This document shows, in pieces, positions 1 to 64,000 of a stretch of 64,000 bases of DNA. Origin of the DNA: Bryobacterales bacterium. GTDB taxonomy: Bacteria; Acidobacteriota; Terriglobia; Bryobacterales; Bryobacteraceae. Both the position numbers and the translations under genes were made by a program. Within the stretch, counting starts at the first letter, position 1; each line of letters opens with the position of its first letter. The stretch lies in the NCBI GenBank assembly GCA_003166865.1, contig PMUP01000050.1, forward strand, positions 28,283 through 92,282, read 5' to 3'. Below the pieces are notes generated by a model. It was not told where the DNA came from and did no database searches. It saw nothing but the letters and a program-made list of their open reading frames with translations.

Positions 1-2
1 TC

Positions 3-275
3 CACTATGACTGGAACTGGGGCGGCACCGTCACGATCGTCACCAAGTCCGGAGCCCGGTTTACCAGCACCGTCGACGCGCCGCGAGGTTCGGGACCTCG
101 GGGCATCGAGTGGGGCGACGTCGACGCCAAATACCGGGCACTGCTACCGGACTCCAGATTGCCCGCGAACCGTGTCGAGGAACTCTTGAACATGATCCAT
201 GACTTCGACCAGGTGAAACATGTATCGCAGTTCACGCGCCTGCTTCACCGAAAAGGCGAAGCGTCCTTCAGGTAA
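3..275 (+). CDS. MmgE/PrpD family protein, C-terminal fragment
   Basis: The reading frame is open from the window edge to TAA at 273-275, about 90 codons. It reads like the C-terminal part of MmgE/PrpD (2-methylcitrate dehydratase-like) proteins: a beta stretch (GGTVTIVTKSGARFTSTVD), a Pro/Gly-rich turn, IEWGDVDAKYRALLP, then a helix ending in FDQVKHVSQFTRLL. The N-terminal part lies outside the window, so intactness cannot be judged. In intact homologues this segment packs the second domain. The opposite-strand frame over this stretch is a shadow. The family assignment is from remembered motif layout; moderate confidence. Confidence 0.6.
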   Translation, partial: HYDWNWGGTVTIVTKSGARFTSTVDAPRGSGPRGIEWGDVDAKYRALLPDSRLPANRVEELLNMIHDFDQVKHVSQFTRLLHRKGEASFR

Positions 276-731
276 TATTTCTGAAGCGGCAATCGCGAAG
301 CTGGGAGCCCTCGCCGACCGAGGGTGTTTGCCGTATCAAAACTCGCGTTCGGATTTGCGAGAACATCCGCGTGACTGCCACCGCGAGCAGCTACCGACAA
401 TGGTGGATAACAGTTCACCGGCAAAAGTCCCCGCGAAGACTTTGAGTTCGGCGAGACGGATCTCATCGAGAATGTCTACCGTGGCGCAGGCCGGAAGTTC
501 CTCGACAAAGAGACCATTGCATTCTTCCAGGCAGGCAAAACGGTATCGCAAACATCCCTCCAGGAATCGTGTACTGTCGCGGTGAACGTGATTGCGGCAG
601 TGTCACGGACAACCGAACTCATTCCGACACCCAACGGGATAGGCGGACCGATTGATGTGGTTCTGCCCGGTCTAAGGTCTCGCCCCCAAAGACTTCAATG
701 TCCGTTCGGTAGGGAGAGCAGCCGCGACTCG
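276..731. other. Gene-poor stretch, probably decayed
   Basis: Several short frames are open on both strands but none has a recognisable family, a convincing ribosome binding site or an intact length. A plus-strand frame stays open from about 411 to 926 without a recognisable domain. The stretch lies between a gene end and a frameshifted pseudogene, so eroded sequence is the likeliest reading. Confidence 0.4.
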
Positions 732-1095
732 CTACGCCTCCTCATACCGGAGCCGCTTCTGAACAGCGGTTTCAATGTTGGCGAACAGGTCGGAAACCTT
801 CTCCATAGCCTCCCTGTTGGATGGAATGTGGCTCGCGCCTGGGGCGCCGTGGGCTTCGTGCAAGAGCGTCCAGGCGCGTGGGAGCACTTCAAACTCCCTT
901 TTCATGGATCTTGCTCACACGGCTGAATAGTGAATTGATCTGATGCCGGAGCTGCTCGATCTCCTTCTGCTGATCATGCTTCAGACGTTCCAGCTGTTTA
1001 TTGAACTGCTGCTCCAGCCAACCCTTCCCGAACCAGCAGAATAAGCCGTAGGCAATCGCGGCGCTGCTTCCTCCAACAGCGACGATACGGCCCAT
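732..1095 (-). pseudogene. Frameshifted, internally deleted coiled-coil membrane protein
   Basis: The start at 1095 gives an N-terminal membrane segment (about residues 4-24) and a charged coiled coil (NKQLERLKHDQQKEIEQL, then INSLFSRVSKIHEK). The frame then hits a stop at 889-891. Dropping one G from the GGG at about 894-896 restores an open frame that continues EFEVLPRAWTLLHEAHGA and ends in AVQKRLRYEEA at TAG 732-734. This is the usual beginning, motif and ending of a widespread hypothetical membrane protein of roughly 190-200 residues, but here the joined product is only about 120 residues. So one frameshift and one internal deletion are both present. Function of the family is unknown to me. 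Confidence 0.65.
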
Positions 1096-1543
1096 CCACG
1101 CGAGAACAGCCTCAAAACAACTGATCGAACGTCATAGAACCTTAAGCTTAAACTCCTATCACCACCGTTTGCGAACCTGGCTCTCCTGGTAAACGAATGC
1201 TGTCCGGGAACTGTTTCCGTGAGATCGCCGACCAGTGGGCCAGCCTCGGAGCGCTGTACAGAGATAAAGAATTCCTCCAGCAGGCAGAACGCGTCGTGGA
1301 AGCCTCCGCGCGACGAGCGTTGGTTTTGTATCCTTCGGAGCGTTCTGATGCCCTCTGCGGGATTGCCGCCCGCGAAGTCAGGAAGCGGTAAATTTTTTTT
1401 GATGTTTGGAAGGAGAGCGCATCCGGATTTCATAAGCCGCAGGCTTTCGGCCGTCCGTGGGTTGCCAACGGCCTATCCCGGATACGTAGCCGCGAAGAAA
1501 TTTCGCGATCAGCCATCTCGGGCCAAATTGAGCGAAAGGAGCT
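1096..1543. other. Intergenic, no supported gene
   Basis: Short frames exist on both strands (for example 1197-1391 plus) but none resembles a known family or has supporting signals. An AT-rich run (T8 near 1393) occurs. This stretch separates two pseudogenes and is probably non-functional apart from a possible promoter for the downstream transporter remnant. Confidence 0.35.
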
Positions 1544-2867
1544 ATCACAACCAAGAAACTAAGTTGGTATTGGCAATTCGGAGCGAACACGAAGCCTGTA
1601 AAGTCGTCGCATAAGGAACGCAGACTCTGGTCGGTGGTCCGCGTCACCAGCGGAAACTATCTGGAGATGTACGATTTTCAGGTCTTCGGATACTACGCCG
1701 GCGCCATCGCCATAACTTTCTTTCCGAGCGGCAACGAGTTCCTGTCGCTCATGCTCGCCCTTGCAAACTTCGGCGCTGGTTATCTCATGCGGCCATTGGG
1801 TGCGATCGTGCTCGGCACCTATATCGACCGTCGTGGCCGACGGGCGGGCCTGCTTCTGACACTCGGATTGATGGCAATCGGAACGCTCGCCATTGCCTGC
1901 ACGCCTTCGTATGCGTTTATCGGATTGATCGCGCCACTGTTGGTGGTCAGCGGGCGCCTGTTTCAGGGCCTTTCCGCTGGAGCGGAGGTCGGCGGCGTCT
2001 CTGTGTATCTCTCCGAGATCGCGACGCCCGGCCACAAGGGGTTCTACGTAAGCTGGCAAGGAGCGAGCCAGCAGGCGGCGGTGATGTTCGCGGCGGTGCT
2101 GGGGCTGACGCTCACGATGCGGCTCAAGCCCGACGAGATGACTATGTGGGGATGGAGAATTCCGCTAGTGGTCGGCTGCTCGATTATCCCGCTGCTATTT
2201 CTGCTACGGCGGTCGCTCGAAAAGACGCCTGAATTTCTGGATCGCAAGCGCCGACCGGCATCCGGCGAGATTCTTCGCACGCTGGCGAGCAACTGGAAGC
2301 TGGTGGGGCTCGGCACGATGCTGAGCGTCATGGGCACGGTCAGCTTTTACATGATCACTGCATACACGCCTACGTTCGGCGTCTAATTTCTTCTGGCTTC
2401 CGCTGGGGGGCGCCCTTTCCGACCGGACCGGCCGACGTTCTGTGCTCATTGGCTTGGCGACTCTGACGTTGCTCACTGCTTATCCGACGTTATCGTGGCT
2501 GGTGAGCGCGCCGTCGTTTTCGCGGCTGATGGCGGTGGACCTCTGGTTTTCGTTTCTGTTTGGCAGCTACTTCGGACCGATGTGTGCTTTCCTAACGGAA
2601 ATCATGCCGGTCGAGGTCCGCACCGCCGGATTCTCCCTGGCACATAGCTCCGCAGCGGTAATTTTTGGTGGATTCACGCCTGCGATTTGCACCTACCTCA
2701 TCCATGCAACGGGGAACCCCGCTGTCCCTGGCTGGTGGCTATCATTCGCCGCCATGTGCGGGTTGGCGGCGGCGGTGTTACTGAGCGAATCGCGAGCGGT
2801 GGGCGTTGAATATGCAGTGAGCGCGGCGCGCGGTAATCGAACAAGCGGAGACTCGGCTTTCCCTTAA
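1544..2867 (+). pseudogene. Citrate/tricarballylate-type MFS transporter (MHS family), broken
   Basis: Two frames together encode one metabolite:H+ symporter. The first runs from about 1544 to 2386 with [20 protein letters not shown] near the N-terminus and the MHS loop [12 protein letters not shown], and ends TPTFGV-stop at 2386. The second resumes at about 2385 (NFFWLPLGGALSDRTGRRS) and runs to 2867 with EIMPVEVRTAGFSLAHS. In intact relatives some 20 residues lie between TPTFG and NFFWLP; they are missing, and the frame is shifted, so a deletion of roughly 70 nt has removed part of a membrane helix. The start is also doubtful: an AAAGGAG sits just before ATC at 1544 where ATG would be expected; the first usable start is GTG at 1634. 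A non-functional relic. Confidence 0.75.
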
Positions 2868-2919
2868 GTCCTGGGTTGTCCTTAATCCGGCAAGTGAAAA
2901 TCTTTGGCCAGGCCTGGCG

Positions 2920-4224
2920 TCAAGCCGACGGCGTGAAGTGTCGACCCCGCGTTTCCGGGCCCAGCCAGATCATCCCGGCAACCAGTACGCCGGAAACGAG
3001 GATGCAGCCTGCCATAGCGCCTGGCAGCCTCACCCCTCGATCCTGAAGCGCGCCGACAAATGCCGGCGTCACAGATCCGAGGGCCGCGCCTGCGTGGTAG
3101 GCAAACCCGGGCCCCACACTGCGGGTGGCAGTGGGAAACCGTTCGGTCAGATAGGACGGCACGATCCCATAGACTCCCATCCCACACGCGCCCATCAGTA
3201 GCGCGCCCAGCAACAACGTCATGGGAGAATGCGGTCCGACGAAGATCGGGATCACCAGCACTCCGATCAGGGCCGCCAGCGTCGCGGCTCCCCTTCGTCC
3301 GGCGCGAGTCTCGGACACGCGTCCCCACAGCGCGGCTCCCATGATTCCGCCGAGATTCAGGGCTACCAGGTACTGAATCGTCGGCAGACTGGCTTCGCGG
3401 AGAAAGGTCGGATACCAGAAGGTGATCGAATAATACGACATCATGAAAACGCCCATGAGGAGGGAAGTCTGGAGGGTGGTCGCCACCAGATCGCGTCGGA
3501 AGACCCTCAGGATCGACAATCCGTCCCGCTGATTGGAGTCTTTTAGTTGGCTGCGGCGCGCCAGCCAGACCGGACTCTCCTTAACGCGCGCCAGGATCCA
3601 AAACGCCAGCAATGCCGGAGTCGCGCCCAGCCAGAAAAACGCTCGCCATCCCGGGCCGTTCGGTTCGTTCACCAGCGGATACAACACCTGAAAAACCACC
3701 GCCGCCAGCATGTACCCCCAGTAGAATCCGCCTGCCAGGAGTCCTGACGCTACGCCGCGCAGATGGTCGGGCCAGTGTTCGAGCGCGAGCGGCATGCCCG
3801 CCGCCCACACGCCGCCCATGCCGATTCCGAACAGCGCGCGGAATCCGAATAGCATGGCGTAGCTGGTCGAAAAGCCGCTGAGAAGGCTGAACAGAGACAA
3901 CCAGAGGATGGAGAGAACCAAGGGGGACTTGCGGCCGAATCGGTCCGCGGCCGTTCCCGCGCTCAATCCACCCACCAGGCGAAACAGAAGCGTGACGGTT
4001 CCGAGCGCGCCCGCCAGGGCCTTGTCCACGGTGAAGCTGTGTTCAATATCGATCAGCAGAAAACTCAGGATGGAGAAATCGAATCCATTCAAGGCCCAGC
4101 CGAGAAATGTGGCGAAGAAGGCGTTCCACTGGACCAGGGTAACGTCTCGGAAAGTGGAGCGCGCGCCAGGAGCACGAGCGTCAGAACCGGTTTGAACCGG
4201 GATTGCCATTTTGGCTTCTGTCAT
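2920..4224 (-). CDS. MFS transporter, sialate/lactate:H+ symporter type
   Basis: A 434-residue inner-membrane transporter with twelve predicted helices. The motif-A loop DRFGRKS after helix 2, the run ALFGIGMGGVWAAGMPLALE, and the C-terminal GPETRGRHF resemble the SHS/AAHS branch (NanT, Jen1-like) that imports monocarboxylic or sugar acids with protons. The start at 4224 gives a hydrophilic N-terminus; a second ATG lies at 4209. It is convergent with the broken MFS transporter at 1544-2867 but is not its duplicate; the sequences differ throughout. Substrate cannot be decided from sequence. A nearby MmgE/PrpD end hints at carboxylic acid use but this is weak context. Confidence 0.85.
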   Translation of the reverse strand: MTEAKMAIPVQTGSDARAPGARSTFRDVTLVQWNAFFATFLGWALNGFDFSILSFLLIDIEHSFTVDKALAGALGTVTLLFRLVGGLSAGTAADRFGRKSPLVLSILWLSLFSLLSGFSTSYAMLFGFRALFGIGMGGVWAAGMPLALEHWPDHLRGVASGLLAGGFYWGYMLAAVVFQVLYPLVNEPNGPGWRAFFWLGATPALLAFWILARVKESPVWLARRSQLKDSNQRDGLSILRVFRRDLVATTLQTSLLMGVFMMSYYSITFWYPTFLREASLPTIQYLVALNLGGIMGAALWGRVSETRAGRRGAATLAALIGVLVIPIFVGPHSPMTLLLGALLMGACGMGVYGIVPSYLTERFPTATRSVGPGFAYHAGAALGSVTPAFVGALQDRGVRLPGAMAGCILVSGVLVAGMIWLGPETRGRHFTPSA

Positions 4225-4462
4225 CTGTGTGAGTATACCCCCAGGCCAAACGGAGCTGCTTAATGCGTTAGCTCGTTATATCTATCGCTAGGAACGGGAG
4301 GACCGCGACGCGGGAAGCTTTCCCGGATTCGGAACGAAAAACGCGTTGTGGGAGGCTACCGAAAATGTTGTTGTCGAAGAGTGGCCGAACCTCCGCCTAG
4401 AGTTAGAAGCGCAGATCATGAAAGCCGCCTCTCCTGTATACTTGCCGGATAAGGAGAGGGCT

Positions 4463-4993
4463 ATGCAAAGGACGATTTTCGGCGGTGTTTTGATTCTGTG
4501 CGGGCTTTCGGCGCAGACGCAAACCAATAGGAATATTGCGCCCGCGATTTATATCGGCGCCGCGGACATTCAAGCGACGCTGAAGAAAGCGCCCGCTGAC
4601 AGCGTAACCGACCAGGCCATCCGAACGGTGGCCGTGGGTAATCTGAACGTCGGCGTGGGCGTGGTGCATCGATCGGCGAAAGCCGCCCAATCTTCGATTG
4701 CACACGACGAATTGACCGAGATTTATCACGTCTTGGCGGGCTCCGGCACGCTAGTAACCGGCGGCACTCTGACCAAGCCCGAACGCTTCCCGGCGGATAG
4801 CCAGACGGTAAAGGAGCTTGCCGGGCCCAGCATGCGCGGGACCGGGCTCGAAAATGGCGTGAGCCGCACAGTGCGCGCCGGCGATGTGGTGATCATCCCG
4901 GCCGGCACGGGGCACTGGTTCAGCTCGATTGACGGGACCATCGATTACGAAGTGATACGCGTAGATCCCGGCAAGCTGCTGTCGCTCAAATGA
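4463..4993 (+). CDS. Secreted cupin-domain protein
   Basis: The start at ATG 4463 is chosen because AAGGAGAGG (4451-4459) sits at normal distance; the frame is open further upstream but without signals. The 176-residue product begins with a short signal peptide (ends near GLSAQTQT). A single cupin follows: the first box is around HDELTEIYHVLAGSGTLVTGG, the second around VRAGDVVIIPAGTGHWFSSI. The metal-ligand pattern H-x3-E with a later H (GTGHWF) is present. Cupins of this kind bind a metal and may be enzymes or binding proteins; the substrate is unknown. It stands alone, with a recombinase remnant downstream. Confidence 0.8.
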   Translation: MQRTIFGGVLILCGLSAQTQTNRNIAPAIYIGAADIQATLKKAPADSVTDQAIRTVAVGNLNVGVGVVHRSAKAAQSSIAHDELTEIYHVLAGSGTLVTGGTLTKPERFPADSQTVKELAGPSMRGTGLENGVSRTVRAGDVVIIPAGTGHWFSSIDGTIDYEVIRVDPGKLLSLK

Positions 4994-5041
4994 TCGCCTA
5001 CGCCCTCTCTTAGCCGCCCTAAGATTCCAAGTCTAGTCGGA

Positions 5042-5278
5042 CACTTTCGTACCGCGCACGGAGTCGCGAACATTACGTGGCGTCAGGAGGTCGGCGGCAG
5101 CATTGAGACGTCGCAGATCGCCGGCCACGCCAATACGAGAATCACAGAGGAGTACACCATAGTCCAGTTGCGCCGGCAAGAAGAGCTGACGCGCAGAATT
5201 CAGGCCAGGCGCTTAAAGGCCGGAAAGCGGACTACGCGCAAAATCGTCGCGATCAAGAGCAGCGACTCGGCCGCCTAA
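5042..5278 (+). pseudogene. Tyrosine recombinase C-terminal remnant
   Basis: A frame without a start codon encodes HFRTAHGVANITWRQEV, then IAGHANTRITEEYT and a basic tail ending in TAA 5276-5278. The GH(x8)TEEYT block is the box II histidine and catalytic tyrosine of phage-type integrases. The arm before it looks shortened (HFRTA rather than the usual HxLRHTxAT), and no N-terminal domain is present. It marks an old integration or recombination event just upstream of the oxidoreductase gene. Confidence 0.7.
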
Positions 5279-5299
5279 GTTCTGGCGGGGGAATCCAGA

Positions 5300-5356
5300 G
5301 GTCCAGATAAGGTCCAAGTGAGGTCCAAAAGCCCCGTGCGGCCCATTTGGGGTCCA
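5300..5356. repeat. Four spaced GGTCCA(A) short repeats
   Basis: GGTCCA occurs at 5300, 5311, 5322 and 5351, the first three exactly 11 bp apart. They lie just after the recombinase remnant in a 278-bp stretch that otherwise shows no gene. They could be remains of an arm-type attachment site or a chance low-complexity patch. Confidence 0.4.
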
Positions 5357-5556
5357 AATCGCTGTGCTGCAAATCGTGCGTTTTCAATGACCGCGCCTTC
5401 CAAGCGATTGATGCGAGTACCTTACAATGTCCGGCTAGCGTGCGATGCGGGACTTGGCTGCATCTTCTGGCTCGCCGCGATAGACTTGTTTGGTCAGCAT
5501 ATCGCTCGGGCGACGGCAGCACTTATGTCAAGCTCGAGGGGAGACATTAGAAACCC

Positions 5557-6579
5557 ATGTCAGCAACTTCTCACAGACCCAGCGTGACTCGGCGATTCCT
5601 GCTTGCCGCGCGACCCGTCGGGCTGCCAAAAGAATCCGACTTCAAGCTCGTCGAGGCGCCCCTGCCTGCTCCGGAGGCCGGCCAGGTCCTCGTTAAAACG
5701 GTCTACCTCTCCGTCGATCCCTACATGCGTGGCCGCATCACTGGCGTTCGGACCTACGCCGATCCGGTCCACGTTGGCGATCTCATGGTGGGCGGAACCG
5801 TGGGCCAGGTAATCGAATCTCGCGATCCAAGCCTCCAGCCGGGGGATTACGTGGCCGGCTACTGGGGCTGGCAGGACCATGCGGTCGCACCCGCGGCGGG
5901 GCTGCAAAAACTTAACCCGCAACTCGCACCGGTGTCGACAGCGCTGGGCGTCCTCGGGATGCCAGGGATGACCGCCTATTTTGGTTTCCTCGAAATCTGC
6001 CATCCGAAGGCCGGTGAAACAGTCGTAGTCTCGGGAGCGGCCGGCGCGGTCGGATCGCTGGTGGGCCAGATCGCGAAGATCCAGGACTGCCGCGTGATTG
6101 GCATCGCGGGAGGCGACGATAAGATCAAGTACATTGTCAGCGACCTGGGCTTCGATGGCGCCTTCAACTACAAGACAACCAGTGACTATGTCGCGAGCCT
6201 GAAAGAGCTGTGCCCGAAAGGGATCGATTGTTATTTCGACAACGTCGGGGGCGCCATTAGCGACTCGGTTTTCGCGCTGCTGAATCCATTCGCGCGGGTC
6301 TCCGTTTGCGGCCAGATCTCGCAATACAACTTGGAGGCGCCTGAGTTGGGACCGCGCCTGCTCGCCCAGATCCTAGTGCGGCAGCTTAAGGTGGAAGGCT
6401 TCATCGTCACCCGTTTTCTGGAACGCTGGCAGCAGGGCGTCGCGCAAATGGCCCAATGGATGAAAGAAGGGCGGATCAAGTATCACGAAGACATCGTCGA
6501 AGGCTTCGAGAAAACCCCGCGCGCTTTCATCGACATGCTGGAAGGCAAGAACACCGGGAAGATGCTGGTGAAAGCCTGA
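5557..6579 (+). CDS. NADP-dependent zinc-free oxidoreductase, CurA / leukotriene B4 dehydrogenase-like
   Basis: A 340-residue medium-chain reductase. The N-terminal GroES-like domain carries LSVDPYMRGRI, and the Rossmann part has VSGAAGAVGSLVGQIAK (about 158-174), FNYKTT and CYFDNVGG. This layout is typical of zinc-free MDR enzymes that reduce alpha,beta-unsaturated ketones, such as curcumin reductase CurA and prostaglandin reductase. It ends with IDMLEGKNTGKMLVKA, the normal family terminus, so it is full length. It stands alone and the downstream aldolase gene has its own ribosome binding site. Cytoplasmic; natural substrate unknown. Confidence 0.9.
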   Translation: MSATSHRPSVTRRFLLAARPVGLPKESDFKLVEAPLPAPEAGQVLVKTVYLSVDPYMRGRITGVRTYADPVHVGDLMVGGTVGQVIESRDPSLQPGDYVAGYWGWQDHAVAPAAGLQKLNPQLAPVSTALGVLGMPGMTAYFGFLEICHPKAGETVVVSGAAGAVGSLVGQIAKIQDCRVIGIAGGDDKIKYIVSDLGFDGAFNYKTTSDYVASLKELCPKGIDCYFDNVGGAISDSVFALLNPFARVSVCGQISQYNLEAPELGPRLLAQILVRQLKVEGFIVTRFLERWQQGVAQMAQWMKEGRIKYHEDIVEGFEKTPRAFIDMLEGKNTGKMLVKA

Positions 6580-6636
6580 CGTAGGCAGCCCGAGAATGAT
6601 CCGCGCCTGATAGGATATTCCGATAGGGAGTTCAAG

Positions 6637-7701
6637 ATGAATCGTCGATTTCCAGCAGCGGCGCTTACCGCAGCGCTCGGATTAGTGATGTTCCAGGCAC
6701 AGGGGCAGCAAACGCCTGCGCCCGCGCCCGCCCCCACTGCAGACCCCTATGCGAACAACGCGGATGCGGGAAAGACGCAGTTCCCCCTCGCTGCGCCCGC
6801 CGGCAAGGACTCCGGCGCAATTACGAATGCGCCTCCCGGCGCCCTCAATCAGGGAATGCTCGATCCGGCCAAATGGAAATACGGACCGGCCTTCGATGCC
6901 CCGCCAGATTCCAAGATCTGGAATCCGGTGATGATCAAGATGCTGAAGGGCGAGAAGGTGACGGGCGGCACGGTGTTCAGCACCGACAGTCCGGAAACCT
7001 ATTGCGCGATGGCAAATTCCGGCTATGACTTCATCTGGACCGAAATGCAGCACGACTCGCGGGACTGGGGCGCGGTGGGCCGCATGTGGAAGGCTTGTCC
7101 GCACGCCAAAGCGGTCCCCGGCGTGCGTGTGGCCTACACCGACGAACGCGAAATCCAACACGCTATGGATCTCGGCGCACTGGTGATCGTGATTCCCACG
7201 GTCCGCTCAGTGGAAGAGGGGAAAGCCGCACGAGACTGGACGATGTTTCCGCCGGTGGGCAAGCGCAGCCAGGGCGGCGGCCAAGCCTTCGATCCCGAGA
7301 TGTGGGGCGGTGTTCCGGGCGGGTATCGCGCCACGATCAACAACAACGTGGTGCTGATCGAGATGATCGAGACGCTGGATGGCGCGGTGGCGGCACGCGA
7401 GATCGCTGGGATTCCGGGCGTGACCGCGATCTTTGCGGCCAGCGGCGATCTGGGCAATTTCTCGGGCTACAAGCAGGGCACACCCGACTACGAGCGGCTG
7501 ATCAATGTCGTACACGACGCGGCAATTGGCGCTGGCAAGCGGCTGTGCGGTCCGTTCGCATGGCGCGACCGGCCTGATTTCACCTGCTTCCAGAATGCCA
7601 GTGAGACTGCCGCCATTGCCCGCGGCGTGGCCGCCGAACTCGGCCCGCTGAAGGACACGCAAGGCAAGCCCGAAGTGGGACCCTACGCGCCGAAGAAGTA
7701 G
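6637..7701 (+). CDS. Secreted HpcH/HpaI-type aldolase / citrate lyase family protein
   Basis: AGGGAG 5' of ATG 6637 supports the start. The 354-residue product has a signal peptide (residues 1 to about 24, ending GQQ) and a Pro/Ala-rich linker. A TIM-barrel domain follows with IWTEMQH (the position of the metal-binding Glu in HpaI-like aldolases), VPGVRV, GALVIVIPTV and the FPPVGKRSQGG loop, then VLIEMIET. HpaI-like enzymes cleave 4-hydroxy-2-oxo acids with a divalent metal. An exported version is unusual, since substrates and products are central metabolites, but it recurs in soil Acidobacteria. Single gene; convergent with the Rieske oxygenase gene. Confidence 0.85.
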   Translation: MNRRFPAAALTAALGLVMFQAQGQQTPAPAPAPTADPYANNADAGKTQFPLAAPAGKDSGAITNAPPGALNQGMLDPAKWKYGPAFDAPPDSKIWNPVMIKMLKGEKVTGGTVFSTDSPETYCAMANSGYDFIWTEMQHDSRDWGAVGRMWKACPHAKAVPGVRVAYTDEREIQHAMDLGALVIVIPTVRSVEEGKAARDWTMFPPVGKRSQGGGQAFDPEMWGGVPGGYRATINNNVVLIEMIETLDGAVAAREIAGIPGVTAIFAASGDLGNFSGYKQGTPDYERLINVVHDAAIGAGKRLCGPFAWRDRPDFTCFQNASETAAIARGVAAELGPLKDTQGKPEVGPYAPKK

Positions 7702-7713
7702 AGATCGCCAAGG

Positions 7714-8829
7714 TCACTTTCTCTGATCTTCGTTTGCTTCCGTGATCGGGTTGCGTTGGATAACCACCTGATCAAAGGCAGCGAGCAGTTCCTCGCGGCT
7801 GGAATAGGGACCGGGAGTGTAGGCTCGCGATTGAATGCCGGCCTGCGAGAGCTCGACAATGTGCCAGTCTTCGCGGTTCGTAACGTCCCAGAATTCGATG
7901 GCGTCGGTGGCGACGAAATCCGGTTTTGACAGTTCGGCTGGGTGGAAATACCATTCGCAGACGATTTCAGTGCGGTCCACTGCGCGCGGCCAAAGGGTGT
8001 GCGTCATCATGTAATCCGGGTGCAGGCTCAGCAGCAGATTGGGATAGACGACGTAGTAGGAGACTCTGTTGCGCTGGTTCTCGCTCAGGCCGGGCAAGTA
8101 ATCCCGCCGCCGCTTACCGTCCATGCTCATAGTTTGGGCGGCCCCGCGGAAGCTCATTGAGCCGCCGATGTAGGTGGGCTGAGGCGCTTCGTTATCTGAA
8201 CCCAGGTAATCAGCCAGCCGATTCAGGGCTGGGTGCAATACCGGGCAATGCAGGCACTCATTGTAGTTTGCGACGATGAGCTTCCAGTTTGCGTGAACGT
8301 CATAAGTGATTCGTTTGTGCAACCGCAGCTCCGCCATGCGCCAGGGAGCGAAGCGTGCGGGCAGATCAGCAAGCTGAACTGTCAGCGGATCGGGATGCGG
8401 ACGGGCATTGATGAAAACGTGACCGTCCCAAAGATCGGTGTGAAGTTTGTGGAGCGGGTAGTCTGAACGCTGGAAGGTTTCAGGATGATCCATATGGGGC
8501 GCGCCCAGCAGGCGGCCGTCCAGCCCGTAGGTCCAGCCGTGGTACGGGCATTGAATCCTGCCCGCGAAACTACCCTCCGCAGCTGAACACAAGCGCGTGC
8601 CCCGGTGACGGCAGACGTTATAAAAAGCTTCTACCAAGCCGGAATCGCCGCGAACGACGATAATACTTTCGCCGGCGATCTCGCGCAGGAAGTAATCGCC
8701 CGCGTTGGGAATGTTATCCGCGCGTCCTGCGCAGATCCAACCTTGGAAAAAGAAACTCTCGATCTCCTGGCGGAAGAGCGCGGAGTCTGTATAGTAGCGC
8801 GCCGGCAGTGTTTTCGAAACGGTGCTCAA
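7714..8829 (-). CDS. Rieske non-haem iron oxygenase, large subunit
   Basis: A 371-residue aromatic ring-hydroxylating oxygenase alpha subunit. The Rieske [2Fe-2S] ligands are visible as C73-x-H75 and C94-x2-H97, and the mononuclear iron site as NYNECLHCPVLHP with H194 and H199. Length and the start (MSTVSKTLPARYYTD) are normal. Such enzymes insert oxygen into aromatic rings or demethylate O- or N-methyl groups, using electrons from a separate reductase. No reductase, ferredoxin or beta subunit gene is adjacent, so a partner must be encoded elsewhere. Closest in style to choline/glycine betaine or phenylpropionate-type oxygenases, but substrate cannot be set. Confidence 0.9.
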   Translation of the reverse strand: MSTVSKTLPARYYTDSALFRQEIESFFFQGWICAGRADNIPNAGDYFLREIAGESIIVVRGDSGLVEAFYNVCRHRGTRLCSAAEGSFAGRIQCPYHGWTYGLDGRLLGAPHMDHPETFQRSDYPLHKLHTDLWDGHVFINARPHPDPLTVQLADLPARFAPWRMAELRLHKRITYDVHANWKLIVANYNECLHCPVLHPALNRLADYLGSDNEAPQPTYIGGSMSFRGAAQTMSMDGKRRRDYLPGLSENQRNRVSYYVVYPNLLLSLHPDYMMTHTLWPRAVDRTEIVCEWYFHPAELSKPDFVATDAIEFWDVTNREDWHIVELSQAGIQSRAYTPGPYSSREELLAAFDQVVIQRNPITEANEDQRK

Positions 8830-8927
8830 AGCTGTCTCCTGCTGCTTGGAATCACGTTGCCTTAAATGTTAAGCCAGCGGGGGGCGAGCGTGCCAGCCGT
8901 GATCCGGACCCGCTCCTCGACGCGGGC

Positions 8928-9157
8928 CACTGGTATTCGGTAAAGCTTGGATGCGTGCCACTGGCATCACCGAAGCCCAAGCGCGCGCGCGAAACATCGC
9001 CAAGACCTACGGTGGTGTCTTCGTGCTCAACCTCATCGCGGCCGCCAGTCTGGCCATATTTATTGGGCCGGCCGGTACTTGGCAATTTGGACTCATCGCG
9101 GGCTTGCTCACTGGCCTGACCTTCATCAGCGTCGCGCTCGGCGTGACGTGGCGCTGA
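8928..9157 (+). pseudogene. DUF1761 membrane protein remnant
   Basis: From about 8930 the frame reads LVFGKAWMRATGITEAQ, then NIAKTYGGVFVLNLIAA and a second hydrophobic helix, and stops at 9157. This matches the middle of DUF1761 proteins (WYxPLxFGKxWM and the following helices). The first helix is absent from this frame, and the usual final helix and tail are missing. The neighbouring frame reads HWYS just before, which suggests a small deletion at the junction. An ATG at 8951 could still start a 68-residue peptide, but a functional product is unlikely. Confidence 0.5.
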
Positions 9158-9172
9158 TGGTCCTAGGCTTGC

Positions 9173-9192
9173 GCGCCATTTGGCGCTACAAT
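9173..9192 (+). promoter_or_regulatory. Inverted repeat with -10-like TACAAT before the RES-Xre operon
   Basis: GCGCC-ATTT-GGCGC (9173-9186) is followed directly by TACAAT (9187-9192), eleven bases before the antitoxin start. Xre-type antitoxins usually repress their own operon through palindromes over the promoter, so this is a plausible autoregulatory site. No good -35 is visible. Confidence 0.4.
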
Positions 9193-9202
9193 AGATGACA
9201 GA

Positions 9203-9640
9203 ATGGTCAACGAACTCCAGGCCGTGGTCGATGAGCTGGGCGGCGCGCCTGCTCTCGGCCGCTCCCTTGAAACTGCCACCGATCTCCGGACAGCCATTCG
9301 CGAGGGTTTCCCTCAATCCGTCGTGGAGGAAGTGATGCATGCCGCCGGACTCACCCTCAAGGAACTGGCCAGCACTCTCGATCTCTCCGCGCGCAGCTTG
9401 CAGCGGCGGCGCCGCGAAGGGCGGTTGGCGCGCTATGAATCGGATCGCCTCTACCGGCTGGCTCGCATTATCGCCCTCGCGAAACACTATTTCGGCGACG
9501 GCCCGAAGGCCACCCGCTGGCTCAGACGGCCGAACCGCGCGCTCGGCGGCAGCACTCCGCTCGAGTTGGTGGACACGGAACTCGGCGCGCGAACGGTGGA
9601 AAATGTCCTCGGCCGCATTGCCTACGGCGGAGTCAGTTGA
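9203..9640 (+). CDS. Xre/MbcA/ParS-type antitoxin of a RES toxin-antitoxin pair
   Basis: A 145-residue protein. The N-terminal half holds a helix-turn-helix (LTLKELASTLDLSARSLQRR), and the C-terminal DUF2384-like part has AKHYFGDGPKATRWLRRPN and GGSTPLELVDTELGARTVE. This toxin-binding domain neutralises RES toxins. The stop overlaps the toxin start by four bases (TTGA at 9637-9640), so the two are translationally coupled. The protein should bind the toxin and repress the operon at the palindrome just upstream. Function is assigned from family architecture and the coupled RES gene. Confidence 0.9.
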   Translation: MVNELQAVVDELGGAPALGRSLETATDLRTAIREGFPQSVVEEVMHAAGLTLKELASTLDLSARSLQRRRREGRLARYESDRLYRLARIIALAKHYFGDGPKATRWLRRPNRALGGSTPLELVDTELGARTVENVLGRIAYGGVS

Positions 9641-10101
9641 CGCGGGTCTTCCGCATCGTTCGTAAGCCCTATTCGAAAAAGCCGCTGGATGGAGAAGGCT
9701 CGTATCTTTTTGGCGGACGCTGGTCCAGCCCCGGCACTCGCCTGGCGTACACGGCCGAGCATCTCTCGCTGGCCATGATCGAATACTTCATCCATATCGA
9801 TCCCGACGATCCGCCGAGCGACCTGGCGGTGGTCACAGCGGAGATCCCAGACGGCGTTTCGCGAATTTCGATTTCCCCGAAACGGTTGCCATCCAACTGG
9901 CGCCAGAGTCCATCGCCACCTGAACTCGCCAACATCGGCGACCGGTTCGCCAGCAATGCCCGAGGGGCCATTCTCATCGTTCCGTCGGCTCTCGCTCCAA
10001 CGGAGTCGAACTGGCTCGTCAACCCTCGCCATCCGGATTTTTCAAAGATCCATCTGCGTTCCGTCGAGCCGTTCGACTACGACGCGCGATTTTTCAAATA
10101 G
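9637..10101 (+). CDS. RES-domain toxin
   Basis: A 154-residue protein starting at TTG 9637, overlapping the antitoxin stop. The family-defining residues can be picked out: Arg in YLFGGRWSSPG, Glu in YTAEHLSLAMIEY, and Ser in VPSALAPTESNWLVNP. RES toxins (for example MbcT, ParT, Res) degrade or ADP-ribosylate using NAD+, arresting growth when the antitoxin is lost. C-terminal HPDFSKIHLRS...FDYDARFF is the usual family ending, so the toxin looks complete and active. Which NAD+-dependent reaction it catalyses cannot be read from sequence. Confidence 0.9.
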   Translation: MTRVFRIVRKPYSKKPLDGEGSYLFGGRWSSPGTRLAYTAEHLSLAMIEYFIHIDPDDPPSDLAVVTAEIPDGVSRISISPKRLPSNWRQSPSPPELANIGDRFASNARGAILIVPSALAPTESNWLVNPRHPDFSKIHLRSVEPFDYDARFFK

Positions 10102-10116
10102 CGCGCACAGCGCCAG

Positions 10117-10863
10117 CTAGAGCTGAATCCTCGAAAACAGAACACTGCCCAGCCCCACCAGCGCCGCGGCGATGATCGAAAGTACCGCCAGGTCGAGCGG
10201 CAGTCCGAAGTGCGCCACTCCAATCAGCGCGCTGCGAAGACCATCCACGCCGTACGACAGCGGGTCGATGGTGGCAATTATGTTGAGCACCTTGGGCAAA
10301 TTGGTCAACGGGAACAAGGCGCCGGAGAGAAAAAAGATCGGCATGACCAAAAAGTTCATGATCAACTGGAAGCCCTGAAAATCTGACAGAACCGAGGCGA
10401 TTGCGGTCCCTAGGGCCGTAAACATGATCGACACCAGCACCATCACCAGAATTGCTTCCGGGAGCGCGTGAAAATTGGTTACGCGAAAACCGGCGATCAG
10501 ACAGATGACGATCACGATCAGGCCCTGGATCATGGCCACCGTGGCGCCGCCCAAGGTGCGGCCGATCATTACTAAAATCCTTGGCACGGGCGCCACCAGC
10601 GTCTCCTTCAAAAAACCGAACTGCCGATCCCAAATCAGTTCGATGCCCGAGAATACTGCGGTGAACAGAATGGTCATGGCGATCACCCCCGGCGCCAGGA
10701 ACTGAATGTAGTTTCCCTGGCCGGCGCGCTGGAAAATCGGTCCAAATCCAAAACCTAAAGCGACTAAGAACAAGAGCGGCTGGCCCAGCGACGCAATGAT
10801 GCGCGGCTTGGAACGCAGATAGCGCTTCAATTGCCGCAGCCAGAGAATGTAGATCGCACTCAT
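10117..10863 (-). CDS. ABC-2 type transporter permease
   Basis: A 248-residue inner-membrane protein with six predicted helices and the ABC-2 signature region around LGGATVAMIQGLIVIVICLIAGF. PLSYGVDGLRS before the last helix is characteristic of DrrB/NodJ-type permeases. It starts four bases inside the end of the ATPase gene (ATGA overlap, 10860-10863), so it is the third gene of the marR-ATPase-permease operon. The pair forms an exporter, likely for drugs, antibiotics or lipid-like compounds. One permease of this size works as a homodimer with two ATPase chains. Confidence 0.92.
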   Translation of the reverse strand: MSAIYILWLRQLKRYLRSKPRIIASLGQPLLFLVALGFGFGPIFQRAGQGNYIQFLAPGVIAMTILFTAVFSGIELIWDRQFGFLKETLVAPVPRILVMIGRTLGGATVAMIQGLIVIVICLIAGFRVTNFHALPEAILVMVLVSIMFTALGTAIASVLSDFQGFQLIMNFLVMPIFFLSGALFPLTNLPKVLNIIATIDPLSYGVDGLRSALIGVAHFGLPLDLAVLSIIAAALVGLGSVLFSRIQL

Positions 10864-11654
10864 GATCGCCCCCTTCGGAACATGCGAGCCATACTTCGCA
10901 TTTGATCCACTGAACTTGCGTCTTCGTCGCGAATCGTGGAACCGGTCAGCGCCAGGAATGCCTGCTCCAGTGTCTCGCCGCCGGTCTGCTCTTTCAACTG
11001 CTGCGCGGTTCCTTGGGCCACGATCTTTCCGTGGTCGATGATCGCGATCCGGTGCGCAACGCGTTCAGCCTCTTCCATGTAATGCGTCGTCATGAACACC
11101 GTAACGCGCTCGTCCTCATTCAATTTCTTGACGTGCGTCCAAAGCTGATTGCGGGTCTGCGGATCCAGGCCCAGCGTCGGTTCATCCAGGAACAGGATTT
11201 TCGGCGTGTGCAGCAGGCCGCGCGCGATTTCCAGACGCCGCTTCATTCCGCCGGAATATTGCTTGACCGGATCGTTGCGCCGATCCCATAGCTCGAACAG
11301 CTTCAGCAGCGATTCAATTCTCTCGCGGCGGATCTTGCGAGGCACCTTGTACAGCACGCCGTGAAAATCCATGTTTTCATAGGCAGTGAGCTCGTCGTCC
11401 AGGCTGGGGTCCTGGAACACGATGCCGAACCGTTTACGCGCTTCGTTGTGCTGCACGCTCGGATCCAGGCCGTCCAGCTCCACGGCTCCGCTGGTCGGTT
11501 TCAGAAGCGTCGTCAGGATCTTGATCGTGGTAGTTTTGCCAGCGCCATTGGGTCCCAGAAACGCGAAAATCTCCCCTTCGTCCACGTCAAAGGAGATGTC
11601 ACGCACGGCCTGAAAGTCGCCGTAATTCTTCACTAGATTGCTCACTCGGATCAT
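10860..11654 (-). CDS. ABC transporter ATP-binding protein, DrrA-type
   Basis: A 264-residue cytoplasmic ATPase. Walker A is GPNGAGKTT (about 34-42), the Q-loop is FGIVFQDPSLDDEL, the signature is QYSGGMKRRLEIARGLLH, and Walker B is ILFLDEPTLGLDPQTR, with a switch His in MTTHYMEEAE. The C-terminal extension after GTAQQLKEQTGGETLEQAFLALTG is typical of daunorubicin-resistance-type ATPases. Four-base overlaps join it to marR upstream and to the permease downstream. It powers export by the neighbouring ABC-2 permease. Confidence 0.95.
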   Translation of the reverse strand: MIRVSNLVKNYGDFQAVRDISFDVDEGEIFAFLGPNGAGKTTTIKILTTLLKPTSGAVELDGLDPSVQHNEARKRFGIVFQDPSLDDELTAYENMDFHGVLYKVPRKIRRERIESLLKLFELWDRRNDPVKQYSGGMKRRLEIARGLLHTPKILFLDEPTLGLDPQTRNQLWTHVKKLNEDERVTVFMTTHYMEEAERVAHRIAIIDHGKIVAQGTAQQLKEQTGGETLEQAFLALTGSTIRDEDASSVDQMRSMARMFRRGRS

Positions 11655-12256
11655 TCACTCGCTCCTCTCGAAATGCGCAACGCGGAACCAGCCTGAGCTC
11701 GTCTGCGGCCCGCGTCCGGCGTCGCCCCCTCGGCGATTTTGGCCATCATGCTCAGGAAAGTCTCGCGCTCGTTCGGACTCAACGGCTCCAGCCAGCTTAG
11801 CGCCATGGCTTGGTGTTTCGCCCGCAGCGCCGCGTGCAGCTTCTTGCCGGGCTCGCTCATTTCCACTTGCACGATCCGCCGGTCTTCGTCGGACCGGACG
11901 CGCATCACCAGCCCTTTGTGAACCAGCCGGTCGATGGTGTGAGTGGCGGTGCTAAGCGGAATTCCCAAGGATCCCGCAAAATCACTCATAATGCTGCGTC
12001 CGCTCGAGCGCAGCAGAATCAGCGCTCGAATCTCTTCGCGCGACAATTCCAAACTTTGCTCCTCGGCGGGCTGGCGCGGAAGCATCAGGCGCCGAACCAA
12101 CGCGTCCAGGTAGCCCAGCAATTCGCCCGATTGCCGCTCGATGCTGGAAGCCGCCTTCGGCGACCGGCTGGAACCCGCCTTCGGCGGCCGGCTGGAACCC
12201 GCCTTCGGCGGCCGGGACTCCCGGCGATTTGTACTTCGTTTCTGCAATAGTTGCAT
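11651..12256 (-). CDS. MarR-family transcriptional regulator
   Basis: A 201-residue regulator. The winged helix-turn-helix covers about residues 60-150: LSREEIRALILLRSSG, the recognition segment GIPLSTATHTIDRLVHKGLV and the wing RSDEDRRIVQVEMSE. It is longer than usual MarR proteins because residues about 14-38 consist of three near-identical eight-residue units (PPKAGSSR-like) encoded by a 24-bp tandem repeat. The start at 12256 lies next to a perfect 17-bp palindrome (12258-12274). It heads the operon with the ABC exporter and is divergent from an oxidoreductase gene. It probably represses both directions until a ligand binds. Confidence 0.92.
   Translation of the reverse strand: MQLLQKRSTNRRESRPPKAGSSRPPKAGSSRSPKAASSIERQSGELLGYLDALVRRLMLPRQPAEEQSLELSREEIRALILLRSSGRSIMSDFAGSLGIPLSTATHTIDRLVHKGLVMRVRSDEDRRIVQVEMSEPGKKLHAALRAKHQAMALSWLEPLSPNERETFLSMMAKIAEGATPDAGRRRAQAGSALRISRGASE
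12144..12215. repeat. Three 24-bp tandem repeats inside marR
   Basis: Units at 12144-12167, 12168-12191 and 12192-12215; the last two are identical and the first differs at two positions. The unit contains GCCTTCGGCGGCCGG on the plus strand. Because the unit is a multiple of three it only adds eight-residue blocks to the MarR N-terminus and does not break the frame. Copy number is likely to vary between strains. Confidence 0.9.
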
Positions 12257-12257
12257 T

Positions 12258-12274
12258 ATCGAAGAATCTTCGAT
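12258..12274. promoter_or_regulatory. 17-bp palindrome, probable MarR operator
   Basis: ATCGAAGA-A-TCTTCGAT is a perfect eight-base inverted repeat around one central base. It lies one base upstream of the marR start and 31 bases upstream of the divergent oxidoreductase start, in an intergenic gap of only 49 bp. Its size and symmetry suit a MarR dimer. Binding here would block both genes. Confidence 0.75.
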
Positions 12275-12305
12275 GCGATGTCAACACCCCGGACTGGGCG
12301 ACAAT

Positions 12306-13310
12306 ATGGGAATGCGCGCATGGTTCATGGATGCCTACGATGGCGTGGATCACCTCCGATTGGGCGAGACGCAAGATCCCGCGCCGGGGCCGAATCAAAT
12401 CTTGCTTGGCCTGCGATTCGCGGCGCTGAATCCGGCGGACGCTTTCCTGGCGCAAGCCATGTATCCGGCCAAACCCAAGTTGCCCCACATTCTGGGACGT
12501 GACGGCGCTGGCGAAGTGCTGGCCGTCGGTGCCGGCGTGACGAACCTCCGCCCCGGCGATACGGTGGGCATCCTCCGTTGCGATGTCGGCGTGGAAGTGT
12601 GGGGCACGCTGGCGGAAAAAGTCGTGGTGCCGGCCGAGTCCGTCGTTCGCCCGCCGCATGGCTGGTCGATCGAACAGACCGCCGCCGCTCCGCTGGTTTA
12701 TCTGACGGCCTGGCAGGCTCTCACCCAATGGAGCGATCCGCCGGCGCCCCTTGCCCCAGGCGCGGTGCTGCTCGTCACAGGCGCGTCCGGCGGCGTGGGC
12801 ACTGCTTCTGTCCAGCTCGGCAAATCCATGGGGTTGAAAGTGGTGGCCCTCTCGCGCAGCGCCGAGAAAGGCGCTCGATTGAAGGAGCTGGGAGCGGATT
12901 TCGTTTTCGACCCGGCGGACCCGAACCTGCGCAAGGCCGTGATGGCCGCCATCGCCCCGCAGAAAGTTGACATCGCCGTCGACAACGTCGGCGCGGCATT
13001 GTTCAACCAGGTGATCGCCATGCTTGGTCACGGCGGCCGGATCAGCGTGGTGGGAAGAAGCGGCGGCGAGGTGCCCGAGTTCAACACCGCGACGCTCTTC
13101 TTCCGGCGGAACCGGATCGGCGGCGTAGCGGTGTCCGACTTCACGGCGGAGACGGCGCAGGCAGCTTGGACGCTGATTACGGCGCGGCTGAACGCGGCCG
13201 GACAGAAGCCCGTGATCGACAAAATCTTCCCCTTTGAAGATGTTAAGCCCGCCTTCGCGCGGCTGGCTGAAGGACCGATGGGCAAAGTGCTGGTGCGCGT
13301 GGCTGGTTAG
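12306..13310 (+). CDS. Zinc-free NADPH:quinone oxidoreductase-like MDR protein
   Basis: A 334-residue medium-chain reductase beginning MGMRAWFMDAYDG; ATG 12306 and 12312 are both possible. The open frame extends upstream but only through the marR repeat, so an earlier start is rejected. HILGRDGAGEVLAVGAGV is in the GroES-like domain, and LLVTGASGGVGTASVQL is the Rossmann nucleotide motif; no structural zinc cysteines are seen. It ends MGKVLVRVAG as expected. Quinone or enone reduction is likely. Its divergent position across the palindrome from marR suggests joint induction with the ABC exporter, a common design for defence against reactive or toxic small molecules. Confidence 0.9.
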   Translation: MGMRAWFMDAYDGVDHLRLGETQDPAPGPNQILLGLRFAALNPADAFLAQAMYPAKPKLPHILGRDGAGEVLAVGAGVTNLRPGDTVGILRCDVGVEVWGTLAEKVVVPAESVVRPPHGWSIEQTAAAPLVYLTAWQALTQWSDPPAPLAPGAVLLVTGASGGVGTASVQLGKSMGLKVVALSRSAEKGARLKELGADFVFDPADPNLRKAVMAAIAPQKVDIAVDNVGAALFNQVIAMLGHGGRISVVGRSGGEVPEFNTATLFFRRNRIGGVAVSDFTAETAQAAWTLITARLNAAGQKPVIDKIFPFEDVKPAFARLAEGPMGKVLVRVAG

Positions 13311-13462
13311 CTATCGAAGTGCTCGAATGGTAGCTTTTCCGGCGTGCTACGATGAAAATCAGTCCAATTTGCTCGCGACTTCGCCTCGCGTCACGGCGTA
13401 CGCCAGCTCGCCTGTAACCGTGAATCACGCTGCCCAGATGCCCGCAGCAAGGAGCGTTCCAC

Positions 13463-13816
13463 ATGACCAATATCTACGTCGGAAATCTTTCCTATGAAAC
13501 ATCCCAGGAAGACCTGGAGGCGGCGTTCAAAGAATTCGGAGCCGTGGAAAAAGTCAACATCGTGCGCGATCGCGACACCGGCCAGCCCCGCGGCTTCGCC
13601 TTTGTCGAGATGACCAATCGCAATGAAGCATCCAGCGCCATCGCCGCGCTCAACGGCCGCAATCTGCACGGCCGGGACCTCAGCGTTAACGAAGCACGCC
13701 CGCGCGAGGAGCGCTCCGGCGGCCGGCCCGGCGGTGGTGGTGGTGGTGGTGGTGGCGGCCGCGGCGGATTCAAGAGTGGCGGCGGTGGTGGACGCGGCAA
13801 GGGCCCGCGCTGGTAA
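13463..13816 (+). CDS. RRM-domain RNA-binding protein, glycine-rich tail
   Basis: A 117-residue protein with a good ribosome binding site (AAGGAGCG before ATG 13463). One RNA recognition motif spans residues about 3-80, with RNP2 as IYVGNL and RNP1 as RGFAFVEM. A glycine-rich basic tail follows (runs of Gly encoded by GGT repeats near 13733-13755, then GRGKGPRW). Bacterial proteins of this kind bind single-stranded RNA and are often cold-induced. The long 5' leader (over 100 bp without genes) would fit post-transcriptional control, but that is inference. It stands alone. Confidence 0.93.
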   Translation: MTNIYVGNLSYETSQEDLEAAFKEFGAVEKVNIVRDRDTGQPRGFAFVEMTNRNEASSAIAALNGRNLHGRDLSVNEARPREERSGGRPGGGGGGGGGGRGGFKSGGGGGRGKGPRW

Positions 13817-13869
13817 CTATTCACCCGCTTCCTGCATCCTATTGCTGCGACTATCGAAGGCTTTTAACT

Positions 13870-14127
13870 TTGGTTCATAAACTCACAACCCGCTTGGGGC
13901 CGTATTGGCTCCTTCTGGAAGCGTCGGGCGAGTCCACCTGGCGCCTGCAACTGCTGGGCGATTCGCATCACGAGGCCGAAATCACGGCCGTCGGTGAAGA
14001 GGAAGCCAAGGACGCCGCCGTGGAAGCGACGGTCGCGCTGCTGAAGGAAGAGAATCCGGAATTTCGGGAGCCCGCCAAAGTGACTTGGAACCCGGCCTTC
14101 GTTTCCGACAACCGCCTGAACCTCTGA
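13870..14127 (+). CDS. Small hypothetical protein
   Basis: An 85-residue frame from TTG 13870. The composition is coding-like, with acidic helices (GEEEAKDAAVEATVALLKEENPEF) and a hydrophobic beta stretch (GPYWLLLEASGESTWRLQLL). No signal peptide, membrane segment or known motif is visible. No strong ribosome binding site precedes the TTG and no ATG is available in frame near the N-terminus. It lies between the RRM gene and a secreted-protein gene, same strand, without clear coupling. I do not recognise the family. Confidence 0.55.
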   Translation: MVHKLTTRLGPYWLLLEASGESTWRLQLLGDSHHEAEITAVGEEEAKDAAVEATVALLKEENPEFREPAKVTWNPAFVSDNRLNL

Positions 14128-14180
14128 CCATGATCCTCTGACAGTGATCCGGTATAATCACAGAAAACGCTGGAGGCGCC

Positions 14181-15299
14181 ATGCGAGTCCGCTGGGCTAC
14201 GGCCACACTGGCCGCGATTTTCGTATTATTCATTCTGCCCGCAACCGCCCACGGGCAGTGGCTGAAGTACCAAGCTCCGGGAATTCCGCGGACCGCCGAC
14301 GGTAAGCCCGACCTGGCGGCGCCCGCGCCCAAGATGCCGGATGGCAAGCCGGACCTGTCTGGAATCTGGCGGGCCGATCCCGGCGGATACAGTGTAAACG
14401 TTGCCTCCGACCTGAAAGCCGGCGACGTCCGGCCCTGGGCCGAGGCGCTCTACCAACAGCGCCAGGAAAACTTGAGCAAGGACTACCCGGGCATTCGATG
14501 CTTGCCGGGGATCGGTCCGGAAGTCAGCTTCGGGATGTATAAAATCCTGGAGACCCCCGGCGTCATCGGGTTTTTCAGCGAAACTGGCGACTTCCGCCAG
14601 ATCCTCACCGATGGCCGGCCGTTGCCTACGGATCCGCAACCTACATGGCAGGGCTACTCGGTCGGACATTGGGAAGGCGACACGCTGGTGGTCGAGAGCG
14701 CCGGATTCAACGACCAGACTTGGCTGGACTTTGAAGGCCACCCGCACTCACTGGAGTTGCGCGTCACAGAGCGCTACCGCCGCAAGGACTTCGGACACTT
14801 GGAACTGAAGATGACCTTCGACGATCCGAAAGCTTACGCGCGGCCTTGGACGATTTCGTTCAAGGCGGAGTTGGCGCCGGACACCGAGCTGCTCGAATAC
14901 GTCTGTAACGAGAACGAGCGGGACGTCCAGCACATCGTGGTTACCGAGGCAGATCGGAAGAAAAGTCGGACCAAGGTGACAGTGGCGCCGGAAATATTGG
15001 CGAAATACGCCGGTGTTTACGAAATGGTGGATCATGACGGCAGACCTGTCGACCGCCAGGGCAAGGTGGTCGAGCCGGGCGGCAAGTCGATGACGTTCAA
15101 CGTCAGCTTGGCTGAGGATCATTTGGTGATCGAGCTTTTCGAAGCCGGGAAGATTCCTTTGAAGACCGAGTCGGAGACCACTTTCTCCGCAGCAGGCCAG
15201 CCTGTCGAGTTCGTGAAGGACGCCCAGGGAGTGGTCACGCATCTCGTGATACACCAGGTGGAGGGCGATTTCCGAGCGATACGGAAGGGCGAGAAGTAG
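14181..15299 (+). CDS. Secreted protein of an Acidobacteria-rich paralogous family, C-terminal extension
   Basis: CTGGAGGCG before ATG 14181 supports the start. The 372-residue product has a signal peptide (to about residue 25) and the motif DGKPDLSGIW. The block GHWEGDTLVVESAGFNDQTW is shared in form with the products of 45979-46788 and 46840-48018. It is then followed by a stretch like those genes (RVTERYRRKD, ARPWTISF). After residue 270 it carries an extra region starting ILAKYAGVYEM that resembles DUF3471-type beta domains. The family is common in soil Acidobacteria but its activity is unknown to me. It is probably periplasmic. Confidence 0.8.
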   Translation: MRVRWATATLAAIFVLFILPATAHGQWLKYQAPGIPRTADGKPDLAAPAPKMPDGKPDLSGIWRADPGGYSVNVASDLKAGDVRPWAEALYQQRQENLSKDYPGIRCLPGIGPEVSFGMYKILETPGVIGFFSETGDFRQILTDGRPLPTDPQPTWQGYSVGHWEGDTLVVESAGFNDQTWLDFEGHPHSLELRVTERYRRKDFGHLELKMTFDDPKAYARPWTISFKAELAPDTELLEYVCNENERDVQHIVVTEADRKKSRTKVTVAPEILAKYAGVYEMVDHDGRPVDRQGKVVEPGGKSMTFNVSLAEDHLVIELFEAGKIPLKTESETTFSAAGQPVEFVKDAQGVVTHLVIHQVEGDFRAIRKGEK

Positions 15300-15303
15300 G
15301 AAG

Positions 15304-15323
15304 AAAGCGTCTATAGCTTTTTT
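15304..15323 (+). terminator. Weak hairpin with T-run after the secreted-protein gene
   Basis: AAAGC (15304-15308) and GCTTT (15316-15320) can pair around a seven-base loop and are followed by Ts. The stem is short, so this is only a possible terminator between two convergent genes. Confidence 0.3.
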
Positions 15324-17154
15324 ACTCGCAGCCGTTCAGCCCCTTCGTCAAACAAATGGATGACGACGGTGGGGGCGGGATCGGAATGCCCCGGTCGGTC
15401 ATTAGCTTGGTGAGCAGCGCCGCGGCATCCGGATGCGGAATGGCCGATTGCACGCCGACACGCACCAGGCCGCGCGCCCAATCGATCGGCATCCAGGTCT
15501 TTCCAAGCAGCGCGCCGTTGACGCTGTCGCGGCTTCCGCCGTCATGCGCGTTCAGGTCGGCCCCATGATCCACCAGCAGTTGGATCACTTCTAGCCGGCC
15601 TTTGTGCGCCGCGCCATGCAGCGCCGTCCGGCCTTCATCATCTGCGGCGCTTGGATCGATGCCCAGCTCCAGGCACATCTTCACCGCTTCCAGATTCTCC
15701 TCGGGCGACCACTCGTACGTCACGCCTTCCACCCAGCCAATGCCCGCCGCGACGGCCAGCGGCGTCACGTTGTGCGCGGTGAAGATTTTGGGATTCGCGC
15801 CATGATCGAGCAGCAGCTTCATCAGCGTGACATCACCCGATTGCGCCGCGCGCAGGAACGGTGTGGCGCCATCCTCGAACAGCCACTGCATCGTGAAGTT
15901 GGTGCGCGTCTCGGTGCTGTCGCCGGTGCACTTGTCGGGCTTCGATTCCACGCCGCAGATGCGCGAGTTCACGTTCGCGCCTTTGGCGATCAGCAGCTTG
16001 ATGAAATCCAGGTGGTCCATGTCCGGCGCGCGCACCGGATAGTCGCCGCCTTCGATATTGCGATTGTCGGTGGCCAGATAGAGAGGCGACCAGCCGCCGT
16101 TGTTCGCAGTGTTTGGATTCGCGCCGTGTTCCAGGAAATATTCCGCCAGCTTGTAATGGCGATTCTGCGTCGCCACCAGCAACGGCGTCCAGCCGTAGAA
16201 CGTTCGCTGATTCACGTCCGCGCCCGCTTGCACCAGGATACTGGCGCATTCCATGCAGTTTTCGCGCGCCGCGTAAACCAGCGGTGTCAGCCCGCCACCG
16301 TCCTTCTTGGCCGGGCGCCGGAAAAAGGACACGACTTCATCCTCGCCGTTCGGTTGAGTCGCTGGAGCCGCCTTTGCTGGCACCACCGCTCCACCCGCGG
16401 AAGCAACGATCGGTTCGTGCGTGGGGGCTGAAGTTTTCGGCGCAGCCTCACCCTTCGGCGCAGCCGCACCATCTGGTGGCGGCGGGGTGCCATCGAATCC
16501 CGGCCCTCTTTTGCCCAGCGCGCCAAAGCTCGAGCGTAGGCGCTGCGTCACAGTGTTGGCCAGGTTGTTGCGCGAGTTCCGGGTGTCGATATTGGTCGCC
16601 ACACCCACTGTGGCCCCATGCTCCACAAGCAGCTTCACCGCCTCTGGATGCACCTGCTCGGTGGCCCACATCAGCGCCGTGGTGCCGCGCAGCTTATCTT
16701 TCGCGTTGACGTCGGCGTGATGCTCCAGCAGCAGTCGGATTGCATCCAAATTGCCCGTGCGCGCCACCAGCATCAGCGGCGTTTCGCCCTCAGGTCCGAG
16801 TTGATTCGGGTCGCCGCCAGCCTTCAACAGCTTCTCGATCATCGGCGCGCTTCCACGCAGCGATGCCAGATACAGCGGCGTGGCGCCTTCGCGATTCGCC
16901 AGCTTGGTGTTCGCTCCCGCCGCGATGAGCATATCCGCCATTTCCAGATCGTCGCGGTACACCGCCCATTGGATGGCCGTCGCGCCGTCGGCTTGCAGCG
17001 CATTCACATCGGCTTTTTGCTCGATCAGAGTCCGCACCGTTGCCGCGTCACCATTCATGGCCGCGTCGGCGATCGGGCTGTTGCTCGTGGCGAAAGCGCT
17101 CAGACACAGCACCAGAGCTCCCGCGCACGTCGTTAGAATCCGCGCCGTGGCCAT
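15322..17154 (-). CDS. Exported ankyrin-repeat protein
   Basis: A 610-residue protein with a signal peptide (about residues 1-23) and two ankyrin blocks. The first (residues about 25-185) has repeats such as GATAIQWAVYRDDLEMADML and GETPLMLVARTGNLDAIRLL. A Pro/Ala-rich linker (about 220-285) follows, then six or more repeats (GLTPLVYAARENCMECASIL to GRTALHGAAHKGRLEVIQLL). The C-terminus carries CLTKGLNGC. It starts four bases after the stop of the DUF1552 gene, so it is the last gene of the DUF1592-DUF1552-ankyrin operon. Ankyrins bind proteins; here it may scaffold the exported partners. Confidence 0.92.
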   Translation of the reverse strand: MATARILTTCAGALVLCLSAFATSNSPIADAAMNGDAATVRTLIEQKADVNALQADGATAIQWAVYRDDLEMADMLIAAGANTKLANREGATPLYLASLRGSAPMIEKLLKAGGDPNQLGPEGETPLMLVARTGNLDAIRLLLEHHADVNAKDKLRGTTALMWATEQVHPEAVKLLVEHGATVGVATNIDTRNSRNNLANTVTQRLRSSFGALGKRGPGFDGTPPPPDGAAAPKGEAAPKTSAPTHEPIVASAGGAVVPAKAAPATQPNGEDEVVSFFRRPAKKDGGGLTPLVYAARENCMECASILVQAGADVNQRTFYGWTPLLVATQNRHYKLAEYFLEHGANPNTANNGGWSPLYLATDNRNIEGGDYPVRAPDMDHLDFIKLLIAKGANVNSRICGVESKPDKCTGDSTETRTNFTMQWLFEDGATPFLRAAQSGDVTLMKLLLDHGANPKIFTAHNVTPLAVAAGIGWVEGVTYEWSPEENLEAVKMCLELGIDPSAADDEGRTALHGAAHKGRLEVIQLLVDHGADLNAHDGGSRDSVNGALLGKTWMPIDWARGLVRVGVQSAIPHPDAAALLTKLMTDRGIPIPPPPSSSICLTKGLNGCE

Positions 17155-17158
17155 TGAG

Positions 17159-18538
17159 TTACACCAAACCCGGCAGCCGGCCGGTGCTGTCGCCGATGGT
17201 CTCTTCGTGAACGCCGTACATGTCGAGAATGCTCGCCAGCAGATTCCCGGTTGGAACGGTCTTGGACGGGTACGCCAAGTGGCGATTCCCCTTCAGCTGT
17301 CCCGACGCCCCGCCAATCAGCAGATGCGGCACATCGTAATGCAGGTGCTGGTTCGAGTCGCCCATGTTGGTGCCGTACAGGATTAGCGAATGATCCAGCA
17401 GCGTGCCGTCGCCATCCGGCGTATTCTTCATCTTCTCGATGAAATACGCCAGGCACTTGATGTGATATTGATTGAGCTTCGCATACCGCGCGATGGTCTC
17501 CGGATTCTCGGCATGATGCGAGATCCCGTGGAAGCCGTCGAATACTCCGCTTTCCGGATACGAGCGCGACGTCAGATCGCGCGCAAACAAAACCGTCGAC
17601 ACCCGCGTGATATCGGCCTGGAACGCCAGCCGTTGCAGATCGAAATGCAGCTTCACGTGCTCGTCGAACGATTCGGGAACGCCCGCCGGGATCACCACGC
17701 CATCGGTGGATATCGCGCCCGTGGCCTTTTTCGCGATGGCCAGCCGCCGCTCCAACTCGCGGATGTCGGTCTCGTACTCGTCTAACTTTGAGCGGTCGCT
17801 CGGGTCCAGGTCCCGCTTGAAGCTCGCGAGCTTGGCCGTGATCGAATCCAGAATGCTGCGATCCTGCTCCCGCCGCGCCGAGCGATCGGCCGTGTTGCCG
17901 CCCGCGCCGAACAAGCGCTCGAACGCCACTTGCGGATCCAGTTCCATCGGCAGCGGCTGGGTCGGAGTGGACCAGGAAATTGTGTTCGAATAGCTGCAGC
18001 TATAGCCTTCGCCGCAGTTGCTCGAATTCGCGCCCGGATCTTCCAGCGCCAGTTGCAGCGACGGCAGCAGCGATCCCTGCCCGACGTGTTGCGCGATGAT
18101 CTGATCGATGGTGGTCCCGTCGTAGATATCCGCGCCGGTGGTCTTCTTGGGCTTGTTCGCGCACAGGAACGCCGCCGCCACCCAGTGATCCGCGCCGGTT
18201 TGTCCCGGAGGAGGCTCGGCCGATTTCGACCACAGCCCGCTGGTGATAACCACGTGCTCGCGCAACGGCTCCAGCGGCTCGAAGATCATCGGGTATTTGA
18301 AATCTTTCGCGCCCAGTTCCCTCTTTGGCTCGCCCGGGCCGCCTGCTTCAGGCACCCACCATCCGGGCGCCGCGCCATGCGGAACGAAGATGCCGGTAAA
18401 ACGAGTCTTGGGGTTCGCAGCGGTCTTGCTGATTAACGTCTGCGCCGGAATCATCGAATCCAGCAGCGGCAACGCAAGCGCAATACCGGCGCCGCGAAGG
18501 ATCGTGCGCCTGGACATGTGCTTCTTAGTAATGAACAT
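17159..18538 (-). CDS. DUF1552 protein with Tat-type signal
   Basis: A 459-residue protein. The N-terminus SRRTILRGAGIALALPLLDS is a twin-arginine signal, so it is exported folded. The rest matches DUF1552: FVPHGAAPGWWVP, ADHWVAAAFL, SCSYSNTISW, the long helical region ELERRLAIAKK, and the end GTNMGDSNQHLHYDVPHLLIGG. Such proteins are almost always encoded beside a DUF1592 cytochrome-like partner, as here (27 bp upstream). DUF1552 is distantly sulfatase/DUF1501-like in fold, but no activity is established to my knowledge. Second gene of a three-gene operon. Confidence 0.93.
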   Translation of the reverse strand: MFITKKHMSRRTILRGAGIALALPLLDSMIPAQTLISKTAANPKTRFTGIFVPHGAAPGWWVPEAGGPGEPKRELGAKDFKYPMIFEPLEPLREHVVITSGLWSKSAEPPPGQTGADHWVAAAFLCANKPKKTTGADIYDGTTIDQIIAQHVGQGSLLPSLQLALEDPGANSSNCGEGYSCSYSNTISWSTPTQPLPMELDPQVAFERLFGAGGNTADRSARREQDRSILDSITAKLASFKRDLDPSDRSKLDEYETDIRELERRLAIAKKATGAISTDGVVIPAGVPESFDEHVKLHFDLQRLAFQADITRVSTVLFARDLTSRSYPESGVFDGFHGISHHAENPETIARYAKLNQYHIKCLAYFIEKMKNTPDGDGTLLDHSLILYGTNMGDSNQHLHYDVPHLLIGGASGQLKGNRHLAYPSKTVPTGNLLASILDMYGVHEETIGDSTGRLPGLV

Positions 18539-18565
18539 GATTACGCCACTCTCTTTATTATCCCT

Positions 18566-21007
18566 CTAGCGCTCCGCCCGCAGTGAATTCGGCCCGTTGG
18601 AAGCGTTCTCCTGCTTCTGATTCACCTGGAACGGCTCGCTCTTCACGATGCCTAAGATCAACGATGAAAACCGATAATTCTTCGCTTCGCCATCATGGTC
18701 GATGGAGCGGATCAGCGGCATGTCGTAATACTCGGTCCCGCGGCCCAGCGCGTAGATGAACAGCTTCTCCGTCACCACCCGAACGAATTGAGGTGAGTAC
18801 CGCAGCATCGCCTCCCTCACGCCCTTCACGCCATCCAGCTTCGTTCCGTCCACCAGCACGCCCGATGGATCGATAGGACTGCCGTTGTCGGTCGTCCGCC
18901 ACGTACCAACCGCGTCGAAATTCTCCATCGCTAATCCGATCGGGTCCATGATCTTGTGGCAGGTCGAGCAAGGCGCGTTTTTGCGATGCATTTCTATCTG
19001 TTGCCGCATGGTGGGCTTCGCGCCGCCGTGGACCGCGGCGCCTTGATCCTTCAACGTGGGAATGTTGGGCGGCGGATCGGGCGGGCTCACGCCCAGGAAA
19101 ATCAGCATGATCGCTTTGCCGCGGACAGTCGGCGTAGTGCGCTGCGGATACGATGAAAGCGTTTGTATGCTGGCTTGGCCGAGCAACCCGCGGCGCACAT
19201 CAAACTCCGGGGTCAAATCCACGCGCCGGAAATCGCTGCCGTACACTCCCGGAATGCCGTAGTGCTTGGCTAACCGCTCGTTCAAGAAGGTGTACTTCGC
19301 GTCCAGCAGATCGATCACGCTGCGATTCTCATGCACGATGCTCGAGATAAATAGCTCGGTCTCCTTGCGCATCGCCAGGCGCAGATTGTCGTCGAAATCG
19401 GGGAAGAGCGAAACCGTCGGCGCCCAGGTCTGCAACGCCCGCAGGTTCAGCCACTGCCCGGCGAAATTGGTGACCAACCGGTCGGCGCGCGAATCCGCCA
19501 GCATGCGCCGCACCTGCTGCTCTAGAACCGCCGGCTCATGCAGCTTGTTCTTGCTCGCAATGTCGATGAGCTCGTCATCGGGAATGCTGCTCCACAAGAA
19601 GAACGACAGCCGAGACGCCAGTTCCAGATCGCTGATGTGGTAGCTTTGGCCAGCCGCGATATTTGCCGGTTCGGCTTCCTTGCGAAACACAAACTCAGGG
19701 TCTGCCAGGACGCGCTGCAGCGCCCGCTCGATGCCCGTATCGAAGGTCCCCTCGTTCCGGCCCTGCTGATAAAAGCCCATCAGCGTCTCGTTATCCTGCG
19801 CGGTCACCGGCCGCCGGAACGCATGCCGCGCCAGCGTGTCCACAATCTGCTTTGCGCATGTCGTCTCTTGCGACGCGTCCCCATTTGGATGGCACACGAA
19901 AATCTTCTGGTGGCTGGCCGACTCATTCGCACCAGTGGGCTTGAACGGACCCAGAATCTCCATCTTGCCAACGTGCGGATAGAACTTGAACCCCGGCAGG
20001 CCGCCGGTCTCGATAGTGCTCCTCAAGAAATGCTGATCCAAATCCTGGCTGGGAGCCAACTGCGTCGCCAGGAACGTTACGCCCACCGTGTGCAGCCCCG
20101 CCTTCACATGGAAATGAACGTCGGCGGTGCCGCCATGCACCGGTTTACCGCGCGCCACGTCTTTATCCCAGTCGTACTGATGCACCCAGGCGCCATCCAA
20201 CAGGAGTTCGAGCTTCTCGCCCGTGATCTCGCCGAACGCGGTGTTGTTGTCCATCAGTCCTTTGTTGATGGGGAAAATTTTGAACACGTAGTCGCCATCC
20301 GCCGGAAACTCGTGCTGCACCACCAGTCCGCCTCGGGTGCCGAACGGGAGGCCTTCGATGTGATAATCCTGCGTGGTATCGGACGCCACGCGATAAGTTG
20401 CGAGCGCAGGCTCACTAACATCTCCCATCGCGATGCGGCTGATTTTGGCCGCCGCCGAGGTGTATCCTTCCAGCAGCGCAGGCGACAGCGCCAATGCACC
20501 GGCGATGTTGTCGAATCCCCTGGTCGAGTCGTCCGACGGCAAGTATTTCGCCGGATCGATCTCCAGGGCCAGCAAATCGTGAATCACATTCGCGTACTCG
20601 GTGCGATTCATCCGATGCAGGCCCGGCGGCGGGAAGTGCGACGGCGCGGTGTGATCCAGTTCCTTCTCTAGCCACGCCACCATCGATTCGTAGGTCGCCC
20701 ACTCCGGCCGCGGCATCCCCGAGGGCGGCATCATGCCGGATCGCAGCTTGCGCACCACCAGCTCCCACTTTTCGGCATGATCGGCGACGTGCGCGGTGTC
20801 GAGCTTATCGAGCTCCAGGCCCCCTGTTTTCAGCTTTTCATTGTGACAAGTGACGCAGTATTGGTTGAGAATCGCCCGTTCCGCCGGTGCGTCGGTTACT
20901 TCGGTGGGTACCCGCGCGGGCGTCGACGGCGCTTGTGGACTGGCCGTCTGAGCAGCCAGCACGACAGTCACGGTCGCGATGCAAACGACAGCCGGTCTTA
21001 TCTTCAT
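18566..21007 (-). CDS. DUF1592-family multidomain secreted cytochrome-like protein
   Basis: An 813-residue exported protein with a signal peptide (about 1-24). A haem-type motif CVTCH (51-55) lies in the N-terminal PSC1-like domain, followed by the usual order DUF1587, DUF1595, DUF1592, DUF1588 and DUF1585. A second CxxCH (CSTCHKIMDPIGLAMENFD) lies in DUF1588. A carbohydrate-binding-like beta region sits around residues 210-330. These giant proteins are typical of Planctomycetes, Verrucomicrobia and Acidobacteria and are thought to act in extracellular polymer oxidation. It heads the operon with the DUF1552 and ankyrin genes. Role by family context; no substrate known. Confidence 0.93.
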   Translation of the reverse strand: MKIRPAVVCIATVTVVLAAQTASPQAPSTPARVPTEVTDAPAERAILNQYCVTCHNEKLKTGGLELDKLDTAHVADHAEKWELVVRKLRSGMMPPSGMPRPEWATYESMVAWLEKELDHTAPSHFPPPGLHRMNRTEYANVIHDLLALEIDPAKYLPSDDSTRGFDNIAGALALSPALLEGYTSAAAKISRIAMGDVSEPALATYRVASDTTQDYHIEGLPFGTRGGLVVQHEFPADGDYVFKIFPINKGLMDNNTAFGEITGEKLELLLDGAWVHQYDWDKDVARGKPVHGGTADVHFHVKAGLHTVGVTFLATQLAPSQDLDQHFLRSTIETGGLPGFKFYPHVGKMEILGPFKPTGANESASHQKIFVCHPNGDASQETTCAKQIVDTLARHAFRRPVTAQDNETLMGFYQQGRNEGTFDTGIERALQRVLADPEFVFRKEAEPANIAAGQSYHISDLELASRLSFFLWSSIPDDELIDIASKNKLHEPAVLEQQVRRMLADSRADRLVTNFAGQWLNLRALQTWAPTVSLFPDFDDNLRLAMRKETELFISSIVHENRSVIDLLDAKYTFLNERLAKHYGIPGVYGSDFRRVDLTPEFDVRRGLLGQASIQTLSSYPQRTTPTVRGKAIMLIFLGVSPPDPPPNIPTLKDQGAAVHGGAKPTMRQQIEMHRKNAPCSTCHKIMDPIGLAMENFDAVGTWRTTDNGSPIDPSGVLVDGTKLDGVKGVREAMLRYSPQFVRVVTEKLFIYALGRGTEYYDMPLIRSIDHDGEAKNYRFSSLILGIVKSEPFQVNQKQENASNGPNSLRAER

Positions 21008-21225
21008 GGATCTCTCGGCGCCACCCAGGCCGCGGCGGGACCCTTTTCTCGAGGATACCGCCTATCCTACTGATATTGCAATTGTTAAGGACGAACCCTA
21101 GTTCAACCGATTCCCAGGGCCAATAGGAGAGACGAACTCATTCATTCTATTGTTACTACCGGATTCTACCCATACGCAGCGCAATCGGTCGTAAAGCCGC
21201 CTGGGCGCCGCGCCGATTCCCTTCT
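21008..21225. other. Divergent intergenic region
   Basis: 218 bp between the DUF1592 operon start and a divergent small membrane-protein gene. It must hold promoters for both, but no strong consensus or palindrome stands out. Confidence 0.4.
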
Positions 21226-21747
21226 ATGGACGGCTCCGCGCTGTTTCAAACGGTGCTGAACCCCGGCGAACGCCTGCTTTGGACCACTCGGCCACGCCGA
21301 TCTTCAATGTGGCTTCCCGGGTATGGTTGTGCCCTAATGCTGACTCAATGTTCCTATCTGTTCCGAATGCTGGCTCTGCGAAAGGCTCCGCTGGCAGTCC
21401 TAGCGCGGCTGGAAGTGACCGGTGTGGCCGCAGTGGTCGCCGCCTTGAGCATTTCCGTTGGAATTTGGATGTGGCGCACATGGAACACCGCATACGGTCT
21501 CACCGACCGGCGATTGCTAATGGCTGTTGGACCAAAGCGCGAGAAGATGCGAACGCTCGCCCTGGGGGAGCTGGATCCAGTGAGAATCGTGCTCCGGACA
21601 AGAGCCGGCAAATTATTGTTGTTCGCGAAGGTGTTGCTCTTTTGCCTGAGCGGGACAACCTGTATTCCCAATAGACAACGCCCTCCGATATGGAAGTTCC
21701 TGGAAGCGGGAGAACGGACAAGAAGGGAAGCGCCATGTGGTATGTGA
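21226..21747 (+). CDS. PH-like membrane protein, C-terminus possibly frameshifted
   Basis: A 173-residue frame. LNPGERLLWTTRPRRSSMWLPGY, two membrane helices, then TAYGLTDRRLLMAVGP and MRTLALGELDPVRIVLR. This is the layout of bacterial PH-like membrane proteins (short N-terminal GE-LLW motif, two helices, YxLTxRR). The frame ends abruptly at 21747, while another frame over the next 65 bp reads MWYVSDPELVRQLIETARTA and stops at about 21812, which would be a natural C-terminus for this family. So a frameshift near 21735 is possible. Function unknown. Confidence 0.6.
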   Translation: MDGSALFQTVLNPGERLLWTTRPRRSSMWLPGYGCALMLTQCSYLFRMLALRKAPLAVLARLEVTGVAAVVAALSISVGIWMWRTWNTAYGLTDRRLLMAVGPKREKMRTLALGELDPVRIVLRTRAGKLLLFAKVLLFCLSGTTCIPNRQRPPIWKFLEAGERTRREAPCGM

Positions 21748-21818
21748 GCGACCCGGAGCTGGTACGCCAATTGATCGAAACCGCGCGGACTGCGGCTAGA
21801 TCGATGGCCGCGTAATCT

Positions 21819-23099
21819 CTAAGGCGACGTCCAATATTTCGGCAGATTTGGCTTGGTGGCGCGCACGATCTCCAGCACCGCCTGCCGGTCGGCGGGCGAA
21901 ATACCAGCGAAGGTCTGGCTTTTGTCCTTACCCGTCAAAACATCGTATACCCGCTGATAGACCCGCTCCCGCACGATATCCGGCATCCCATCGAACGCCG
22001 AGCTGTAGATCATGTACGACAGCGGATACCGGAACAGCCGCTTTTGCAGATCAAAGTCCCTCAATGACCGGCCCTTGGCATCCCGAGGCCCGCGCGCGGC
22101 GAACGTCTTGATAAACGTCGAAACCCCCGCCACCGGCTGCTTCAGCGGCTCCTCATCCACGAAAAGCATGTAGCCGGTCATCTCTTCGATCTCGCTGTTG
22201 ATCCGGTCACGCGCGGCCGCCTCCAAATTGCCCTTGCCTTCGCGCAGCGCGATTCGCGCGTCCCAGCCGATCCGCGTCATCAGGTTCGTCATCCGCGTCT
22301 GATGCTCCAGCGTCATCAGCGCGACAATGTCGCTGGTCGGCGCGAGGTACCGCGAGGTATCGAAGAACCCCGCCAGGCTGGTCACGTTCTGCGTGCCTTC
22401 TTTCACTGCCCGGCCCGGAAACAGTGGATCGGCCAGCTCCGGATTGTTCCCCAAATGCACTTGCGATCCGTGCGTTCCGGTGACGTACCACCCGCCCCAG
22501 CGTTCATCGAAACTGGTGCGGCCGTCCGTAATAAACGCGCTTCCGTGCGCCTCACGCGCCTCGAGGTCCGTCACCGGATGCACCGAGCTCACCAGGATTC
22601 CGGGGATTCCCATGGTGGGCGCGCCTTGGTGGCATCGGAGGCAATCGTCGCGGCGCGCAAACTCGGGCCGATCGGACTTTTCAGTATCCAGGCTGTAGAA
22701 CACCGCGCCCTGCCTCGGATCAATCGCAGAAAGCTCCAGCACTTCGCCGTTCTGCACGAAGCCCACGGCCGTATCGTCGTTGAAATAAATCGCGCGCGGA
22801 GTACGCGGCGAGATTCGCTCGTTCTGAATGCTGGTCCGCGAAAAGACCAGCACTTGCGAATCGATGTTGATATCAAGTTGCTTCAGAATGGCCGGAAGAT
22901 AGCCCCAACCGTTGGGCGCGTAGTCGAGTTTGGCTTTACGGTTTTCAAGTTGCTTTTCGAGGTGCGCGATCGAGTCTGAGGCCGGCGTCGCGTATTGAAT
23001 GGCCGGATCATCGAGAGGAACGTAGAAAGTATCTTCCAATCGCTCGGCCAGAAGCACGGCGCTCAGCAGACTGAGGCCACAAACCAGCGCTACACGCAT
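21819..23099 (-). CDS. Secreted mono-haem cytochrome-like protein
   Basis: A 426-residue exported protein with a signal peptide (about 1-18). One haem motif lies in RRDDCLRCHQG (about residues 153-163), followed by GIPGILVSSVHPV, TSFDERWGGWYVTGTHG and a helical C-terminal half (MTLEHQTRMTNLMTRIGWD). No axial Met region is obvious by eye. The family is found in Acidobacteria and other soil bacteria and is uncharacterised as far as I know. It probably transfers electrons in the periplasm, perhaps to or from the PQQ enzyme encoded 2 kb downstream, but that link is only inferred. Single gene; ferritin-like gene lies upstream on the same strand. Confidence 0.8.
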   Translation of the reverse strand: MRVALVCGLSLLSAVLLAERLEDTFYVPLDDPAIQYATPASDSIAHLEKQLENRKAKLDYAPNGWGYLPAILKQLDINIDSQVLVFSRTSIQNERISPRTPRAIYFNDDTAVGFVQNGEVLELSAIDPRQGAVFYSLDTEKSDRPEFARRDDCLRCHQGAPTMGIPGILVSSVHPVTDLEAREAHGSAFITDGRTSFDERWGGWYVTGTHGSQVHLGNNPELADPLFPGRAVKEGTQNVTSLAGFFDTSRYLAPTSDIVALMTLEHQTRMTNLMTRIGWDARIALREGKGNLEAAARDRINSEIEEMTGYMLFVDEEPLKQPVAGVSTFIKTFAARGPRDAKGRSLRDFDLQKRLFRYPLSYMIYSSAFDGMPDIVRERVYQRVYDVLTGKDKSQTFAGISPADRQAVLEIVRATKPNLPKYWTSP

Positions 23100-23120
23100 C
23101 CGCTACTATTTTAGCGTTGC

Positions 23121-23690
23121 TTAGGACTTCGGCAGCATCGGTTTGCCTTCGTGCGCAACCAGAAGATCGTGCATGTCGTTGGCGTGCTCCTCTTCGTTGA
23201 CGAGGATGCCTTCCATCATCACTCGCGTGGTGGGGTCCTTGTCGGCGAAGAATCGAATCAACTCGCGGTAATGCTCGCACGCGATCCGCTCGGCCACCAG
23301 GTTTTCCTTGATCATCTCCACCAGGTTCGCGCCCACCGTGTACTCCGAAGCCGATCGCGACAACAGGCCCTCGGGACTGAAGTTCGGCGTTCCACCCAGT
23401 TGGTTGATCCGCTCCGCCGCGAGCAGCATGTGCCCTTGCTCTTCCTTGGCGTGCTGTTCGAATTCTTCCTTCACACCATCGCTCGAAATGCCCGTGGCTG
23501 CGATCGCGTTCATCGTATAGCGCAGCACGCATACAATTTCAGTAGCCAGGACCGACTGCAGGATGTCGATGGTCTGCTGGACGTTGCCTTGGTAGGCGGG
23601 CGTCACCGCGCCCTTATCGAGGTTGGCGCGGGCGCGCTTGCGCAGCTCTTTCACATCGCTAAGGAAGGGCTGACTGGTTGTCGTTTTCAT
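23121..23690 (-). CDS. Ferritin-like diiron protein
   Basis: The start at 23690 is chosen for GGAGAATCTA before ATG; the upstream extension lacks signals. The 189-residue four-helix protein has the paired metal motifs of ferritin-like proteins: ATEIVCVLRY, EEFEQHAKEEQGH (E-x2-H type), LVAERIACEHYRELI and LVNEEEHANDMHDLL. This is the bacterioferritin/DNA-starvation type without a haem Met being evident. It probably stores iron or detoxifies peroxide in the cytoplasm. It is transcribed with the secreted cytochrome gene 21 bp downstream, though co-transcription is unproven. Confidence 0.88.
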   Translation of the reverse strand: MKTTTSQPFLSDVKELRKRARANLDKGAVTPAYQGNVQQTIDILQSVLATEIVCVLRYTMNAIAATGISSDGVKEEFEQHAKEEQGHMLLAAERINQLGGTPNFSPEGLLSRSASEYTVGANLVEMIKENLVAERIACEHYRELIRFFADKDPTTRVMMEGILVNEEEHANDMHDLLVAHEGKPMLPKS

Positions 23691-23805
23691 TAGATTCTCC
23701 GATCGAATACTAGAATAGCTTTTCGGCAGTGAGACGCGCCAACTCACCAGAATGATGCACGGAATCGAACTTTAGCATACAATCACCTAACGAAAGGAAC
23801 ACTCC

Positions 23806-24453
23806 ATGCGCCTTCCAACCGTGTGTGCCGGGATTCTCGGTATCCTGGGCATTGTGAACGCTCAAGCTCCCACCACTCGCGATCTGCACCTGCGCGGCGG
23901 CCGTTTCAAACCGCTGTCCTACGACACCATGACATCCGAGCAGAAGACACTGATCAACAGTATCCTCTCAGGCCCGCGCACTTCGCTCGATGGTCCCTTC
24001 AACGTCCTGCTGCGCAGCCCCGAGATGGGCGATCTCGCGCAGAAGTTTGGCGCTCAGATGCGCTACCACTCCTCGCTACCGCCGCGGCTGAATGAGTTCG
24101 TTATTCTGATTACCGCGCGTCATTGGACTGCCCAGTTTGAATGGCAGGCGCACCATAAAATCGCGCTCACTGCCGGCCTGAGCCCCGCCGTCATCGACGC
24201 ACTTGCCGCCGGAAAACGTCCCGCGCCCATGCAGCCCGACGAAGAAGCCGTCTACAATTTCTGTACCGAGGTGCTTTCGACCAAGCAGGCCAGCGACGCC
24301 GCCTTCCAGGCCGCACTGGAGAAATTCGGCGAGCGCGGCGTGGTCGACATGCTGGGCGTCATGGGCTACTACCAGTTCGTTTCGATGCTGTTGAATGTCG
24401 ATCGCTACCCGTTGCCCGAGGGAGTTCCACCCGAACTAAAACCGCTGCGGTGA
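23806..24453 (+). CDS. Secreted carboxymuconolactone decarboxylase (CMD)-like protein
   Basis: A 215-residue protein with a signal peptide (to about residue 19, NAQAP) and AAAGGAAC before ATG 23806. The CMD core is visible: LPPRLNEFVILITARHWTAQFEWQAHH, then GLSPAVIDALAAGKRP and VVDMLGVMGYYQFVSMLL. The redox CxxC of AhpD-type members is absent; EWxxHH replaces it, as in gamma-carboxymuconolactone decarboxylase-like proteins. Exported members are common in soil bacteria and their substrates are unknown. Upstream is the divergent ferritin-like gene; downstream a VapBC pair. Confidence 0.88.
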   Translation: MRLPTVCAGILGILGIVNAQAPTTRDLHLRGGRFKPLSYDTMTSEQKTLINSILSGPRTSLDGPFNVLLRSPEMGDLAQKFGAQMRYHSSLPPRLNEFVILITARHWTAQFEWQAHHKIALTAGLSPAVIDALAAGKRPAPMQPDEEAVYNFCTEVLSTKQASDAAFQAALEKFGERGVVDMLGVMGYYQFVSMLLNVDRYPLPEGVPPELKPLR

Positions 24454-24485
24454 CAGCTTTATGTCATCAGTGCCATAATGAAGTC

Positions 24486-24716
24486 ATGGCGATTCGAACA
24501 ACGGTAGACATCCCCGAGCCCTTGCATGCTGCCCTGCGCCATCGCGCTGCTCAATCTGGCACATCCATGCGGGCTTTGATCATCGGGGCCCTCGAGGAAA
24601 AATACAGCAAGAAGCGCAAAGGAGCCTACGTCACCGGTCCTTTTATTAAGGGCAAAGGCAAGCTGGGGCCGGCCTTCCCGAAAGACGAGAACCCGCATGA
24701 CCTCGTTTTTTCCTGA
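24486..24716 (+). CDS. VapB-like antitoxin
   Basis: A 76-residue protein starting at ATG 24486 (MAIRTTVDIPEPLHAALR). An in-frame upstream start at 24450 exists but overlaps the previous gene and adds a non-family N-terminus. The ribbon-helix-helix (TTVDIPEPLH, then SGTSMRALIIGALEEKYS) binds DNA. The C-terminal tail, basic and Gly/Lys-rich then ENPHDLVFS, would thread into the toxin. The stop overlaps the PIN gene by 20 bp, so the genes are coupled. It neutralises the neighbouring VapC and probably represses the operon. Confidence 0.85.
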   Translation: MAIRTTVDIPEPLHAALRHRAAQSGTSMRALIIGALEEKYSKKRKGAYVTGPFIKGKGKLGPAFPKDENPHDLVFS

Positions 24717-25143
24717 CGTAAACGTCTGGATTGCGCTGTCAGTTATCGGCCACTCCCACAATTCGGCGGCATGGGGATGGTTAGACCACACGCCGCGAGG
24801 AGCTTCACTCATCTTTTCGCGCTACACCCAGGTGGGGCTGCTCCGCTTGCTGACCAATCAGGCGGCGATGGGCGAGGAAACGCTGACAGTGGATCGTGCG
24901 TGGGCCGTCTACGAGGGGTGGCTCGACGATCCACGAGTGGAACTACATCCCGAGCCTCGCGACGTCGATACCGCGTTTCGGCAGGCGACGGCTCCGTTCG
25001 CCGACCAACGCGCGTCCAAATGGATCGGAGATTGCTATCTGCTCGCCTTCGCCAAGGAGATTGGCGCAACACTCGTAACCTTTGATAAAGCCCTACTGAG
25101 CTTGGCTCGGAAGCATCATTACGCTGCGATTATCCCGAGCTGA
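24697..25143 (+). CDS. VapC-like PIN-domain toxin
   Basis: A 148-residue PIN ribonuclease. The first acidic residue is in FPDVNVWIAL, Glu/Asp candidates follow in the helical middle (TLTVDRAWAVYE), and the last acidic cluster is in WIGDCYLLAFAKEIGATLVTFDK. These suit the metal site of VapC toxins, which cut tRNA or rRNA. Start and stop are normal and the length is usual, so it looks active. The antitoxin gene overlaps its start. Confidence 0.88.
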   Translation: MTSFFPDVNVWIALSVIGHSHNSAAWGWLDHTPRGASLIFSRYTQVGLLRLLTNQAAMGEETLTVDRAWAVYEGWLDDPRVELHPEPRDVDTAFRQATAPFADQRASKWIGDCYLLAFAKEIGATLVTFDKALLSLARKHHYAAIIPS

Positions 25144-25162
25144 ACCTGATATCGTTTCTTAG

Positions 25163-27151
25163 ATGCGCACCCCTCTCCTCGCCGCCTTGTTCGTCGGTAC
25201 GCTAGCTCTAGCCCAAACCGATCCCGGCCGCCGCGAATATGAAGCCCGCTGCTCGCGATGCCACGGCGCGGACGCCACCGGCGGAGAATCCGGCCCCAAC
25301 ATCCAAGCGCAAATCGCCTCGCGCAACGCTACTGAGTTAGCCGCGTTCCTTCGAGTCGGACGGCCCGCTGCTGGCATGCCCGCATTCGACCTGCCCGCCG
25401 GAGATATGACCAACCTGGTCGCGCATCTCCGCACCCTCGCACCCATGTCGCGCACCGCGCCGTCCGCCGTCGTTCGGAAGAAAATCCAACTCGCCACCGG
25501 CGAGACGCTCGAAGGCCAGGTCCTGAACCAGGGTCCGTTCGACCTTCAGCTCCGTACAGACGACAAGCAGATCCACCTGCTCCGCAACACGGGCGATCGT
25601 TATCGCCCGGTCACATCGCAAACCGATTGGCCCACCTACAATGGCGATCCCAGCGGCAACCGCTACACGAAGCTCACGCAAATCTACAAGACGAACGTCC
25701 GCACCCTCGCCCCGGCCTGGATCTTTCCGATGCCGAACGTCTCGCAGATCGAGAACACTCCAGTGGTGGTGGAAGGCATCATGTACGTGTCCGGCGCCAA
25801 CGAATGTTTCGCGCTTGACGCGGGCTCGGGGCGCCTGATCTGGCATTACCAGCGCGCGCGCACCAAAGGCATCGCGGGCAACGCGGCGTTCGGATTCAAT
25901 CGCGGCGTCGCGTGGGGTGGCGATCGCATCTTCATGCTCACTGACCATGCGCACCTCATCGCGCTCAATCGCTTCAACGGCGAACTGCTGTGGGAGACCG
26001 AAATGGCTGACTGGCATTTGAACTACAACGGCACGTCCGCGCCGCTGATCGCCGGCAATCTCGTGATCTCGGGTACCGCCGGCGGAGACGAAGGCGCGCG
26101 CGGTTTCCTGGCTGCCTACGATCAGTCCACCGGCAAAGAAGCCTGGCGATTCTGGACCGTGCCCCAGCCCGGCGAGCCCGGCTCTGAAACATGGACCGGC
26201 AAAGATGTTGAACACCGTTCCGGCGACACCTGGATGACTGGCACGTACGATCCCGAATCCGGCACCCTCTACTGGCCGGTTGGAAATCCCGGCCCCGACT
26301 TCGATGGCGGCGAACGCGCGGGTGACAACCTCTACACCGATTCGGTCCTGGCACTCGACGCCAAAACAGGCAAGCTCACATGGTATTTCCAGTTCACGCC
26401 GCACGACATTCACGATTGGGATGCCCAGGAGCCGCCCGTCCTGGTTGACACCAACTGGCAAGGCCAGCCGCGCAAACTGCTGCTGCAGGCCAATCGCAAC
26501 GGCTTCTTCTACGTGCTTGATCGAACGAACGGCCAGCTCCTGCTAGCGAAGCCGTTCTTGAAGAAGCTGAACTGGGCAGAAGGCATCGACAAAGATGGAC
26601 GTCCGATCTTGAAGACCATTCCAGAAATGGCCGGCGGAGAAACGTACGTCTGCCCCGGATTCCAAGGCGGAACCAATTGGTTTTCGACTTCGTTCAATCC
26701 AGGCACCGGCCTGTACTACTTCCAGGCCCTCGAGCGCTGCAATCTCTTTTCGAAGAATCACGGCGAGTGGCAAGCGGGAAAAGGCTACACGGGCGGCATC
26801 GCGCGGCCCGCGCCCGGCGAAACGTTCGAGAAAGTTCTGCGCGCCATCGACATTCAAACCGGCGAGATCGCCTGGGAGGTTCCACAATCGAGCGGCCCGG
26901 TGACCGCTTCAGCCGGCGTGCTCTCCACCGCGACGGGCTTGGTATTCTTCGGAGAAAACAGCGGCGCGTTCATGGCAGCAGATGCAACCACCGGCGCCAT
27001 CCTCTGGCAGTTTCCGACCAATCACGTGTGGAAAGCTTCGCCGATGACGTACGAGTTCGACCACAAACAATACGTTGCCGTTGCCGCGGGCATCGGCATC
27101 ATTGCGTTCGCGCTCCCTCTAACCGTGGGAGACCCGGGCCTACGCCCGTAA
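25163..27151 (+). CDS. PQQ-dependent dehydrogenase with N-terminal cytochrome c domain
   Basis: A 662-residue exported enzyme with a signal peptide (about 1-18). A c-type haem site CSRCH (30-34) and its downstream GMPAF region form an N-terminal cytochrome domain. The PQQ beta-propeller starts near DWPTYNGDPSGNRYTKL and carries the W-motif repeats (CFALDAGSGRLIWHYQ, GELLWETEMADW, TGKLTWYFQ, TGEIAWEVP, TGAILWQFP). Usual quinoproteins carry the haem at the C-terminus, so the N-terminal placement is notable. It oxidises an alcohol or sugar-like substrate in the periplasm and passes electrons to its own haem. Its last 53 bases overlap the convergent SMP-30 gene. Confidence 0.92.
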   Translation: MRTPLLAALFVGTLALAQTDPGRREYEARCSRCHGADATGGESGPNIQAQIASRNATELAAFLRVGRPAAGMPAFDLPAGDMTNLVAHLRTLAPMSRTAPSAVVRKKIQLATGETLEGQVLNQGPFDLQLRTDDKQIHLLRNTGDRYRPVTSQTDWPTYNGDPSGNRYTKLTQIYKTNVRTLAPAWIFPMPNVSQIENTPVVVEGIMYVSGANECFALDAGSGRLIWHYQRARTKGIAGNAAFGFNRGVAWGGDRIFMLTDHAHLIALNRFNGELLWETEMADWHLNYNGTSAPLIAGNLVISGTAGGDEGARGFLAAYDQSTGKEAWRFWTVPQPGEPGSETWTGKDVEHRSGDTWMTGTYDPESGTLYWPVGNPGPDFDGGERAGDNLYTDSVLALDAKTGKLTWYFQFTPHDIHDWDAQEPPVLVDTNWQGQPRKLLLQANRNGFFYVLDRTNGQLLLAKPFLKKLNWAEGIDKDGRPILKTIPEMAGGETYVCPGFQGGTNWFSTSFNPGTGLYYFQALERCNLFSKNHGEWQAGKGYTGGIARPAPGETFEKVLRAIDIQTGEIAWEVPQSSGPVTASAGVLSTATGLVFFGENSGAFMAADATTGAILWQFPTNHVWKASPMTYEFDHKQYVAVAAGIGIIAFALPLTVGDPGLRP

Positions 27152-28184
27152 CTTTCATCCGAATCCGAAACAAATGGGTACAGGCGGTGGTGTAAAGCGT
27201 CTTGCCATCGGCGTCACCGAATGCGAGATTTGTCGCAACAATGCGCGGTCTTGGTTCGGTTGCGATTTGCGGCATCTGCAGCGTGCCCAGATGCGTGCCC
27301 TCGGGCGAGGTGATCCAAATCTCGCTGCCGCGCACCGTCGAGTACACATTGCCTTTCTGGTCCACCTTGATGCCATCGATCCCTGCATCCAAAAACTTCA
27401 TCGGATTCGCCACTGTGTCGTCGGGCAGAACGTCATAACGCATCGTTTTCGATAGGCCCGCCGTTACATACAGGTGCTTTTCATCCGGCGAGAGCGCGAT
27501 GCCATTGGGCCCGTCGCCCGGGCTATCTTTGTCGCCGCCGAGCAGCGTCACCTTGCCGTCCTTGAGCAGAAAGAATCCGCTGTACGGCAGCTCCCGGTCG
27601 GGACTCTTCTCTGCGCCGCGCATGCCCCACACCGTGTCCGTGAAATAAAGCGCGCCGTCGGATTTCCCGACAATATCGTTCGGGCCGTTGAACCGCTTCC
27701 CTTGATAATGATCCGCCAAGACAGTCCGCGTGCCATCCTTCTCAAGGCGCACCACTGAGCGATCGGTCATGGCCGTGATGATCAGCCGGCCCAGCGCATC
27801 GAGTGTCAGCCCGTTCGAGCCGATCAGCAGAATCGCAACTCCGCCGCCGGACACGGTCTGCGCGCCCGCGTTCATGATGTCGCTCCCGGTATAGCCGCTC
27901 TTTTGCAAGAACACCGAAAGCGGCGCGTGCGGCGACCATCTATAAATCTCGTTGCCCGCGTTATCGCTGAACAAAAGGTATCCGTCGTCGCCGTGTTGCA
28001 CCCACACCGGGCCTTCGGTCAAACCGAAATGATCGCCGAGAGTCTCAAGCTTCGCATCGGGTGAAATGATGTCATCGAGAGCCGGATCCAGCTTGATGAT
28101 CTTGAACGGCCGCTCGCCCGGCGGTTGCGCATGCATCAAACAGCCGCACAGCAGCGCGACAACGTACGTTGAGAGCCGCTTCAT
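27099..28184 (-). CDS. SMP-30/gluconolactonase family protein, secreted
   Basis: A 361-residue six-bladed propeller with a signal peptide (to about residue 19). The family landmarks are the first-metal Glu in LTEGPVWV, the Asn in FNGPNDIVGKSDG, and the Asp in GPNGIALSPDEKHLYV. These are the divalent metal ligands of SMP-30 lactonases. A sugar lactone produced by an oxidase such as the neighbouring PQQ enzyme would be a fitting substrate, but this is inference. The C-terminus (LPRLEGARTQ) is read antisense to the last codons of the PQQ gene, an unusual 53-bp tail-to-tail coding overlap. Confidence 0.9.
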   Translation of the reverse strand: MKRLSTYVVALLCGCLMHAQPPGERPFKIIKLDPALDDIISPDAKLETLGDHFGLTEGPVWVQHGDDGYLLFSDNAGNEIYRWSPHAPLSVFLQKSGYTGSDIMNAGAQTVSGGGVAILLIGSNGLTLDALGRLIITAMTDRSVVRLEKDGTRTVLADHYQGKRFNGPNDIVGKSDGALYFTDTVWGMRGAEKSPDRELPYSGFFLLKDGKVTLLGGDKDSPGDGPNGIALSPDEKHLYVTAGLSKTMRYDVLPDDTVANPMKFLDAGIDGIKVDQKGNVYSTVRGSEIWITSPEGTHLGTLQMPQIATEPRPRIVATNLAFGDADGKTLYTTACTHLFRIRMKVTGVGPGLPRLEGARTQ

Positions 28185-28185
28185 G

Positions 28186-28728
28186 CTACTTCCGATCCGC
28201 GCTTTGCAACAGCGGATTGCTCCACTCCTTGGTCCGCACGTGCGTCCGCGATTTGATCCGCCATCCTTTCGCGGTCTTCACGTAAATGTCTTCGTAGCCG
28301 CCATCGCGATCGACGCTGCCGGGCCCCCTCTCTCCGAGCATGATCAGATAACATCGCCCGGTTGCCGTGCCTTCAGCGGCCGGCGTAATCACGATATCGC
28401 CCATCAAGTGAGTCCAACCGTTCCAAGGCATGCCCTTGCATCCTTTCGATCCGCCCCAGGATGCCGCCGCCAACTCATCGCGCCCTTTCGCCCGCTGGAC
28501 TCCGCCCTTCTTGAACCCATCATCAGAGTATTTATCGATAAACACTCCATCCGTGGTGTACAAATCCGCGTAGTCGTATCCGTTGTTGGTGCAGGTATCG
28601 ATGTCCTGACCGTACTTATTCACCAACTGCTGGATCTCGATGTAATCCAGCGCCGTCAAGGTCGTTGCCTTCTTCTCTTGCGCGTACGCCGGCGCAAGAG
28701 CCAACGCCAACCATATCCATTTCCGCAT
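28186..28728 (-). CDS. Secreted SnoaL/NTF2-like protein
   Basis: The start at ATG 28728 is supported by AAGGAGAACACA just upstream and gives a signal peptide (to about residue 17, AYAQ). The open frame extends upstream without signals. The 180-residue product has the NTF2-like layout: LDYIEIQQLVNKYGQDIDT, DYADLYTTDGVFI, GRCYLIMLGERG, YEDIYVKTAKGWRIKSRTH. SnoaL-like proteins are small cone-fold enzymes or binding proteins for aromatic or polyketide-like compounds; no substrate is evident. It ends one base after the SMP-30 start, so the two are likely one transcript. Confidence 0.88.
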   Translation of the reverse strand: MRKWIWLALALAPAYAQEKKATTLTALDYIEIQQLVNKYGQDIDTCTNNGYDYADLYTTDGVFIDKYSDDGFKKGGVQRAKGRDELAAASWGGSKGCKGMPWNGWTHLMGDIVITPAAEGTATGRCYLIMLGERGPGSVDRDGGYEDIYVKTAKGWRIKSRTHVRTKEWSNPLLQSADRK

Positions 28729-28753
28729 TGTGTTCTCCTTCCGCGCTTCAGTA

Positions 28754-28759
28754 TATAAT
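28754..28759 (+). promoter_or_regulatory. Consensus -10 TATAAT; supports a TTG start
   Basis: TATAAT lies only three bases before an in-frame ATG at 28762, too close for that ATG to sit on a transcript started here. It suits a start downstream, at TTG 28780, which has GGAG (28768-28771) eight bases before it. No good -35 is visible. Confidence 0.45.
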
Positions 28760-28779
28760 CGATGCCCGGAGACACTCAC

Positions 28780-29748
28780 TTGATCAAACACTGGATCACC
28801 GCCGTTTCCATGTTCGCCGCGCTCTCCGGCGTTGCATTTGCCGAGTCGAAACATTGCGATCGCGCGTGCATGATTGCGCTCACCGACCAGTATCTCGTCG
28901 CGCTGGTACAGCACGATCCGTCGGGCCTTCCGTTGTCCAAAGGGGCGCGATTCACCGAGAACACCGCGGAAATCCGCATCGGCGATGGCCTGTGGGTTGG
29001 CGCTTCCGAAGCTCCCACCACCTTCAAGATCTACGCCGTCGATCCCGCGTCCAACCAAGTCGGCTTCTATGGCGTGATGAAGGAAAATGACCGGCCGCTG
29101 ATCATCGCATTGCGTCTCAAAGTGGTGGATGGCGAGATCACCGAGATCGAGCACGTGTTAGCGCGCAATCTCCGCGCCGACCGGATGCAGAATTTGATCA
29201 CTCCGCGAGCCGCGCTCCTGGCTGACGTTCCGGTCTCAGAGCGCACTTCGCGTGAAGACATGATCGACGCGGCCAATCGGTATTTCGAATCCATCGAACA
29301 CGGCAACGGCGAGATCGCTCCGTTCGCCGAAGACTGCGAGCGGCACGAGAACGGCGGCCAAACCACGCACAACGCGACGCCCGTGCCCTGGCCGGTTCCG
29401 ATGGGCTCGCCCGAAGCCGATCATGCCATGGCCGTGCTCGGCACTTTAACCTGCACGGCGCAAATCAACAGCCAGATTCTGAGCTTCATCACGCGTCTTT
29501 GGCCGCGCAGGCTGGGGCTGGTCGACGAAGAAAAGGGGCTGGTCTATGCGTTCCCGATGTTCCAACATCGGGGCGCCGTGCATACCATCAAGATCCTCGG
29601 CGTCCCCGGAGTCGACACCATCCCGATGAACGGCGGCACGTCCAATCTGCAAGCGGGCGAGATCTTCAAGATCCGCGGCGGCAAGATTCACGAGATCGAA
29701 GCGATGGGAGCCAGCCTGCCCTACGGAACCAAAAGCGGCTGGGAGTGA
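28780..29748 (+). CDS. Secreted hypothetical protein, paralogue of 37097-37954
   Basis: TTG 28780 is preferred over ATG 28762 because of the ribosome binding site and the -10 placement. The product (about 322 residues) has a signal peptide and the motif CDRACM followed by LTDQYLVALVQHDPSGLPL and a FTENTAEIRIGDGLW block. It has a middle NTF2-like region (MIDAANRYFESIEHGNGEIA) and ends KSGWE. The product of 37097-37954 has the same order of motifs, including CDRECL, HDPSALPL, GDGLW and the SGWE end. Function unknown; probably periplasmic. It is convergent with and overlaps the hydrolase gene by 28 bp. Confidence 0.8.
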   Translation: MIKHWITAVSMFAALSGVAFAESKHCDRACMIALTDQYLVALVQHDPSGLPLSKGARFTENTAEIRIGDGLWVGASEAPTTFKIYAVDPASNQVGFYGVMKENDRPLIIALRLKVVDGEITEIEHVLARNLRADRMQNLITPRAALLADVPVSERTSREDMIDAANRYFESIEHGNGEIAPFAEDCERHENGGQTTHNATPVPWPVPMGSPEADHAMAVLGTLTCTAQINSQILSFITRLWPRRLGLVDEEKGLVYAFPMFQHRGAVHTIKILGVPGVDTIPMNGGTSNLQAGEIFKIRGGKIHEIEAMGASLPYGTKSGWE

Positions 29749-30536
29749 GTCCCCACGATCTCCAGGATTTTGTTGGCGAAGAAGTCGGGGGCGTCCAACA
29801 TCGCGCCATGGCCTTGGCCCTCGAGAACGATCATCTGGCAACCTGGAATGGCATCGCGCACAAAAAACGCAGCGTCGCGGAGAAGACCGGTGGTCACACT
29901 GCCCAGCAGCACCGTGGTCGGAGTCTTCCAGTTCGCGAGGCGCTCGACCGACGGGCGATAAGTGTTTACGGCGCGCGCCTCGCGCGGCAAGGTGGGAGAA
30001 ATCTGAAGTATGATCGGCCAGATCGGCGAGGATTGCATCTTCGTAATGCGATCTGGAGGCACTCGAACCTGATCGCGTAAAAACGTGGTTACAAGCTGTT
30101 CGCGATCGCCGGCTTCCAAAGCTCGCACCATGTTTGCGACAATCCCTGGGTCGCCTGGCTTCGATGGGACGGGCGGTTCATAGAGGATCAAATGGCAAAC
30201 CGTCTTCAGCCGGTCCAAAGCGTCCAGCGACGCGAGCGCTCCATAGGAATGAGCCAAGATAATTACCTGGCCACCGATTGCCTCAACAGCACTCGCAATG
30301 TCCTCAGCCTCGTTTACGATCGAATATTCTTTCGCATCGCCGCTTGGCGCGCGTCCGCGCCGATCCATGGCGTAGACCGTGAAGTGCTCCGCGAGTTTCG
30401 GCAGCACAGCTCCCCAGGAGAGTGACCCGTTGAGAAGAGAACCGTGAATCAGCAGCAGCGCTGGACCCGACCCGACCTTTTGAACGGATATGGCGACGCC
30501 GTCGCGTGATCGTACTTCGAACCGTTCAGTTGCCAT
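29721..30536 (-). CDS. Alpha/beta hydrolase
   Basis: A 271-residue cytoplasmic hydrolase. LLIHGSLLNG provides the oxyanion-hole region, AHSYGALASL the nucleophile Ser, and the final LEGQGHGAMLDAP the catalytic His; an acid lies in between. No signal peptide. It is the last gene of the DUF1549-DUF1501-cytochrome operon, starting at the base where the cytochrome/HhH gene stops. An esterase, lactonase or haloperoxidase-like role is possible. Its 3' end overlaps the convergent gene ending at 29748. Confidence 0.9.
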   Translation of the reverse strand: MATERFEVRSRDGVAISVQKVGSGPALLLIHGSLLNGSLSWGAVLPKLAEHFTVYAMDRRGRAPSGDAKEYSIVNEAEDIASAVEAIGGQVIILAHSYGALASLDALDRLKTVCHLILYEPPVPSKPGDPGIVANMVRALEAGDREQLVTTFLRDQVRVPPDRITKMQSSPIWPIILQISPTLPREARAVNTYRPSVERLANWKTPTTVLLGSVTTGLLRDAAFFVRDAIPGCQMIVLEGQGHGAMLDAPDFFANKILEIVGTHSQPLLVP

Positions 30537-30985
30537 CAGAATTCCAGAAGGTCCTTCTTCGATTCTATTTTGACCGCGTCCAGCCCCGGGACCTTTTTCA
30601 GATCATCCAACGTTTTGAAGTTGCCCTTGGCCTCGCGATATTGGACAATCGCTTCCGATTCCTTGGCCGTCAACTCAAGACCTGTCTCCAGATCCAACGC
30701 CCGAGCTTTGTTCACGTTGATCCTGACAATCGGAAAATTCTTCGCGAGGTAAGCGACAATCGTGTCGACGTCCGACTCCGTAACGTCGGTGTCTTCCTGC
30801 AGCATCTCAGTCACCTTCGATTGCCACCATTGCTTGCTGCCCTGCTTACCGATCACGGCATCGGGTGTGTGGCACCGGCTGCACACTGACTGGAATGTTT
30901 CTTTGCCGGGACCGTCAGGCAGAGTCTGGGCGCACGCGCCACACGCTATCAGGCACAGAAGGTATCGCGAAAGCTTTACGCCCAC
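30536..30985 (-). CDS. Exported cytochrome c-type domain fused to ComEA-like HhH domain
   Basis: A 149-residue protein from GTG 30985 with a signal peptide (to about 20). The first half has one haem motif CSRCH (35-39) followed by the WWxxKVTEML helix of small c-type domains. The second half (about 88-149) is a ComEA-like helix-hairpin-helix: INVNKARALDLETGLELTA, AIVQYREAKGNFKTLDDL, VPGLDAVKI. ComEA binds DNA at the cell surface; joining it to a haem domain is uncommon. It overlaps the DUF1501 gene by ten bases and the hydrolase by one base, so it belongs to that operon. Function unknown. Confidence 0.82.
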   Translation of the reverse strand: MGVKLSRYLLCLIACGACAQTLPDGPGKETFQSVCSRCHTPDAVIGKQGSKQWWQSKVTEMLQEDTDVTESDVDTIVAYLAKNFPIVRINVNKARALDLETGLELTAKESEAIVQYREAKGNFKTLDDLKKVPGLDAVKIESKKDLLEF

Positions 30986-32418
30986 AGCTTGTCGATCAAC
31001 GCTCCCGCGGTGCCGGTGGGCCGCTCGGCGCGACCGTTGTGCATGTACGTCGTGCGCAGGTGATCCAGGCCCAGCAGATAGAGGATGGACGCGTGAATGT
31101 CGTGAACGTGATGCGGCTCGTCGACCGCGCGCAGCCCGATCTCATCGGTGGTGCCGATGGCCTGGCCGCCCTTCACGCCGCCGCCCGCCATCCAAATGGT
31201 GAAGCCCCACGGATTGTGATCGCGCCCGGCCTTCTCATCATTCGGGCTGCCTTGCACGAACGGTGTGCGCCCGAATTCCCCGCCCCACACCACCAGCGTG
31301 TCCTTCAACATCCCGCGAGCTTTCAGATCGGTCAGCAAACCAGCGACCGGCTTGTCAGCCGACTTGCAATTTTCCGTGTGATTCGCTTCCAGACTGCTAT
31401 GCGCGTCCCAACGCGACCCCGAGCCGCTGTAGCATTCGACAAAGCGAACGCCGCGTTCCACCAGTCTACGCGCCATCAGAAGGTTGGTTCCATACACCGA
31501 GGTGGCCGGATCGTCCAGGCCGTACAGCTTCTTGGTGGCCTCGGATTCGGAACTCAGATCCACGGCTTCCGGAGCGGACGACTGCATGCGATACGCGAGT
31601 TCATACGACCGCGTACGAGCATCCAGTTCGGTATCGTCTTGTTTGTCGCGGCCAAACCGGTCGTTGATGGCTTGCAGGAATTCCAGCTTGTTGCGCTCTT
31701 GCGCGTCGGTCATGCCGGTAGGCGGCCTCAAATTCAAGATCGGCGTGTCGCCCTTGCGGAACAGCGTGCCTTGATAGGTGGCGGGCAGAAAGCCGGAGCT
31801 GTAGTTCTGGACGCCGCCCAAAATCTCCTTGTCGTCCTGCATGACGACGAACGTCGGCAGGTTTTGATTCGCGCTACCCAAACCGTAGGTGACCCACGCG
31901 CCCATCGACGGACGGCCAGCCAGAATTTCGCCGGTATTCATTTGGCAGACGGCTCCCACGTGGTTGACGCCATCGGCGGTGCACGAACGCAGCACAGCGA
32001 TCTCGTCCATGTGCTCGGCGATATTCGGCAGCCAATCGGAAACCCAAAGGCCGCTCTCACCGTACTGCTTGAACTTGTGGCGCGTGGGATAGAGCCCGTT
32101 ATGCGTGGTGCCGAAAGCGCTTTGCAATGTTTCCGGATGGTACGAGGGCGGCACTGGCTGCCCGGAATATTTCTCCAGCGCGGGCTTGGGGTCGAACAAG
32201 TCCACGTGGCTCGGCGCGCCTTCCATGAAGCACCAGATGATGGACTTGGCGCGAGGCGTGACGTGCGGTTTCTTGGGAGCCAGCGGGTCGACCGAAGCAG
32301 CGTAGCCATCCTGATCGAGCATGGCGGCGAGCGCGATGGCTGCCAGACCGCTACCGGCCTGGGTAAAAAATTCCCTGCGATTGGTGACGTTCCAATGATG
32401 CTTGAGCTTGTCTAACAT
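30976..32418 (-). CDS. DUF1501 protein with Tat-like signal
   Basis: A 480-residue protein. The N-terminus has NRREFFTQAGSGLAAIALAA, a twin-arginine-like signal. The body matches DUF1501, a sulfatase-like fold: IWCFMEGAPSHVDLFDPKP, FKQYGESGLWVSDWLPNIAEH, VLRSCTADGVNHVGA, VVWGGEFGRTPF and GRDHNPWGFTIWMAGGG. It lies six bases downstream of the DUF1549/DUF1553 gene, its constant partner in Planctomycetes and Acidobacteria. The pair is thought to work outside the cytoplasm on complex polymers; there is no firm biochemical assignment I can cite. Second gene of a four-gene operon. Confidence 0.93.
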   Translation of the reverse strand: MLDKLKHHWNVTNRREFFTQAGSGLAAIALAAMLDQDGYAASVDPLAPKKPHVTPRAKSIIWCFMEGAPSHVDLFDPKPALEKYSGQPVPPSYHPETLQSAFGTTHNGLYPTRHKFKQYGESGLWVSDWLPNIAEHMDEIAVLRSCTADGVNHVGAVCQMNTGEILAGRPSMGAWVTYGLGSANQNLPTFVVMQDDKEILGGVQNYSSGFLPATYQGTLFRKGDTPILNLRPPTGMTDAQERNKLEFLQAINDRFGRDKQDDTELDARTRSYELAYRMQSSAPEAVDLSSESEATKKLYGLDDPATSVYGTNLLMARRLVERGVRFVECYSGSGSRWDAHSSLEANHTENCKSADKPVAGLLTDLKARGMLKDTLVVWGGEFGRTPFVQGSPNDEKAGRDHNPWGFTIWMAGGGVKGGQAIGTTDEIGLRAVDEPHHVHDIHASILYLLGLDHLRTTYMHNGRAERPTGTAGALIDKLWA

Positions 32419-32424
32419 GACCCC

Positions 32425-34689
32425 TCAATTGATGTACAGGAACTCGTTGGAGTCGAGCAGCATGTGGCACAGGTCGACAAACGCGGCGGCGCGCGCCGGA
32501 TCGGTTCCCGCCGGCAGATTGGCGGGCAGCGGCGGCTTGCTCTTGTCATCCCCGGCCAACCGTTGGGCCATAATCGGCATCTGCTTGGCGAGAAAATCTT
32601 CGGCGATCTTTTGCTCCTCAGCGCTGGCCCCTCGTCCATAAGCCAGGTGGAATGCCCGGTCCACTTGCGCTTCGGGCTTGAGTCCGCTGTCGTTGAAGAC
32701 GCGGCCGGCGAGAGAGCGCGCCCAATCCAGCACCAGCTCGTTGTTCAACAGGTCGAGCGACTGCGGCGCAGTGACGGTGTTCTTGCGATAATCGCAGCTC
32801 TCAAACGTATTGGCGGTGTCGAATTCCTGCAACAGCGGATAGGGCAGGTTGCGGCGGACAAAAATGTAGACGCTACGGCGATCGCTTTGCGCGGGATCTT
32901 TCTCCGTTCGCCAGCCTCCGGCCACTGCCGTCGCGGAAAGCTCGGTGATCAGTCCGGGAGGTACCGGAGGATACACGCCGGGCCCGCCTGGCTGCGGATT
33001 CAGCAACCCGGCCGTGGCCAGCATGGAATCGCGAACGGCTTCCGCTTCCATGCGGCGGCGAGGGTAGCGCCACAGCAGCTTGTTATCGGGATCAGCTTCG
33101 GCGATCTTGGGCTGATAATCGGAGGCCTCCTGATATGCATTCGAAAGCAGAATCAGGCGATGCACCTTCTTGATGCTCCAGCCGTTGTCGACAAAATAGT
33201 TCGCGAGATAATCCAGGAGCTCGGGATGCGTGGGCTTCGCTCCCATGCGGCCGAAATCGCCAGGCGTGGCCACGATGCCGCGGCCGAAATGATAGTGCCA
33301 GATGCGATTCACCATCACGCGAACAGGCAACGGATTCGATGGATCGGTGAGCCAGGCCGCAAGAGAGCTGCGGCGGCCAGTGGAGTTCACGCCCTGGGGC
33401 GGAGTGATTTTCGCGTCGCTCCGGTCCAGAATCGAAAGGAATCCCGGCTGCACTTCATCGCCGGGGGCGAAGCGGCTCCCGCCGCGCAAAATATAGGTTG
33501 GCGGCGCAGTGGCGTTCAGGTCCGTCATGAACTGGCCTTCGGGCAGCGGAGCGGGCTTGATATAGTCGAACGTGGCTAACTGGGCCTTGAGCTCGGCATA
33601 GCGCTTCGCATTGTCGCCTTTGAGCGCTTTCACCGGATCGCCCAAGCCGCCGAATCGAGTCTCCGCGATGTGATAGACCTGCTGTTCGAGCGGCGTGCGC
33701 TGGGCCGCATCCTTGGCGACGACAGCCTGGACTTCGTCCGTCATGACCGTCGCTGAGTGCTTCTTGCGATCCTCCAGAATCGGCGCCATGATCTTTTCCA
33801 TCTCGGCGCGAATGTCCTTGGTCTTTGCATCCCACGCCGAGTACTGCTCTTCGTATTTGCGCTTGTCTTCGGGATCCGAGAGCGGCAGCGGACCGTCGCC
33901 GAAGGCGGTGTTGGCGAAGAACGACTGGAGGCGATAGTAGTCCTTGGTCAGAATCGGATCGAACTTGTGATCGTGGCACTTCGCGCAGCCGAACGTCATG
34001 CCCAGGAACGCGACGCCGGTAACCGTGGTCATGTCGTCGAGCGTCTGATGGCGGCGCTCGAACAGATCGGGCGCGTTGGTTTCGTCGATCCAGTGCCGGT
34101 TGAATCCCATGGCGGTGAGCGCTTCGGTGTTACCGGGGTACAGCTCGTCGCCCGCGATTTGCTCCTTCACGAACCGGTCATACGGCTTGTCATCGTTGAA
34201 CGCTTTGATGACGTAGTCGCGATAGCGCCAGACATTGGGACGGGTCTCATCTGCCTTGAAGCCATTGCTATCTGCGTAGCGCGCGACATCCAGCCAATGA
34301 CGTCCCCAGCGCTCGCCATAAGCGGGCGAGGCGAGCAACCGGTCCACAACTTTCTCCCAGGCGTTGGGTGAGTAGTCGCTCAGGAATTGCTGGATTTCTT
34401 CCTGGGTGGGAGGGAGGCCGGTCATGTCGACGGTGACGCGTCGCAGTAGCGTCAGCTTGTCGGCGCGGGAATTGGGCTGGAGCTTGTTCTCTTCGAGCTT
34501 GGCGAGGATGAACGCGTCGATCGGGGTCTTGACCCAGGCTTTGTTCCTAACCGCGGGTACCGGCGACTTTTTTACCGGCTGGAAGAACCAGTAGTTCTTC
34601 TGAGCGGGCGTGAAGACGTGGGGCGCCTCGGCCGGGAACAGGAAGGGAGGTGACAGGGCCAGGCCCAGGAGCACAGACACGCAGCGCAT
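32425..34689 (-). CDS. DUF1549/DUF1553 secreted protein
   Basis: The start at ATG 34689 is preferred because GGAGG lies five bases before it; GTG 34695 sits directly on the GGAGG. The product is about 754 residues with a signal peptide. DUF1549 (about 55-265) contains PIDAFILAKLEENKLQPN, GLPPTQEEIQQFL, GERWGRHWLDVARYADSNG and a haem-like motif in FGCAKCHDHKFDPI. DUF1553 (about 450-720) contains RSSLAAWLTDPSNPL, RVMVNRIWHYHFGRGIV and RRRMEAEAVRDSML. The usual N-terminal PSCyt1 domain is absent, so the separate cytochrome/HhH protein two genes downstream may supply the haem part. Heads the operon. Confidence 0.93.
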   Translation of the reverse strand: MRCVSVLLGLALSPPFLFPAEAPHVFTPAQKNYWFFQPVKKSPVPAVRNKAWVKTPIDAFILAKLEENKLQPNSRADKLTLLRRVTVDMTGLPPTQEEIQQFLSDYSPNAWEKVVDRLLASPAYGERWGRHWLDVARYADSNGFKADETRPNVWRYRDYVIKAFNDDKPYDRFVKEQIAGDELYPGNTEALTAMGFNRHWIDETNAPDLFERRHQTLDDMTTVTGVAFLGMTFGCAKCHDHKFDPILTKDYYRLQSFFANTAFGDGPLPLSDPEDKRKYEEQYSAWDAKTKDIRAEMEKIMAPILEDRKKHSATVMTDEVQAVVAKDAAQRTPLEQQVYHIAETRFGGLGDPVKALKGDNAKRYAELKAQLATFDYIKPAPLPEGQFMTDLNATAPPTYILRGGSRFAPGDEVQPGFLSILDRSDAKITPPQGVNSTGRRSSLAAWLTDPSNPLPVRVMVNRIWHYHFGRGIVATPGDFGRMGAKPTHPELLDYLANYFVDNGWSIKKVHRLILLSNAYQEASDYQPKIAEADPDNKLLWRYPRRRMEAEAVRDSMLATAGLLNPQPGGPGVYPPVPPGLITELSATAVAGGWRTEKDPAQSDRRSVYIFVRRNLPYPLLQEFDTANTFESCDYRKNTVTAPQSLDLLNNELVLDWARSLAGRVFNDSGLKPEAQVDRAFHLAYGRGASAEEQKIAEDFLAKQMPIMAQRLAGDDKSKPPLPANLPAGTDPARAAAFVDLCHMLLDSNEFLYIN

Positions 34690-34917
34690 CCACACCTCCG
34701 CTAGTTATATATATCATTTGTAAGAGCGAAAAGGAAGCCGCCGGGGTTACCAGGAAAGGGGTTTGGGACTAGGGATTTGGGATTGGCAGTTTGGGATTTA
34801 GGGGCTTCGGCGCAGCCGCTTCCTCGCCCTGTAAGATGAATAACGGGGTTTCGTGATCGAGGAGCGCACTAGCGCGAGCTCCTAAGATTTCGGTGCGCCG
34901 CAAGGCAAAGAGGCCTG
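34690..34917. other. Divergent intergenic region with short G-rich repeats
   Basis: TTTGGGA occurs in loose copies within 34762-34800 (GTTTGGGACTAGGGATTTGG..., then CAGTTTGGGATTTA). No gene is evident. Promoters for the DUF1549 operon and for the DUF1697 gene must lie here. Confidence 0.4.
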
Positions 34918-35454
34918 ATGACACACGTCGCGCTGCTTCGGGGAATCAACGTTGGCGGCAACAACGCGCTGCCGATGAAGGATCTCGCCCAGATGTTCTC
35001 GGACGCTGGATGCAAGGCCGTGCGCACGTTCATCCAGAGCGGCAACGTGATTTTCGATGCGCCAGCCGGAGCGCCCGGCATCGGCGATGCCGTCAAAGCA
35101 AAAATAGAAAAGCGTTACGGCTATCGCATTCCCGTGGTCATCCGGACATCCGAGCAGTTGCTCAAGACCATCCGCGACAATCCATTTCTCAAGGCCGGAG
35201 CGGAGGAGAAAATGCTGCACGTTTATTTCCTGGCCGATTCGCCGAAGGCCAGCGCGATTGCGGGCTTGGATCCCGCGCGGTCGGCGCCAGACGCTTTTCA
35301 CCTGCGCGGCCAGGAGATCTATCTGCATCTTCCCAACGGCATGGCGCGCACCAAATTGACTAACGCTTACTTTGATTCGAAGCTCTCGACCATCTGCACG
35401 GCGAGAAACTGGGCAACGGTGCTCAAGCTCGCCGCTATGATGGCAGAGGGATGA
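34918..35454 (+). CDS. DUF1697 protein
   Basis: A 178-residue cytoplasmic protein with the typical DUF1697 opening THVALLRGINVGGNNALPM, then TFIQSGNVIFDAP and the later DAFHLRGQEIYLHLPNG and ARNWATVLKL. Complete length. The stop overlaps the next start by four bases (ATGA at 35451-35454), so it is coupled with an ABC-F gene. The function of DUF1697 is unknown. Confidence 0.92.
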   Translation: MTHVALLRGINVGGNNALPMKDLAQMFSDAGCKAVRTFIQSGNVIFDAPAGAPGIGDAVKAKIEKRYGYRIPVVIRTSEQLLKTIRDNPFLKAGAEEKMLHVYFLADSPKASAIAGLDPARSAPDAFHLRGQEIYLHLPNGMARTKLTNAYFDSKLSTICTARNWATVLKLAAMMAEG

Positions 35455-37088
35455 TCTCGTTTTCCAATATCAATAAGCAGTACGGCAAGCAGCTGATCTT
35501 TGTGGACGCTTCGTTTCAATTGAACCCCGGCGAGAAAGTCGGGCTGGTGGGGCCGAACGGCGCGGGCAAGACGACGCTGTTCCGCATGATCGTGGGCGAG
35601 GAAGAGGCGGACGATGGCGACGTCACCGTTCCCAAGCGGCTCCACATCGGCTACTTTCGCCAGGACGTGGAGGAGATGCAAGGTCGGTCGGTTTTGGATG
35701 AAGCCATCGCGGGAAGCGGGCGCGCGGGCGATCTGCATCACGAACTCGATGAGTTGCAACGCGCCATGGAGGATCCCGAACGCGCGGATGAACTGGACGA
35801 GATTTTGGAACGCTTCGGCCATGTTCAGGAAGAGTACGAGCATCTGGATGGCTACGCGTTGGAGGCGCAGGCGCGCGAGGTGCTGCATGGCCTCGGCTTT
35901 CAAGACGACCAAATCGACGGCGACGTGGGAGCGCTGTCGGGCGGATGGAAGATGCGGGTGACGCTGGCGCGGGTGCTGCTGGGCCGTCCGGATGTGTTGC
36001 TGATGGACGAGCCGACCAACCACCTGGATATCGAATCGATCATTTGGCTGGAGCAGTTCCTCAAGTCTTATCAAGGCGCGCTGCTGATGACCTCGCACGA
36101 CCGCGAATTCATGAACCGCATCGTATCGAAGATTGCCGAAATCGACTCGGGCGAGATCGTAACGTATTCGGGCGATTACGATTTCTACGAGCGGGAGCGG
36201 GCTATTCGTGAAACAAATCAACAGGCAGCCTTCGCGCGTCAGCAGGCGATGCTGGCCAAGGAGCAGCGCTTCATCGATCGTTTCCGGACACACGCGGCCA
36301 AGGCGGCGCAGGTGCAGAGCCGCATCAAGGCTCTCGACAAGATCGAAAGAGTTGAACTGCCAAAGAAGCGTCAGGTGGTAAAGTTCGAGTTTCGCGTGCC
36401 GGCGCGGTCGGGCGATCAAGTGGCTGTGATCGAGGATCTGCACAAACGATTCGGCCCGCGCGTGATTTACGACGGATTCAATCTCACGGTGCGCCGCGGC
36501 GAACGCTGGGCAGTGATGGGCAAGAACGGCGCGGGCAAAACCACGCTGCTCAAAATGATCGCGGGAGCGATTGAACCCGACGCAGGCAGTGTACGTTTAG
36601 GAGCCAGCTTGAGCATGGGATATTTCGCGCAACAATCGCTGGACGTGTTGGATCCCGAGCTGACTGTTATCGAGCAGCTCCAGAAGGATTTCCCACAGGA
36701 CGGTCTGGGATCACTGCGCACGCTGGCCGGAGCGTTTCAATTTTCAGGCGACGACGTGGACAAAAGCATCCGGGCGCTGTCGGGCGGCGAGAAATCGCGA
36801 TTGGCGATGGCGCGAATGCTCTATAATCCGCCGAATTTTCTGGTGCTGGATGAACCCACCAATCACCTCGACCTGGCGACCAAGGAGATGCTGGTGGAGG
36901 CGCTGAAGGAGTTTGAAGGCACCATGATTTTCGTGTCGCACGATCGCACGTTCCTGCGTGGCCTAAGCTCGCGTGTGCTGGAGCTGGGCGGCGAGAGCGG
37001 GCGGGATCGCGATCCGCACGTGTATTTGGGATCGTATGTCGAGTATGTGCAGAAGACCGGGCACGAAGCCCCGGGGATTTACGCCTGA
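35451..37088 (+). CDS. ABC-F family ATPase
   Basis: A 545-residue soluble protein with two ABC domains and no membrane segment. Domain 1: Walker A GPNGAGKTTL (34-43), signature LSGGWKMRVTLARVLL, Walker B VLLMDEPTNHLD. A charged linker (about 235-310) follows, then domain 2: GKNGAGKTTLLKM, LSGGEKSRLAMARML, FLVLDEPTNHLD. This is the Uup/EttA/YheS class, which acts on the ribosome (E-site factors, resistance or stalling relief) and does not transport. Linker-based subfamily cannot be settled by eye. Coupled with DUF1697 upstream. Confidence 0.95.
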   Translation: MISFSNINKQYGKQLIFVDASFQLNPGEKVGLVGPNGAGKTTLFRMIVGEEEADDGDVTVPKRLHIGYFRQDVEEMQGRSVLDEAIAGSGRAGDLHHELDELQRAMEDPERADELDEILERFGHVQEEYEHLDGYALEAQAREVLHGLGFQDDQIDGDVGALSGGWKMRVTLARVLLGRPDVLLMDEPTNHLDIESIIWLEQFLKSYQGALLMTSHDREFMNRIVSKIAEIDSGEIVTYSGDYDFYERERAIRETNQQAAFARQQAMLAKEQRFIDRFRTHAAKAAQVQSRIKALDKIERVELPKKRQVVKFEFRVPARSGDQVAVIEDLHKRFGPRVIYDGFNLTVRRGERWAVMGKNGAGKTTLLKMIAGAIEPDAGSVRLGASLSMGYFAQQSLDVLDPELTVIEQLQKDFPQDGLGSLRTLAGAFQFSGDDVDKSIRALSGGEKSRLAMARMLYNPPNFLVLDEPTNHLDLATKEMLVEALKEFEGTMIFVSHDRTFLRGLSSRVLELGGESGRDRDPHVYLGSYVEYVQKTGHEAPGIYA

Positions 37089-37096
37089 AGAGGCCA

Positions 37097-37954
37097 CTAC
37101 TCCCAGCCGGAGCCCATGCTTGCCGGCATGATTTTCATGAACGCTTCGACGGCGCGCATCTGGTCTCCGTAAATCTTGAACGCTTCCCAAACGACGAGCG
37201 CGTTGCCTTGGCCGTACGAATTCGTTTGACCGAAATTCATGCGCAGGAGCACGATGCCAAGCTCTTCGTCGACGGCTACGACGCGGGTGGTGATGAACGG
37301 ATGCTCCATGATCTTCTGCGTCTTGATGTTTTCGCAGCCTGGACGCGAGCAACCCGGACCAGCCGTAATGACGCCGTTCTCCACGCGGTATGCATCGGGC
37401 GCGAAGGGAGCGTCAACGGTGACGAAGCTACCGATTTTGAGTCCCGCCGGGTAGAACTTGGCGATCCGGATGGCGTCATCGCGCGATGCGAGTTGTGATT
37501 TCTCCGGAACGAACGCCATCGTCTTATCCGCGGCCTGAAGAGCATCCGGCTTGAAGAGCGCGCCTTCTTTCTGGGTTCTCGTGACCATGGTTTCGATCTC
37601 GGTGATTTTCTTGTCGGCGACTTTCAAGCGCAGGACTAGCATGACTGGCGAGCCCGCTTCCTCGACGATCACTTGCGAGGCGGCGATGCCCTGCCGGGCA
37701 TCCAAAATGTCCTGTCGAAACGCCCGGATGCGCGACGCGTCTTTCCAGAGGCCGTCGCCCAAATGCATCTCCACGCTGTCTTCGGTGAATCGCACTTTAG
37801 CGCTGAGCGGCAGAGCGCTTGGATCGTGCGCGACCAGAGCGTCGAGATACTGCGTGATGAATCCACGCAGGCATTCCCGATCGCAAGTAGCGGCGGCCCC
37901 CGCGTGAACCGCACCGGCGCCAATCAGAACCAGGACCAGCATGAGATGCTTCAT
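37097..37954 (-). CDS. Secreted hypothetical protein, paralogue of 28780-29748
   Basis: A 285-residue protein with a signal peptide (to about 20). CDRECLRGFITQYLDALVAHD, then LPLSAKVRFTEDSVEMHLGDGLW, matches the paralogue at 28780-29748 in order and spacing. A middle region (MAFVPEKSQLASRDDAIRIAKFY) and the end MGSGWE also correspond. Two extra cysteines lie in GPGCSRPGCENIK. It is 18 bp downstream of the hybrid kinase gene on the same strand and could be co-transcribed with that operon, but a functional link is not evident. Confidence 0.8.
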   Translation of the reverse strand: MKHLMLVLVLIGAGAVHAGAAATCDRECLRGFITQYLDALVAHDPSALPLSAKVRFTEDSVEMHLGDGLWKDASRIRAFRQDILDARQGIAASQVIVEEAGSPVMLVLRLKVADKKITEIETMVTRTQKEGALFKPDALQAADKTMAFVPEKSQLASRDDAIRIAKFYPAGLKIGSFVTVDAPFAPDAYRVENGVITAGPGCSRPGCENIKTQKIMEHPFITTRVVAVDEELGIVLLRMNFGQTNSYGQGNALVVWEAFKIYGDQMRAVEAFMKIMPASMGSGWE

Positions 37955-37972
37955 GGCGTTTGATTGTATACC

Positions 37973-39748
37973 TTACTCGACTTGGATGTTGTTCAGATAG
38001 CGGTCCAGATCTTCGATACTCGCCCGCATCCGCGCGCTATCGCTCGCAAGAGCGGACTCTTCGAGCGCGCTGCCAATTTCGGTGATCGGTTCGAAACCGT
38101 AGCCGCCGCCGGTGCCGCACATTTGGTGGCCGAGCATGCGGATCGTGTCATAGTCGCTGCAATCCAGTGCAGCTCGCAGTTTCCGAACATCGCCACGCCG
38201 TTTCTCGAGATAGCCACCAACCACCGGCTTGAGCCACGCTTCCACCGGGACATGAATTCGGTCGCTCACGGATGCAGCCGGCACAGCCTTGTTAATTGCT
38301 TCGAGCAGAGTGGCCTTCTTGATGGGCTTCGTAAGATGGTCCGTGCAGCCGGCTTCGAAGCTCCGGGCTCTGGCTTCCCGCAAAGCATGGGCGGTCAGCA
38401 GGAAAATGGGCGTCGCGCCAAGCGCACGGATCTCGCGAGTGGCGGAATAGCCATCCAGAACAGGCATCTCAGCATCCAGGAGAACGATGTCGTAGGCACG
38501 TTGTTTGAATTGCTCAACCGCTTCGGCGCCGTTCTCCACTTCGTCGATGATGCAGCCGGAATCTTTCAAATAGCCGCGAATGAGGAAGCGATTCTCCTCC
38601 GAATCGTCCGCCAAGAGAATTCGCAAGCCACGATTGCGAATCACGACCGGGGCGCTTCCCTCTGCCACCGGCTTGGGGGCGTCAGCGACGGAGAATCGCG
38701 CAGTGAAATGCATCGTGCTACCAGCGCCCGGTTTGCTTTCGGCCCAGATTTTTCCACCCATTAATTCAACGAAACGTTTGGAGATTGCGAGACCCAGGCC
38801 GGTGCCGCCATACTTGCGCGTGGTGGAGGCGTCGGCTTGCGAGAAACTGTCGAAGATCGTGGAAAGACGATCGGCGGGAATCCCGATACCGGTATCGGAG
38901 ACCGCGAAGTGCAGCGCGCCGGGCACTGGCTGGTCCGAATCTGTTTCCACGAGCACCGTGAGTTCGCCGCGGTCGGTGAATTTGGTGGCGTTGCCGAGTA
39001 AGTTCAAAAGGATTTGCCGGAGGCGGCCGGGGTCGCCGATCAAGAGCGTGGGCACGTTGGGTTGAATCCGGTTGACGAGAGCAAGGCCCTTGGCACGAGC
39101 GCGGACGGCCGCGATTTCGATCGCTTCTTGGATGACCTGAGCCAGATCGAATTCAATGTTCTCGAGATCGATCTGCCCGGCTTCGACTTTCGAGAAATCC
39201 AGAATATCGTTGATGACGTTCAACAGATTGTCGCCGGCACGTTGGAACACTTGCAGGTATTTCCGCTGTTCATCGTTGAGCGGCGTTTCCGATAACAACT
39301 CGACCATGCCGAGGAGCGCGTTCATGGGAGTCCGGATCTCGTGACTCATGCGCGCGAGAAACTCGGTCTTGGCCTGCGTTAGTTTGGCGATTTGCTCGCG
39401 CGCGAGCGAGGCTTCATGCGCGTATTGGACGAAACTCCGCGCTTGCTGGAACCTTTGCTCCGCGCACTCAATGAGGAGGAGCTTACGCTCTCCGGCGACG
39501 GCGATAGCACAAAAGTGAAGCTCGTCTCCGGTGGCGCCGCCTTGAGTCCAGAGGTCAGAGTAAAGCGCTGTGCGGGCACCGCGGTCAGCCCAGAATTCTT
39601 CGGCGTCGGGAAGAAAGACTTCGAGGAACGGAAAGGCTTCCGTCACGCTTCCGGCCGGTAGCCAATGGGGCGCCGGCCCCAACAATCGGAACGACGCTTC
39701 CCCGCTCCGCTCAAACACCGCGAAGCCGAGGGCTGTCAGAAGGTTCAT
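37973..39748 (-). CDS. Hybrid histidine kinase (HisKA-HATPase-REC-HPt)
   Basis: A 591-residue protein without membrane segments. The N-terminal 110 residues are an unrecognised sensor region, followed by a short coiled coil. HisKA has the phosphoacceptor H136 in ARMSHEIRTPMNALLG. HATPase_c has the N box LGNATKFTDRGEL, G1 VSDTGIGIPADR and G2 GGTGLGLAIS. A receiver starts near residue 375 (ILLADDSEENR) with the acceptor Asp in VLLDAEMPVLDG. A C-terminal HPt has a candidate His in LGHQMCGTGGG near 541. It starts four bases inside the end of the GTPase gene, closing the operon. It should respond to, or feed, the GTPase module; partners not proven. Confidence 0.93.
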   Translation of the reverse strand: MNLLTALGFAVFERSGEASFRLLGPAPHWLPAGSVTEAFPFLEVFLPDAEEFWADRGARTALYSDLWTQGGATGDELHFCAIAVAGERKLLLIECAEQRFQQARSFVQYAHEASLAREQIAKLTQAKTEFLARMSHEIRTPMNALLGMVELLSETPLNDEQRKYLQVFQRAGDNLLNVINDILDFSKVEAGQIDLENIEFDLAQVIQEAIEIAAVRARAKGLALVNRIQPNVPTLLIGDPGRLRQILLNLLGNATKFTDRGELTVLVETDSDQPVPGALHFAVSDTGIGIPADRLSTIFDSFSQADASTTRKYGGTGLGLAISKRFVELMGGKIWAESKPGAGSTMHFTARFSVADAPKPVAEGSAPVVIRNRGLRILLADDSEENRFLIRGYLKDSGCIIDEVENGAEAVEQFKQRAYDIVLLDAEMPVLDGYSATREIRALGATPIFLLTAHALREARARSFEAGCTDHLTKPIKKATLLEAINKAVPAASVSDRIHVPVEAWLKPVVGGYLEKRRGDVRKLRAALDCSDYDTIRMLGHQMCGTGGGYGFEPITEIGSALEESALASDSARMRASIEDLDRYLNNIQVE

Positions 39749-40230
39749 TGGAGCAACTTCCCGGCCAGTGCCAGGAACATTTCCTCGACGCCGCTGCCGG
39801 CCTTGGCGCTGGTTTCAAAAGTGGGCCAGCCGTGTTCGGCGACGGCTGTGTCCTGAACTTCCCACCGATCGCGAAGATCCGCCTTGTTCAACACCAGTAC
39901 GAACGGCAACGGACCGAGCTGCCCGGCAATGCGCCGCTGCAACTCGACAGCCTTGTTGAGCGACGCCGCGCGGCAGCCATCCACAACCAGGATGTATCCG
40001 GAAGCGCCGCGAAGATGCGAGACGTTCAGCTGCGCCAGGTCGTCTTCGCCCGCGAGGTCCCACAGCATCAGCGTGACGGATTCGGATCCAACGGTGACAT
40101 CCTTGCGATCGATCTTGACGCCGATGGTGGTGAGATAGCGTTCGTCGAAAATGCTTTCGACAAAGCGGCGCACCAGACTGGTTTTGCCGACACCGAATTG
40201 GCCCACCATGCAGATTTTCTTTTTCAACAT
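39745..40230 (-). CDS. Rab/Ras-like small GTPase
   Basis: A 161-residue cytoplasmic GTPase. G1 is GQFGVGKTS (10-18), G2 has TTIG (34-37), G3 is DLAGED (58-63), G4 is NKAD (115-118) and G5 is ETSAK (139-143). This is the Ras-superfamily order. At the Ras Gln61 position there is Glu62 (DLAGED instead of DxxGQE), so intrinsic hydrolysis may differ. No C-terminal cysteine for lipidation. It is three bases downstream of the OmpA-domain gene and overlaps the kinase gene by four bases. In bacteria such GTPases (MglA-like, and others of unknown role) act as switches for polarity or signalling. Confidence 0.92.
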   Translation of the reverse strand: MLKKKICMVGQFGVGKTSLVRRFVESIFDERYLTTIGVKIDRKDVTVGSESVTLMLWDLAGEDDLAQLNVSHLRGASGYILVVDGCRAASLNKAVELQRRIAGQLGPLPFVLVLNKADLRDRWEVQDTAVAEHGWPTFETSAKAGSGVEEMFLALAGKLLQ

Positions 40231-40233
40231 CTG

Positions 40234-41823
40234 CTAGAGAACGCCGGTGACGCGAAACGACGCGCTGCGGCAGAACAGGCGCTCTTCTTCCTTGACGGCG
40301 GAGCAGGTTTCCTTCTCGATATCCTCCGGGACGGCGATCAGACGGGCCGCCGGAACGCCCAATGCGATCAGAGCGGCACGAACATTCTCACCGCGGGATC
40401 GGGACAGCGCCGCATTGAGCTCTTCGGCGCCGACAGGATCGTGATTGCCGCGCACTTCGATCTGGACGGTCTTACCCAAGGCGGTGGCGGCCTGGATGAG
40501 CGAGATCATTTGGGATGCCACGTCTTCCAGCAGGAAGCGCTGTTCGGGTGGGATCTCGGCGCTGCCGGTCGTAAAGCGAAAGGCGCGTTTCTGCAACTGG
40601 CCCTTCAGTTCGGCGAGCTGCCGCTGAGCGGCAAAGCGGGGAACGAGCGAATAATATTCCTCCCAGTGAAACTCAACCTGGTTGGAAGACAGGCTTGCCG
40701 GTAAAAGCGACGCAGGATCGGCTGCGAGGGGATCGCGCAGTCCGGAGATGTAAAAATTCGAGCCGCGCTTTTCGGCGTGAGTGAGCACGATGCCGGGCTC
40801 GCTTTCCAGCCGATGAGCGAAATCGGTCCAGCGGCGCTCAATCACGTTGGCATAAATCCACCAGCCGATGAGAGCCAACACCAATAAGGCCGGCACGCCG
40901 AACAGGAGCGCGCGGGCGCCCCAGGAGCCGGACGTGCGCTCTTCGGGGCGGCCCTGTCCAAGCAGGCAGGCTTGGAGCTGCGGCCGGCAGCTATCGAACC
41001 GCGAGGTGTCGCCGGAGAACGTGTGAAGAGCTTCGGCTTTTTTTTGTTCGATGACGTCGAGAGTGTCCTGAAAGACCCGGCTCAGTTTTCGAGGCGCAAC
41101 ACCGCGAACGAAACCGGCCAGGATCGCGTCCGGGCCGTAAGCGAGCACTACTTCAATCTCACCCATGCGAACGGTTTCGAGATTTTCGCTTTCGGCGCCA
41201 CTGACCGAATCGCGAACGAAATCCTGGATCGCGGTGAGCATGCCCGAAACCATTTCCGGGTCCTTTTCCAGGGGTGTTCCAGCGGTCGCTTGGGCCGGCG
41301 GGGCGGCGACATGCTGGAGCAGCAAACCGGAATCACGGTGAATCAGGAAGACCTGCTCGACGCGGTATAGCAGGCTGCGCAGCACGACAATTTCGGCGTA
41401 AGGTTTGCCGGTGCGAAACGATTCCCAGCGCCATTGCAGGCTGCGCCAGGAGAAGCTTTGCTCCAGCGTCTGGCTAAGCGACTGCAGCATTCCATCGAGC
41501 TCGGATGTGATGGCCCTGCGAATGGCCTTCCCGAAAATGGGGAACAGCGCGTCGGCGAGCATGCGCGGATTGGACTGCACCGAAAGTTGAAGCGCTTCTT
41601 CGAGCAGCGGCTGTAGGGCGCGACGGAGTTTGATGTCTGGATGTGAACCCGAATGCCCGCGAGAACGCAGTCGAACTGCTTCGGCCAAAACACCGGCGAC
41701 GTCTTCAGCACGGCGGGTTGGATTGTCCAGGCGCTGGCGCATGGCTTCCCAGGCCGCGCGATCGGGCCCGAGGAGGATTGCGCGCAACTCGGCGAGCGGC
41801 TTATCTGCACCGTCGGTGGGCAT
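40234..41823 (-). CDS. Membrane protein: roadblock/longin-like cytoplasmic part plus OmpA domain
   Basis: A 529-residue protein. The N-terminal ~140 residues are helical. Residues about 145-280 look like a small alpha/beta sensor: RVEQVFLIHRDSGLLLQHVA, MVSGMLTAIQDFVRDSV, MGEIEVVLAYGPDAILAGFV. That layout resembles roadblock/longin-type domains that regulate small GTPases, by eye only. One membrane helix lies at about 304-326 (LLFGVPALLVLALIGWWIY). The periplasmic C-terminus (about 420-528) is an OmpA/MotB peptidoglycan-binding domain with VEIRGNHDPVG-like text and ALSRSRGENVRAALIALGV. It would tie the GTPase switch at the membrane to the cell wall. The function is inferred from domain order and operon context. 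Confidence 0.85.
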   Translation of the reverse strand: MPTDGADKPLAELRAILLGPDRAAWEAMRQRLDNPTRRAEDVAGVLAEAVRLRSRGHSGSHPDIKLRRALQPLLEEALQLSVQSNPRMLADALFPIFGKAIRRAITSELDGMLQSLSQTLEQSFSWRSLQWRWESFRTGKPYAEIVVLRSLLYRVEQVFLIHRDSGLLLQHVAAPPAQATAGTPLEKDPEMVSGMLTAIQDFVRDSVSGAESENLETVRMGEIEVVLAYGPDAILAGFVRGVAPRKLSRVFQDTLDVIEQKKAEALHTFSGDTSRFDSCRPQLQACLLGQGRPEERTSGSWGARALLFGVPALLVLALIGWWIYANVIERRWTDFAHRLESEPGIVLTHAEKRGSNFYISGLRDPLAADPASLLPASLSSNQVEFHWEEYYSLVPRFAAQRQLAELKGQLQKRAFRFTTGSAEIPPEQRFLLEDVASQMISLIQAATALGKTVQIEVRGNHDPVGAEELNAALSRSRGENVRAALIALGVPAARLIAVPEDIEKETCSAVKEEERLFCRSASFRVTGVL

Positions 41824-41843
41824 GGTGTCGGAGAAACGCGAAG

Positions 41844-42422
41844 TTAGTCCGCGCCCGTTATCTTGAACTGATCGGTGAGCCGGAGGGCGACCTCATTGAA
41901 CAGGCCGGCCAATGCCGCGCGATCCGTCTTGGCGTGCTGCAGTTCCTGCGCGCGGCGCTCGAGCAGAACGATGAGTTCCTCGCCCTTGGCGCGAATGGCG
42001 GCGGTCAGTTCCTTGCTTTGCTGGAGCAGATCGTTGCGGATCTCGCGCTTGGCTTGCGCTTCGTGGCTTTCCATTTCGCCGATCTTTTTGAGAATAGAGG
42101 CCGCTATGGCGGAACGTTCGTCGCGCTCGGTGTTCAGACGGACTTCCAGAGCCGCCAGCTCTTTGTGGACGAACGACTCCAGGGCTTCCAAGTGGCGGCG
42201 CGTGGTCTCGCGCAGATCCGTCGATTCCTTCTTCAATGCCTCCTCCAGGCGCGCGAAGCGCTGTTCGTAGTCGCGCATGTTGGAGCCGAAGAGAATGTCG
42301 CGAATCTTGTCGATGTTACCGGGGCCTGGATCATTACCTGGGCTGGCTTCGGTGGCGGCATCGTGCTGGGCGGGGAGGTTCAGATTATCCTCCGCGCCGG
42401 CGTTCGAAAAGACTGCGTTCAT
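41844..42422 (-). CDS. Coiled-coil protein of the GTPase operon
   Basis: A 192-residue soluble protein. After a low-complexity N-terminus, the conserved-looking start NIDKIRDILFGSNMRDYEQ leads into a continuous coiled coil (about 55-165) rich in Glu, Arg and Leu. No signal peptide or enzyme motif. It lies between the RR-ATPase gene (22 bp upstream) and the OmpA-domain gene (20 bp downstream), so it is part of the operon. A scaffold or GTPase-effector role is plausible. I do not recognise the family by name. Confidence 0.82.
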   Translation of the reverse strand: MNAVFSNAGAEDNLNLPAQHDAATEASPGNDPGPGNIDKIRDILFGSNMRDYEQRFARLEEALKKESTDLRETTRRHLEALESFVHKELAALEVRLNTERDERSAIAASILKKIGEMESHEAQAKREIRNDLLQQSKELTAAIRAKGEELIVLLERRAQELQHAKTDRAALAGLFNEVALRLTDQFKITGAD

Positions 42423-42444
42423 GGAATATTCCTCCCTTTGTGCT

Positions 42445-43290
42445 TTACAGATACTTTATGAGAATCACTTCGTTGCCTTTGGCGCTGTAGATCAGCTCGT
42501 CGGCGAAACTTTTGGTCATCAGCAGCCCGAATCCGCCGGGCCGGATGCCCATTTTGCGGCGCAATTCAACGTGCCGGAATGGCTCCTCCGCGGTATTCGC
42601 AACGGCCGCATGGGCGAGCGTGTCCATGGAGAAGCCTTCGCCTGGATCACGGATGTAGTAAACGATGGCGCGCGTGGTGCGGATGTAGCTGAGGTCGACG
42701 GTTTTCTCCGGGTCCAGGTGGCCGCCGTGCTCGACCGCGTTCAAGAGCAGTTCGCGGAAAGCGGTGGCGATCAGTTCGCGCTGGTCGGGGTCGAGATCGC
42801 TGGGCAATTCGCGCACGAATTGAGTGAGACGGTCGGCGGTCGCGATGCGGCAGCGGATCTGGAGTGAAATCCAATGCGGCTTGTCCGAAAGGATCTTGAT
42901 GTCGTCGTCACCAACCGAAGTGGACAACGCGTTTTGCAGCGTAGTGAGGATCGTGTCGCGCGTGAAGGGCTTGCTGACGTAGGCGGCGGCTTCGCGCCGG
43001 AGCGATCCCAGTACGTGGTCCGGAGTGTTTTTGACGGTGGTCATGACGACCGGAATGTCCGGATGACGAGCGCGGAGCTGGCCGAGCAGCGCGAGCCCGT
43101 CCATGCCAGGCATGAGAATGTCGGCGAGGACGACGTCGTAGGAGTTGGTTTGGAGGCGCGCGAGCGTTTCTTCGGCGCTGGAGACGCTGTCGGCTTTCCA
43201 ACTTGTGCCCGCGAGCATGGCCTGGACGAGTTCGTGAATGGATGGGTCGTCATCCACGATCAGGAGCCGGTGCGGCTGCGGGGCTGGCAT
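42445..43290 (-). CDS. Response regulator fused to anti-sigma-type HATPase (RsbW-like)
   Basis: The start at ATG 43290 gives the receiver directly (LLIVDDDPSIHELV); the open frame upstream lacks family residues. The product is 281 residues. The receiver has acceptor D57 (DVVLADILMPGMDG), Thr/Lys switch residues in VVMTTVKNTP and YVSKPFTRD. The C-terminal ATPase (about 140-281) has N box FRELLLNAVEHG, G1 RDPGEGFSM and GGFGLLMTKSFADEL, as in anti-sigma kinases. Phosphorylation may thus control a partner-switch output. It opens the five-gene operon; the hybrid kinase at the other end is the natural phosphodonor. Confidence 0.92.
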   Translation of the reverse strand: MPAPQPHRLLIVDDDPSIHELVQAMLAGTSWKADSVSSAEETLARLQTNSYDVVLADILMPGMDGLALLGQLRARHPDIPVVMTTVKNTPDHVLGSLRREAAAYVSKPFTRDTILTTLQNALSTSVGDDDIKILSDKPHWISLQIRCRIATADRLTQFVRELPSDLDPDQRELIATAFRELLLNAVEHGGHLDPEKTVDLSYIRTTRAIVYYIRDPGEGFSMDTLAHAAVANTAEEPFRHVELRRKMGIRPGGFGLLMTKSFADELIYSAKGNEVILIKYL

Positions 43291-43355
43291 TTGGAGGCCT
43301 TTGATAAGGATACATGAGTGGCCGGTTGTTGGTTGTTGGCGGCTGCTACGAGGAA

Positions 43356-44336
43356 TTATCTCAGAGCTGCGTAGAGCGCCTGCTTCCAACGCGGCGTATC
43401 GATGGCCCAATAGACTTTCGCGTTAGGGCCGCGCTGGTCTGAGCCTGAGTGGAGGAGTTCCGCCCAGGTGGCGTGATTGCGCTCGTTGGCCGCGACACCG
43501 AGGCGATCCACAACCGTCATGCCGCGCGTGAGCTCGGTGGCGGTCTCAACATCCACATAGTGCCGGCTCGATTCATACCCTATGGAAGGATCCAGCGCGA
43601 TGGACATTGCCACTGGGTCCGGCAGCGAAATGCCGTCCTCGCCAGTCTGCGTGCGGTACGCTTCTCGCGCAGTGCTGTTACACTCCACGGCGAAATTGGC
43701 CAGCTCCGTGCCCAGGTTGCTGATGAACTGGATGTCCGTCGGCGCAAGAACGGCCGCCCCGCGGCAGAGTTGCCAGCCAACCAGCTCGATCGGCAAACCA
43801 CTGCGGAATACGATGCGGGCGGCTTCGGGATCTACCCACATGTTGTATTCAGCGGCCGGAGTGACGTTGCCCTCGCAACACGGCGCTCCCCCCATGATCA
43901 CGCAGCGCCCTACATTGCGAACCAAATCCGGCGCCTGAGCCAATGCGAGTGCGATATTCGTGAGAGGTCCGAGAGTGACCAGCAAAAGCCCCGGGTTGCT
44001 TCGGACCAAGGAGATGATGGCTTCCACAGCGTGCTGCTTTTCCGCGGCGCGCCGCGGCGGCGGATAGCCGTGATCTCCTAATCCGTCGGCGCCGTGGAAC
44101 CACTCCGCAGTGACCAGGCTGCGAGCCAACGGCTTCTCGGCTCCCTGGTATACCGGCGTGCCAACGCCGCAGAGTTCAGTGGTGAACAGGGCATTCCGAG
44201 TGGCCTGCTGGACGCCGACGTTGCCGGCCACGGTGGTGATTGCGATCACACGCGCGCTCGCGGAACGGAGCGCCATAATCAACGCCACGGCGTCGTCTGA
44301 TGCAGTATCGGTGTCGATCAGAATCGCCTCGGGCAT
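43356..44336 (-). CDS. Inosine/uridine-preferring nucleoside hydrolase
   Basis: A ~326-residue enzyme. The N-terminal calcium-binding cluster DTDTASDDAVAL is the family hallmark, followed by NVGVQQATRNAL, ADGLGDHGYP, LVTLGPLTNIALAL, CVIMGGAP and EYNMWVDPEAA. It hydrolyses the N-glycosidic bond of ribonucleosides for salvage. ATG 44336 is chosen since it gives the usual N-terminus; a TTG at 44354 is also in frame. No signal peptide. It is upstream of the signalling operon by 65 bp on the same strand; no obvious link. Confidence 0.9.
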   Translation of the reverse strand: MPEAILIDTDTASDDAVALIMALRSASARVIAITTVAGNVGVQQATRNALFTTELCGVGTPVYQGAEKPLARSLVTAEWFHGADGLGDHGYPPPRRAAEKQHAVEAIISLVRSNPGLLLVTLGPLTNIALALAQAPDLVRNVGRCVIMGGAPCCEGNVTPAAEYNMWVDPEAARIVFRSGLPIELVGWQLCRGAAVLAPTDIQFISNLGTELANFAVECNSTAREAYRTQTGEDGISLPDPVAMSIALDPSIGYESSRHYVDVETATELTRGMTVVDRLGVAANERNHATWAELLHSGSDQRGPNAKVYWAIDTPRWKQALYAALR

Positions 44337-44432
44337 TGCTCCACAGAATAGCAAGCGGGCGCTGCGCGGCTGGTGTCATACTGATGTTCCAGTCTTGACC
44401 CGCTGCCGAGAAAGCTGACATACTAGCTAACC

Positions 44433-45977
44433 ATGCGCAGCATATTCCGCCCCGTATTCGGAACAATCTTAGTCGGCGCGTCGATTCTATCGGCCGCGAT
44501 CACCGATCCTGTCCCCGTCGATACCGGCCTGGTTTCGGGCGTCTCTGGGACTAGCGACGAAGTCCGCGTGTACAAAGGCATCCCATTCGCCGCGCCGCCG
44601 GTGGGCGATTTGCGATGGCGCGCGCCGCAGCCTCCCGCACACTGGGAAGGCGTCCGCAAGGCCGATCAATTTAGCGCGGTGTGCATGCAGCAGGCGCGGG
44701 GTCCCGCCGCTGCGGGCGGGCCAGCACCGAGCGAGGACTGTTTATACCTGAACGTGTGGACGGCCGCGAAAGCGCCGGGCGAGCGGCGGCCGGTGATCGT
44801 GTGGACTTATGGCGGCGGCTTTACGGGGGGCGCTGGTTCGCTCGCGATGTACAACGGAGAAGCGCTGGCGAAAAAAGGCGCGGTGGTGGTGACGTACAAC
44901 TACCGGCTGGGCGTGTTTGGTTTTCTCGCCACTCCGGAATTGACCAAGGAATCCGGGCACAACGCATCGGGCAATTACGCGATGATGGACATGGCGACGG
45001 TGCTGCGGTGGGTGCAGAAGAATATCGCGAATTTCGGCGGCGATCCCAAGCGGGTGACTATCGACGGCGAGTCGGCCGGCGCGATGCTGGTTTCGGCGAT
45101 GGTGGGCTCGCCCGAAGGCAAGGGTTTGTTCCAGCGCGCGATCGCGCAGAGTGGCGCATGGATGGGCATTAGTATTGGTCACATGACCACGCTCGCGCAA
45201 GCTGAGGAGAACGGACAAAAGCTGGCGCAGGCTGCCAGCGCGGCGTCCATTGCGGAATTGCGAGCTAAGCCCGCGGACGAACTGCTGAAGAACAGCCGTG
45301 GACCTTTTGGTGTTGTCGTGGACGGGTGGTATGTTCCGGAAGACTTGTCGCTGACGTATGCGCATCACAAGGAGAACGACGTGGATGTGCTGGTGGGATC
45401 GAATCGCGACGAAGGGACGTTTTTCTCGCGGCCGGGAGGGGTGAACGCCGAGCAGTTTTCGGGCACGGCGAAGCGGCGCTTCAGCGATCAGGCGGACGCG
45501 TATCTGAAGCTGTATCCGGCGAGCTCGGATGCGGAAGCGGGCACGTCGCAACTGGCGAGTTTCCGCGACGAAATGGGTTGGCACATGCGGACCTGGGCGC
45601 AATTGCAGTCGGCGCGCGGGAAAGGCAAAGCGTACCTGTATTTCTTCACGCATGTTCCGCCGTCGGCGCCGGGACAGCCTTCGCGCGGCGCCACGCACAC
45701 CGCGGATTTGGCTTACATGTTCGACAATCCGCCGCCCAACGTGACGTGGACCGACACGGATAAACAACTCGCCGAGACGATGTCGTCGTATTGGGTGAAC
45801 TTCGCCGCTACCGGAGATCCGAACGGCAAGGGATTGCCCGAGTGGCCGGCTTACAAGGCGAAGAGCGAGAAGACCATGGTGCTGGGCGACACGGTGATGG
45901 CGGGTTCGGGCATTGATGCGGCCATGCTGGCCTTCTATGATTCATTTTATGCGAAGTTGAGTTCAGGTGGCTTGTAG
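44433..45977 (+). CDS. Secreted carboxylesterase type B
   Basis: A 514-residue exported esterase with a signal peptide (to about 23). SEDCLYLNVW (disulfide region), YGGGFTGGAG (oxyanion), nucleophile Ser in GESAGAMLVSAM, acidic residue in NRDEGTFFS, and catalytic His in GATHTADLAYMF. A full alpha/beta hydrolase with all catalytic residues in place. It overlaps or abuts the next gene (stop 45977, start 45979) and leads a run of four same-strand secreted-protein genes. Confidence 0.93.
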   Translation: MRSIFRPVFGTILVGASILSAAITDPVPVDTGLVSGVSGTSDEVRVYKGIPFAAPPVGDLRWRAPQPPAHWEGVRKADQFSAVCMQQARGPAAAGGPAPSEDCLYLNVWTAAKAPGERRPVIVWTYGGGFTGGAGSLAMYNGEALAKKGAVVVTYNYRLGVFGFLATPELTKESGHNASGNYAMMDMATVLRWVQKNIANFGGDPKRVTIDGESAGAMLVSAMVGSPEGKGLFQRAIAQSGAWMGISIGHMTTLAQAEENGQKLAQAASAASIAELRAKPADELLKNSRGPFGVVVDGWYVPEDLSLTYAHHKENDVDVLVGSNRDEGTFFSRPGGVNAEQFSGTAKRRFSDQADAYLKLYPASSDAEAGTSQLASFRDEMGWHMRTWAQLQSARGKGKAYLYFFTHVPPSAPGQPSRGATHTADLAYMFDNPPPNVTWTDTDKQLAETMSSYWVNFAATGDPNGKGLPEWPAYKAKSEKTMVLGDTVMAGSGIDAAMLAFYDSFYAKLSSGGL

Positions 45978-45978
45978 A

Positions 45979-46788
45979 ATGGACGTTATGCGACATTTAA
46001 TTCCCGCGGCCATGTGGGCCGCATTCTTGATGGCTGGTAGCCCGAGTCCCGGCCAAACATCCGCCGCGCGAATACCGCGCTTGGCGGACGGCAAACCGAA
46101 TCTGACCGGATTGTGGCAGGCGATGGGGACCGCGGACTGGGATCTTGAAGACCACAGCTCGGCCGCCGGGGCATTCTATCAGCTAGGCGCGATTGGTGCG
46201 ATTCCTCCCGGCCAAGGCATTGTGGAAGGCGGCGAGATCCCCTATCTGCCGGCAGCGCTCGCCAAAAAGAAAGAGAACGAAGCGAATCGGTGGAAGCAGG
46301 ACCCGGAACTGAAATGCTACATGCCGGGCGTTCCGCGCGCGGCGTACCTGCCGTATCCGTTCCAGATCATCCAATCGCAGAAGGACATTTTGTTCGCGTA
46401 TGAATACGCCACCACCAACCGGCTGATCAACATGGGCAAGCCGCAGGAGGCCGCGACCGACACCTGGATGGGTACCTCGAACGGGCATTGGGACAAAGAT
46501 ACGCTGGTGGTGGACGTGACGGGCTTTAATGGGAACGCCTGGTTCGATCGCGCGGGCGATTTCGCCAGCGACATGCTGCACGTGGTGGAGCGCTACACGC
46601 TACTGGATGCGAATACGATCAACTACGAGGCGACCATCGAGGATCCGGCGACGTTTACCAAGCCGTGGAAGATCAGCCTGCTTTTGTACCGGCATCGGGA
46701 GAAGAACGCGCGATTGTTGGAGTTCAAGTGCGTGGAGTATACCGAGCAGTTGCTGTACGGGGACCTGGTGAGGAAGCCGAGCAACTAA
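45979..46788 (+). CDS. Secreted paralogous-family protein (short form)
   Basis: ATG 45979 is chosen because AGGTGG lies eight bases before it; ATG 45988 and GTG 45967 are alternatives. The ~269-residue product has a signal peptide and the family motif PRLADGKPNLTGLW. It then has LKCYMPGVPRAAYLPYPFQI, the core GHWDKDTLVVDVTGFNGNAW, RYTLLDANTINYEATIED and TKPWKISLL. It shares this core with the products of 14181-15299 and 46840-48018 but lacks the C-terminal extension of the former. Function unknown; probably periplasmic. Follows the carboxylesterase gene without a gap. Confidence 0.82.
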   Translation: MDVMRHLIPAAMWAAFLMAGSPSPGQTSAARIPRLADGKPNLTGLWQAMGTADWDLEDHSSAAGAFYQLGAIGAIPPGQGIVEGGEIPYLPAALAKKKENEANRWKQDPELKCYMPGVPRAAYLPYPFQIIQSQKDILFAYEYATTNRLINMGKPQEAATDTWMGTSNGHWDKDTLVVDVTGFNGNAWFDRAGDFASDMLHVVERYTLLDANTINYEATIEDPATFTKPWKISLLLYRHREKNARLLEFKCVEYTEQLLYGDLVRKPSN

Positions 46789-46839
46789 AGCGGGTAACCT
46801 CGCGGGGGCTGAAATCGCCCAGTTAAGAAGGAGATTTCC

Positions 46840-48018
46840 ATGAATCAACGAATTTTCCTGTGTTCTGGCGCCATCGCGGCAATGATTGCGGCGGGGCCTC
46901 TGGCCGGGCAGACCTCGGTCGTCGTGTCTAAGCCCGACGCAAAAACAGCGGACAAATCCGACGCCAAGGCGGCGCCAACCAAGACTAAGGCCGGCGCGCC
47001 ATTTGCCGCTCCCAAGACGCCTTGGGGCGATCCCGATATGCAGGGAACCTGGACCAGCGACGACACCTGGGGCGTGCCTTTCGAGCGGCCGAAGAATTTC
47101 GGTACGCGCGCCACGCTGACTGAGGACGAATTAAACGCGCGCGCGAAAACCGTGGCAAATTCCGAGCAATTCGTTGAAACTGGGGGCACGAACCATTCGC
47201 CGGCCAAGGCGCAGTTGGATGCGGAGGCCAAGGGTGAAGCTGCACCTGCTCCGCCTCCTGGCCGGTTCGGCCGTGGAGTTGACTCTGCTCCTGTTCCGGG
47301 ACATTGGGGCGAGTTCGCGCGCAGAGCATCGCATCAAACTTCGCAGATTGTCGATCCGCCGGATGGCCGGCTCCCTCCGCTGACGCCCGAAGCACAGGCC
47401 AAGCTGGACGCGAAGAACAAGCTGCGGCGCGACCCGGTTCCGGCATCCTACGAAAACTGGAGCTGGTACGACCGCTGCATCAGCCGAGGTGTGGCCGGGT
47501 CCATTTTGCCGGTTATTTATGGCAATGGCCTGGAGATCGTGCAGACGCCTGGATACGTGGCGATTCGCTACGAAATGGTCCATGACGTACGGGTCATTCC
47601 TACAGACGGACGCGCGCACCTGAGCTCGAATATTCGCTCGTTCATGGGCGACGCGGTGGGCCACTGGGAAGGCAAGACGCTAGTAGTGGAGACGACGAAT
47701 TTCCTGGGTGACCGGATGGCGGTGGGCGTGAATGGCGATGGCGGCCCGCCGTATAGCGACGACTTGAAGCTCACCGAACGGTTCACACGCGTGAGCCCAA
47801 ACACGGTGAATTACGAGATGATCGTGGACGATCCCAAGACCTACACGGCTACCTGGAAGGTTGCGTTCCCGATCACGCACGAACCTGGCTATCAGCTTTT
47901 CGAGTACGCTTGCCACGAAGGCAACATGGCGATGCACAATATGCTGAACACGGCACGCATGGAAGATGCGAAGAAGGCGGCTCAAGGACCGCAAAAGCAG
48001 GGGCCGGAAAACAAGTAA
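46840..48018 (+). CDS. Secreted paralogous-family protein (long form)
   Basis: AGAAGGAG before ATG 46840 is a strong ribosome binding site. The 392-residue product has a signal peptide (to about 26) and a Lys/Ala-rich linker. APKTPWGDPDMQGTWTSDD follows, then the family core GHWEGKTLVVETTNFLGDRM and RFTRVSPNTVNYEMIVDDP. It ends with a Lys/Gln-rich tail. It is a paralogue of the preceding gene and of 14181-15299. Acidobacteria carry many copies, usually next to a DUF6152 gene, as here. Function unknown; probably periplasmic. Confidence 0.84.
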   Translation: MNQRIFLCSGAIAAMIAAGPLAGQTSVVVSKPDAKTADKSDAKAAPTKTKAGAPFAAPKTPWGDPDMQGTWTSDDTWGVPFERPKNFGTRATLTEDELNARAKTVANSEQFVETGGTNHSPAKAQLDAEAKGEAAPAPPPGRFGRGVDSAPVPGHWGEFARRASHQTSQIVDPPDGRLPPLTPEAQAKLDAKNKLRRDPVPASYENWSWYDRCISRGVAGSILPVIYGNGLEIVQTPGYVAIRYEMVHDVRVIPTDGRAHLSSNIRSFMGDAVGHWEGKTLVVETTNFLGDRMAVGVNGDGGPPYSDDLKLTERFTRVSPNTVNYEMIVDDPKTYTATWKVAFPITHEPGYQLFEYACHEGNMAMHNMLNTARMEDAKKAAQGPQKQGPENK

Positions 48019-48042
48019 TCCGTGCGAGGAGATCAATCATTT

Positions 48043-48462
48043 ATGAGAACCAAGTTATTTGTTCTGGCCGCGGGTCTCGCGCTGATGCTCGCCGCCGTGC
48101 CTGCGTGGGCGCATCACGCGTTCGCCGCGGAATTCGACGTGAGCAAGCCTCTGTTGTTGAAGGGCACGGTAACCAAGATGGAGTGGATCAACCCGCACGC
48201 CTGGATTCACCTGGATGTGAAGAACGCGGATGGAACGACGACCAGTTGGATGATCGAGGCGGGCGCGCCGAATGGGCTGCTGCGACGCGGCTTTACCAAG
48301 AATTCGCTGCCGCCGGGGACTGAAATCGTGGTGGAAGGCTGGCAGGCGAAGGACGGCGCGAACCGCGCCAACGGCAGCAATATCACTTACCCGGACGGAA
48401 AGAAGCTGTTTATTGGATCGCAGGGGACCGGCGCTCCGACGGATAAGCCGGATAGCAAGTAA
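48043..48462 (+). CDS. DUF6152 secreted protein
   Basis: The start at ATG 48043 gives a clean signal peptide (to AWA-HH, about residue 23). The 139-residue product opens HHAFAAEFDVSKPLLLKG, then VTKMEWINPHAWIHLDV and VVEGWQAKDG; this is the DUF6152 pattern. The mature His-His N-terminus suggests metal binding. It is the last of the carboxylesterase-secreted-protein run. GTG 48022 is in frame but lacks support. Confidence 0.88.
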   Translation: MRTKLFVLAAGLALMLAAVPAWAHHAFAAEFDVSKPLLLKGTVTKMEWINPHAWIHLDVKNADGTTTSWMIEAGAPNGLLRRGFTKNSLPPGTEIVVEGWQAKDGANRANGSNITYPDGKKLFIGSQGTGAPTDKPDSK

Positions 48463-48471
48463 GAGGGGACC

Positions 48472-48507
48472 GAGGAATACAAGGAATACGAGGAATACTA
48501 GGAATAC
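48472..48507. repeat. Four 9-bp tandem repeats NAGGAATAC
   Basis: GAGGAATAC, AAGGAATAC, GAGGAATAC and TAGGAATAC run head to tail with no gap between two convergent genes. The last unit overlaps the stop codon of the tandem-hydrolase gene (48498-48500, minus strand). Likely a slipped-strand repeat; a terminator is not formed. Confidence 0.9.
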
Positions 48508-50327
48508 GGCGGGGCGACTTTGCGATCCAGCCAATCGCGCACCACGCCGAAGACTTCGTGATTGTTTTTCTCGAGCAACATCAAGTTGCCGTTGCCCACG
48601 ATGCCATAATCGCGTAGGCGTACCATCTCTGCCGAGCAACCCGCTTGCTTCAAAAACTCGACATTGGCCACGGGTGATCCGCCGCCGCCGAATTCGGTGG
48701 TGAGCCATCCAATCGGAATGCCCCGCAAGTTTTTCCACTTGCGCGCCGGTTCGGCTTGGAGCTTGAAGGGCGACACGACAGGGCGCGGTGAATCGGGCGG
48801 CGGGGTGTGGTCGACTAATTGGAACTGCGCGGGGTCGGTGACGGGCGGATCGTAAGCGATCGGGCTCGCCGTCAATCCCCAACGAAGTTGCTGGGCGAAT
48901 GGATTGCCGTTGATCTCCATGCAGAAGATGCCCTTGACGAGGTTGGGACGGCGGTCGGCCACGCCCCAGCCGAAGAATCCTCCGAAAGCGTGCGTGAGCA
49001 AAATGCAGGGACCGATGCGGTCCACCAACTCCACGCCGCCACGCCACGCAAGATCGCTGTGGAAGGCTTCGTCCATCACATTGCCGGATTCGTTGGCCAT
49101 GAACTGATCGATGAGCGGATCGTTCATGCCACCGGGACCGGGCCACTGCGCGGTGTTGAACACGACGGGCGTCTGCACCAGACCCTCGTAGGGCGGAACG
49201 TTCGGCAAATGGCTGGGACCGAGCGCGTCGGGATGATACGGCGAGCGGCCGTAACTCGGGCGATCCAGCCAATACACGCCGTAGCCTGCTTGCACAAAAT
49301 AGTGAACCCATCCGGGACGTCCGCCGATACCCATCATGTGGCAGCCCTGCCCGCCGCCGCCATGCACCATGACGACCGGATACTGGTAGCGCTTCTCGGC
49401 GGGGATCATGTACTGCACGTACATCTGCCCTTGCGCGATGGTTCCGTAGGGCATTGGTTTGCGTTGTACGCCGACCCAGAAGCAGCCTTGATCGGCGAGT
49501 TTGAGCGCGGTGGATTCGCGGTTGGGCTTGACCTCGACGGCGGGAGCGGGGACCGGCGGCGTTGCCTCAGAGAGCCTGTCCAGCTCGGCGCGCACCGATT
49601 CGGGTGATTGCTCGATCGCAACGATTCCCTTCACCAGGTTCGGGCGTTCTTGCGCGGTCACCCGCGCGAACGCCGCGCCGTCGCCCTGCGTGATCAGGAT
49701 GGCGGGGCCGATTTCATCGAGAAGCTTTGCTCCGCGCGTGCGCCAAATATTCTGCGTGAGTGGATTGTTGGGGGCCATCGGCTGGCCCATGGAGGCGACA
49801 ATTTGCGCGACGGCTGGAGCGTTGGTGTCGGCTACGCCCATATTGCGCGCGACGCTTTCGAAGGTGGGAGCTTGAGCATCGAAATAACCGTGCACCCAGG
49901 GATGATACGGATTGCGGCCTTGGCCGGGGCGATCGAGCACGTAAACCTTGTAGCCTTGTTCCAACAGGAGCGTGGCCCAGCCGCGGCGGCCGTCCGGCGT
50001 GCTGATCCAATCGGAGCCTTGTCCGTAGCCGCCATGGATCAGGACCACGGGATAGGGGTGGCGCACTTCGCGCGGAATCCAGTGCTCGACGTACATCTGC
50101 ATTCCGTTGCACATGGTTCCTCGGGCAAGCGTGGCGTGCTCGACGCCAAACCAGAAGTAGCTCCAGTCGGCGATATCGAGAATCGGGCCGGGCGCGACGG
50201 GCGTCGCAGGCAGGGTTTGCGCGGGCGCAGGGCGAGGAGCGGCAACGGCAGCCGCGGCTGTCATCAGAGCCGCCAGGTCACGGCGGGTAATCCCGGATTT
50301 CGGGAGGTCCATCATTACATCGGGCAT
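48498..50327 (-). CDS. Tat-exported tandem alpha/beta-hydrolase, both nucleophile sites degenerate
   Basis: A 609-residue protein with a twin-arginine-like signal (ITRRDLAALMTAAAA). Two homologous halves follow: about 45-250 and 275-605. Each has an FW-GV start, MYV, an oxyanion loop (VVLIHGGYGQG; VVMVHGGGGQG) and a RPxxGRxPYHP stretch. Each also has ILLT/ILIT followed by the nucleophile elbow and RPNLVKGI. In this family the elbow should hold Ser (T-H-S-x-G). Here it is TQGDG (Gly215) in half one and THAFGG (Ala447) in half two. The later GNGH, expected to carry the catalytic His, reads GNGN. So the fold is kept while catalysis is probably lost. A binding role is likely. Confidence 0.88.
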   Translation of the reverse strand: MPDVMMDLPKSGITRRDLAALMTAAAAVAAPRPAPAQTLPATPVAPGPILDIADWSYFWFGVEHATLARGTMCNGMQMYVEHWIPREVRHPYPVVLIHGGYGQGSDWISTPDGRRGWATLLLEQGYKVYVLDRPGQGRNPYHPWVHGYFDAQAPTFESVARNMGVADTNAPAVAQIVASMGQPMAPNNPLTQNIWRTRGAKLLDEIGPAILITQGDGAAFARVTAQERPNLVKGIVAIEQSPESVRAELDRLSEATPPVPAPAVEVKPNRESTALKLADQGCFWVGVQRKPMPYGTIAQGQMYVQYMIPAEKRYQYPVVMVHGGGGQGCHMMGIGGRPGWVHYFVQAGYGVYWLDRPSYGRSPYHPDALGPSHLPNVPPYEGLVQTPVVFNTAQWPGPGGMNDPLIDQFMANESGNVMDEAFHSDLAWRGGVELVDRIGPCILLTHAFGGFFGWGVADRRPNLVKGIFCMEINGNPFAQQLRWGLTASPIAYDPPVTDPAQFQLVDHTPPPDSPRPVVSPFKLQAEPARKWKNLRGIPIGWLTTEFGGGGSPVANVEFLKQAGCSAEMVRLRDYGIVGNGNLMLLEKNNHEVFGVVRDWLDRKVAPPYS

Positions 50328-50364
50328 TATATCGCTGGAGTCGGGGCCGTGCTAATCTCGGCGC

Positions 50365-50724
50365 ATGGAAAAGGTGAACGTCCGCGAGAAGCTGGCGCTG
50401 TTCTCCGACCACTGGAATCCGCGGGTGGTGGGAGAGCTGAATGGCCAGCACGTGAAGCTGGTCAAGTTTCAAGGCGAGTTTGTGTGGCACGATCATGCAG
50501 CCGAAGACGAGCTATTCCTGGTGGTGCGCGGCAGTTTCCGGATGGACTTTCGAGACCGCAGCGTGACGCTGAAGGAAGGCGAGTTCATCATTGTTCCGCG
50601 CGGAGTGGAGCACCGTCCGGTGGCCGAGCAGGAAGTGGAAGTGATGCTGTTCGAGCCGGCCGAGATCAAGCACACCGGCGAGGTGGAGAGCGAGCTCACG
50701 GTGCACGAGTTCGAGCGGATTTAG
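50365..50724 (+). CDS. Small cupin protein
   Basis: A 119-residue cytoplasmic single-cupin protein. The metal-binding pattern is visible: WHDHAAEDELFLVVRGSFRM, then FIIVPRGVEHRPVAEQEVEV. The ligands would be H, H and E plus the later H in VEHRP. Complete length. Divergent from the tandem-hydrolase gene and convergent with the membrane-protein gene. Function unknown. Confidence 0.9.
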   Translation: MEKVNVREKLALFSDHWNPRVVGELNGQHVKLVKFQGEFVWHDHAAEDELFLVVRGSFRMDFRDRSVTLKEGEFIIVPRGVEHRPVAEQEVEVMLFEPAEIKHTGEVESELTVHEFERI

Positions 50725-50744
50725 GTGCGAGCCGATCTCGCGAT

Positions 50745-52709
50745 TCAGTTCTTGCTCGTTTGGGAATCTCTCAATTCGAAGGGCGGCTGGGCTGGAACAA
50801 TCCGCCAGGGAAACGTAGTTTTGTTTCCCAAAGTAGGGTCCCAGCCGAAATGAATCTGCGAAGGCGCCGTAACCAAAAAACGCAGGTGGTGCCGCAGTAC
50901 GACCTTGCCGTTCCAGCTCACGGTCATGGTGCGGTCCTCCGGAGTAAATTCGAGTCCCACGCGGTTCAATCCGGGAGCGTAGGCGACGTCGACCCATTGC
51001 CAATCAGGCGACCGATAGGAAGTTTCGGAAAGCAACCTGATTCGACCGTCGCCCAGGCACCAGGACGATAACAGATAGCGAGTGCCGAATTCGCCCGTCG
51101 TTATCAGCGGCTCCTTGCTAGGTGCACAGGGCACAGGGAACTCGAACGAGGCCTGAACGCGAAGAGCTGGGTTCTCTAGCGGTCGAAAGCGCTCAAAGGG
51201 ACTGAACCATTTTGCAAGCCTCGTGTACGAGGCTGGGCTGGCCTGAACGAATTGATCGTACGGCCCCTGGACTGCAAGAGCCAGATTGGCGCTGATCGTG
51301 TAAAGGAGGAGACCAACCAGCGCCACGCCGGCAAGCGCACTGGCCCACTTTCGCAGAGACGCAACGAGCACGCATGCGATCACGCACGCGACGAACACCA
51401 GGAAGGGCGCGAAATCCACTTCGTACCGCTGCGACGTTAATCCGGTGGCGGCAAGGAATAGAATGCAGCCGGCGGTGAACGCAAGCATTGCTGAGACGAA
51501 CGCGAAAACGCCGCGGCTGCCTGCAAATCGCTTCCGGCAGAAGGGTATCAGCAAAGCGATCAATGCGATGGGGCTGAGGGCAAAAACACCGCCGGTAAGT
51601 TCCAGGAAGTAGCGTGCCGGCAGTACGTTAATCGCTGCGTCGAAAGGCTGGCGCAAGGCGAGCCGAAAAAACGGAAATTCCGCAACAAGATTCGGCGGGC
51701 ACAGGAGCAGGTAATAGAGGCCGGGTACGATATTTGCCATCGACAAGCGGATATTTTGATAAGAAGCCGCCCAGAGTTGATAGCGTGTCCCGAACTCCAG
51801 GGGATTGCCGAACCTTGCGTAGTTGTAGGCGGCAATCCCGAGGCAGCACGCGATGACCGGGAGGAAAAAGGGGAGAATGTCGCGCCGCAGGCGCTCCGAA
51901 TTCAGAATTCCGAATTCGACACGTGTGCCGGGGTCTCGAACCAAAAGCATAAGAAAGAACGCACACGCGGCCGCAAGACCCAAGTGCGGACGGCAGCCGA
52001 TCGCCAAACCGAAAGAAAGTCCGGAAAGCCCGGCCCACAGGGCTCGCGCGCGAGAGACGGTCAGCCAGCGGAAAAGAAAGTAGAAGCCCGCACTCACACA
52101 GCAAAATCCGCATGCAATCGCAACTTCATAGAGCTTAGCCCGGTGCAGCAAAAACGGTACCGACTGGCCAATGCCGAGAGCCAGCAAGCAAAGCGTCAAT
52201 AGCGTAACCGAGACGCGACTGGAAAAACGCGAGAGCATTTGTCTGAACAATACCGATAGGAAGAAATAGCCACCGAGCGCGAATAGAAACGCGGTGAAGT
52301 TTTCCGGCAGGTCGTGTGCGGTGAGCAGATACCACGGCGCGAACGATAGCAGCACGGGTACAGCTCCGTGATAAAGGTAGTAGTGCTGCTGGTAGAGCAC
52401 GGTATCCAGGAGCCGGTACGGTTCGTTGATACCTGCGTCCCATGGATTGTTGAGTGCAAGCAGTTCGGGCTGCGGTTGTACCGGAAGATACAGTTTTCCG
52501 TGTACGAATGCGCGTGCCAGCAGGTCGTAATATCCTTCTACCGCGTAACTTCCTTTAGCCACAGTGGGACCCGGCAAGCCGTAGTATTGGTCTAATCCAC
52601 TATTCCAGGCAAATCGCTCAGGCACGGCGCCGATGCCGATGACCCAGAAATAAAGGGCGCCCACGATGAGCAACGCTGCCATCCAAGCGACCCGATATTT
52701 GAGGTGCAC
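50745..52709 (-). CDS. Polytopic membrane protein, putative surface-glycan glycosyltransferase
   Basis: A 654-residue protein from GTG 52709, with GGGAGG five bases before it. At least ten membrane helices span residues about 10-490 (YRVAWMAALLIVGALYFWV first). A soluble C-terminal domain (about 510-654) follows. The layout resembles GT-C type glycosyltransferases, but no DxD or similar motif was pinned down by eye. Its 5' end (about 45 codons) is repeated at 58312-58480. Originally it probably followed directly on the GT2-methyltransferase gene that now starts 7 kb away. Likely acts in polysaccharide assembly. Confidence 0.75.
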   Translation of the reverse strand: MHLKYRVAWMAALLIVGALYFWVIGIGAVPERFAWNSGLDQYYGLPGPTVAKGSYAVEGYYDLLARAFVHGKLYLPVQPQPELLALNNPWDAGINEPYRLLDTVLYQQHYYLYHGAVPVLLSFAPWYLLTAHDLPENFTAFLFALGGYFFLSVLFRQMLSRFSSRVSVTLLTLCLLALGIGQSVPFLLHRAKLYEVAIACGFCCVSAGFYFLFRWLTVSRARALWAGLSGLSFGLAIGCRPHLGLAAACAFFLMLLVRDPGTRVEFGILNSERLRRDILPFFLPVIACCLGIAAYNYARFGNPLEFGTRYQLWAASYQNIRLSMANIVPGLYYLLLCPPNLVAEFPFFRLALRQPFDAAINVLPARYFLELTGGVFALSPIALIALLIPFCRKRFAGSRGVFAFVSAMLAFTAGCILFLAATGLTSQRYEVDFAPFLVFVACVIACVLVASLRKWASALAGVALVGLLLYTISANLALAVQGPYDQFVQASPASYTRLAKWFSPFERFRPLENPALRVQASFEFPVPCAPSKEPLITTGEFGTRYLLSSWCLGDGRIRLLSETSYRSPDWQWVDVAYAPGLNRVGLEFTPEDRTMTVSWNGKVVLRHHLRFLVTAPSQIHFGWDPTLGNKTTFPWRIVPAQPPFELRDSQTSKN

Positions 52710-52743
52710 GCACGCCTCCCTGGTCTACCTAGTTTATCGGAGA
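52572..52743. repeat. Direct repeat copy A (intact 5' end of membrane-protein gene)
   Basis: About 170 bp nearly matched by 58312-58480, same orientation. Shared runs include GGCGCCGATGCCGATGACCC, AAATAAAGGGCGCCCAC and CTACCTAGTTTATCGGAGA. Scattered substitutions and a few short indels separate the copies. Copy A holds the translation start and first ~45 codons of the intact gene plus its upstream leader. Confidence 0.9.
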
Positions 52744-53203
52744 ATAGCTGGGGCGCTCTGGCCCACACCCGTGATCAAGTCCTCCATCTCGCGGCAACGT
52801 GCCGCGAATCGTCCGTTGCAGAACTGAAAAGGCAACTGGATGAACTTGGCCCCGATGGGCTCTGGCTTGAAGGGGTCCGAACCTACCTGAGAGATCACGG
52901 ATTCGTTCAGAGTAACGACGAAAGTCTCGCAGAAACCACAGCGGGGCACTGGGGATCACCACTCCGGAACCAGCAGCGTGCATCGCTCAAGGTCGAATTA
53001 GGCTCCGTGTTGCTGGACCGGTTCAGGGAGCCAGGCGAGACTACCCATAACACGAATTAACGGGCGTGAGTACCGCCGGGGAAGTTCCGAGAACCAGACG
53101 TCCGGCTCGCATCCGGCAGTCTCACTTTCCGTATAACCCGTGATACAGGCCTTGGGACTGTCAGCACATTCCGCATGACTCCCTGACAGGCATTTCGCGG
53201 CAG
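52744..53203. other. Start of the inserted segment, no intact gene
   Basis: Open frames are short and unrecognised. One plus-strand frame reads AELKRQLDELGPDGLWLEGV and then, in a shifted frame, GALGITTPE, which could be a decayed helical protein. No signals for a working gene were seen. Confidence 0.4.
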
Positions 53204-53242
53204 TTGGGCAGAGTAAAATGTTACCCATTGGCCTGCTCTGTA

Positions 53243-53320
53243 GGTGACCGTCTCGGCCCCTACGAAATACTCGCGCCCATTGGCGCAGGCGGCATGGGCG
53301 AAGTGTATCGCGCACGCGAC
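53243..53320 (+). pseudogene. Ser/Thr protein kinase N-terminal fragment
   Basis: The frame reads GDRLGPYEILAPIGAGGMGE, then VYRARD, exactly the glycine-rich ATP loop that opens bacterial PknB-type kinases. It then diverges and stops at 53395. No Lys, HRD or DFG regions follow, so only the first ~26 codons remain. Confidence 0.65.
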
Positions 53321-53477
53321 CGTGGTGCTGAATTGGACCGCAGGTTTGAAGAAATAGCGGGCCAACTCCTGTATCATCCCCCATGCGGACAGTGAGAATC
53401 CTTGGCCTGGACGGCATTCTCAATGTACGTATCGCGGGTAATTCGGGACTTGAGCGCAAACCGCATCGTTCCGGTGA

Positions 53478-53606
53478 TACAGTGAGTCTCAAATGGCTCG
53501 GCTGCTGGGTCACGCTTCGGTCCAAACGACCGAGCGCTATCTTGGCACTAAACAGGATTTGGTGCACGCGCCCAACGACTCGATCAAGCTACGAGTACAC
53601 GTGTAG
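53478..53606 (+). pseudogene. Tyrosine recombinase C-terminal remnant (islet left end)
   Basis: A start-less frame reads MARLLGHASVQTTERYLGT, then KQDLVHAPNDSIKLRVHV and TAG at 53604-53606. GH(x7)TERY is the box II His and the catalytic Tyr of phage-type integrases. The Arg-bearing middle is missing. It complements the N-terminal/middle integrase piece at 57880-58311. Confidence 0.8.
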
Positions 53607-53775
53607 AAGCTTACAACTCCTCGCAACGTGCTGCCGCCGAAATTCAAGCACGCTGACAACATGGGTGCGCCGCACAACCAATCTTTAGGCAACCAACGTC
53701 TTTTTAGGTAGCCAACGTCGCGCGATCCATTGTTCTAGCACGAACAATAGCGCAAAAGGCGCTCAGCCCTAACAG

Positions 53776-54438
53776 TTAGCCGAAATGGTTATGACGCTTT
53801 TCCGCAATCAAGACTAGATACTCGCCCCACCAGATGGGACGATCAAACCTTTTCAGGACGGGAACCAGCGGAGCGGGAGTGTTGTTTTGGGAGATCATTC
53901 CGGTGGTGAGGGACTTAACCACCCGAAGTCCGGAGCTAGCAAGTTCCGCATCCAACCTTGCCATGCACGATTTCAAGACTCCTCGTTCAGCCCGAACGAC
54001 AAGCGAAAGAGCGAACATCAAGGGATTGTAGCGGTTCGGCTCGAGGAAAACCACGTATCGGCGGCTGGCACGCGCCATTTCCCTAATCACGCGCTCGCGG
54101 TCGTCTACATGGTGCAGCAAGTTAGCTTCGAACACGACGTCGAAATGTTCGTCCGGAAAGGGAAGCGAGGTCGCATCTCCACAGACCAGGCGAGAATGCG
54201 CGTTTTGGCCTAGCAGGTGACGCGAAAAATCTAGGCCCGTCACGTCCGCGCCAGCATTCGCAAACCTCAAAGTGAAGATTCCGTTTCCGCACCCCACGTC
54301 CAATACCCGTCCTCGTAACGGAACGTGTTGCTTTATGAACTGAACCTTGGGGTCCGCGTATGCGCCCACCACAGGATGCAGCGGATCGCGATAAGCGACC
54401 TGGTCAAAATACTCCGACTGCAACGCATTGTCACTCAT
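53776..54438 (-). CDS. SAM-dependent methyltransferase, class I
   Basis: About 220 residues from ATG 54438 (MSDNALQSEYFDQVAYRD); an upstream ATG at 54474 is possible. The SAM motif VLDVGCGNGIFTLRF, then GLDFS, then LVCGDATSLPFPDEHFDVVF and NLLHHVDD are those of class I methyltransferases. The tail (FDRPIWWGEYLVLIAEKR) is usual for glycan- or lipid-linked small-molecule methyltransferases near glycosyltransferase genes. It is 56 bp downstream of the second methyltransferase on the same strand. Substrate unknown. Confidence 0.88.
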   Translation of the reverse strand: MSDNALQSEYFDQVAYRDPLHPVVGAYADPKVQFIKQHVPLRGRVLDVGCGNGIFTLRFANAGADVTGLDFSRHLLGQNAHSRLVCGDATSLPFPDEHFDVVFEANLLHHVDDRERVIREMARASRRYVVFLEPNRYNPLMFALSLVVRAERGVLKSCMARLDAELASSGLRVVKSLTTGMISQNNTPAPLVPVLKRFDRPIWWGEYLVLIAEKRHNHFG

Positions 54439-54494
54439 TTCGAATTCTCTCTTGCGATGATTTGCTATCGGCATTAGAGACTGGAAGCGGGCTC

Positions 54495-55184
54495 TCAGCC
54501 GGACCGCCCGGGAGTACCAGCCAGCACGTAATACTGAGCACCCAACGGCACTTTTACAAACAACGGTTCGATAAAGCGAAGAGGCGCCAAAGCTTTTGGC
54601 ATGTAAAACAGAAAGCGCGTCCCGTATACGTGGAAGCCGGCTGCTTTGACTCGGGTGCGCGCTTCAAGAAATGACAGCGGGATCGCGTCGCGATCGAACG
54701 GAATCCGGCGCATCACCATTCGAGCGCCCGGATTCCACGGATTATTCTCAAAGAGGGCTAGGTGCGCACCCGGTGTGAGGAGTTCCCGGATCATCACCAG
54801 GGTTGACTGCCGCTCAGATGGAAGAATGTGGTGAAAGACTCCATTGATGTAACAGAGGTCGAACGGCTCCAGCCGCGGCAAATCAGCAATGTTCTCGAAC
54901 CTGACCCGATTCGAACCAAGAGTCATTTTCGCGTGCCGAAGGGCTTCCTGGGAAAGATCCGCTCCGACGATTTGGGCGGTTGGGAAAGCGTCGGCCAGCT
55001 TCGCGCAAGATTTCCCAGTCCCACAGCCGAAGTCCAAGATGCGGCGAGGACTGGGAGGTACTTGCGATCGCATGTCTTGAATCCGCCCCGAAATGAAAAA
55101 CTCCTGGTTCTCGCCGGACAAGCCAATGCCTCGGTTAAGCATGGCTTCATACTCAGCAGCCCGATCAAACAATTGTTCCGGCAT
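54495..55184 (-). CDS. SAM-dependent methyltransferase, class I
   Basis: The start at ATG 55184 (MPEQLFDRAAEYEAML) with GGAG ten bases upstream is preferred; the open frame reaches 55247 with a non-family N-terminus. About 229 residues. RILDFGCGTGKSCAKL is the SAM motif, followed by VGADLSQEAL and LCYINGVFHHI. It overlaps the end of the GT2 gene by 20 bases, so it is translated from the same message. Probably methylates a glycan or lipid precursor. Confidence 0.88.
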   Translation of the reverse strand: MPEQLFDRAAEYEAMLNRGIGLSGENQEFFISGRIQDMRSQVPPSPRRILDFGCGTGKSCAKLADAFPTAQIVGADLSQEALRHAKMTLGSNRVRFENIADLPRLEPFDLCYINGVFHHILPSERQSTLVMIRELLTPGAHLALFENNPWNPGARMVMRRIPFDRDAIPLSFLEARTRVKAAGFHVYGTRFLFYMPKALAPLRFIEPLFVKVPLGAQYYVLAGTPGRSG

Positions 55185-56433
55185 TTTTCTCAGTCTCCAG
55201 TTCAGCCGGCGGGGAGATATGGCTGCGCAACAGCAACGCCGTCCCAAACGTTTGCATCTTCAGATACTCCAGGCGGCTGCCGACCAGAGTGAGCACGTAA
55301 TCGATCGCTCGCGTAACCCACAGGATAATCGCCACCGCGAAGCAAAACGACATCACTACATATCTGGACCAGTGTTCATACGTCATACCCGTGGTCAGGC
55401 GGTCGAAAAGACTGGATACCACCAGCAGGCCGCCAACTACAGAGAAGCCAACCGGTACGGTCCAGAACCAGCGCGTTTGAAAGAGCCAGGTGCTCGAGCG
55501 GCTTCTTGCGCTACCCGACTCGTCAGCCAGGGCGATGGACGTCATGCGGCCGGTCAAATAACTTGCGCAGAAGCAAAGACAAGCTGTCATCCCAGAAAGG
55601 TCGCTGATCAGGAAACGGTAGATCATCCACTCCGCGACCGAGCGATTGCGAAAATAGTAAAGCATGGGAGACCACATGAGCGCGGCCGCGAAGACCGCAA
55701 AAACAATTGCCAACAGACCCAGCGGACGCGACGGGCGATAGAGGAACGCGGCTTCCAGGATAACTTTTAGGAAACGCAAACCGTCCTTGGCGACCCTCAG
55801 CTTCGATTCTCCGGATCGCTCGTGATACGGCATGTCCACCTCAACGATTCTGGTGCCCTCACTCAGCATCGCGCGCGCGCTCATGGCAGGCGTGAAGTGC
55901 AACCCGTCCGGGAGTGGATACAGACGGTCCAGGCTGGACCTTCGTACAACGCGCATGCCGCTGGCAGTGTCGCGAACGGACGAGGAGGAGAAGACGCTCA
56001 GGATGGTGGCAAAAATGAAGTTCCCGATTCTACGGATCGGCGGCATCTGGCTGTTCGTATTCAAGCGGCAGCCCAGCACCACGTCCGCGTTTTCAGCCAC
56101 GGCGGTTTTACACAGCGTCGCGAAGAACTTCGGGTCGCAGGTTCCGTCGGCATCGAGGAACCCCAGCAGATCTGCGTCGGACTGCCGCCAAGCCTCTTTG
56201 ATTGCAGCGCCGTAGCCTTTATTTTGCGGGAAGACGATGAGATTGATAGAGTCCGTATGCTGGCTGGCTCGCTCCACGGTGCGATCGGTGGACCCGTCAC
56301 TGACCACCGTGATGGCCACTTCGGTGGCCGGCGAATTCGCGCAGATAAACTCGCGCGCCTCGATCGATCTCCGAATGATGGAGTCGATGCTTTCTTCTTC
56401 ATTCAGCGCCGGTATGGCAATTAGCAATTTCAT
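55165..56433 (-). CDS. GT2-type glycosyltransferase with C-terminal membrane domain
   Basis: A 422-residue protein. The GT-A part has LLIAIPALNEEESID, TVVSDGSTDRTVERA, FLDADGTCDP (D-x-D type) and YHERSGESKLRVAKDGLRFLK, as in dolichol-phosphate mannose synthase-like enzymes. From about residue 230 there are four to six membrane helices. Such enzymes load a sugar from a nucleotide donor on a polyprenyl phosphate. galE lies 18 bp upstream and could supply the sugar donor. Second gene of the galE-GT2-MT-MT operon. Confidence 0.92.
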   Translation of the reverse strand: MKLLIAIPALNEEESIDSIIRRSIEAREFICANSPATEVAITVVSDGSTDRTVERASQHTDSINLIVFPQNKGYGAAIKEAWRQSDADLLGFLDADGTCDPKFFATLCKTAVAENADVVLGCRLNTNSQMPPIRRIGNFIFATILSVFSSSSVRDTASGMRVVRRSSLDRLYPLPDGLHFTPAMSARAMLSEGTRIVEVDMPYHERSGESKLRVAKDGLRFLKVILEAAFLYRPSRPLGLLAIVFAVFAAALMWSPMLYYFRNRSVAEWMIYRFLISDLSGMTACLCFCASYLTGRMTSIALADESGSARSRSSTWLFQTRWFWTVPVGFSVVGGLLVVSSLFDRLTTGMTYEHWSRYVVMSFCFAVAIILWVTRAIDYVLTLVGSRLEYLKMQTFGTALLLRSHISPPAELETEKNAGTIV

Positions 56434-56451
56434 GAGCCTCTTACCTGCACT

Positions 56452-57483
56452 TTAGCTATCGGTATTGCACATCCTTGCCTCCACGGCGGCGCCGTGAAGT
56501 GCTGTATGCCAACTCCACGCGGTCTGAACGATGCTGCCGAGATCGGAATAGCGCGGGCGCCATCCTGGGCGCCGTACCGCTTCCTTGGCGTCCGCTAACA
56601 ACTCGGCGGGATCGCCAGCCCGGCGGGGGTGGTCCTTAAACGGGACTTTTCGCCCGCTGGCGTGCTCGATTGCCGAAATAACTTGTCGCACAGAGTGCCC
56701 CGTTCCCGTGCCGAGATTGAATGCCGCCGGCGCTCCGCCCGACTCGAGATACTGCATTGCGGCCACGTGAGCATCGGCTAGATCAGTCACATGAATATAA
56801 TCGCGCACCGCTGTGCCGTCTATGGTGTCATAATCCGTGCCATAGACTTCCATGGTGGACCGAGAGCCAAGCGCCGCAGCAATGATGCGCGGAATCAGGT
56901 GCGGTTCAGGCTCGTGCATCTCACCGAGTTCCCCCTCCGGGTCAGCGCCCGCAGCGTTGAAATAGCGCAAAATCGAGTATCGCAGACCGTACGCGCGGGC
57001 ATACCAGAACAGCGTCTTTTCCACCATGAGCTTGGATTCGCCATAAGGATTGACAGGCTGCTGGGGATGCTCCTCCGTAATGGGGATCGTCTTGGGGTGG
57101 CCGTAAGTCGCGCAGGAGGATGAGAAAACGATGCTGGCGACGCCGTGGTCCAGCATACTCTCAAGCAAACTCAGAGTACCGCCCACATTGTTCTGAAAAT
57201 ACAATTGCGGTGCACCCATGGACTCGCCGACGTAAGCACCGCCTGCAAAGTGGATTACTGCCGCGATCGGATAAGTTTCGAAGACCCTATTCAGCGCAGT
57301 CTTGTCCGCCAGATCTGTTTCGATGAACGGTCCCCATCGTACTGCCGATCGGTGGCCGGTCCGCAGATCGTCGACAACAACCGGATAGTAGCCTGCGCGA
57401 GCTAGCGCCTTAGCGCTATGACTACCAATGTACCCGGCGCCGCCAGTGATCAGAACATCGATACGGTCTCGCGAATCAACCAC
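56452..57483 (-). CDS. galE: UDP-glucose 4-epimerase
   Basis: The GTG at 57483 is chosen because AAAGGA lies seven bases before it and it gives the usual length (343 residues); a TTG at 57519 is also in frame. The dinucleotide motif VLITGGAGYIGSH is followed by IHFAGGAYVGES, the Ser in VFSSSCATYG and YGESK (Tyr-x3-Lys), then YFNAAGADPEGELGE and the C-terminal GWRPRYSDL. All catalytic residues of GalE are in place. It interconverts UDP-glucose and UDP-galactose, feeding the GT2 gene 18 bp downstream. Confidence 0.94.
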   Translation of the reverse strand: MVDSRDRIDVLITGGAGYIGSHSAKALARAGYYPVVVDDLRTGHRSAVRWGPFIETDLADKTALNRVFETYPIAAVIHFAGGAYVGESMGAPQLYFQNNVGGTLSLLESMLDHGVASIVFSSSCATYGHPKTIPITEEHPQQPVNPYGESKLMVEKTLFWYARAYGLRYSILRYFNAAGADPEGELGEMHEPEPHLIPRIIAAALGSRSTMEVYGTDYDTIDGTAVRDYIHVTDLADAHVAAMQYLESGGAPAAFNLGTGTGHSVRQVISAIEHASGRKVPFKDHPRRAGDPAELLADAKEAVRRPGWRPRYSDLGSIVQTAWSWHTALHGAAVEARMCNTDS

Positions 57484-57519
57484 CGCCCTGTCCTTTCGTA
57501 GGTATTCCCTAGTGGGCAA

Positions 57520-57875
57520 AAATAGTAGAGCTGAAGGCTCCAGCCTTGATGTTCACGATAACAAAGTAAGGGTTGCGAGTGGTTGCGATGGGATGTCGCA
57601 CTGCGGGTGGCCAGTTCCAGCACGGAGCTGCCCGTGCTGGTGTGACGGCCATAGGGAGATCGGAACCTCGCGTTGCTGGTGTACCTCCCAGATCATTTCT
57701 ACGAATCCCGAGGATGAAGGCCGCATTCTACCGACGATCCGAAGATTCAATACGAGGGCGATCAGCCCACTGGAACCCGTTACGAGAACTGTGCGTCCCA
57801 TGAATTCAGTACCCTCCGTTGGGTCGCAATGCTGCTGCCCAGCAGAGGCAGTTGGTGTGATCGAGAATATAGCTT
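57520..57875. other. Intergenic, one gene-start fragment
   Basis: No intact gene. It contains the first codons of an epimerase-like gene (57760-57801, minus) and otherwise unrecognised sequence. Part of the inserted segment. Confidence 0.45.
57760..57801 (-). pseudogene. NAD-dependent epimerase/dehydratase, N-terminal stub
   Basis: ATG 57801 opens MGRTVLVTGSSGLI, the start of the Rossmann GxxGxxG motif of SDR epimerases, after which the sequence is unrelated and the frame stops at 57553. Only ~14 family-like codons remain. Because the match is short, chance similarity is not excluded. Confidence 0.4.
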
Positions 57876-57879
57876 ATGG

Positions 57880-58311
57880 GCCTTCGACTTCGTATTAGTC
57901 GCGTGAAGAGCGTGAAATCGACTGGCATCCGCGTTGGGAACTGGTTGTCGCAGCGCCAGGCCCAAGCACTTCTCAGTGCCGAACATTGCGACGGTTCGCG
58001 GTCTCCGCGATCGCGCTATTCTTGCCGTCCCTCTGGGCTGCGGTCTCCTGCGGGGTCGCGGCGCTCACGTTCGCGCATGTCCAACGACGCGACGGCCGTT
58101 GGCGCATCGTCGATCTCAGGGGAAAGCACGGCCGCGTCCGCACGACGCCGATGCCGACTTGGGTCAAGGTGGCGATTGATGCTTGGACTTCCGCGGGTGG
58201 AGTCGTTGAAGGCTATGTCTTCCGGCCCGTGAGTCGCGCCGATCGAGTTGCGGGCGATCGATTGGGCGAGAAGGTGGTATGGCAAATGCTCCGGGAGTAT
58301 GCGGCGGGGCT
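57880..58311 (+). pseudogene. Tyrosine recombinase N-terminal/middle remnant (islet right end), two frameshifts
   Basis: Three frames join up. The first has STGIRVGNWLSQRQAQALL (to about 57970). The second has NIATVRGLRDRAILAV and LGCGLLR (to about 58050). The third has VAALTFAHVQRRDGRWRIVD, LRGKHGRVRTTPMP and VWQMLREYAAGL (to about 58311). This is the integrase SAM-like N domain followed by the first part of the catalytic domain (GLRDRAxxxxLxGCGLRRSE region with the Arg area). The remaining catalytic end is not here; a matching end is at 53478-53606. The last few codons read into direct repeat copy B. Confidence 0.75.
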
Positions 58312-58480
58312 CGGCAAGCCGTAGAGTCTGTCTAAGTCACTGTTCCAGGCAAATCGCCTAGGTTCGGCGCCGATGCCGATGACCCAGAAATAAAGGGCGC
58401 CCACAATGAGCAACGCCGCGAGCGGCGATCCGATACTTGGGGTGCACGCACGCCTCCTGGGCTACCTAGTTTATCGGAGA
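58312..58480. repeat. Direct repeat copy B (decayed 5' end of membrane-protein gene)
   Basis: Matches 52572-52743. On the minus strand its translation reads LIVGALYFWVIGIGAEPRRF, clearly the N-terminus of the membrane protein of 50745-52709 with changes, but it loses the frame soon after. The stop codon of the GT2-methyltransferase gene (58466-58468) lies inside it. So this copy is the original junction between that gene and the membrane-protein gene. Confidence 0.9.
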
Positions 58481-59896
58481 CTCCTTGATGGCTCCCTTGA
58501 TACCGACGGCGATTATGGAGGTTGGACTCCAGGGTAAGGAGTCGTCGATCCGGCGCCACAGCCACACTAACCGGTCGAAGTTCTTAAGCTGCAAGCGGCT
58601 GATGGTCCTTCGTTTCAAAATAGTTCCGTTGAGCCACCAGCCTGGCCGGGAAGCCCGGTTAAAGCGTAAGACCTTGTGCACGTCGAAACCGGCATCGGTC
58701 ATTCTTTGACGTAACTGATCTTCGGAGTACCGCCGAAAGTGCCCTAGTTCCTCATCGAGGGAATTGAAGATGCTCTGTCCCTCGGGGACCAGAATCACCG
58801 CACGGCCGCCTGGTTCGAGCATCGAACGAATGTTTCGCAAGGCCTCGAGGTCGTCTTCGATGTGCTCCAGAACATTGAGGCACACCACGGTATCCATCTG
58901 GCCGCTGAATGCTGCATGGCCTTGCGGATCAGCCGCGTTCAGTTCCGCGGTTTCGAGACGGGGCCGCTCGGAAAGGCGGCTTCTGAGACGCTCCAGGTGT
59001 TCACAATCGATGTCGGTGGCGACGTACCTCTTTCGCCCCGCTAAGAGCAGGCGTGTGAGATTGCCCATGCCGGCCCCGATTTCGATGACCCTTTTCCCGA
59101 TGTACGGATGGATGGTATCGGCCATCCATCGATTGAAATGCGGCGCACTGGCAAAGGCATCCAGAATATCCTTGTCTTTGGCTACATAAATATCGTTCGA
59201 AAGCGAAGTCTTGAGAATCACCCAGAAGGCTTCGAAGGCATCCTTCAAGCCGATCTTCTTGCCCTCCTCATAAGTTCGCCCGCTGTAGCTGATGGGGGTC
59301 TCATAGATGCGGGCCTGCCGCTTGGCCAGCTTGATGGTGATCTCGGGTTCGAATCCAAAACGTTGGCTCCGCACTGGAATACTCCGCAGAAGAGACGTGC
59401 GAAAAGCTTTATAGCAGGTTTCCATATCCGTGAGATTCAGATCCGCGAACACGTTGCACATTCCCGTCAACAGATGATTGGCGAGTGAATGCCAGAAGTA
59501 CAGAACACGCCTCTCGCCGCTGGTCAGAAACCGCGAACCGAATACTGCGTCGGCGCGCCCATCCATCAATGGACCCAAGAGCTTCGAGTACTCATTGGGG
59601 TTGTATTCGAGATCGGCGTCCTGGATGATGCAGAATTCCCCGTGCGCCTCCCCAATCGCCCGGCGAATGGCTGCTCCCTTGCCTTGATTGCGGGTGGTCT
59701 TCAGCAAGCGAATTGCGCCTGGGTATTTCTCCGCGACGGCTTCCACTTCCTGCAGGGAGGCGTCCGTTGAGCCATCATCAACGACGATGATCTCCCGTTC
59801 GACACCCTCCGGCAGCGGAGCGGCGATAACTCGCTCCAGCAAGGTCGCTACAAACTCCTCCTCGTTGTACAGCGGTACCAGAATCGAGAATTTCAT
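58466..59896 (-). CDS. Fused GT2 glycosyltransferase - SAM methyltransferase
   Basis: About 476 residues from ATG 59896 (MKFSILVPLYNEEEFV); a GTG at 59917 is in frame. The N-terminal GT2 (about 1-245) has VVDDGSTDASLQEV, IQDADLEYNPNEY, GSRFLTSGERR and DMETCYKAFR, as in polyprenyl-phosphate-sugar synthases. The C-terminal part (about 255-470) is a class I methyltransferase: VIEIGAGMGNLTRLL, VVCLNVLEHIEDD, PEGQSIFNSLDEELGHFRR. It would both transfer and methylate, or modify, a sugar. It ends in repeat copy B. Probably cytoplasmic side of the membrane. Confidence 0.9.
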   Translation of the reverse strand: MKFSILVPLYNEEEFVATLLERVIAAPLPEGVEREIIVVDDGSTDASLQEVEAVAEKYPGAIRLLKTTRNQGKGAAIRRAIGEAHGEFCIIQDADLEYNPNEYSKLLGPLMDGRADAVFGSRFLTSGERRVLYFWHSLANHLLTGMCNVFADLNLTDMETCYKAFRTSLLRSIPVRSQRFGFEPEITIKLAKRQARIYETPISYSGRTYEEGKKIGLKDAFEAFWVILKTSLSNDIYVAKDKDILDAFASAPHFNRWMADTIHPYIGKRVIEIGAGMGNLTRLLLAGRKRYVATDIDCEHLERLRSRLSERPRLETAELNAADPQGHAAFSGQMDTVVCLNVLEHIEDDLEALRNIRSMLEPGGRAVILVPEGQSIFNSLDEELGHFRRYSEDQLRQRMTDAGFDVHKVLRFNRASRPGWWLNGTILKRRTISRLQLKNFDRLVWLWRRIDDSLPWSPTSIIAVGIKGAIKESPIN

Positions 59897-59940
59897 CCGT
59901 TCTTCATCATCGAACACCAGGAGCGGCGCGTGGGAGACCT

Positions 59941-61524
59941 CTATGCACTATGCGGAGGTTTCGTGATTTTGGACACCAGATTTCGGCCCAGGATCGCGGA
60001 GGCAGCGATGGCTCCGCCGAAGAGCGCGCCGGCCACACCGAGCGATGCAACATCTTGACCGGTGAGATATAGATTGCGCACCGTGGTGTGCGGAGTGAGC
60101 GAGCGCAAGCGAAAACGCTCGGGCGTGGCAGCGAGTCCGTAAGCTTCGCCTTTGGGATAGTTCATGAAGTGGCGCGTGGTGAGCGGAGTGGACAGCTCGG
60201 CGTGATCGATCTTATCTGCGATGGCGGGGACGGCGCGCTCGAGTTCTTGCTGGAGCCGTTGGGCGAGCGTTTGTTTGAAGGCGTCGTATTCAGTGCCGCG
60301 CTTTTTCCAGCGCGAGTTTTCGAACGGCGCGAACCACTGATACGGGACGAAGACGATGGCTTCGAGCGTCGCTCGGTCCGGGTACTTGCGTTCGAAATCG
60401 GGATCCTTCGCCGAAGGAAACGAGATGTAGACCACCGGAAAAGGAGCCGACGGATCGTTGATGAAGCGCGCGAAGTTGGCGTCGTGATCGGCGGACGGGT
60501 ATATCCACAGGTTCGTGCCGTTTAGACCAAGGCTGGCGGCGCTTTGCTTGACGCCGACGTACAGGCTCAAGTGGGCGATCGATCCAGGAATGCGGCGGAG
60601 GTCCTCGATGATCGGCTGCGGCTGACGGACCAAGCGCTCGAACGTATTGCGCGCGCCGGCGTCGCTGATGACGAGATTCGCGTGGAACTCGCGGCCATCC
60701 GCCATTTTGACGCCAGTGGCTTGGCCGTTTTGAACGACGATCTCCTGGACATCGGCGCTGACGACTATTTTCCCGCCGTGGCGCTCGATCAACGGAGCGA
60801 TGGTTTCGGCGATGCGTGCCGCGCCTCCGATGGGATAGCTGGCGCCGTTGAAATAGTGGCTGGCAATGATGGCGTGAATTCCGAAACTGCTTTGCGCGGG
60901 AGGCAAGCCGTAGTCGCCCCACTGGGCGGTGAGAACGGCGATGAGCTCTGGATTGCGCGTGAAGCGGTGCAGGACATCCAGCGTGGAGTGCGAAGCCCAG
61001 CGTAGGAATGGAGCACGCATGAAGGGGCCTGCCAGCCAAGCTGCGGCGCGGGGGATGGCTTTTTCGGCGAAGTAGAGGCGGCTCCATTTTTCGGCGGATT
61101 GCACGGCAGCCAGGTAGCCGTCGATGGCCGCGCCTTCGGAGGGGAAATAGTCCTTCAATCGAGCGCGAAGACCCTCGATGCCGGTGGGGAAATCAAACGT
61201 CCGGCCTCCGATCAGGACTCGGTCGTAAACGTCCGGCATGGGTGCCCACTCGAGCTTCCAGCCGGTGAGGTGGTCAAAAGCGGCGCGCAAAGGCGAGGAG
61301 GGATCTTGCAGGTCGCCGACATAATGCACACCGACGTCCCACGAATATCCGGGGCGGCGGAAGCTATGCGTGTAGCCGCCGGCGGTATAGTGGCGCTCGA
61401 GCACCAGCACCTTGCGCGATGCGTATTTGGACAGCAGAGCCGCGGTGGTGAGACCGCCGATTCCCGAGCCAATGACAATCGCGTCCCAGCGGTCGTCCAA
61501 AGCCTGCTGTTTATAGGAGATCAC
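59941..61524 (-). CDS. FAD-dependent RetSat/phytoene-desaturase-like oxidoreductase
   Basis: A 527-residue flavoprotein. The Rossmann motif IVIGSGIGGLTTAALL (about 16-31) is followed by VLVLERHYTAGGYTHSF and DVGVHYVG. The C-terminal FAD-binding end is VRNLYLTGQDVASLGVAGAL. This is the carotenoid isomerase/retinol saturase branch, which works on isoprenoid double bonds. No carotenoid pathway genes are adjacent, so the substrate is open. Followed by the LLM gene upstream by 24 bp on the same strand. Confidence 0.9.
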   Translation of the reverse strand: MISYKQQALDDRWDAIVIGSGIGGLTTAALLSKYASRKVLVLERHYTAGGYTHSFRRPGYSWDVGVHYVGDLQDPSSPLRAAFDHLTGWKLEWAPMPDVYDRVLIGGRTFDFPTGIEGLRARLKDYFPSEGAAIDGYLAAVQSAEKWSRLYFAEKAIPRAAAWLAGPFMRAPFLRWASHSTLDVLHRFTRNPELIAVLTAQWGDYGLPPAQSSFGIHAIIASHYFNGASYPIGGAARIAETIAPLIERHGGKIVVSADVQEIVVQNGQATGVKMADGREFHANLVISDAGARNTFERLVRQPQPIIEDLRRIPGSIAHLSLYVGVKQSAASLGLNGTNLWIYPSADHDANFARFINDPSAPFPVVYISFPSAKDPDFERKYPDRATLEAIVFVPYQWFAPFENSRWKKRGTEYDAFKQTLAQRLQQELERAVPAIADKIDHAELSTPLTTRHFMNYPKGEAYGLAATPERFRLRSLTPHTTVRNLYLTGQDVASLGVAGALFGGAIAASAILGRNLVSKITKPPHSA

Positions 61525-61548
61525 GGAGTGTGCGCCACAGCCGCGCGA

Positions 61549-62739
61549 CTAGTGGTGGCCGGCAGCGCGGATAACCATTTCGGCCTGAGGCGCATCCAGC
61601 TTGGGTTTGCGAGCCATGGCTTTTTCGTTGATGCGGGCGCGGCGCTCGGCTTGTTTGGCACCGCTCGCGAGGTCTCGATCCTTGAACTCGGGCAGCACTT
61701 CGTTCGAAAACAACTGGATGGAAGAGCACAGCAGATCGTGCGGGATTTTCCCGGCTTGCGCGATGCACAGGACTTGGTCGATACCGGCTTGCTCGAAATC
61801 GCGCAGGCGCTGGCGCAACTGTTCGGGCGTGCCGACGCAATCCTGGATGCGGCCTTCGGGAGGCGCGAATTCCTTGGGATTGTTTTTGTATTCATCCCAA
61901 ATATCGGTTTTGCAGGGACGATGCTCGCCGAAAAAGCTGTAGTGCCCAAGTCCATAGAGGAAGAAGCCGTAGCTTTCGGCGCCGATTCGTTCCACGCGGG
62001 CTTGATCGCGATCGCACAGAAACGGCGCGGCCACCGCGAAATTCGGATTCACGGCGTAACCCAAAGGCTCGCATTCGTTTTCGATGACCTGGTAGTAATC
62101 CTTCACCCACTGACGCGCTTCTTCGGGGCTGACAAAGGAAAACGTCAGCGCGCCGAGACCGAGTTTGGCCGCTTGGATAATCGATTCACGGCGCGAGCAG
62201 GCCATCCATAGCGGCGGATGCGGTTTCTGATAGGGCTTGGGGATGACATTGCGCGGCGGAATTTTGACGAACTGGCCCTGGTAGCCGGTGAATGGATCTT
62301 CCACCAGCATCCGCACGGCGATGCGTATGCCTTCCAACTGCATGTTCTTTTTCTCGGACTGGGGCACGAGAAATCCGCCCAGCTCGGTTTCCGTAGCGCC
62401 CGCGCCGGTGCCAAATTCGACGCGGCCATCGCTAATGAGATCGAGCGTCGCGATGCGCTCGGCCACGCGCGCTGGATGATTGATGTAAAGCGGCGTTTGT
62501 ACGATGCCATGGCCGATGCGGACGTTCCTGGTGCGCTGGCTGACCGCGGCCAGAAAAACTTCCGGGGCGGACGAATGGGCGTATTCTTCCAGGAAGTGAT
62601 GTTCGGTGGCCCAAACGTAGTCGTATCCGCATTGATCGGAAAGCACAGCCTGCTCGAGCGCATTCTTGAGAAGCGTATGCTCGGAATCGCGGACCCAGGG
62701 CCGCGGGAGCTGATGTTCGTAGAAGCCGCCGAATTTCAT
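61549..62739 (-). CDS. LLM class flavin-dependent monooxygenase
   Basis: A 396-residue luciferase-like TIM-barrel enzyme. Family landmarks are YDYVWATEHHFLEEY, RIGHGIVQTPLY, HPARVAERIATLDLISDGR, FGTGAGATETELGGF, KPHPPLWMACSR and GTPEQLRQRLRDFEQAGID. It uses FMNH2 from a separate reductase to oxygenate a substrate. The FMN-reductase gene at 62805 is divergent 65 bp away and is a good candidate electron donor. Substrate unknown. Confidence 0.93.
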   Translation of the reverse strand: MKFGGFYEHQLPRPWVRDSEHTLLKNALEQAVLSDQCGYDYVWATEHHFLEEYAHSSAPEVFLAAVSQRTRNVRIGHGIVQTPLYINHPARVAERIATLDLISDGRVEFGTGAGATETELGGFLVPQSEKKNMQLEGIRIAVRMLVEDPFTGYQGQFVKIPPRNVIPKPYQKPHPPLWMACSRRESIIQAAKLGLGALTFSFVSPEEARQWVKDYYQVIENECEPLGYAVNPNFAVAAPFLCDRDQARVERIGAESYGFFLYGLGHYSFFGEHRPCKTDIWDEYKNNPKEFAPPEGRIQDCVGTPEQLRQRLRDFEQAGIDQVLCIAQAGKIPHDLLCSSIQLFSNEVLPEFKDRDLASGAKQAERRARINEKAMARKPKLDAPQAEMVIRAAGHH

Positions 62740-62804
62740 GCAGGTAAGTACCTTATGACGTTTTAGAAGTTACCATTGTTACGGAGCGTTAACCATGACC
62801 CGAA

Positions 62805-63671
62805 ATGGCTAGTTCGCGTCCATTCGGCTCTCGTCCCTTCATAGTAGGGATCGGAGGGACCACGCGCCCGGAGTCCTCTTCAGAGAAAGCCTTGCGCTAT
62901 GCGCTCGCGCTGGCGGCGGCCGAGGGCGCGGACATTGAGCTATTCGACGGCGCGAGCATCAACCTTCCGATGTATGCGCCGGAATCGGCCGAGAGGTCGG
63001 AGGGGGCCGAGCGGATGGTAGCGGCCCTGCGGCGCGCGAATGGGGTGATTCTTTCGACGCCCTGCTATCACGGATCGGTCTCGGGGTTGGTGAAGAACGC
63101 GCTGGACTACAGCGAGGACATGTGCAAAGATCCGGAGCCCTATCTGGACGGGCGCGCGGTGGGGCTGATCGTGTGCGGTCACGGATGGCAATCCACTGGC
63201 GTGGTGTTGACGGCATTCCGGTCGATCGTACACGCGCTACGCGGCTGGCCAACGCCGATGGGAGTGGCGATCAATACGCTGGTGGAACGCTTCGACGAAA
63301 GCGGCGCGGGAACACAAGAGCACACGGCGCGGCAGATGGCGGTCATGGTGGGGCAAGTGATCGAATTCGCGCGGCTGCGGTCCCAGCTTGCGAAACCAAG
63401 TCCTCCCGAGGCTGGTCTACATGAGGGAGGCACTATGCCGGAAAAACGGACCATCGAGCGGGCGCGCAAAGACGCGCGAGAAGGCAAAGCGGCGAGCACG
63501 CAAGCGGGCGAATTTGTTCGAGAGGAGATGGACCATGTCCAGGAGGGCAAGCACACCGTCAGTTCGCGGGAACAGGCCATCGCGATCGGGCTTTCGAAGG
63601 CGCGGCGCGCGGGGGTAAAGCTTGGGCCGCCGAAGAAGGGCAAGGCGCGAGCCAAGCGATCAGGGCGGTAA
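62805..63671 (+). CDS. NADPH-dependent FMN reductase fused to DUF6496
   Basis: A 288-residue frame. Residues 1 to about 200 are a flavodoxin-fold FMN reductase: FIVGIGGTTRPESSSEKALR (phosphate loop), FDGASINLPMY, VILSTPCYHGSVSGLVKNALD. Residues about 211-288 are DUF6496 (KAASTQAGEFVREEMDHVQ, SSREQAIAIGLSKARRAGVK) with a basic end. An internal GAGGGAGG (63423-63430) before ATG 63435 is exactly the start of DUF6496, so that part may also be made alone. Upstream, ACGGAG sits best for a five-codon leader (ATG 62795, MTRNG, stop 62810-62812) overlapping the start. Divergent from the LLM monooxygenase, a likely flavin partner. Confidence 0.85.
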   Translation: MASSRPFGSRPFIVGIGGTTRPESSSEKALRYALALAAAEGADIELFDGASINLPMYAPESAERSEGAERMVAALRRANGVILSTPCYHGSVSGLVKNALDYSEDMCKDPEPYLDGRAVGLIVCGHGWQSTGVVLTAFRSIVHALRGWPTPMGVAINTLVERFDESGAGTQEHTARQMAVMVGQVIEFARLRSQLAKPSPPEAGLHEGGTMPEKRTIERARKDAREGKAASTQAGEFVREEMDHVQEGKHTVSSREQAIAIGLSKARRAGVKLGPPKKGKARAKRSGR

Positions 63672-63708
63672 GCGCTTCCCCGAGCTTCACTTGGTACTCT
63701 TTTTTTGC

Positions 63709-63749
63709 TTGACAGTTACTGCAGCCTCATTTATCCTATGCATAGGATA
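63709..63749 (+). promoter_or_regulatory. Promoter with perfect 18-bp palindrome before padR
   Basis: TTGACA (63709-63714), a 17-base spacer and TATCCT (63732-63737) form a sigma-70-like promoter. TATCCTATGCATAGGATA (63732-63749) is a perfect palindrome covering the -10 region and ending 11 bases before the padR start. A PadR dimer bound there would block its own promoter. Confidence 0.8.
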
Positions 63750-63760
63750 GCGAGGTATAC

Positions 63761-64000
63761 ATGAACTTCAAGGGGACCCTTCCCACGTTGATTCTAGAGG
63801 CATTGGAGCAGGAGCCCAGCCACGGCTACCGCATCGCGCAGCGGATTAAAGAGCGCTCGCACGGCGTTTTGGACTTCAAAGAAGGCACCTTGTATCCGGC
63901 CCTCCATAAGTTGGACAACGAGGGACTAGTGGAGTCGTTCGAAGGCATCGAAAAAGGCCGGCCGCGGCGCTACTACCGCATCACGGAATCGGGGCACGGA
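63761..64000 (+). CDS. PadR-family transcriptional regulator, partial at window end
   Basis: The first 80 codons read MNFKGTLPTLILEALEQEPS, then HGYRIAQRIKERSHGVLDF, EGTLYPALHKLDNEGLVES and GRPRRYYRITESG. This is the PadR winged helix with the HGYxI, GTLYPxLxxLE and RRYYxIT motifs. The gene continues beyond the window. In Acidobacteria such genes often precede MacB-like permease genes, but what follows is not visible. It probably represses itself through the palindrome just upstream. Confidence 0.93.
   Translation, partial: MNFKGTLPTLILEALEQEPSHGYRIAQRIKERSHGVLDFKEGTLYPALHKLDNEGLVESFEGIEKGRPRRYYRITESGHG

Follow-up and report, generated by a model that had tools for sequence, protein, structure and literature searches.

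The window, a stretch of 64,000 nucleotides from a contig of a Bryobacterales bacterium, holds a segment of 5,562 bp between the gene of a glycosyltransferase-methyltransferase fusion (GT2-MT) and that of a membrane protein (mem); on either side of this segment stands a direct copy of one and the same GT2-MT/mem junction (Table 1). The segment consists of four intact genes (galE, a glycosyltransferase and two methyltransferases) framed by gene debris, and the likely role of this cargo is a further sugar-modifying step, by epimerase, glycosyltransferase and methylation, in a surface glycan pathway.

Table 1. Features of the segment and its surroundings, in window coordinates.
Feature	Position	Strand	Description
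mem, 654-aa membrane protein	50745..52709	-	10 hydrophobic segments by simple hydropathy scan
Inner repeat copy	52566..52743	-	last 15 bp of GT2-MT, leader of 19 bp containing GGGAGG, codons 1-48 of intact mem
DUF, 5'-truncated short gene	52747..53065	+	85% to longer copy elsewhere on the same contig
Ser/Thr-kinase-like 5' gene fragment (GDRLGPYEILAPIGAGGMGEVYRARD)	53236..53320	+	own-genome matches to query bases 493-578
Integrase C-terminal piece	53490..53606	+	89% over residues 121-147 of G001 relative, at 53490-53570; stop at 53604-53606
MT1, SAM methyltransferase, cargo	53776..54474	-	PF08241
MT2, SAM methyltransferase, cargo	54495..55247	-	PF08242
GT2 glycosyltransferase, cargo	55165..56433	-	PF00535
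galE, UDP-glucose 4-epimerase, cargo	56452..57519	-	TIGR01179, 430.8 bits vs cut-off 262.3
Integrase core piece	58031..58321	+	71% over residues 1-97 of G001 relative; runs into repeat
Outer repeat copy	58306..58480	-	contiguous with GT2-MT gene; mem stump, 1-nt leader gap, 2-nt frameshifting gap
GT2-MT, family-2 glycosyltransferase fused to SAM methyltransferase domain	58466..59917	-	Pfam PF00535 + PF13489

The genes at both edges of the insert are cut: the DUF gene lacks its 5' part at 52747, and the integrase lacks its end at about 58320. The longer copy of the DUF gene belongs to no family in Pfam, NCBIfam or PHROGs; the kinase-like stretch, presumed to be such from its glycine-rich motif, is repeated widely in the genome. 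These two truncated genes, which lie at the left end between the repeat and the integrase piece, had escaped the earlier note.

The integrase pieces are real but dead, being complementary parts of one tyrosine-recombinase family that are truncated and, in one case, frameshifted; beyond the core piece, homology continues in other frames from 57894 on (matches to a relative in G024). No intact integrase gene was found in the insert, which holds truncated pieces only, the core piece in several frames. The G001 relative belongs to PF00589; the pieces themselves match no Pfam family at 0.01 or 0.1, and in PHROGs the best match of the core piece, at E 0.0023, is a family of unknown function, integrase families following only at 0.04, so that the integrase label is taken from the relatives. 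Integrase pieces had been described inside each end of the segment: the right one indeed runs into the repeat, but the left one starts about 750 bp in. Decayed as they are, they offer no proof that an integrase made the insertion.

Within the cargo, the pair of MT2 and GT2 recurs, MT2 adjoining a GT2 relative in four regions of other genomes (L115, L116, L117 and L118); relatives of GT2 at 65% occur in G299 and G287. Rarity of the cargo was assessed on GT2 alone, whose protein is found at E<=1e-40 in 6 of 399 genomes of the class, own included, these 399 being drawn from a larger group. Base composition is alike in cargo, mem and GT2-MT; the comparison of insert and flanks suggested in the earlier note thus yields no separation, and the insert is not singled out as foreign.

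The duplicated junction

The outer copy contains the stop of GT2-MT, as had been noted before, and the same final 15 bp of this gene stand in the inner copy, detached from it. These 15 bp look native to GT2-MT, given that the window gene ends in SPIN* and a 75% identical relative from G005 in NPLN*. Because a stray GT2-MT 3' end thus lies in the inner copy and a stray mem 5' end in the outer one, the two genes were formerly adjacent, as the earlier note had proposed. The repeats are real, and the ends that the note gave for them are exact on the GT2-MT side and off by no more than 6 bases on the mem side. In the draft genome of the bacterium itself (6.67 Mb in 107 contigs, completeness 95.9%), the junction repeat hits two places, the second copy with E = 3.6e-52, and no third copy was found. 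Across the whole window, direct repeats of at least 40 nt (seed 12) form three families, the other two with copies 672 and 969 bp apart.

That the copies have diverged is borne out by their full alignment, with 22 substitutions in 175 aligned bases and gaps of 1 nt and 2 nt; the ungapped core of 114 nt is 87% identical. In the mem frame, the differences fall 6, 7 and 8 times on codon positions 1, 2 and 3, a spread expected if one copy drifted without selection. The probability of at most 8 of 21 changes at position 3 is 0.76, 0.19, 0.04 and 0.002 for an expected share of 33, 50, 60 and 70%; with 21 changes this third-position test is weak, and a share of 50% is still compatible.

The inner copy encodes the first hydrophobic segment of mem (residues 11-29), and mem may still be expressed after the insertion. 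Promoter-like sites number 2, against 2.9 expected from shuffles, and terminator-like ones 8, against 5.5. The mem protein belongs to no family in Pfam or NCBIfam (both at 0.01); the acetylcholine-receptor subunits returned by a PDB sequence search (13 distinct sequences, E 0.07-0.51) are taken as noise.

Gene neighbourhoods in relatives

Relatives lacking the segment, with GT2-MT and mem side by side, had been named as the place to look, and no such empty site was found: a mem relative occurs in 0 of 38 loci that carry a GT2-MT relative, three of which (L168, L170, L173) hold at most 200 bp downstream; two others (L101 and L165) agree in length and match and are apparently one contig. The history is therefore read from the repeat alone. 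GT2-MT has some match in all 61 relatives, among the matches listed, and its neighbourhoods were taken also from the 15 best GT2-MT genomes; a protein search of the same 61 relatives for mem returns the own genome only. Among the 399 genomes of the class, mem is matched in 17, own included, with 29-48% identity in the others, and of 12 mem regions L034 alone matches GT2-MT at 1e-8, in the methyltransferase part. Pattern searches of the genome contigs gave 33 pattern matches and no relative for mem, and 94 pattern matches with 23 relatives for GT2-MT. Of the other flanking genes, the FAD oxidoreductase is found at E<=1e-80 in 5 of 31 genomes, own included, its copies in G002 and G003 lying on other contigs than GT2-MT; at the same threshold the hydrolase is found in 1 of 31, the own genome.

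Origin of the segment and comparison with known systems

The reading preferred here, held with about even confidence, is that an old illegitimate recombination, possibly homology-assisted, captured the glycan block and duplicated the junction. A mosaic segment of four intact glycan genes and truncated gene pieces would have been taken up between GT2-MT and mem, probably with the help of homology at the junction, leaving at least 175 bp of this junction on both sides. The inner copy would have kept mem with its own start and ribosome-binding region, by which mem survived, and the outer copy, freed from selection, would have decayed to a stump with a frameshift. Gene debris at the joints speaks for a recombination in which no dedicated enzyme took part; the genome encodes a Ku protein, so that end joining is possible. 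Between the integrase edge of the insert and mem, 7-10 bp may be common (CGGCAAG, up to CGGCAAGCCG); the integrase relative L129 aligns there with GGGCTCGGCAAG, the same as the window, but the closest relatives, L122 and L123, lack the CGGCAAG bases, which makes this microhomology uncertain. Homology-facilitated illegitimate recombination has homology at one of its joints and little or none at the other. The earlier note had seen an insertion with duplication of the junction: both copies are there, but insertion and duplication may be one event or two, as two separate events would leave the same picture, and an integrase mechanism is not supported. That there was a single event, and that its route was homology-assisted, is what we infer.

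Two steps are a tentative alternative, with some claim to be considered: a tandem duplication covering the junction, perhaps with the whole mem gene or operon, the middle of which was later replaced by foreign and local DNA, so that the 175 bp are a remnant. Both repeat edges are joints with unrelated debris, and neither need therefore be an original limit of the duplication; tandem duplications are moreover reported to occur often in bacteria, with transformation as one possible trigger (PMC3784515), and for the Solibacter genome an abundance of old small duplications is described (PMC3174227). Yet no piece of mem beyond the intact gene and the stump was found in the own genome, and no further long direct repeat in the region.

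A gene-sparing insertion is improbable: foreign DNA would have entered at a break, the ends of which were copied over about 175 bp (or mended with a junction copy captured from elsewhere), so that mem kept its start and ribosome-binding region. Slightly less likely still is a patch, in which mem was interrupted near codon 48 by the insert and received a new start from a captured junction copy, fused in frame to the rest of the gene. The repeat edge at codon 48 does fall within a stretch that is longer in mem than elsewhere, with 23 residues between W35 and the conserved G59-Y60-Y61, compared to 5 or 6 in seven relatives (alignment A2, 36-46% identity, one row partial), and two occurrences of the motif YYxL, 54 bp from each other, agree in 17 of 24 nt (26 of 1000 shuffles do as well). 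However, the edge falls within the extra stretch rather than bordering it, these additional residues could be an ordinary indel of the lineage, and the DNA likeness at YYxL is weak and in part a consequence of the protein motif common to both places.

Very improbable, too, is an integrase-bearing element, island or circle, that inserted itself and left the integrase parts as remains and the repeats as attachment sites. Two complementary, non-overlapping pieces do flank the cargo, in the order given by a circle opened inside its integrase gene; against this, the left piece stands about 750 bp away from the repeat, with DUF and kinase-like debris in between, and the integrase finds no match in any of the four regions where other genomes carry the GT2/MT2 pair. 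The attachment repeats of integrase-driven islands are short and nearly identical and often lie at a tRNA gene; the repeats here, which do not fit this, are 175 bp of coding junction, 87% alike and thus 13% diverged, and no further copy of them turned up in the genome. Transposons, which have terminal inverted repeats or flanking IS and a short target duplication, do not fit either, simple or composite, as none of the 15 inverted-repeat pairs of at least 18 nt at 50-61 kb frames the insert and its flanking repeats measure 175 bp.

The islet is a readable fossil, in that the stump and the detached gene tail show the earlier gene order without any relative. It is one instance, and nothing so far points to a general mechanism; if the gene-sparing insertion considered above were true, and repeated at other loci of these Ku-bearing Acidobacteria, capture with duplication of a long junction could be recognised as a way of gaining islets that needs no integrase. 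A limited literature search (titles and starts of abstracts) found no report of long junction duplications around bacterial islets.

Among known systems, the closest are small variable segments with direct repeats on both sides, put down to illegitimate or homology-assisted recombination (PMC2884548); as there, a short segment lies between conserved genes, with direct repeats and no transposon or phage to explain it. In contrast, 66-94% of those repeats are shorter than 30 bp, while the present one has 175 bp and its copies have diverged; the search for a sister genome in the alternative state found none. In the merodiploids of natural transformation (PMC3784515), uptake of partly homologous DNA likewise leaves duplicated sequence around the joint, but those duplications are about 100-900 kb long and come about by homologous pairing of repeats, whereas here there are 175 bp and debris at both joints. 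The decayed islands of Candidatus Solibacter usitatus (PMC3174227) are similar in being acidobacterial, with phage-integrase genes but no intact prophage, low-GC patches and old duplications; a junction-duplicating islet is not among the features described in the passages of that paper drawn on here. The islet is a fresh example of an already known kind, and the small glycan-gene block between its duplicated junctions is the readable, fairly ordinary scar of an old gene acquisition in an Acidobacteria-type bacterium.

The junction repeat bracketing the insert

The insert is bracketed by two copies of the junction between GT2-MT, a family-2 glycosyltransferase gene fused to a SAM methyltransferase domain, and mem, a membrane-protein gene. 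Aligned in full, they differ by 22 substitutions over 175 aligned bases and by two gaps, of 1 and 2 nt (87% identity across the ungapped core), which bears out the earlier note both in taking the stretches for copies of one junction and in calling them diverged. The repeat is present at two places in the organism's own 6.67-Mb draft genome (107 contigs), and a comparison with 188 loci gave no match outside loci of the same region.

Coordinates of the junction copies, the insert and the genes
Feature	Position	Strand	Remark
GT2-MT	59917-58466	minus	
Outer repeat copy	58306-58480	minus	reads from GT2-MT into mem stump
galE	57519-56452	minus	
GT2	56433-55165	minus	
MT2	55247-54495	minus	
MT1	54474-53776	minus	
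Inner repeat copy	52566-52743	minus	reads into intact mem
mem, intact	52709-50745	minus	
Insert	52744-58305		5,562 bp

The inner copy starts with TCTCCGATAAACTAG, the final 15 bp of GT2-MT, and the outer copy continues from GT2-MT into mem's first codons; thus the two genes were once neighbours, as the earlier note had proposed. A 75% identical relative in genome G005 supports these bases being native to GT2-MT: its protein terminates in NPLN*, at the place where the window protein has SPIN*. The repeat, from which the adjacency is inferred, gives the former distance as 18 bp (outer copy) or 19 bp (inner copy); the adjacency was seen in no relative among the loci searched.

Of the 22 substitutions one lies in the leader and 21 in the mem frame, the latter distributed 6/7/8 over codon positions 1/2/3, so that a third-position excess is absent: finding at most 8 of 21 at position 3 has a probability of 0.76 under equal positions, falling to 0.19 if 50% of the changes are expected there and to 0.04 if 60% are. 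This pattern, of only 21 changes, agrees better with an outer copy that decayed once the duplication had happened than with the joining of two functional homologues. The outer stump has DL, as do four of seven mem relatives at that place, where the inner copy has GL; the inner copy retains YY where the outer has LY; both copies have thus changed. A scar may be present in mem, where the repeat edge (codon 48) falls inside a stretch (codons 36-58; 52536-52604) about 17 residues longer than in the seven relatives, the spacing from W to a conserved GYY being 23 residues (W35 to G59) against their 5 or 6. A second YYxL motif follows 54 bp downstream of the first; the two agree at 17 of 24 nt, a likeness reached in 26 of 1000 shuffles. 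As a fusion scar, these features are suggestive, no more.

Gene content and gene order in relatives

The glycan genes, mem and GT2-MT lie on the minus strand and the debris on the plus strand. Along transcription, GT2-MT and the outer copy with the mem stump are followed by an integrase core piece, galE, GT2, MT2, MT1, an integrase C-terminal piece, a kinase-like 5' fragment, a truncated DUF gene, the inner copy and mem; by coordinates, the cargo takes up 3,744 bp, the left debris 1,032 bp and the right 786 bp. galE scores above its NCBIfam cut-off. GT2 and MT2 are paired in four of six fetched GT2 regions (L115-L118), a galE relative adjoins GT2 in place of MT2 in L119 and L120, and none of the six regions matches MT1 at 1e-8. 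The natural reading, from the families, is that the cargo provides the sugar supply, transfer and methylation steps of a cell-surface glycan. MT2, listed with a TTG start, overlaps the GT2 gene end by 83 bp, and a later ATG would leave only a short overlap. Nearby, a gene labelled hydrolase-like by inference (48498-50327) has two similar halves, an internal duplication (72% direct DNA repeat, 672 bp apart, at 49343 and 50015; protein self-match 39%).

In the comparison of insert and flanks suggested earlier, GC3 is 0.62 in MT1, 0.61 in MT2, 0.71 in GT2 and 0.64 in galE, so that three of the four cargo genes fall below the span of 16 other, hand-picked window genes (0.69-0.79); mem (0.65) and GT2-MT (0.68) fall below it too, and the insert is therefore not distinct from its two neighbours, which may themselves be old acquisitions.

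The closest GT2-MT relatives in named loci (61-75%) belong to Bryobacterales and other Acidobacteria, and on this ground the genome under study is assigned to the same group. None of 38 GT2-MT loci (15 genomes, 57-75% identical; 23 loci from a contig search, 29-75%) has a mem match at E<=1e-3; three of them have at most 200 bp downstream, and two (L101 and L165), alike in length and match, are apparently one contig. The gene downstream of GT2-MT differs among relatives; in G005 one that, judged from its sequence, is asparagine-synthase-like starts 12 bp after it. Relatives of mem occur in 16 other genomes of the class (29-48% identical), and in 12 such regions no GT2-MT stands next to mem, save for methyltransferase-domain matches in L034. 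Flank genes do not stay together in the relatives searched. The check suggested earlier, to find relatives in which the segment is lacking and the two genes adjoin, thus gave no empty site in these loci, and the gene order here looks lineage-specific.

The joints and the origin of the insert

At the left edge, likeness to a longer DUF copy (C73:168305-168625, on the contig that holds the window at 28283-92282) begins at 52747, 3 bases past the repeat, the fragment being without the first part of the gene. It ends again at 53063-53065, where two other own-genome copies stay alike, which points to at least one further joint within the left debris. The 3' stretch of the DUF gene (67-88 bp) recurs at window 52976-53063, L107:6375-6461, L088:1501-1566 and L105:8306-8392 (own genome); the L105 and L107 copies remain alike past the window copy's end.

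On the right, the reading of the integrase extends to 58321, within the outer repeat. Loci L129 and L144 encode GLGK at the aligned integrase place and L129 shares GGGCTCGGCAAG with the window, so that integrase and mem may have CGGCAAG in common; L122 and L123, integrase relatives closer to the window piece, read otherwise there, and the joint's position therefore stays approximate. Of the integrase pieces noticed earlier within each end, the right one runs into the outer repeat; the left is separated from the inner repeat by other debris. The two correspond to complementary parts of one relative (residues 1-97 and 121-147), in the order expected had a circle opened within its integrase gene inserted itself, a weak point in favour of such an element, against which stands the debris between left piece and repeat. 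Two tandem tyrosine-recombinase genes of the same family (L147:6911-9899; G024:C116) could be a seed of such fragments.

Site-specific integration is unlikely because the integrase is dead and the repeats are coding sequence. Transposition is also unlikely, since no inverted repeat of at least 18 nt frames the insert and the repeat far exceeds a target duplication, those of transposons being far shorter.

The joints in the debris agree instead with illegitimate recombination, with or without help from homology; duplication and insertion may have happened together or separately, a single genome being compatible with either. Ku is encoded in the organism's own genome, which makes end joining a possible route, a process that a passage in PMC2884548 describes as almost absent in prokaryotes save a few species.
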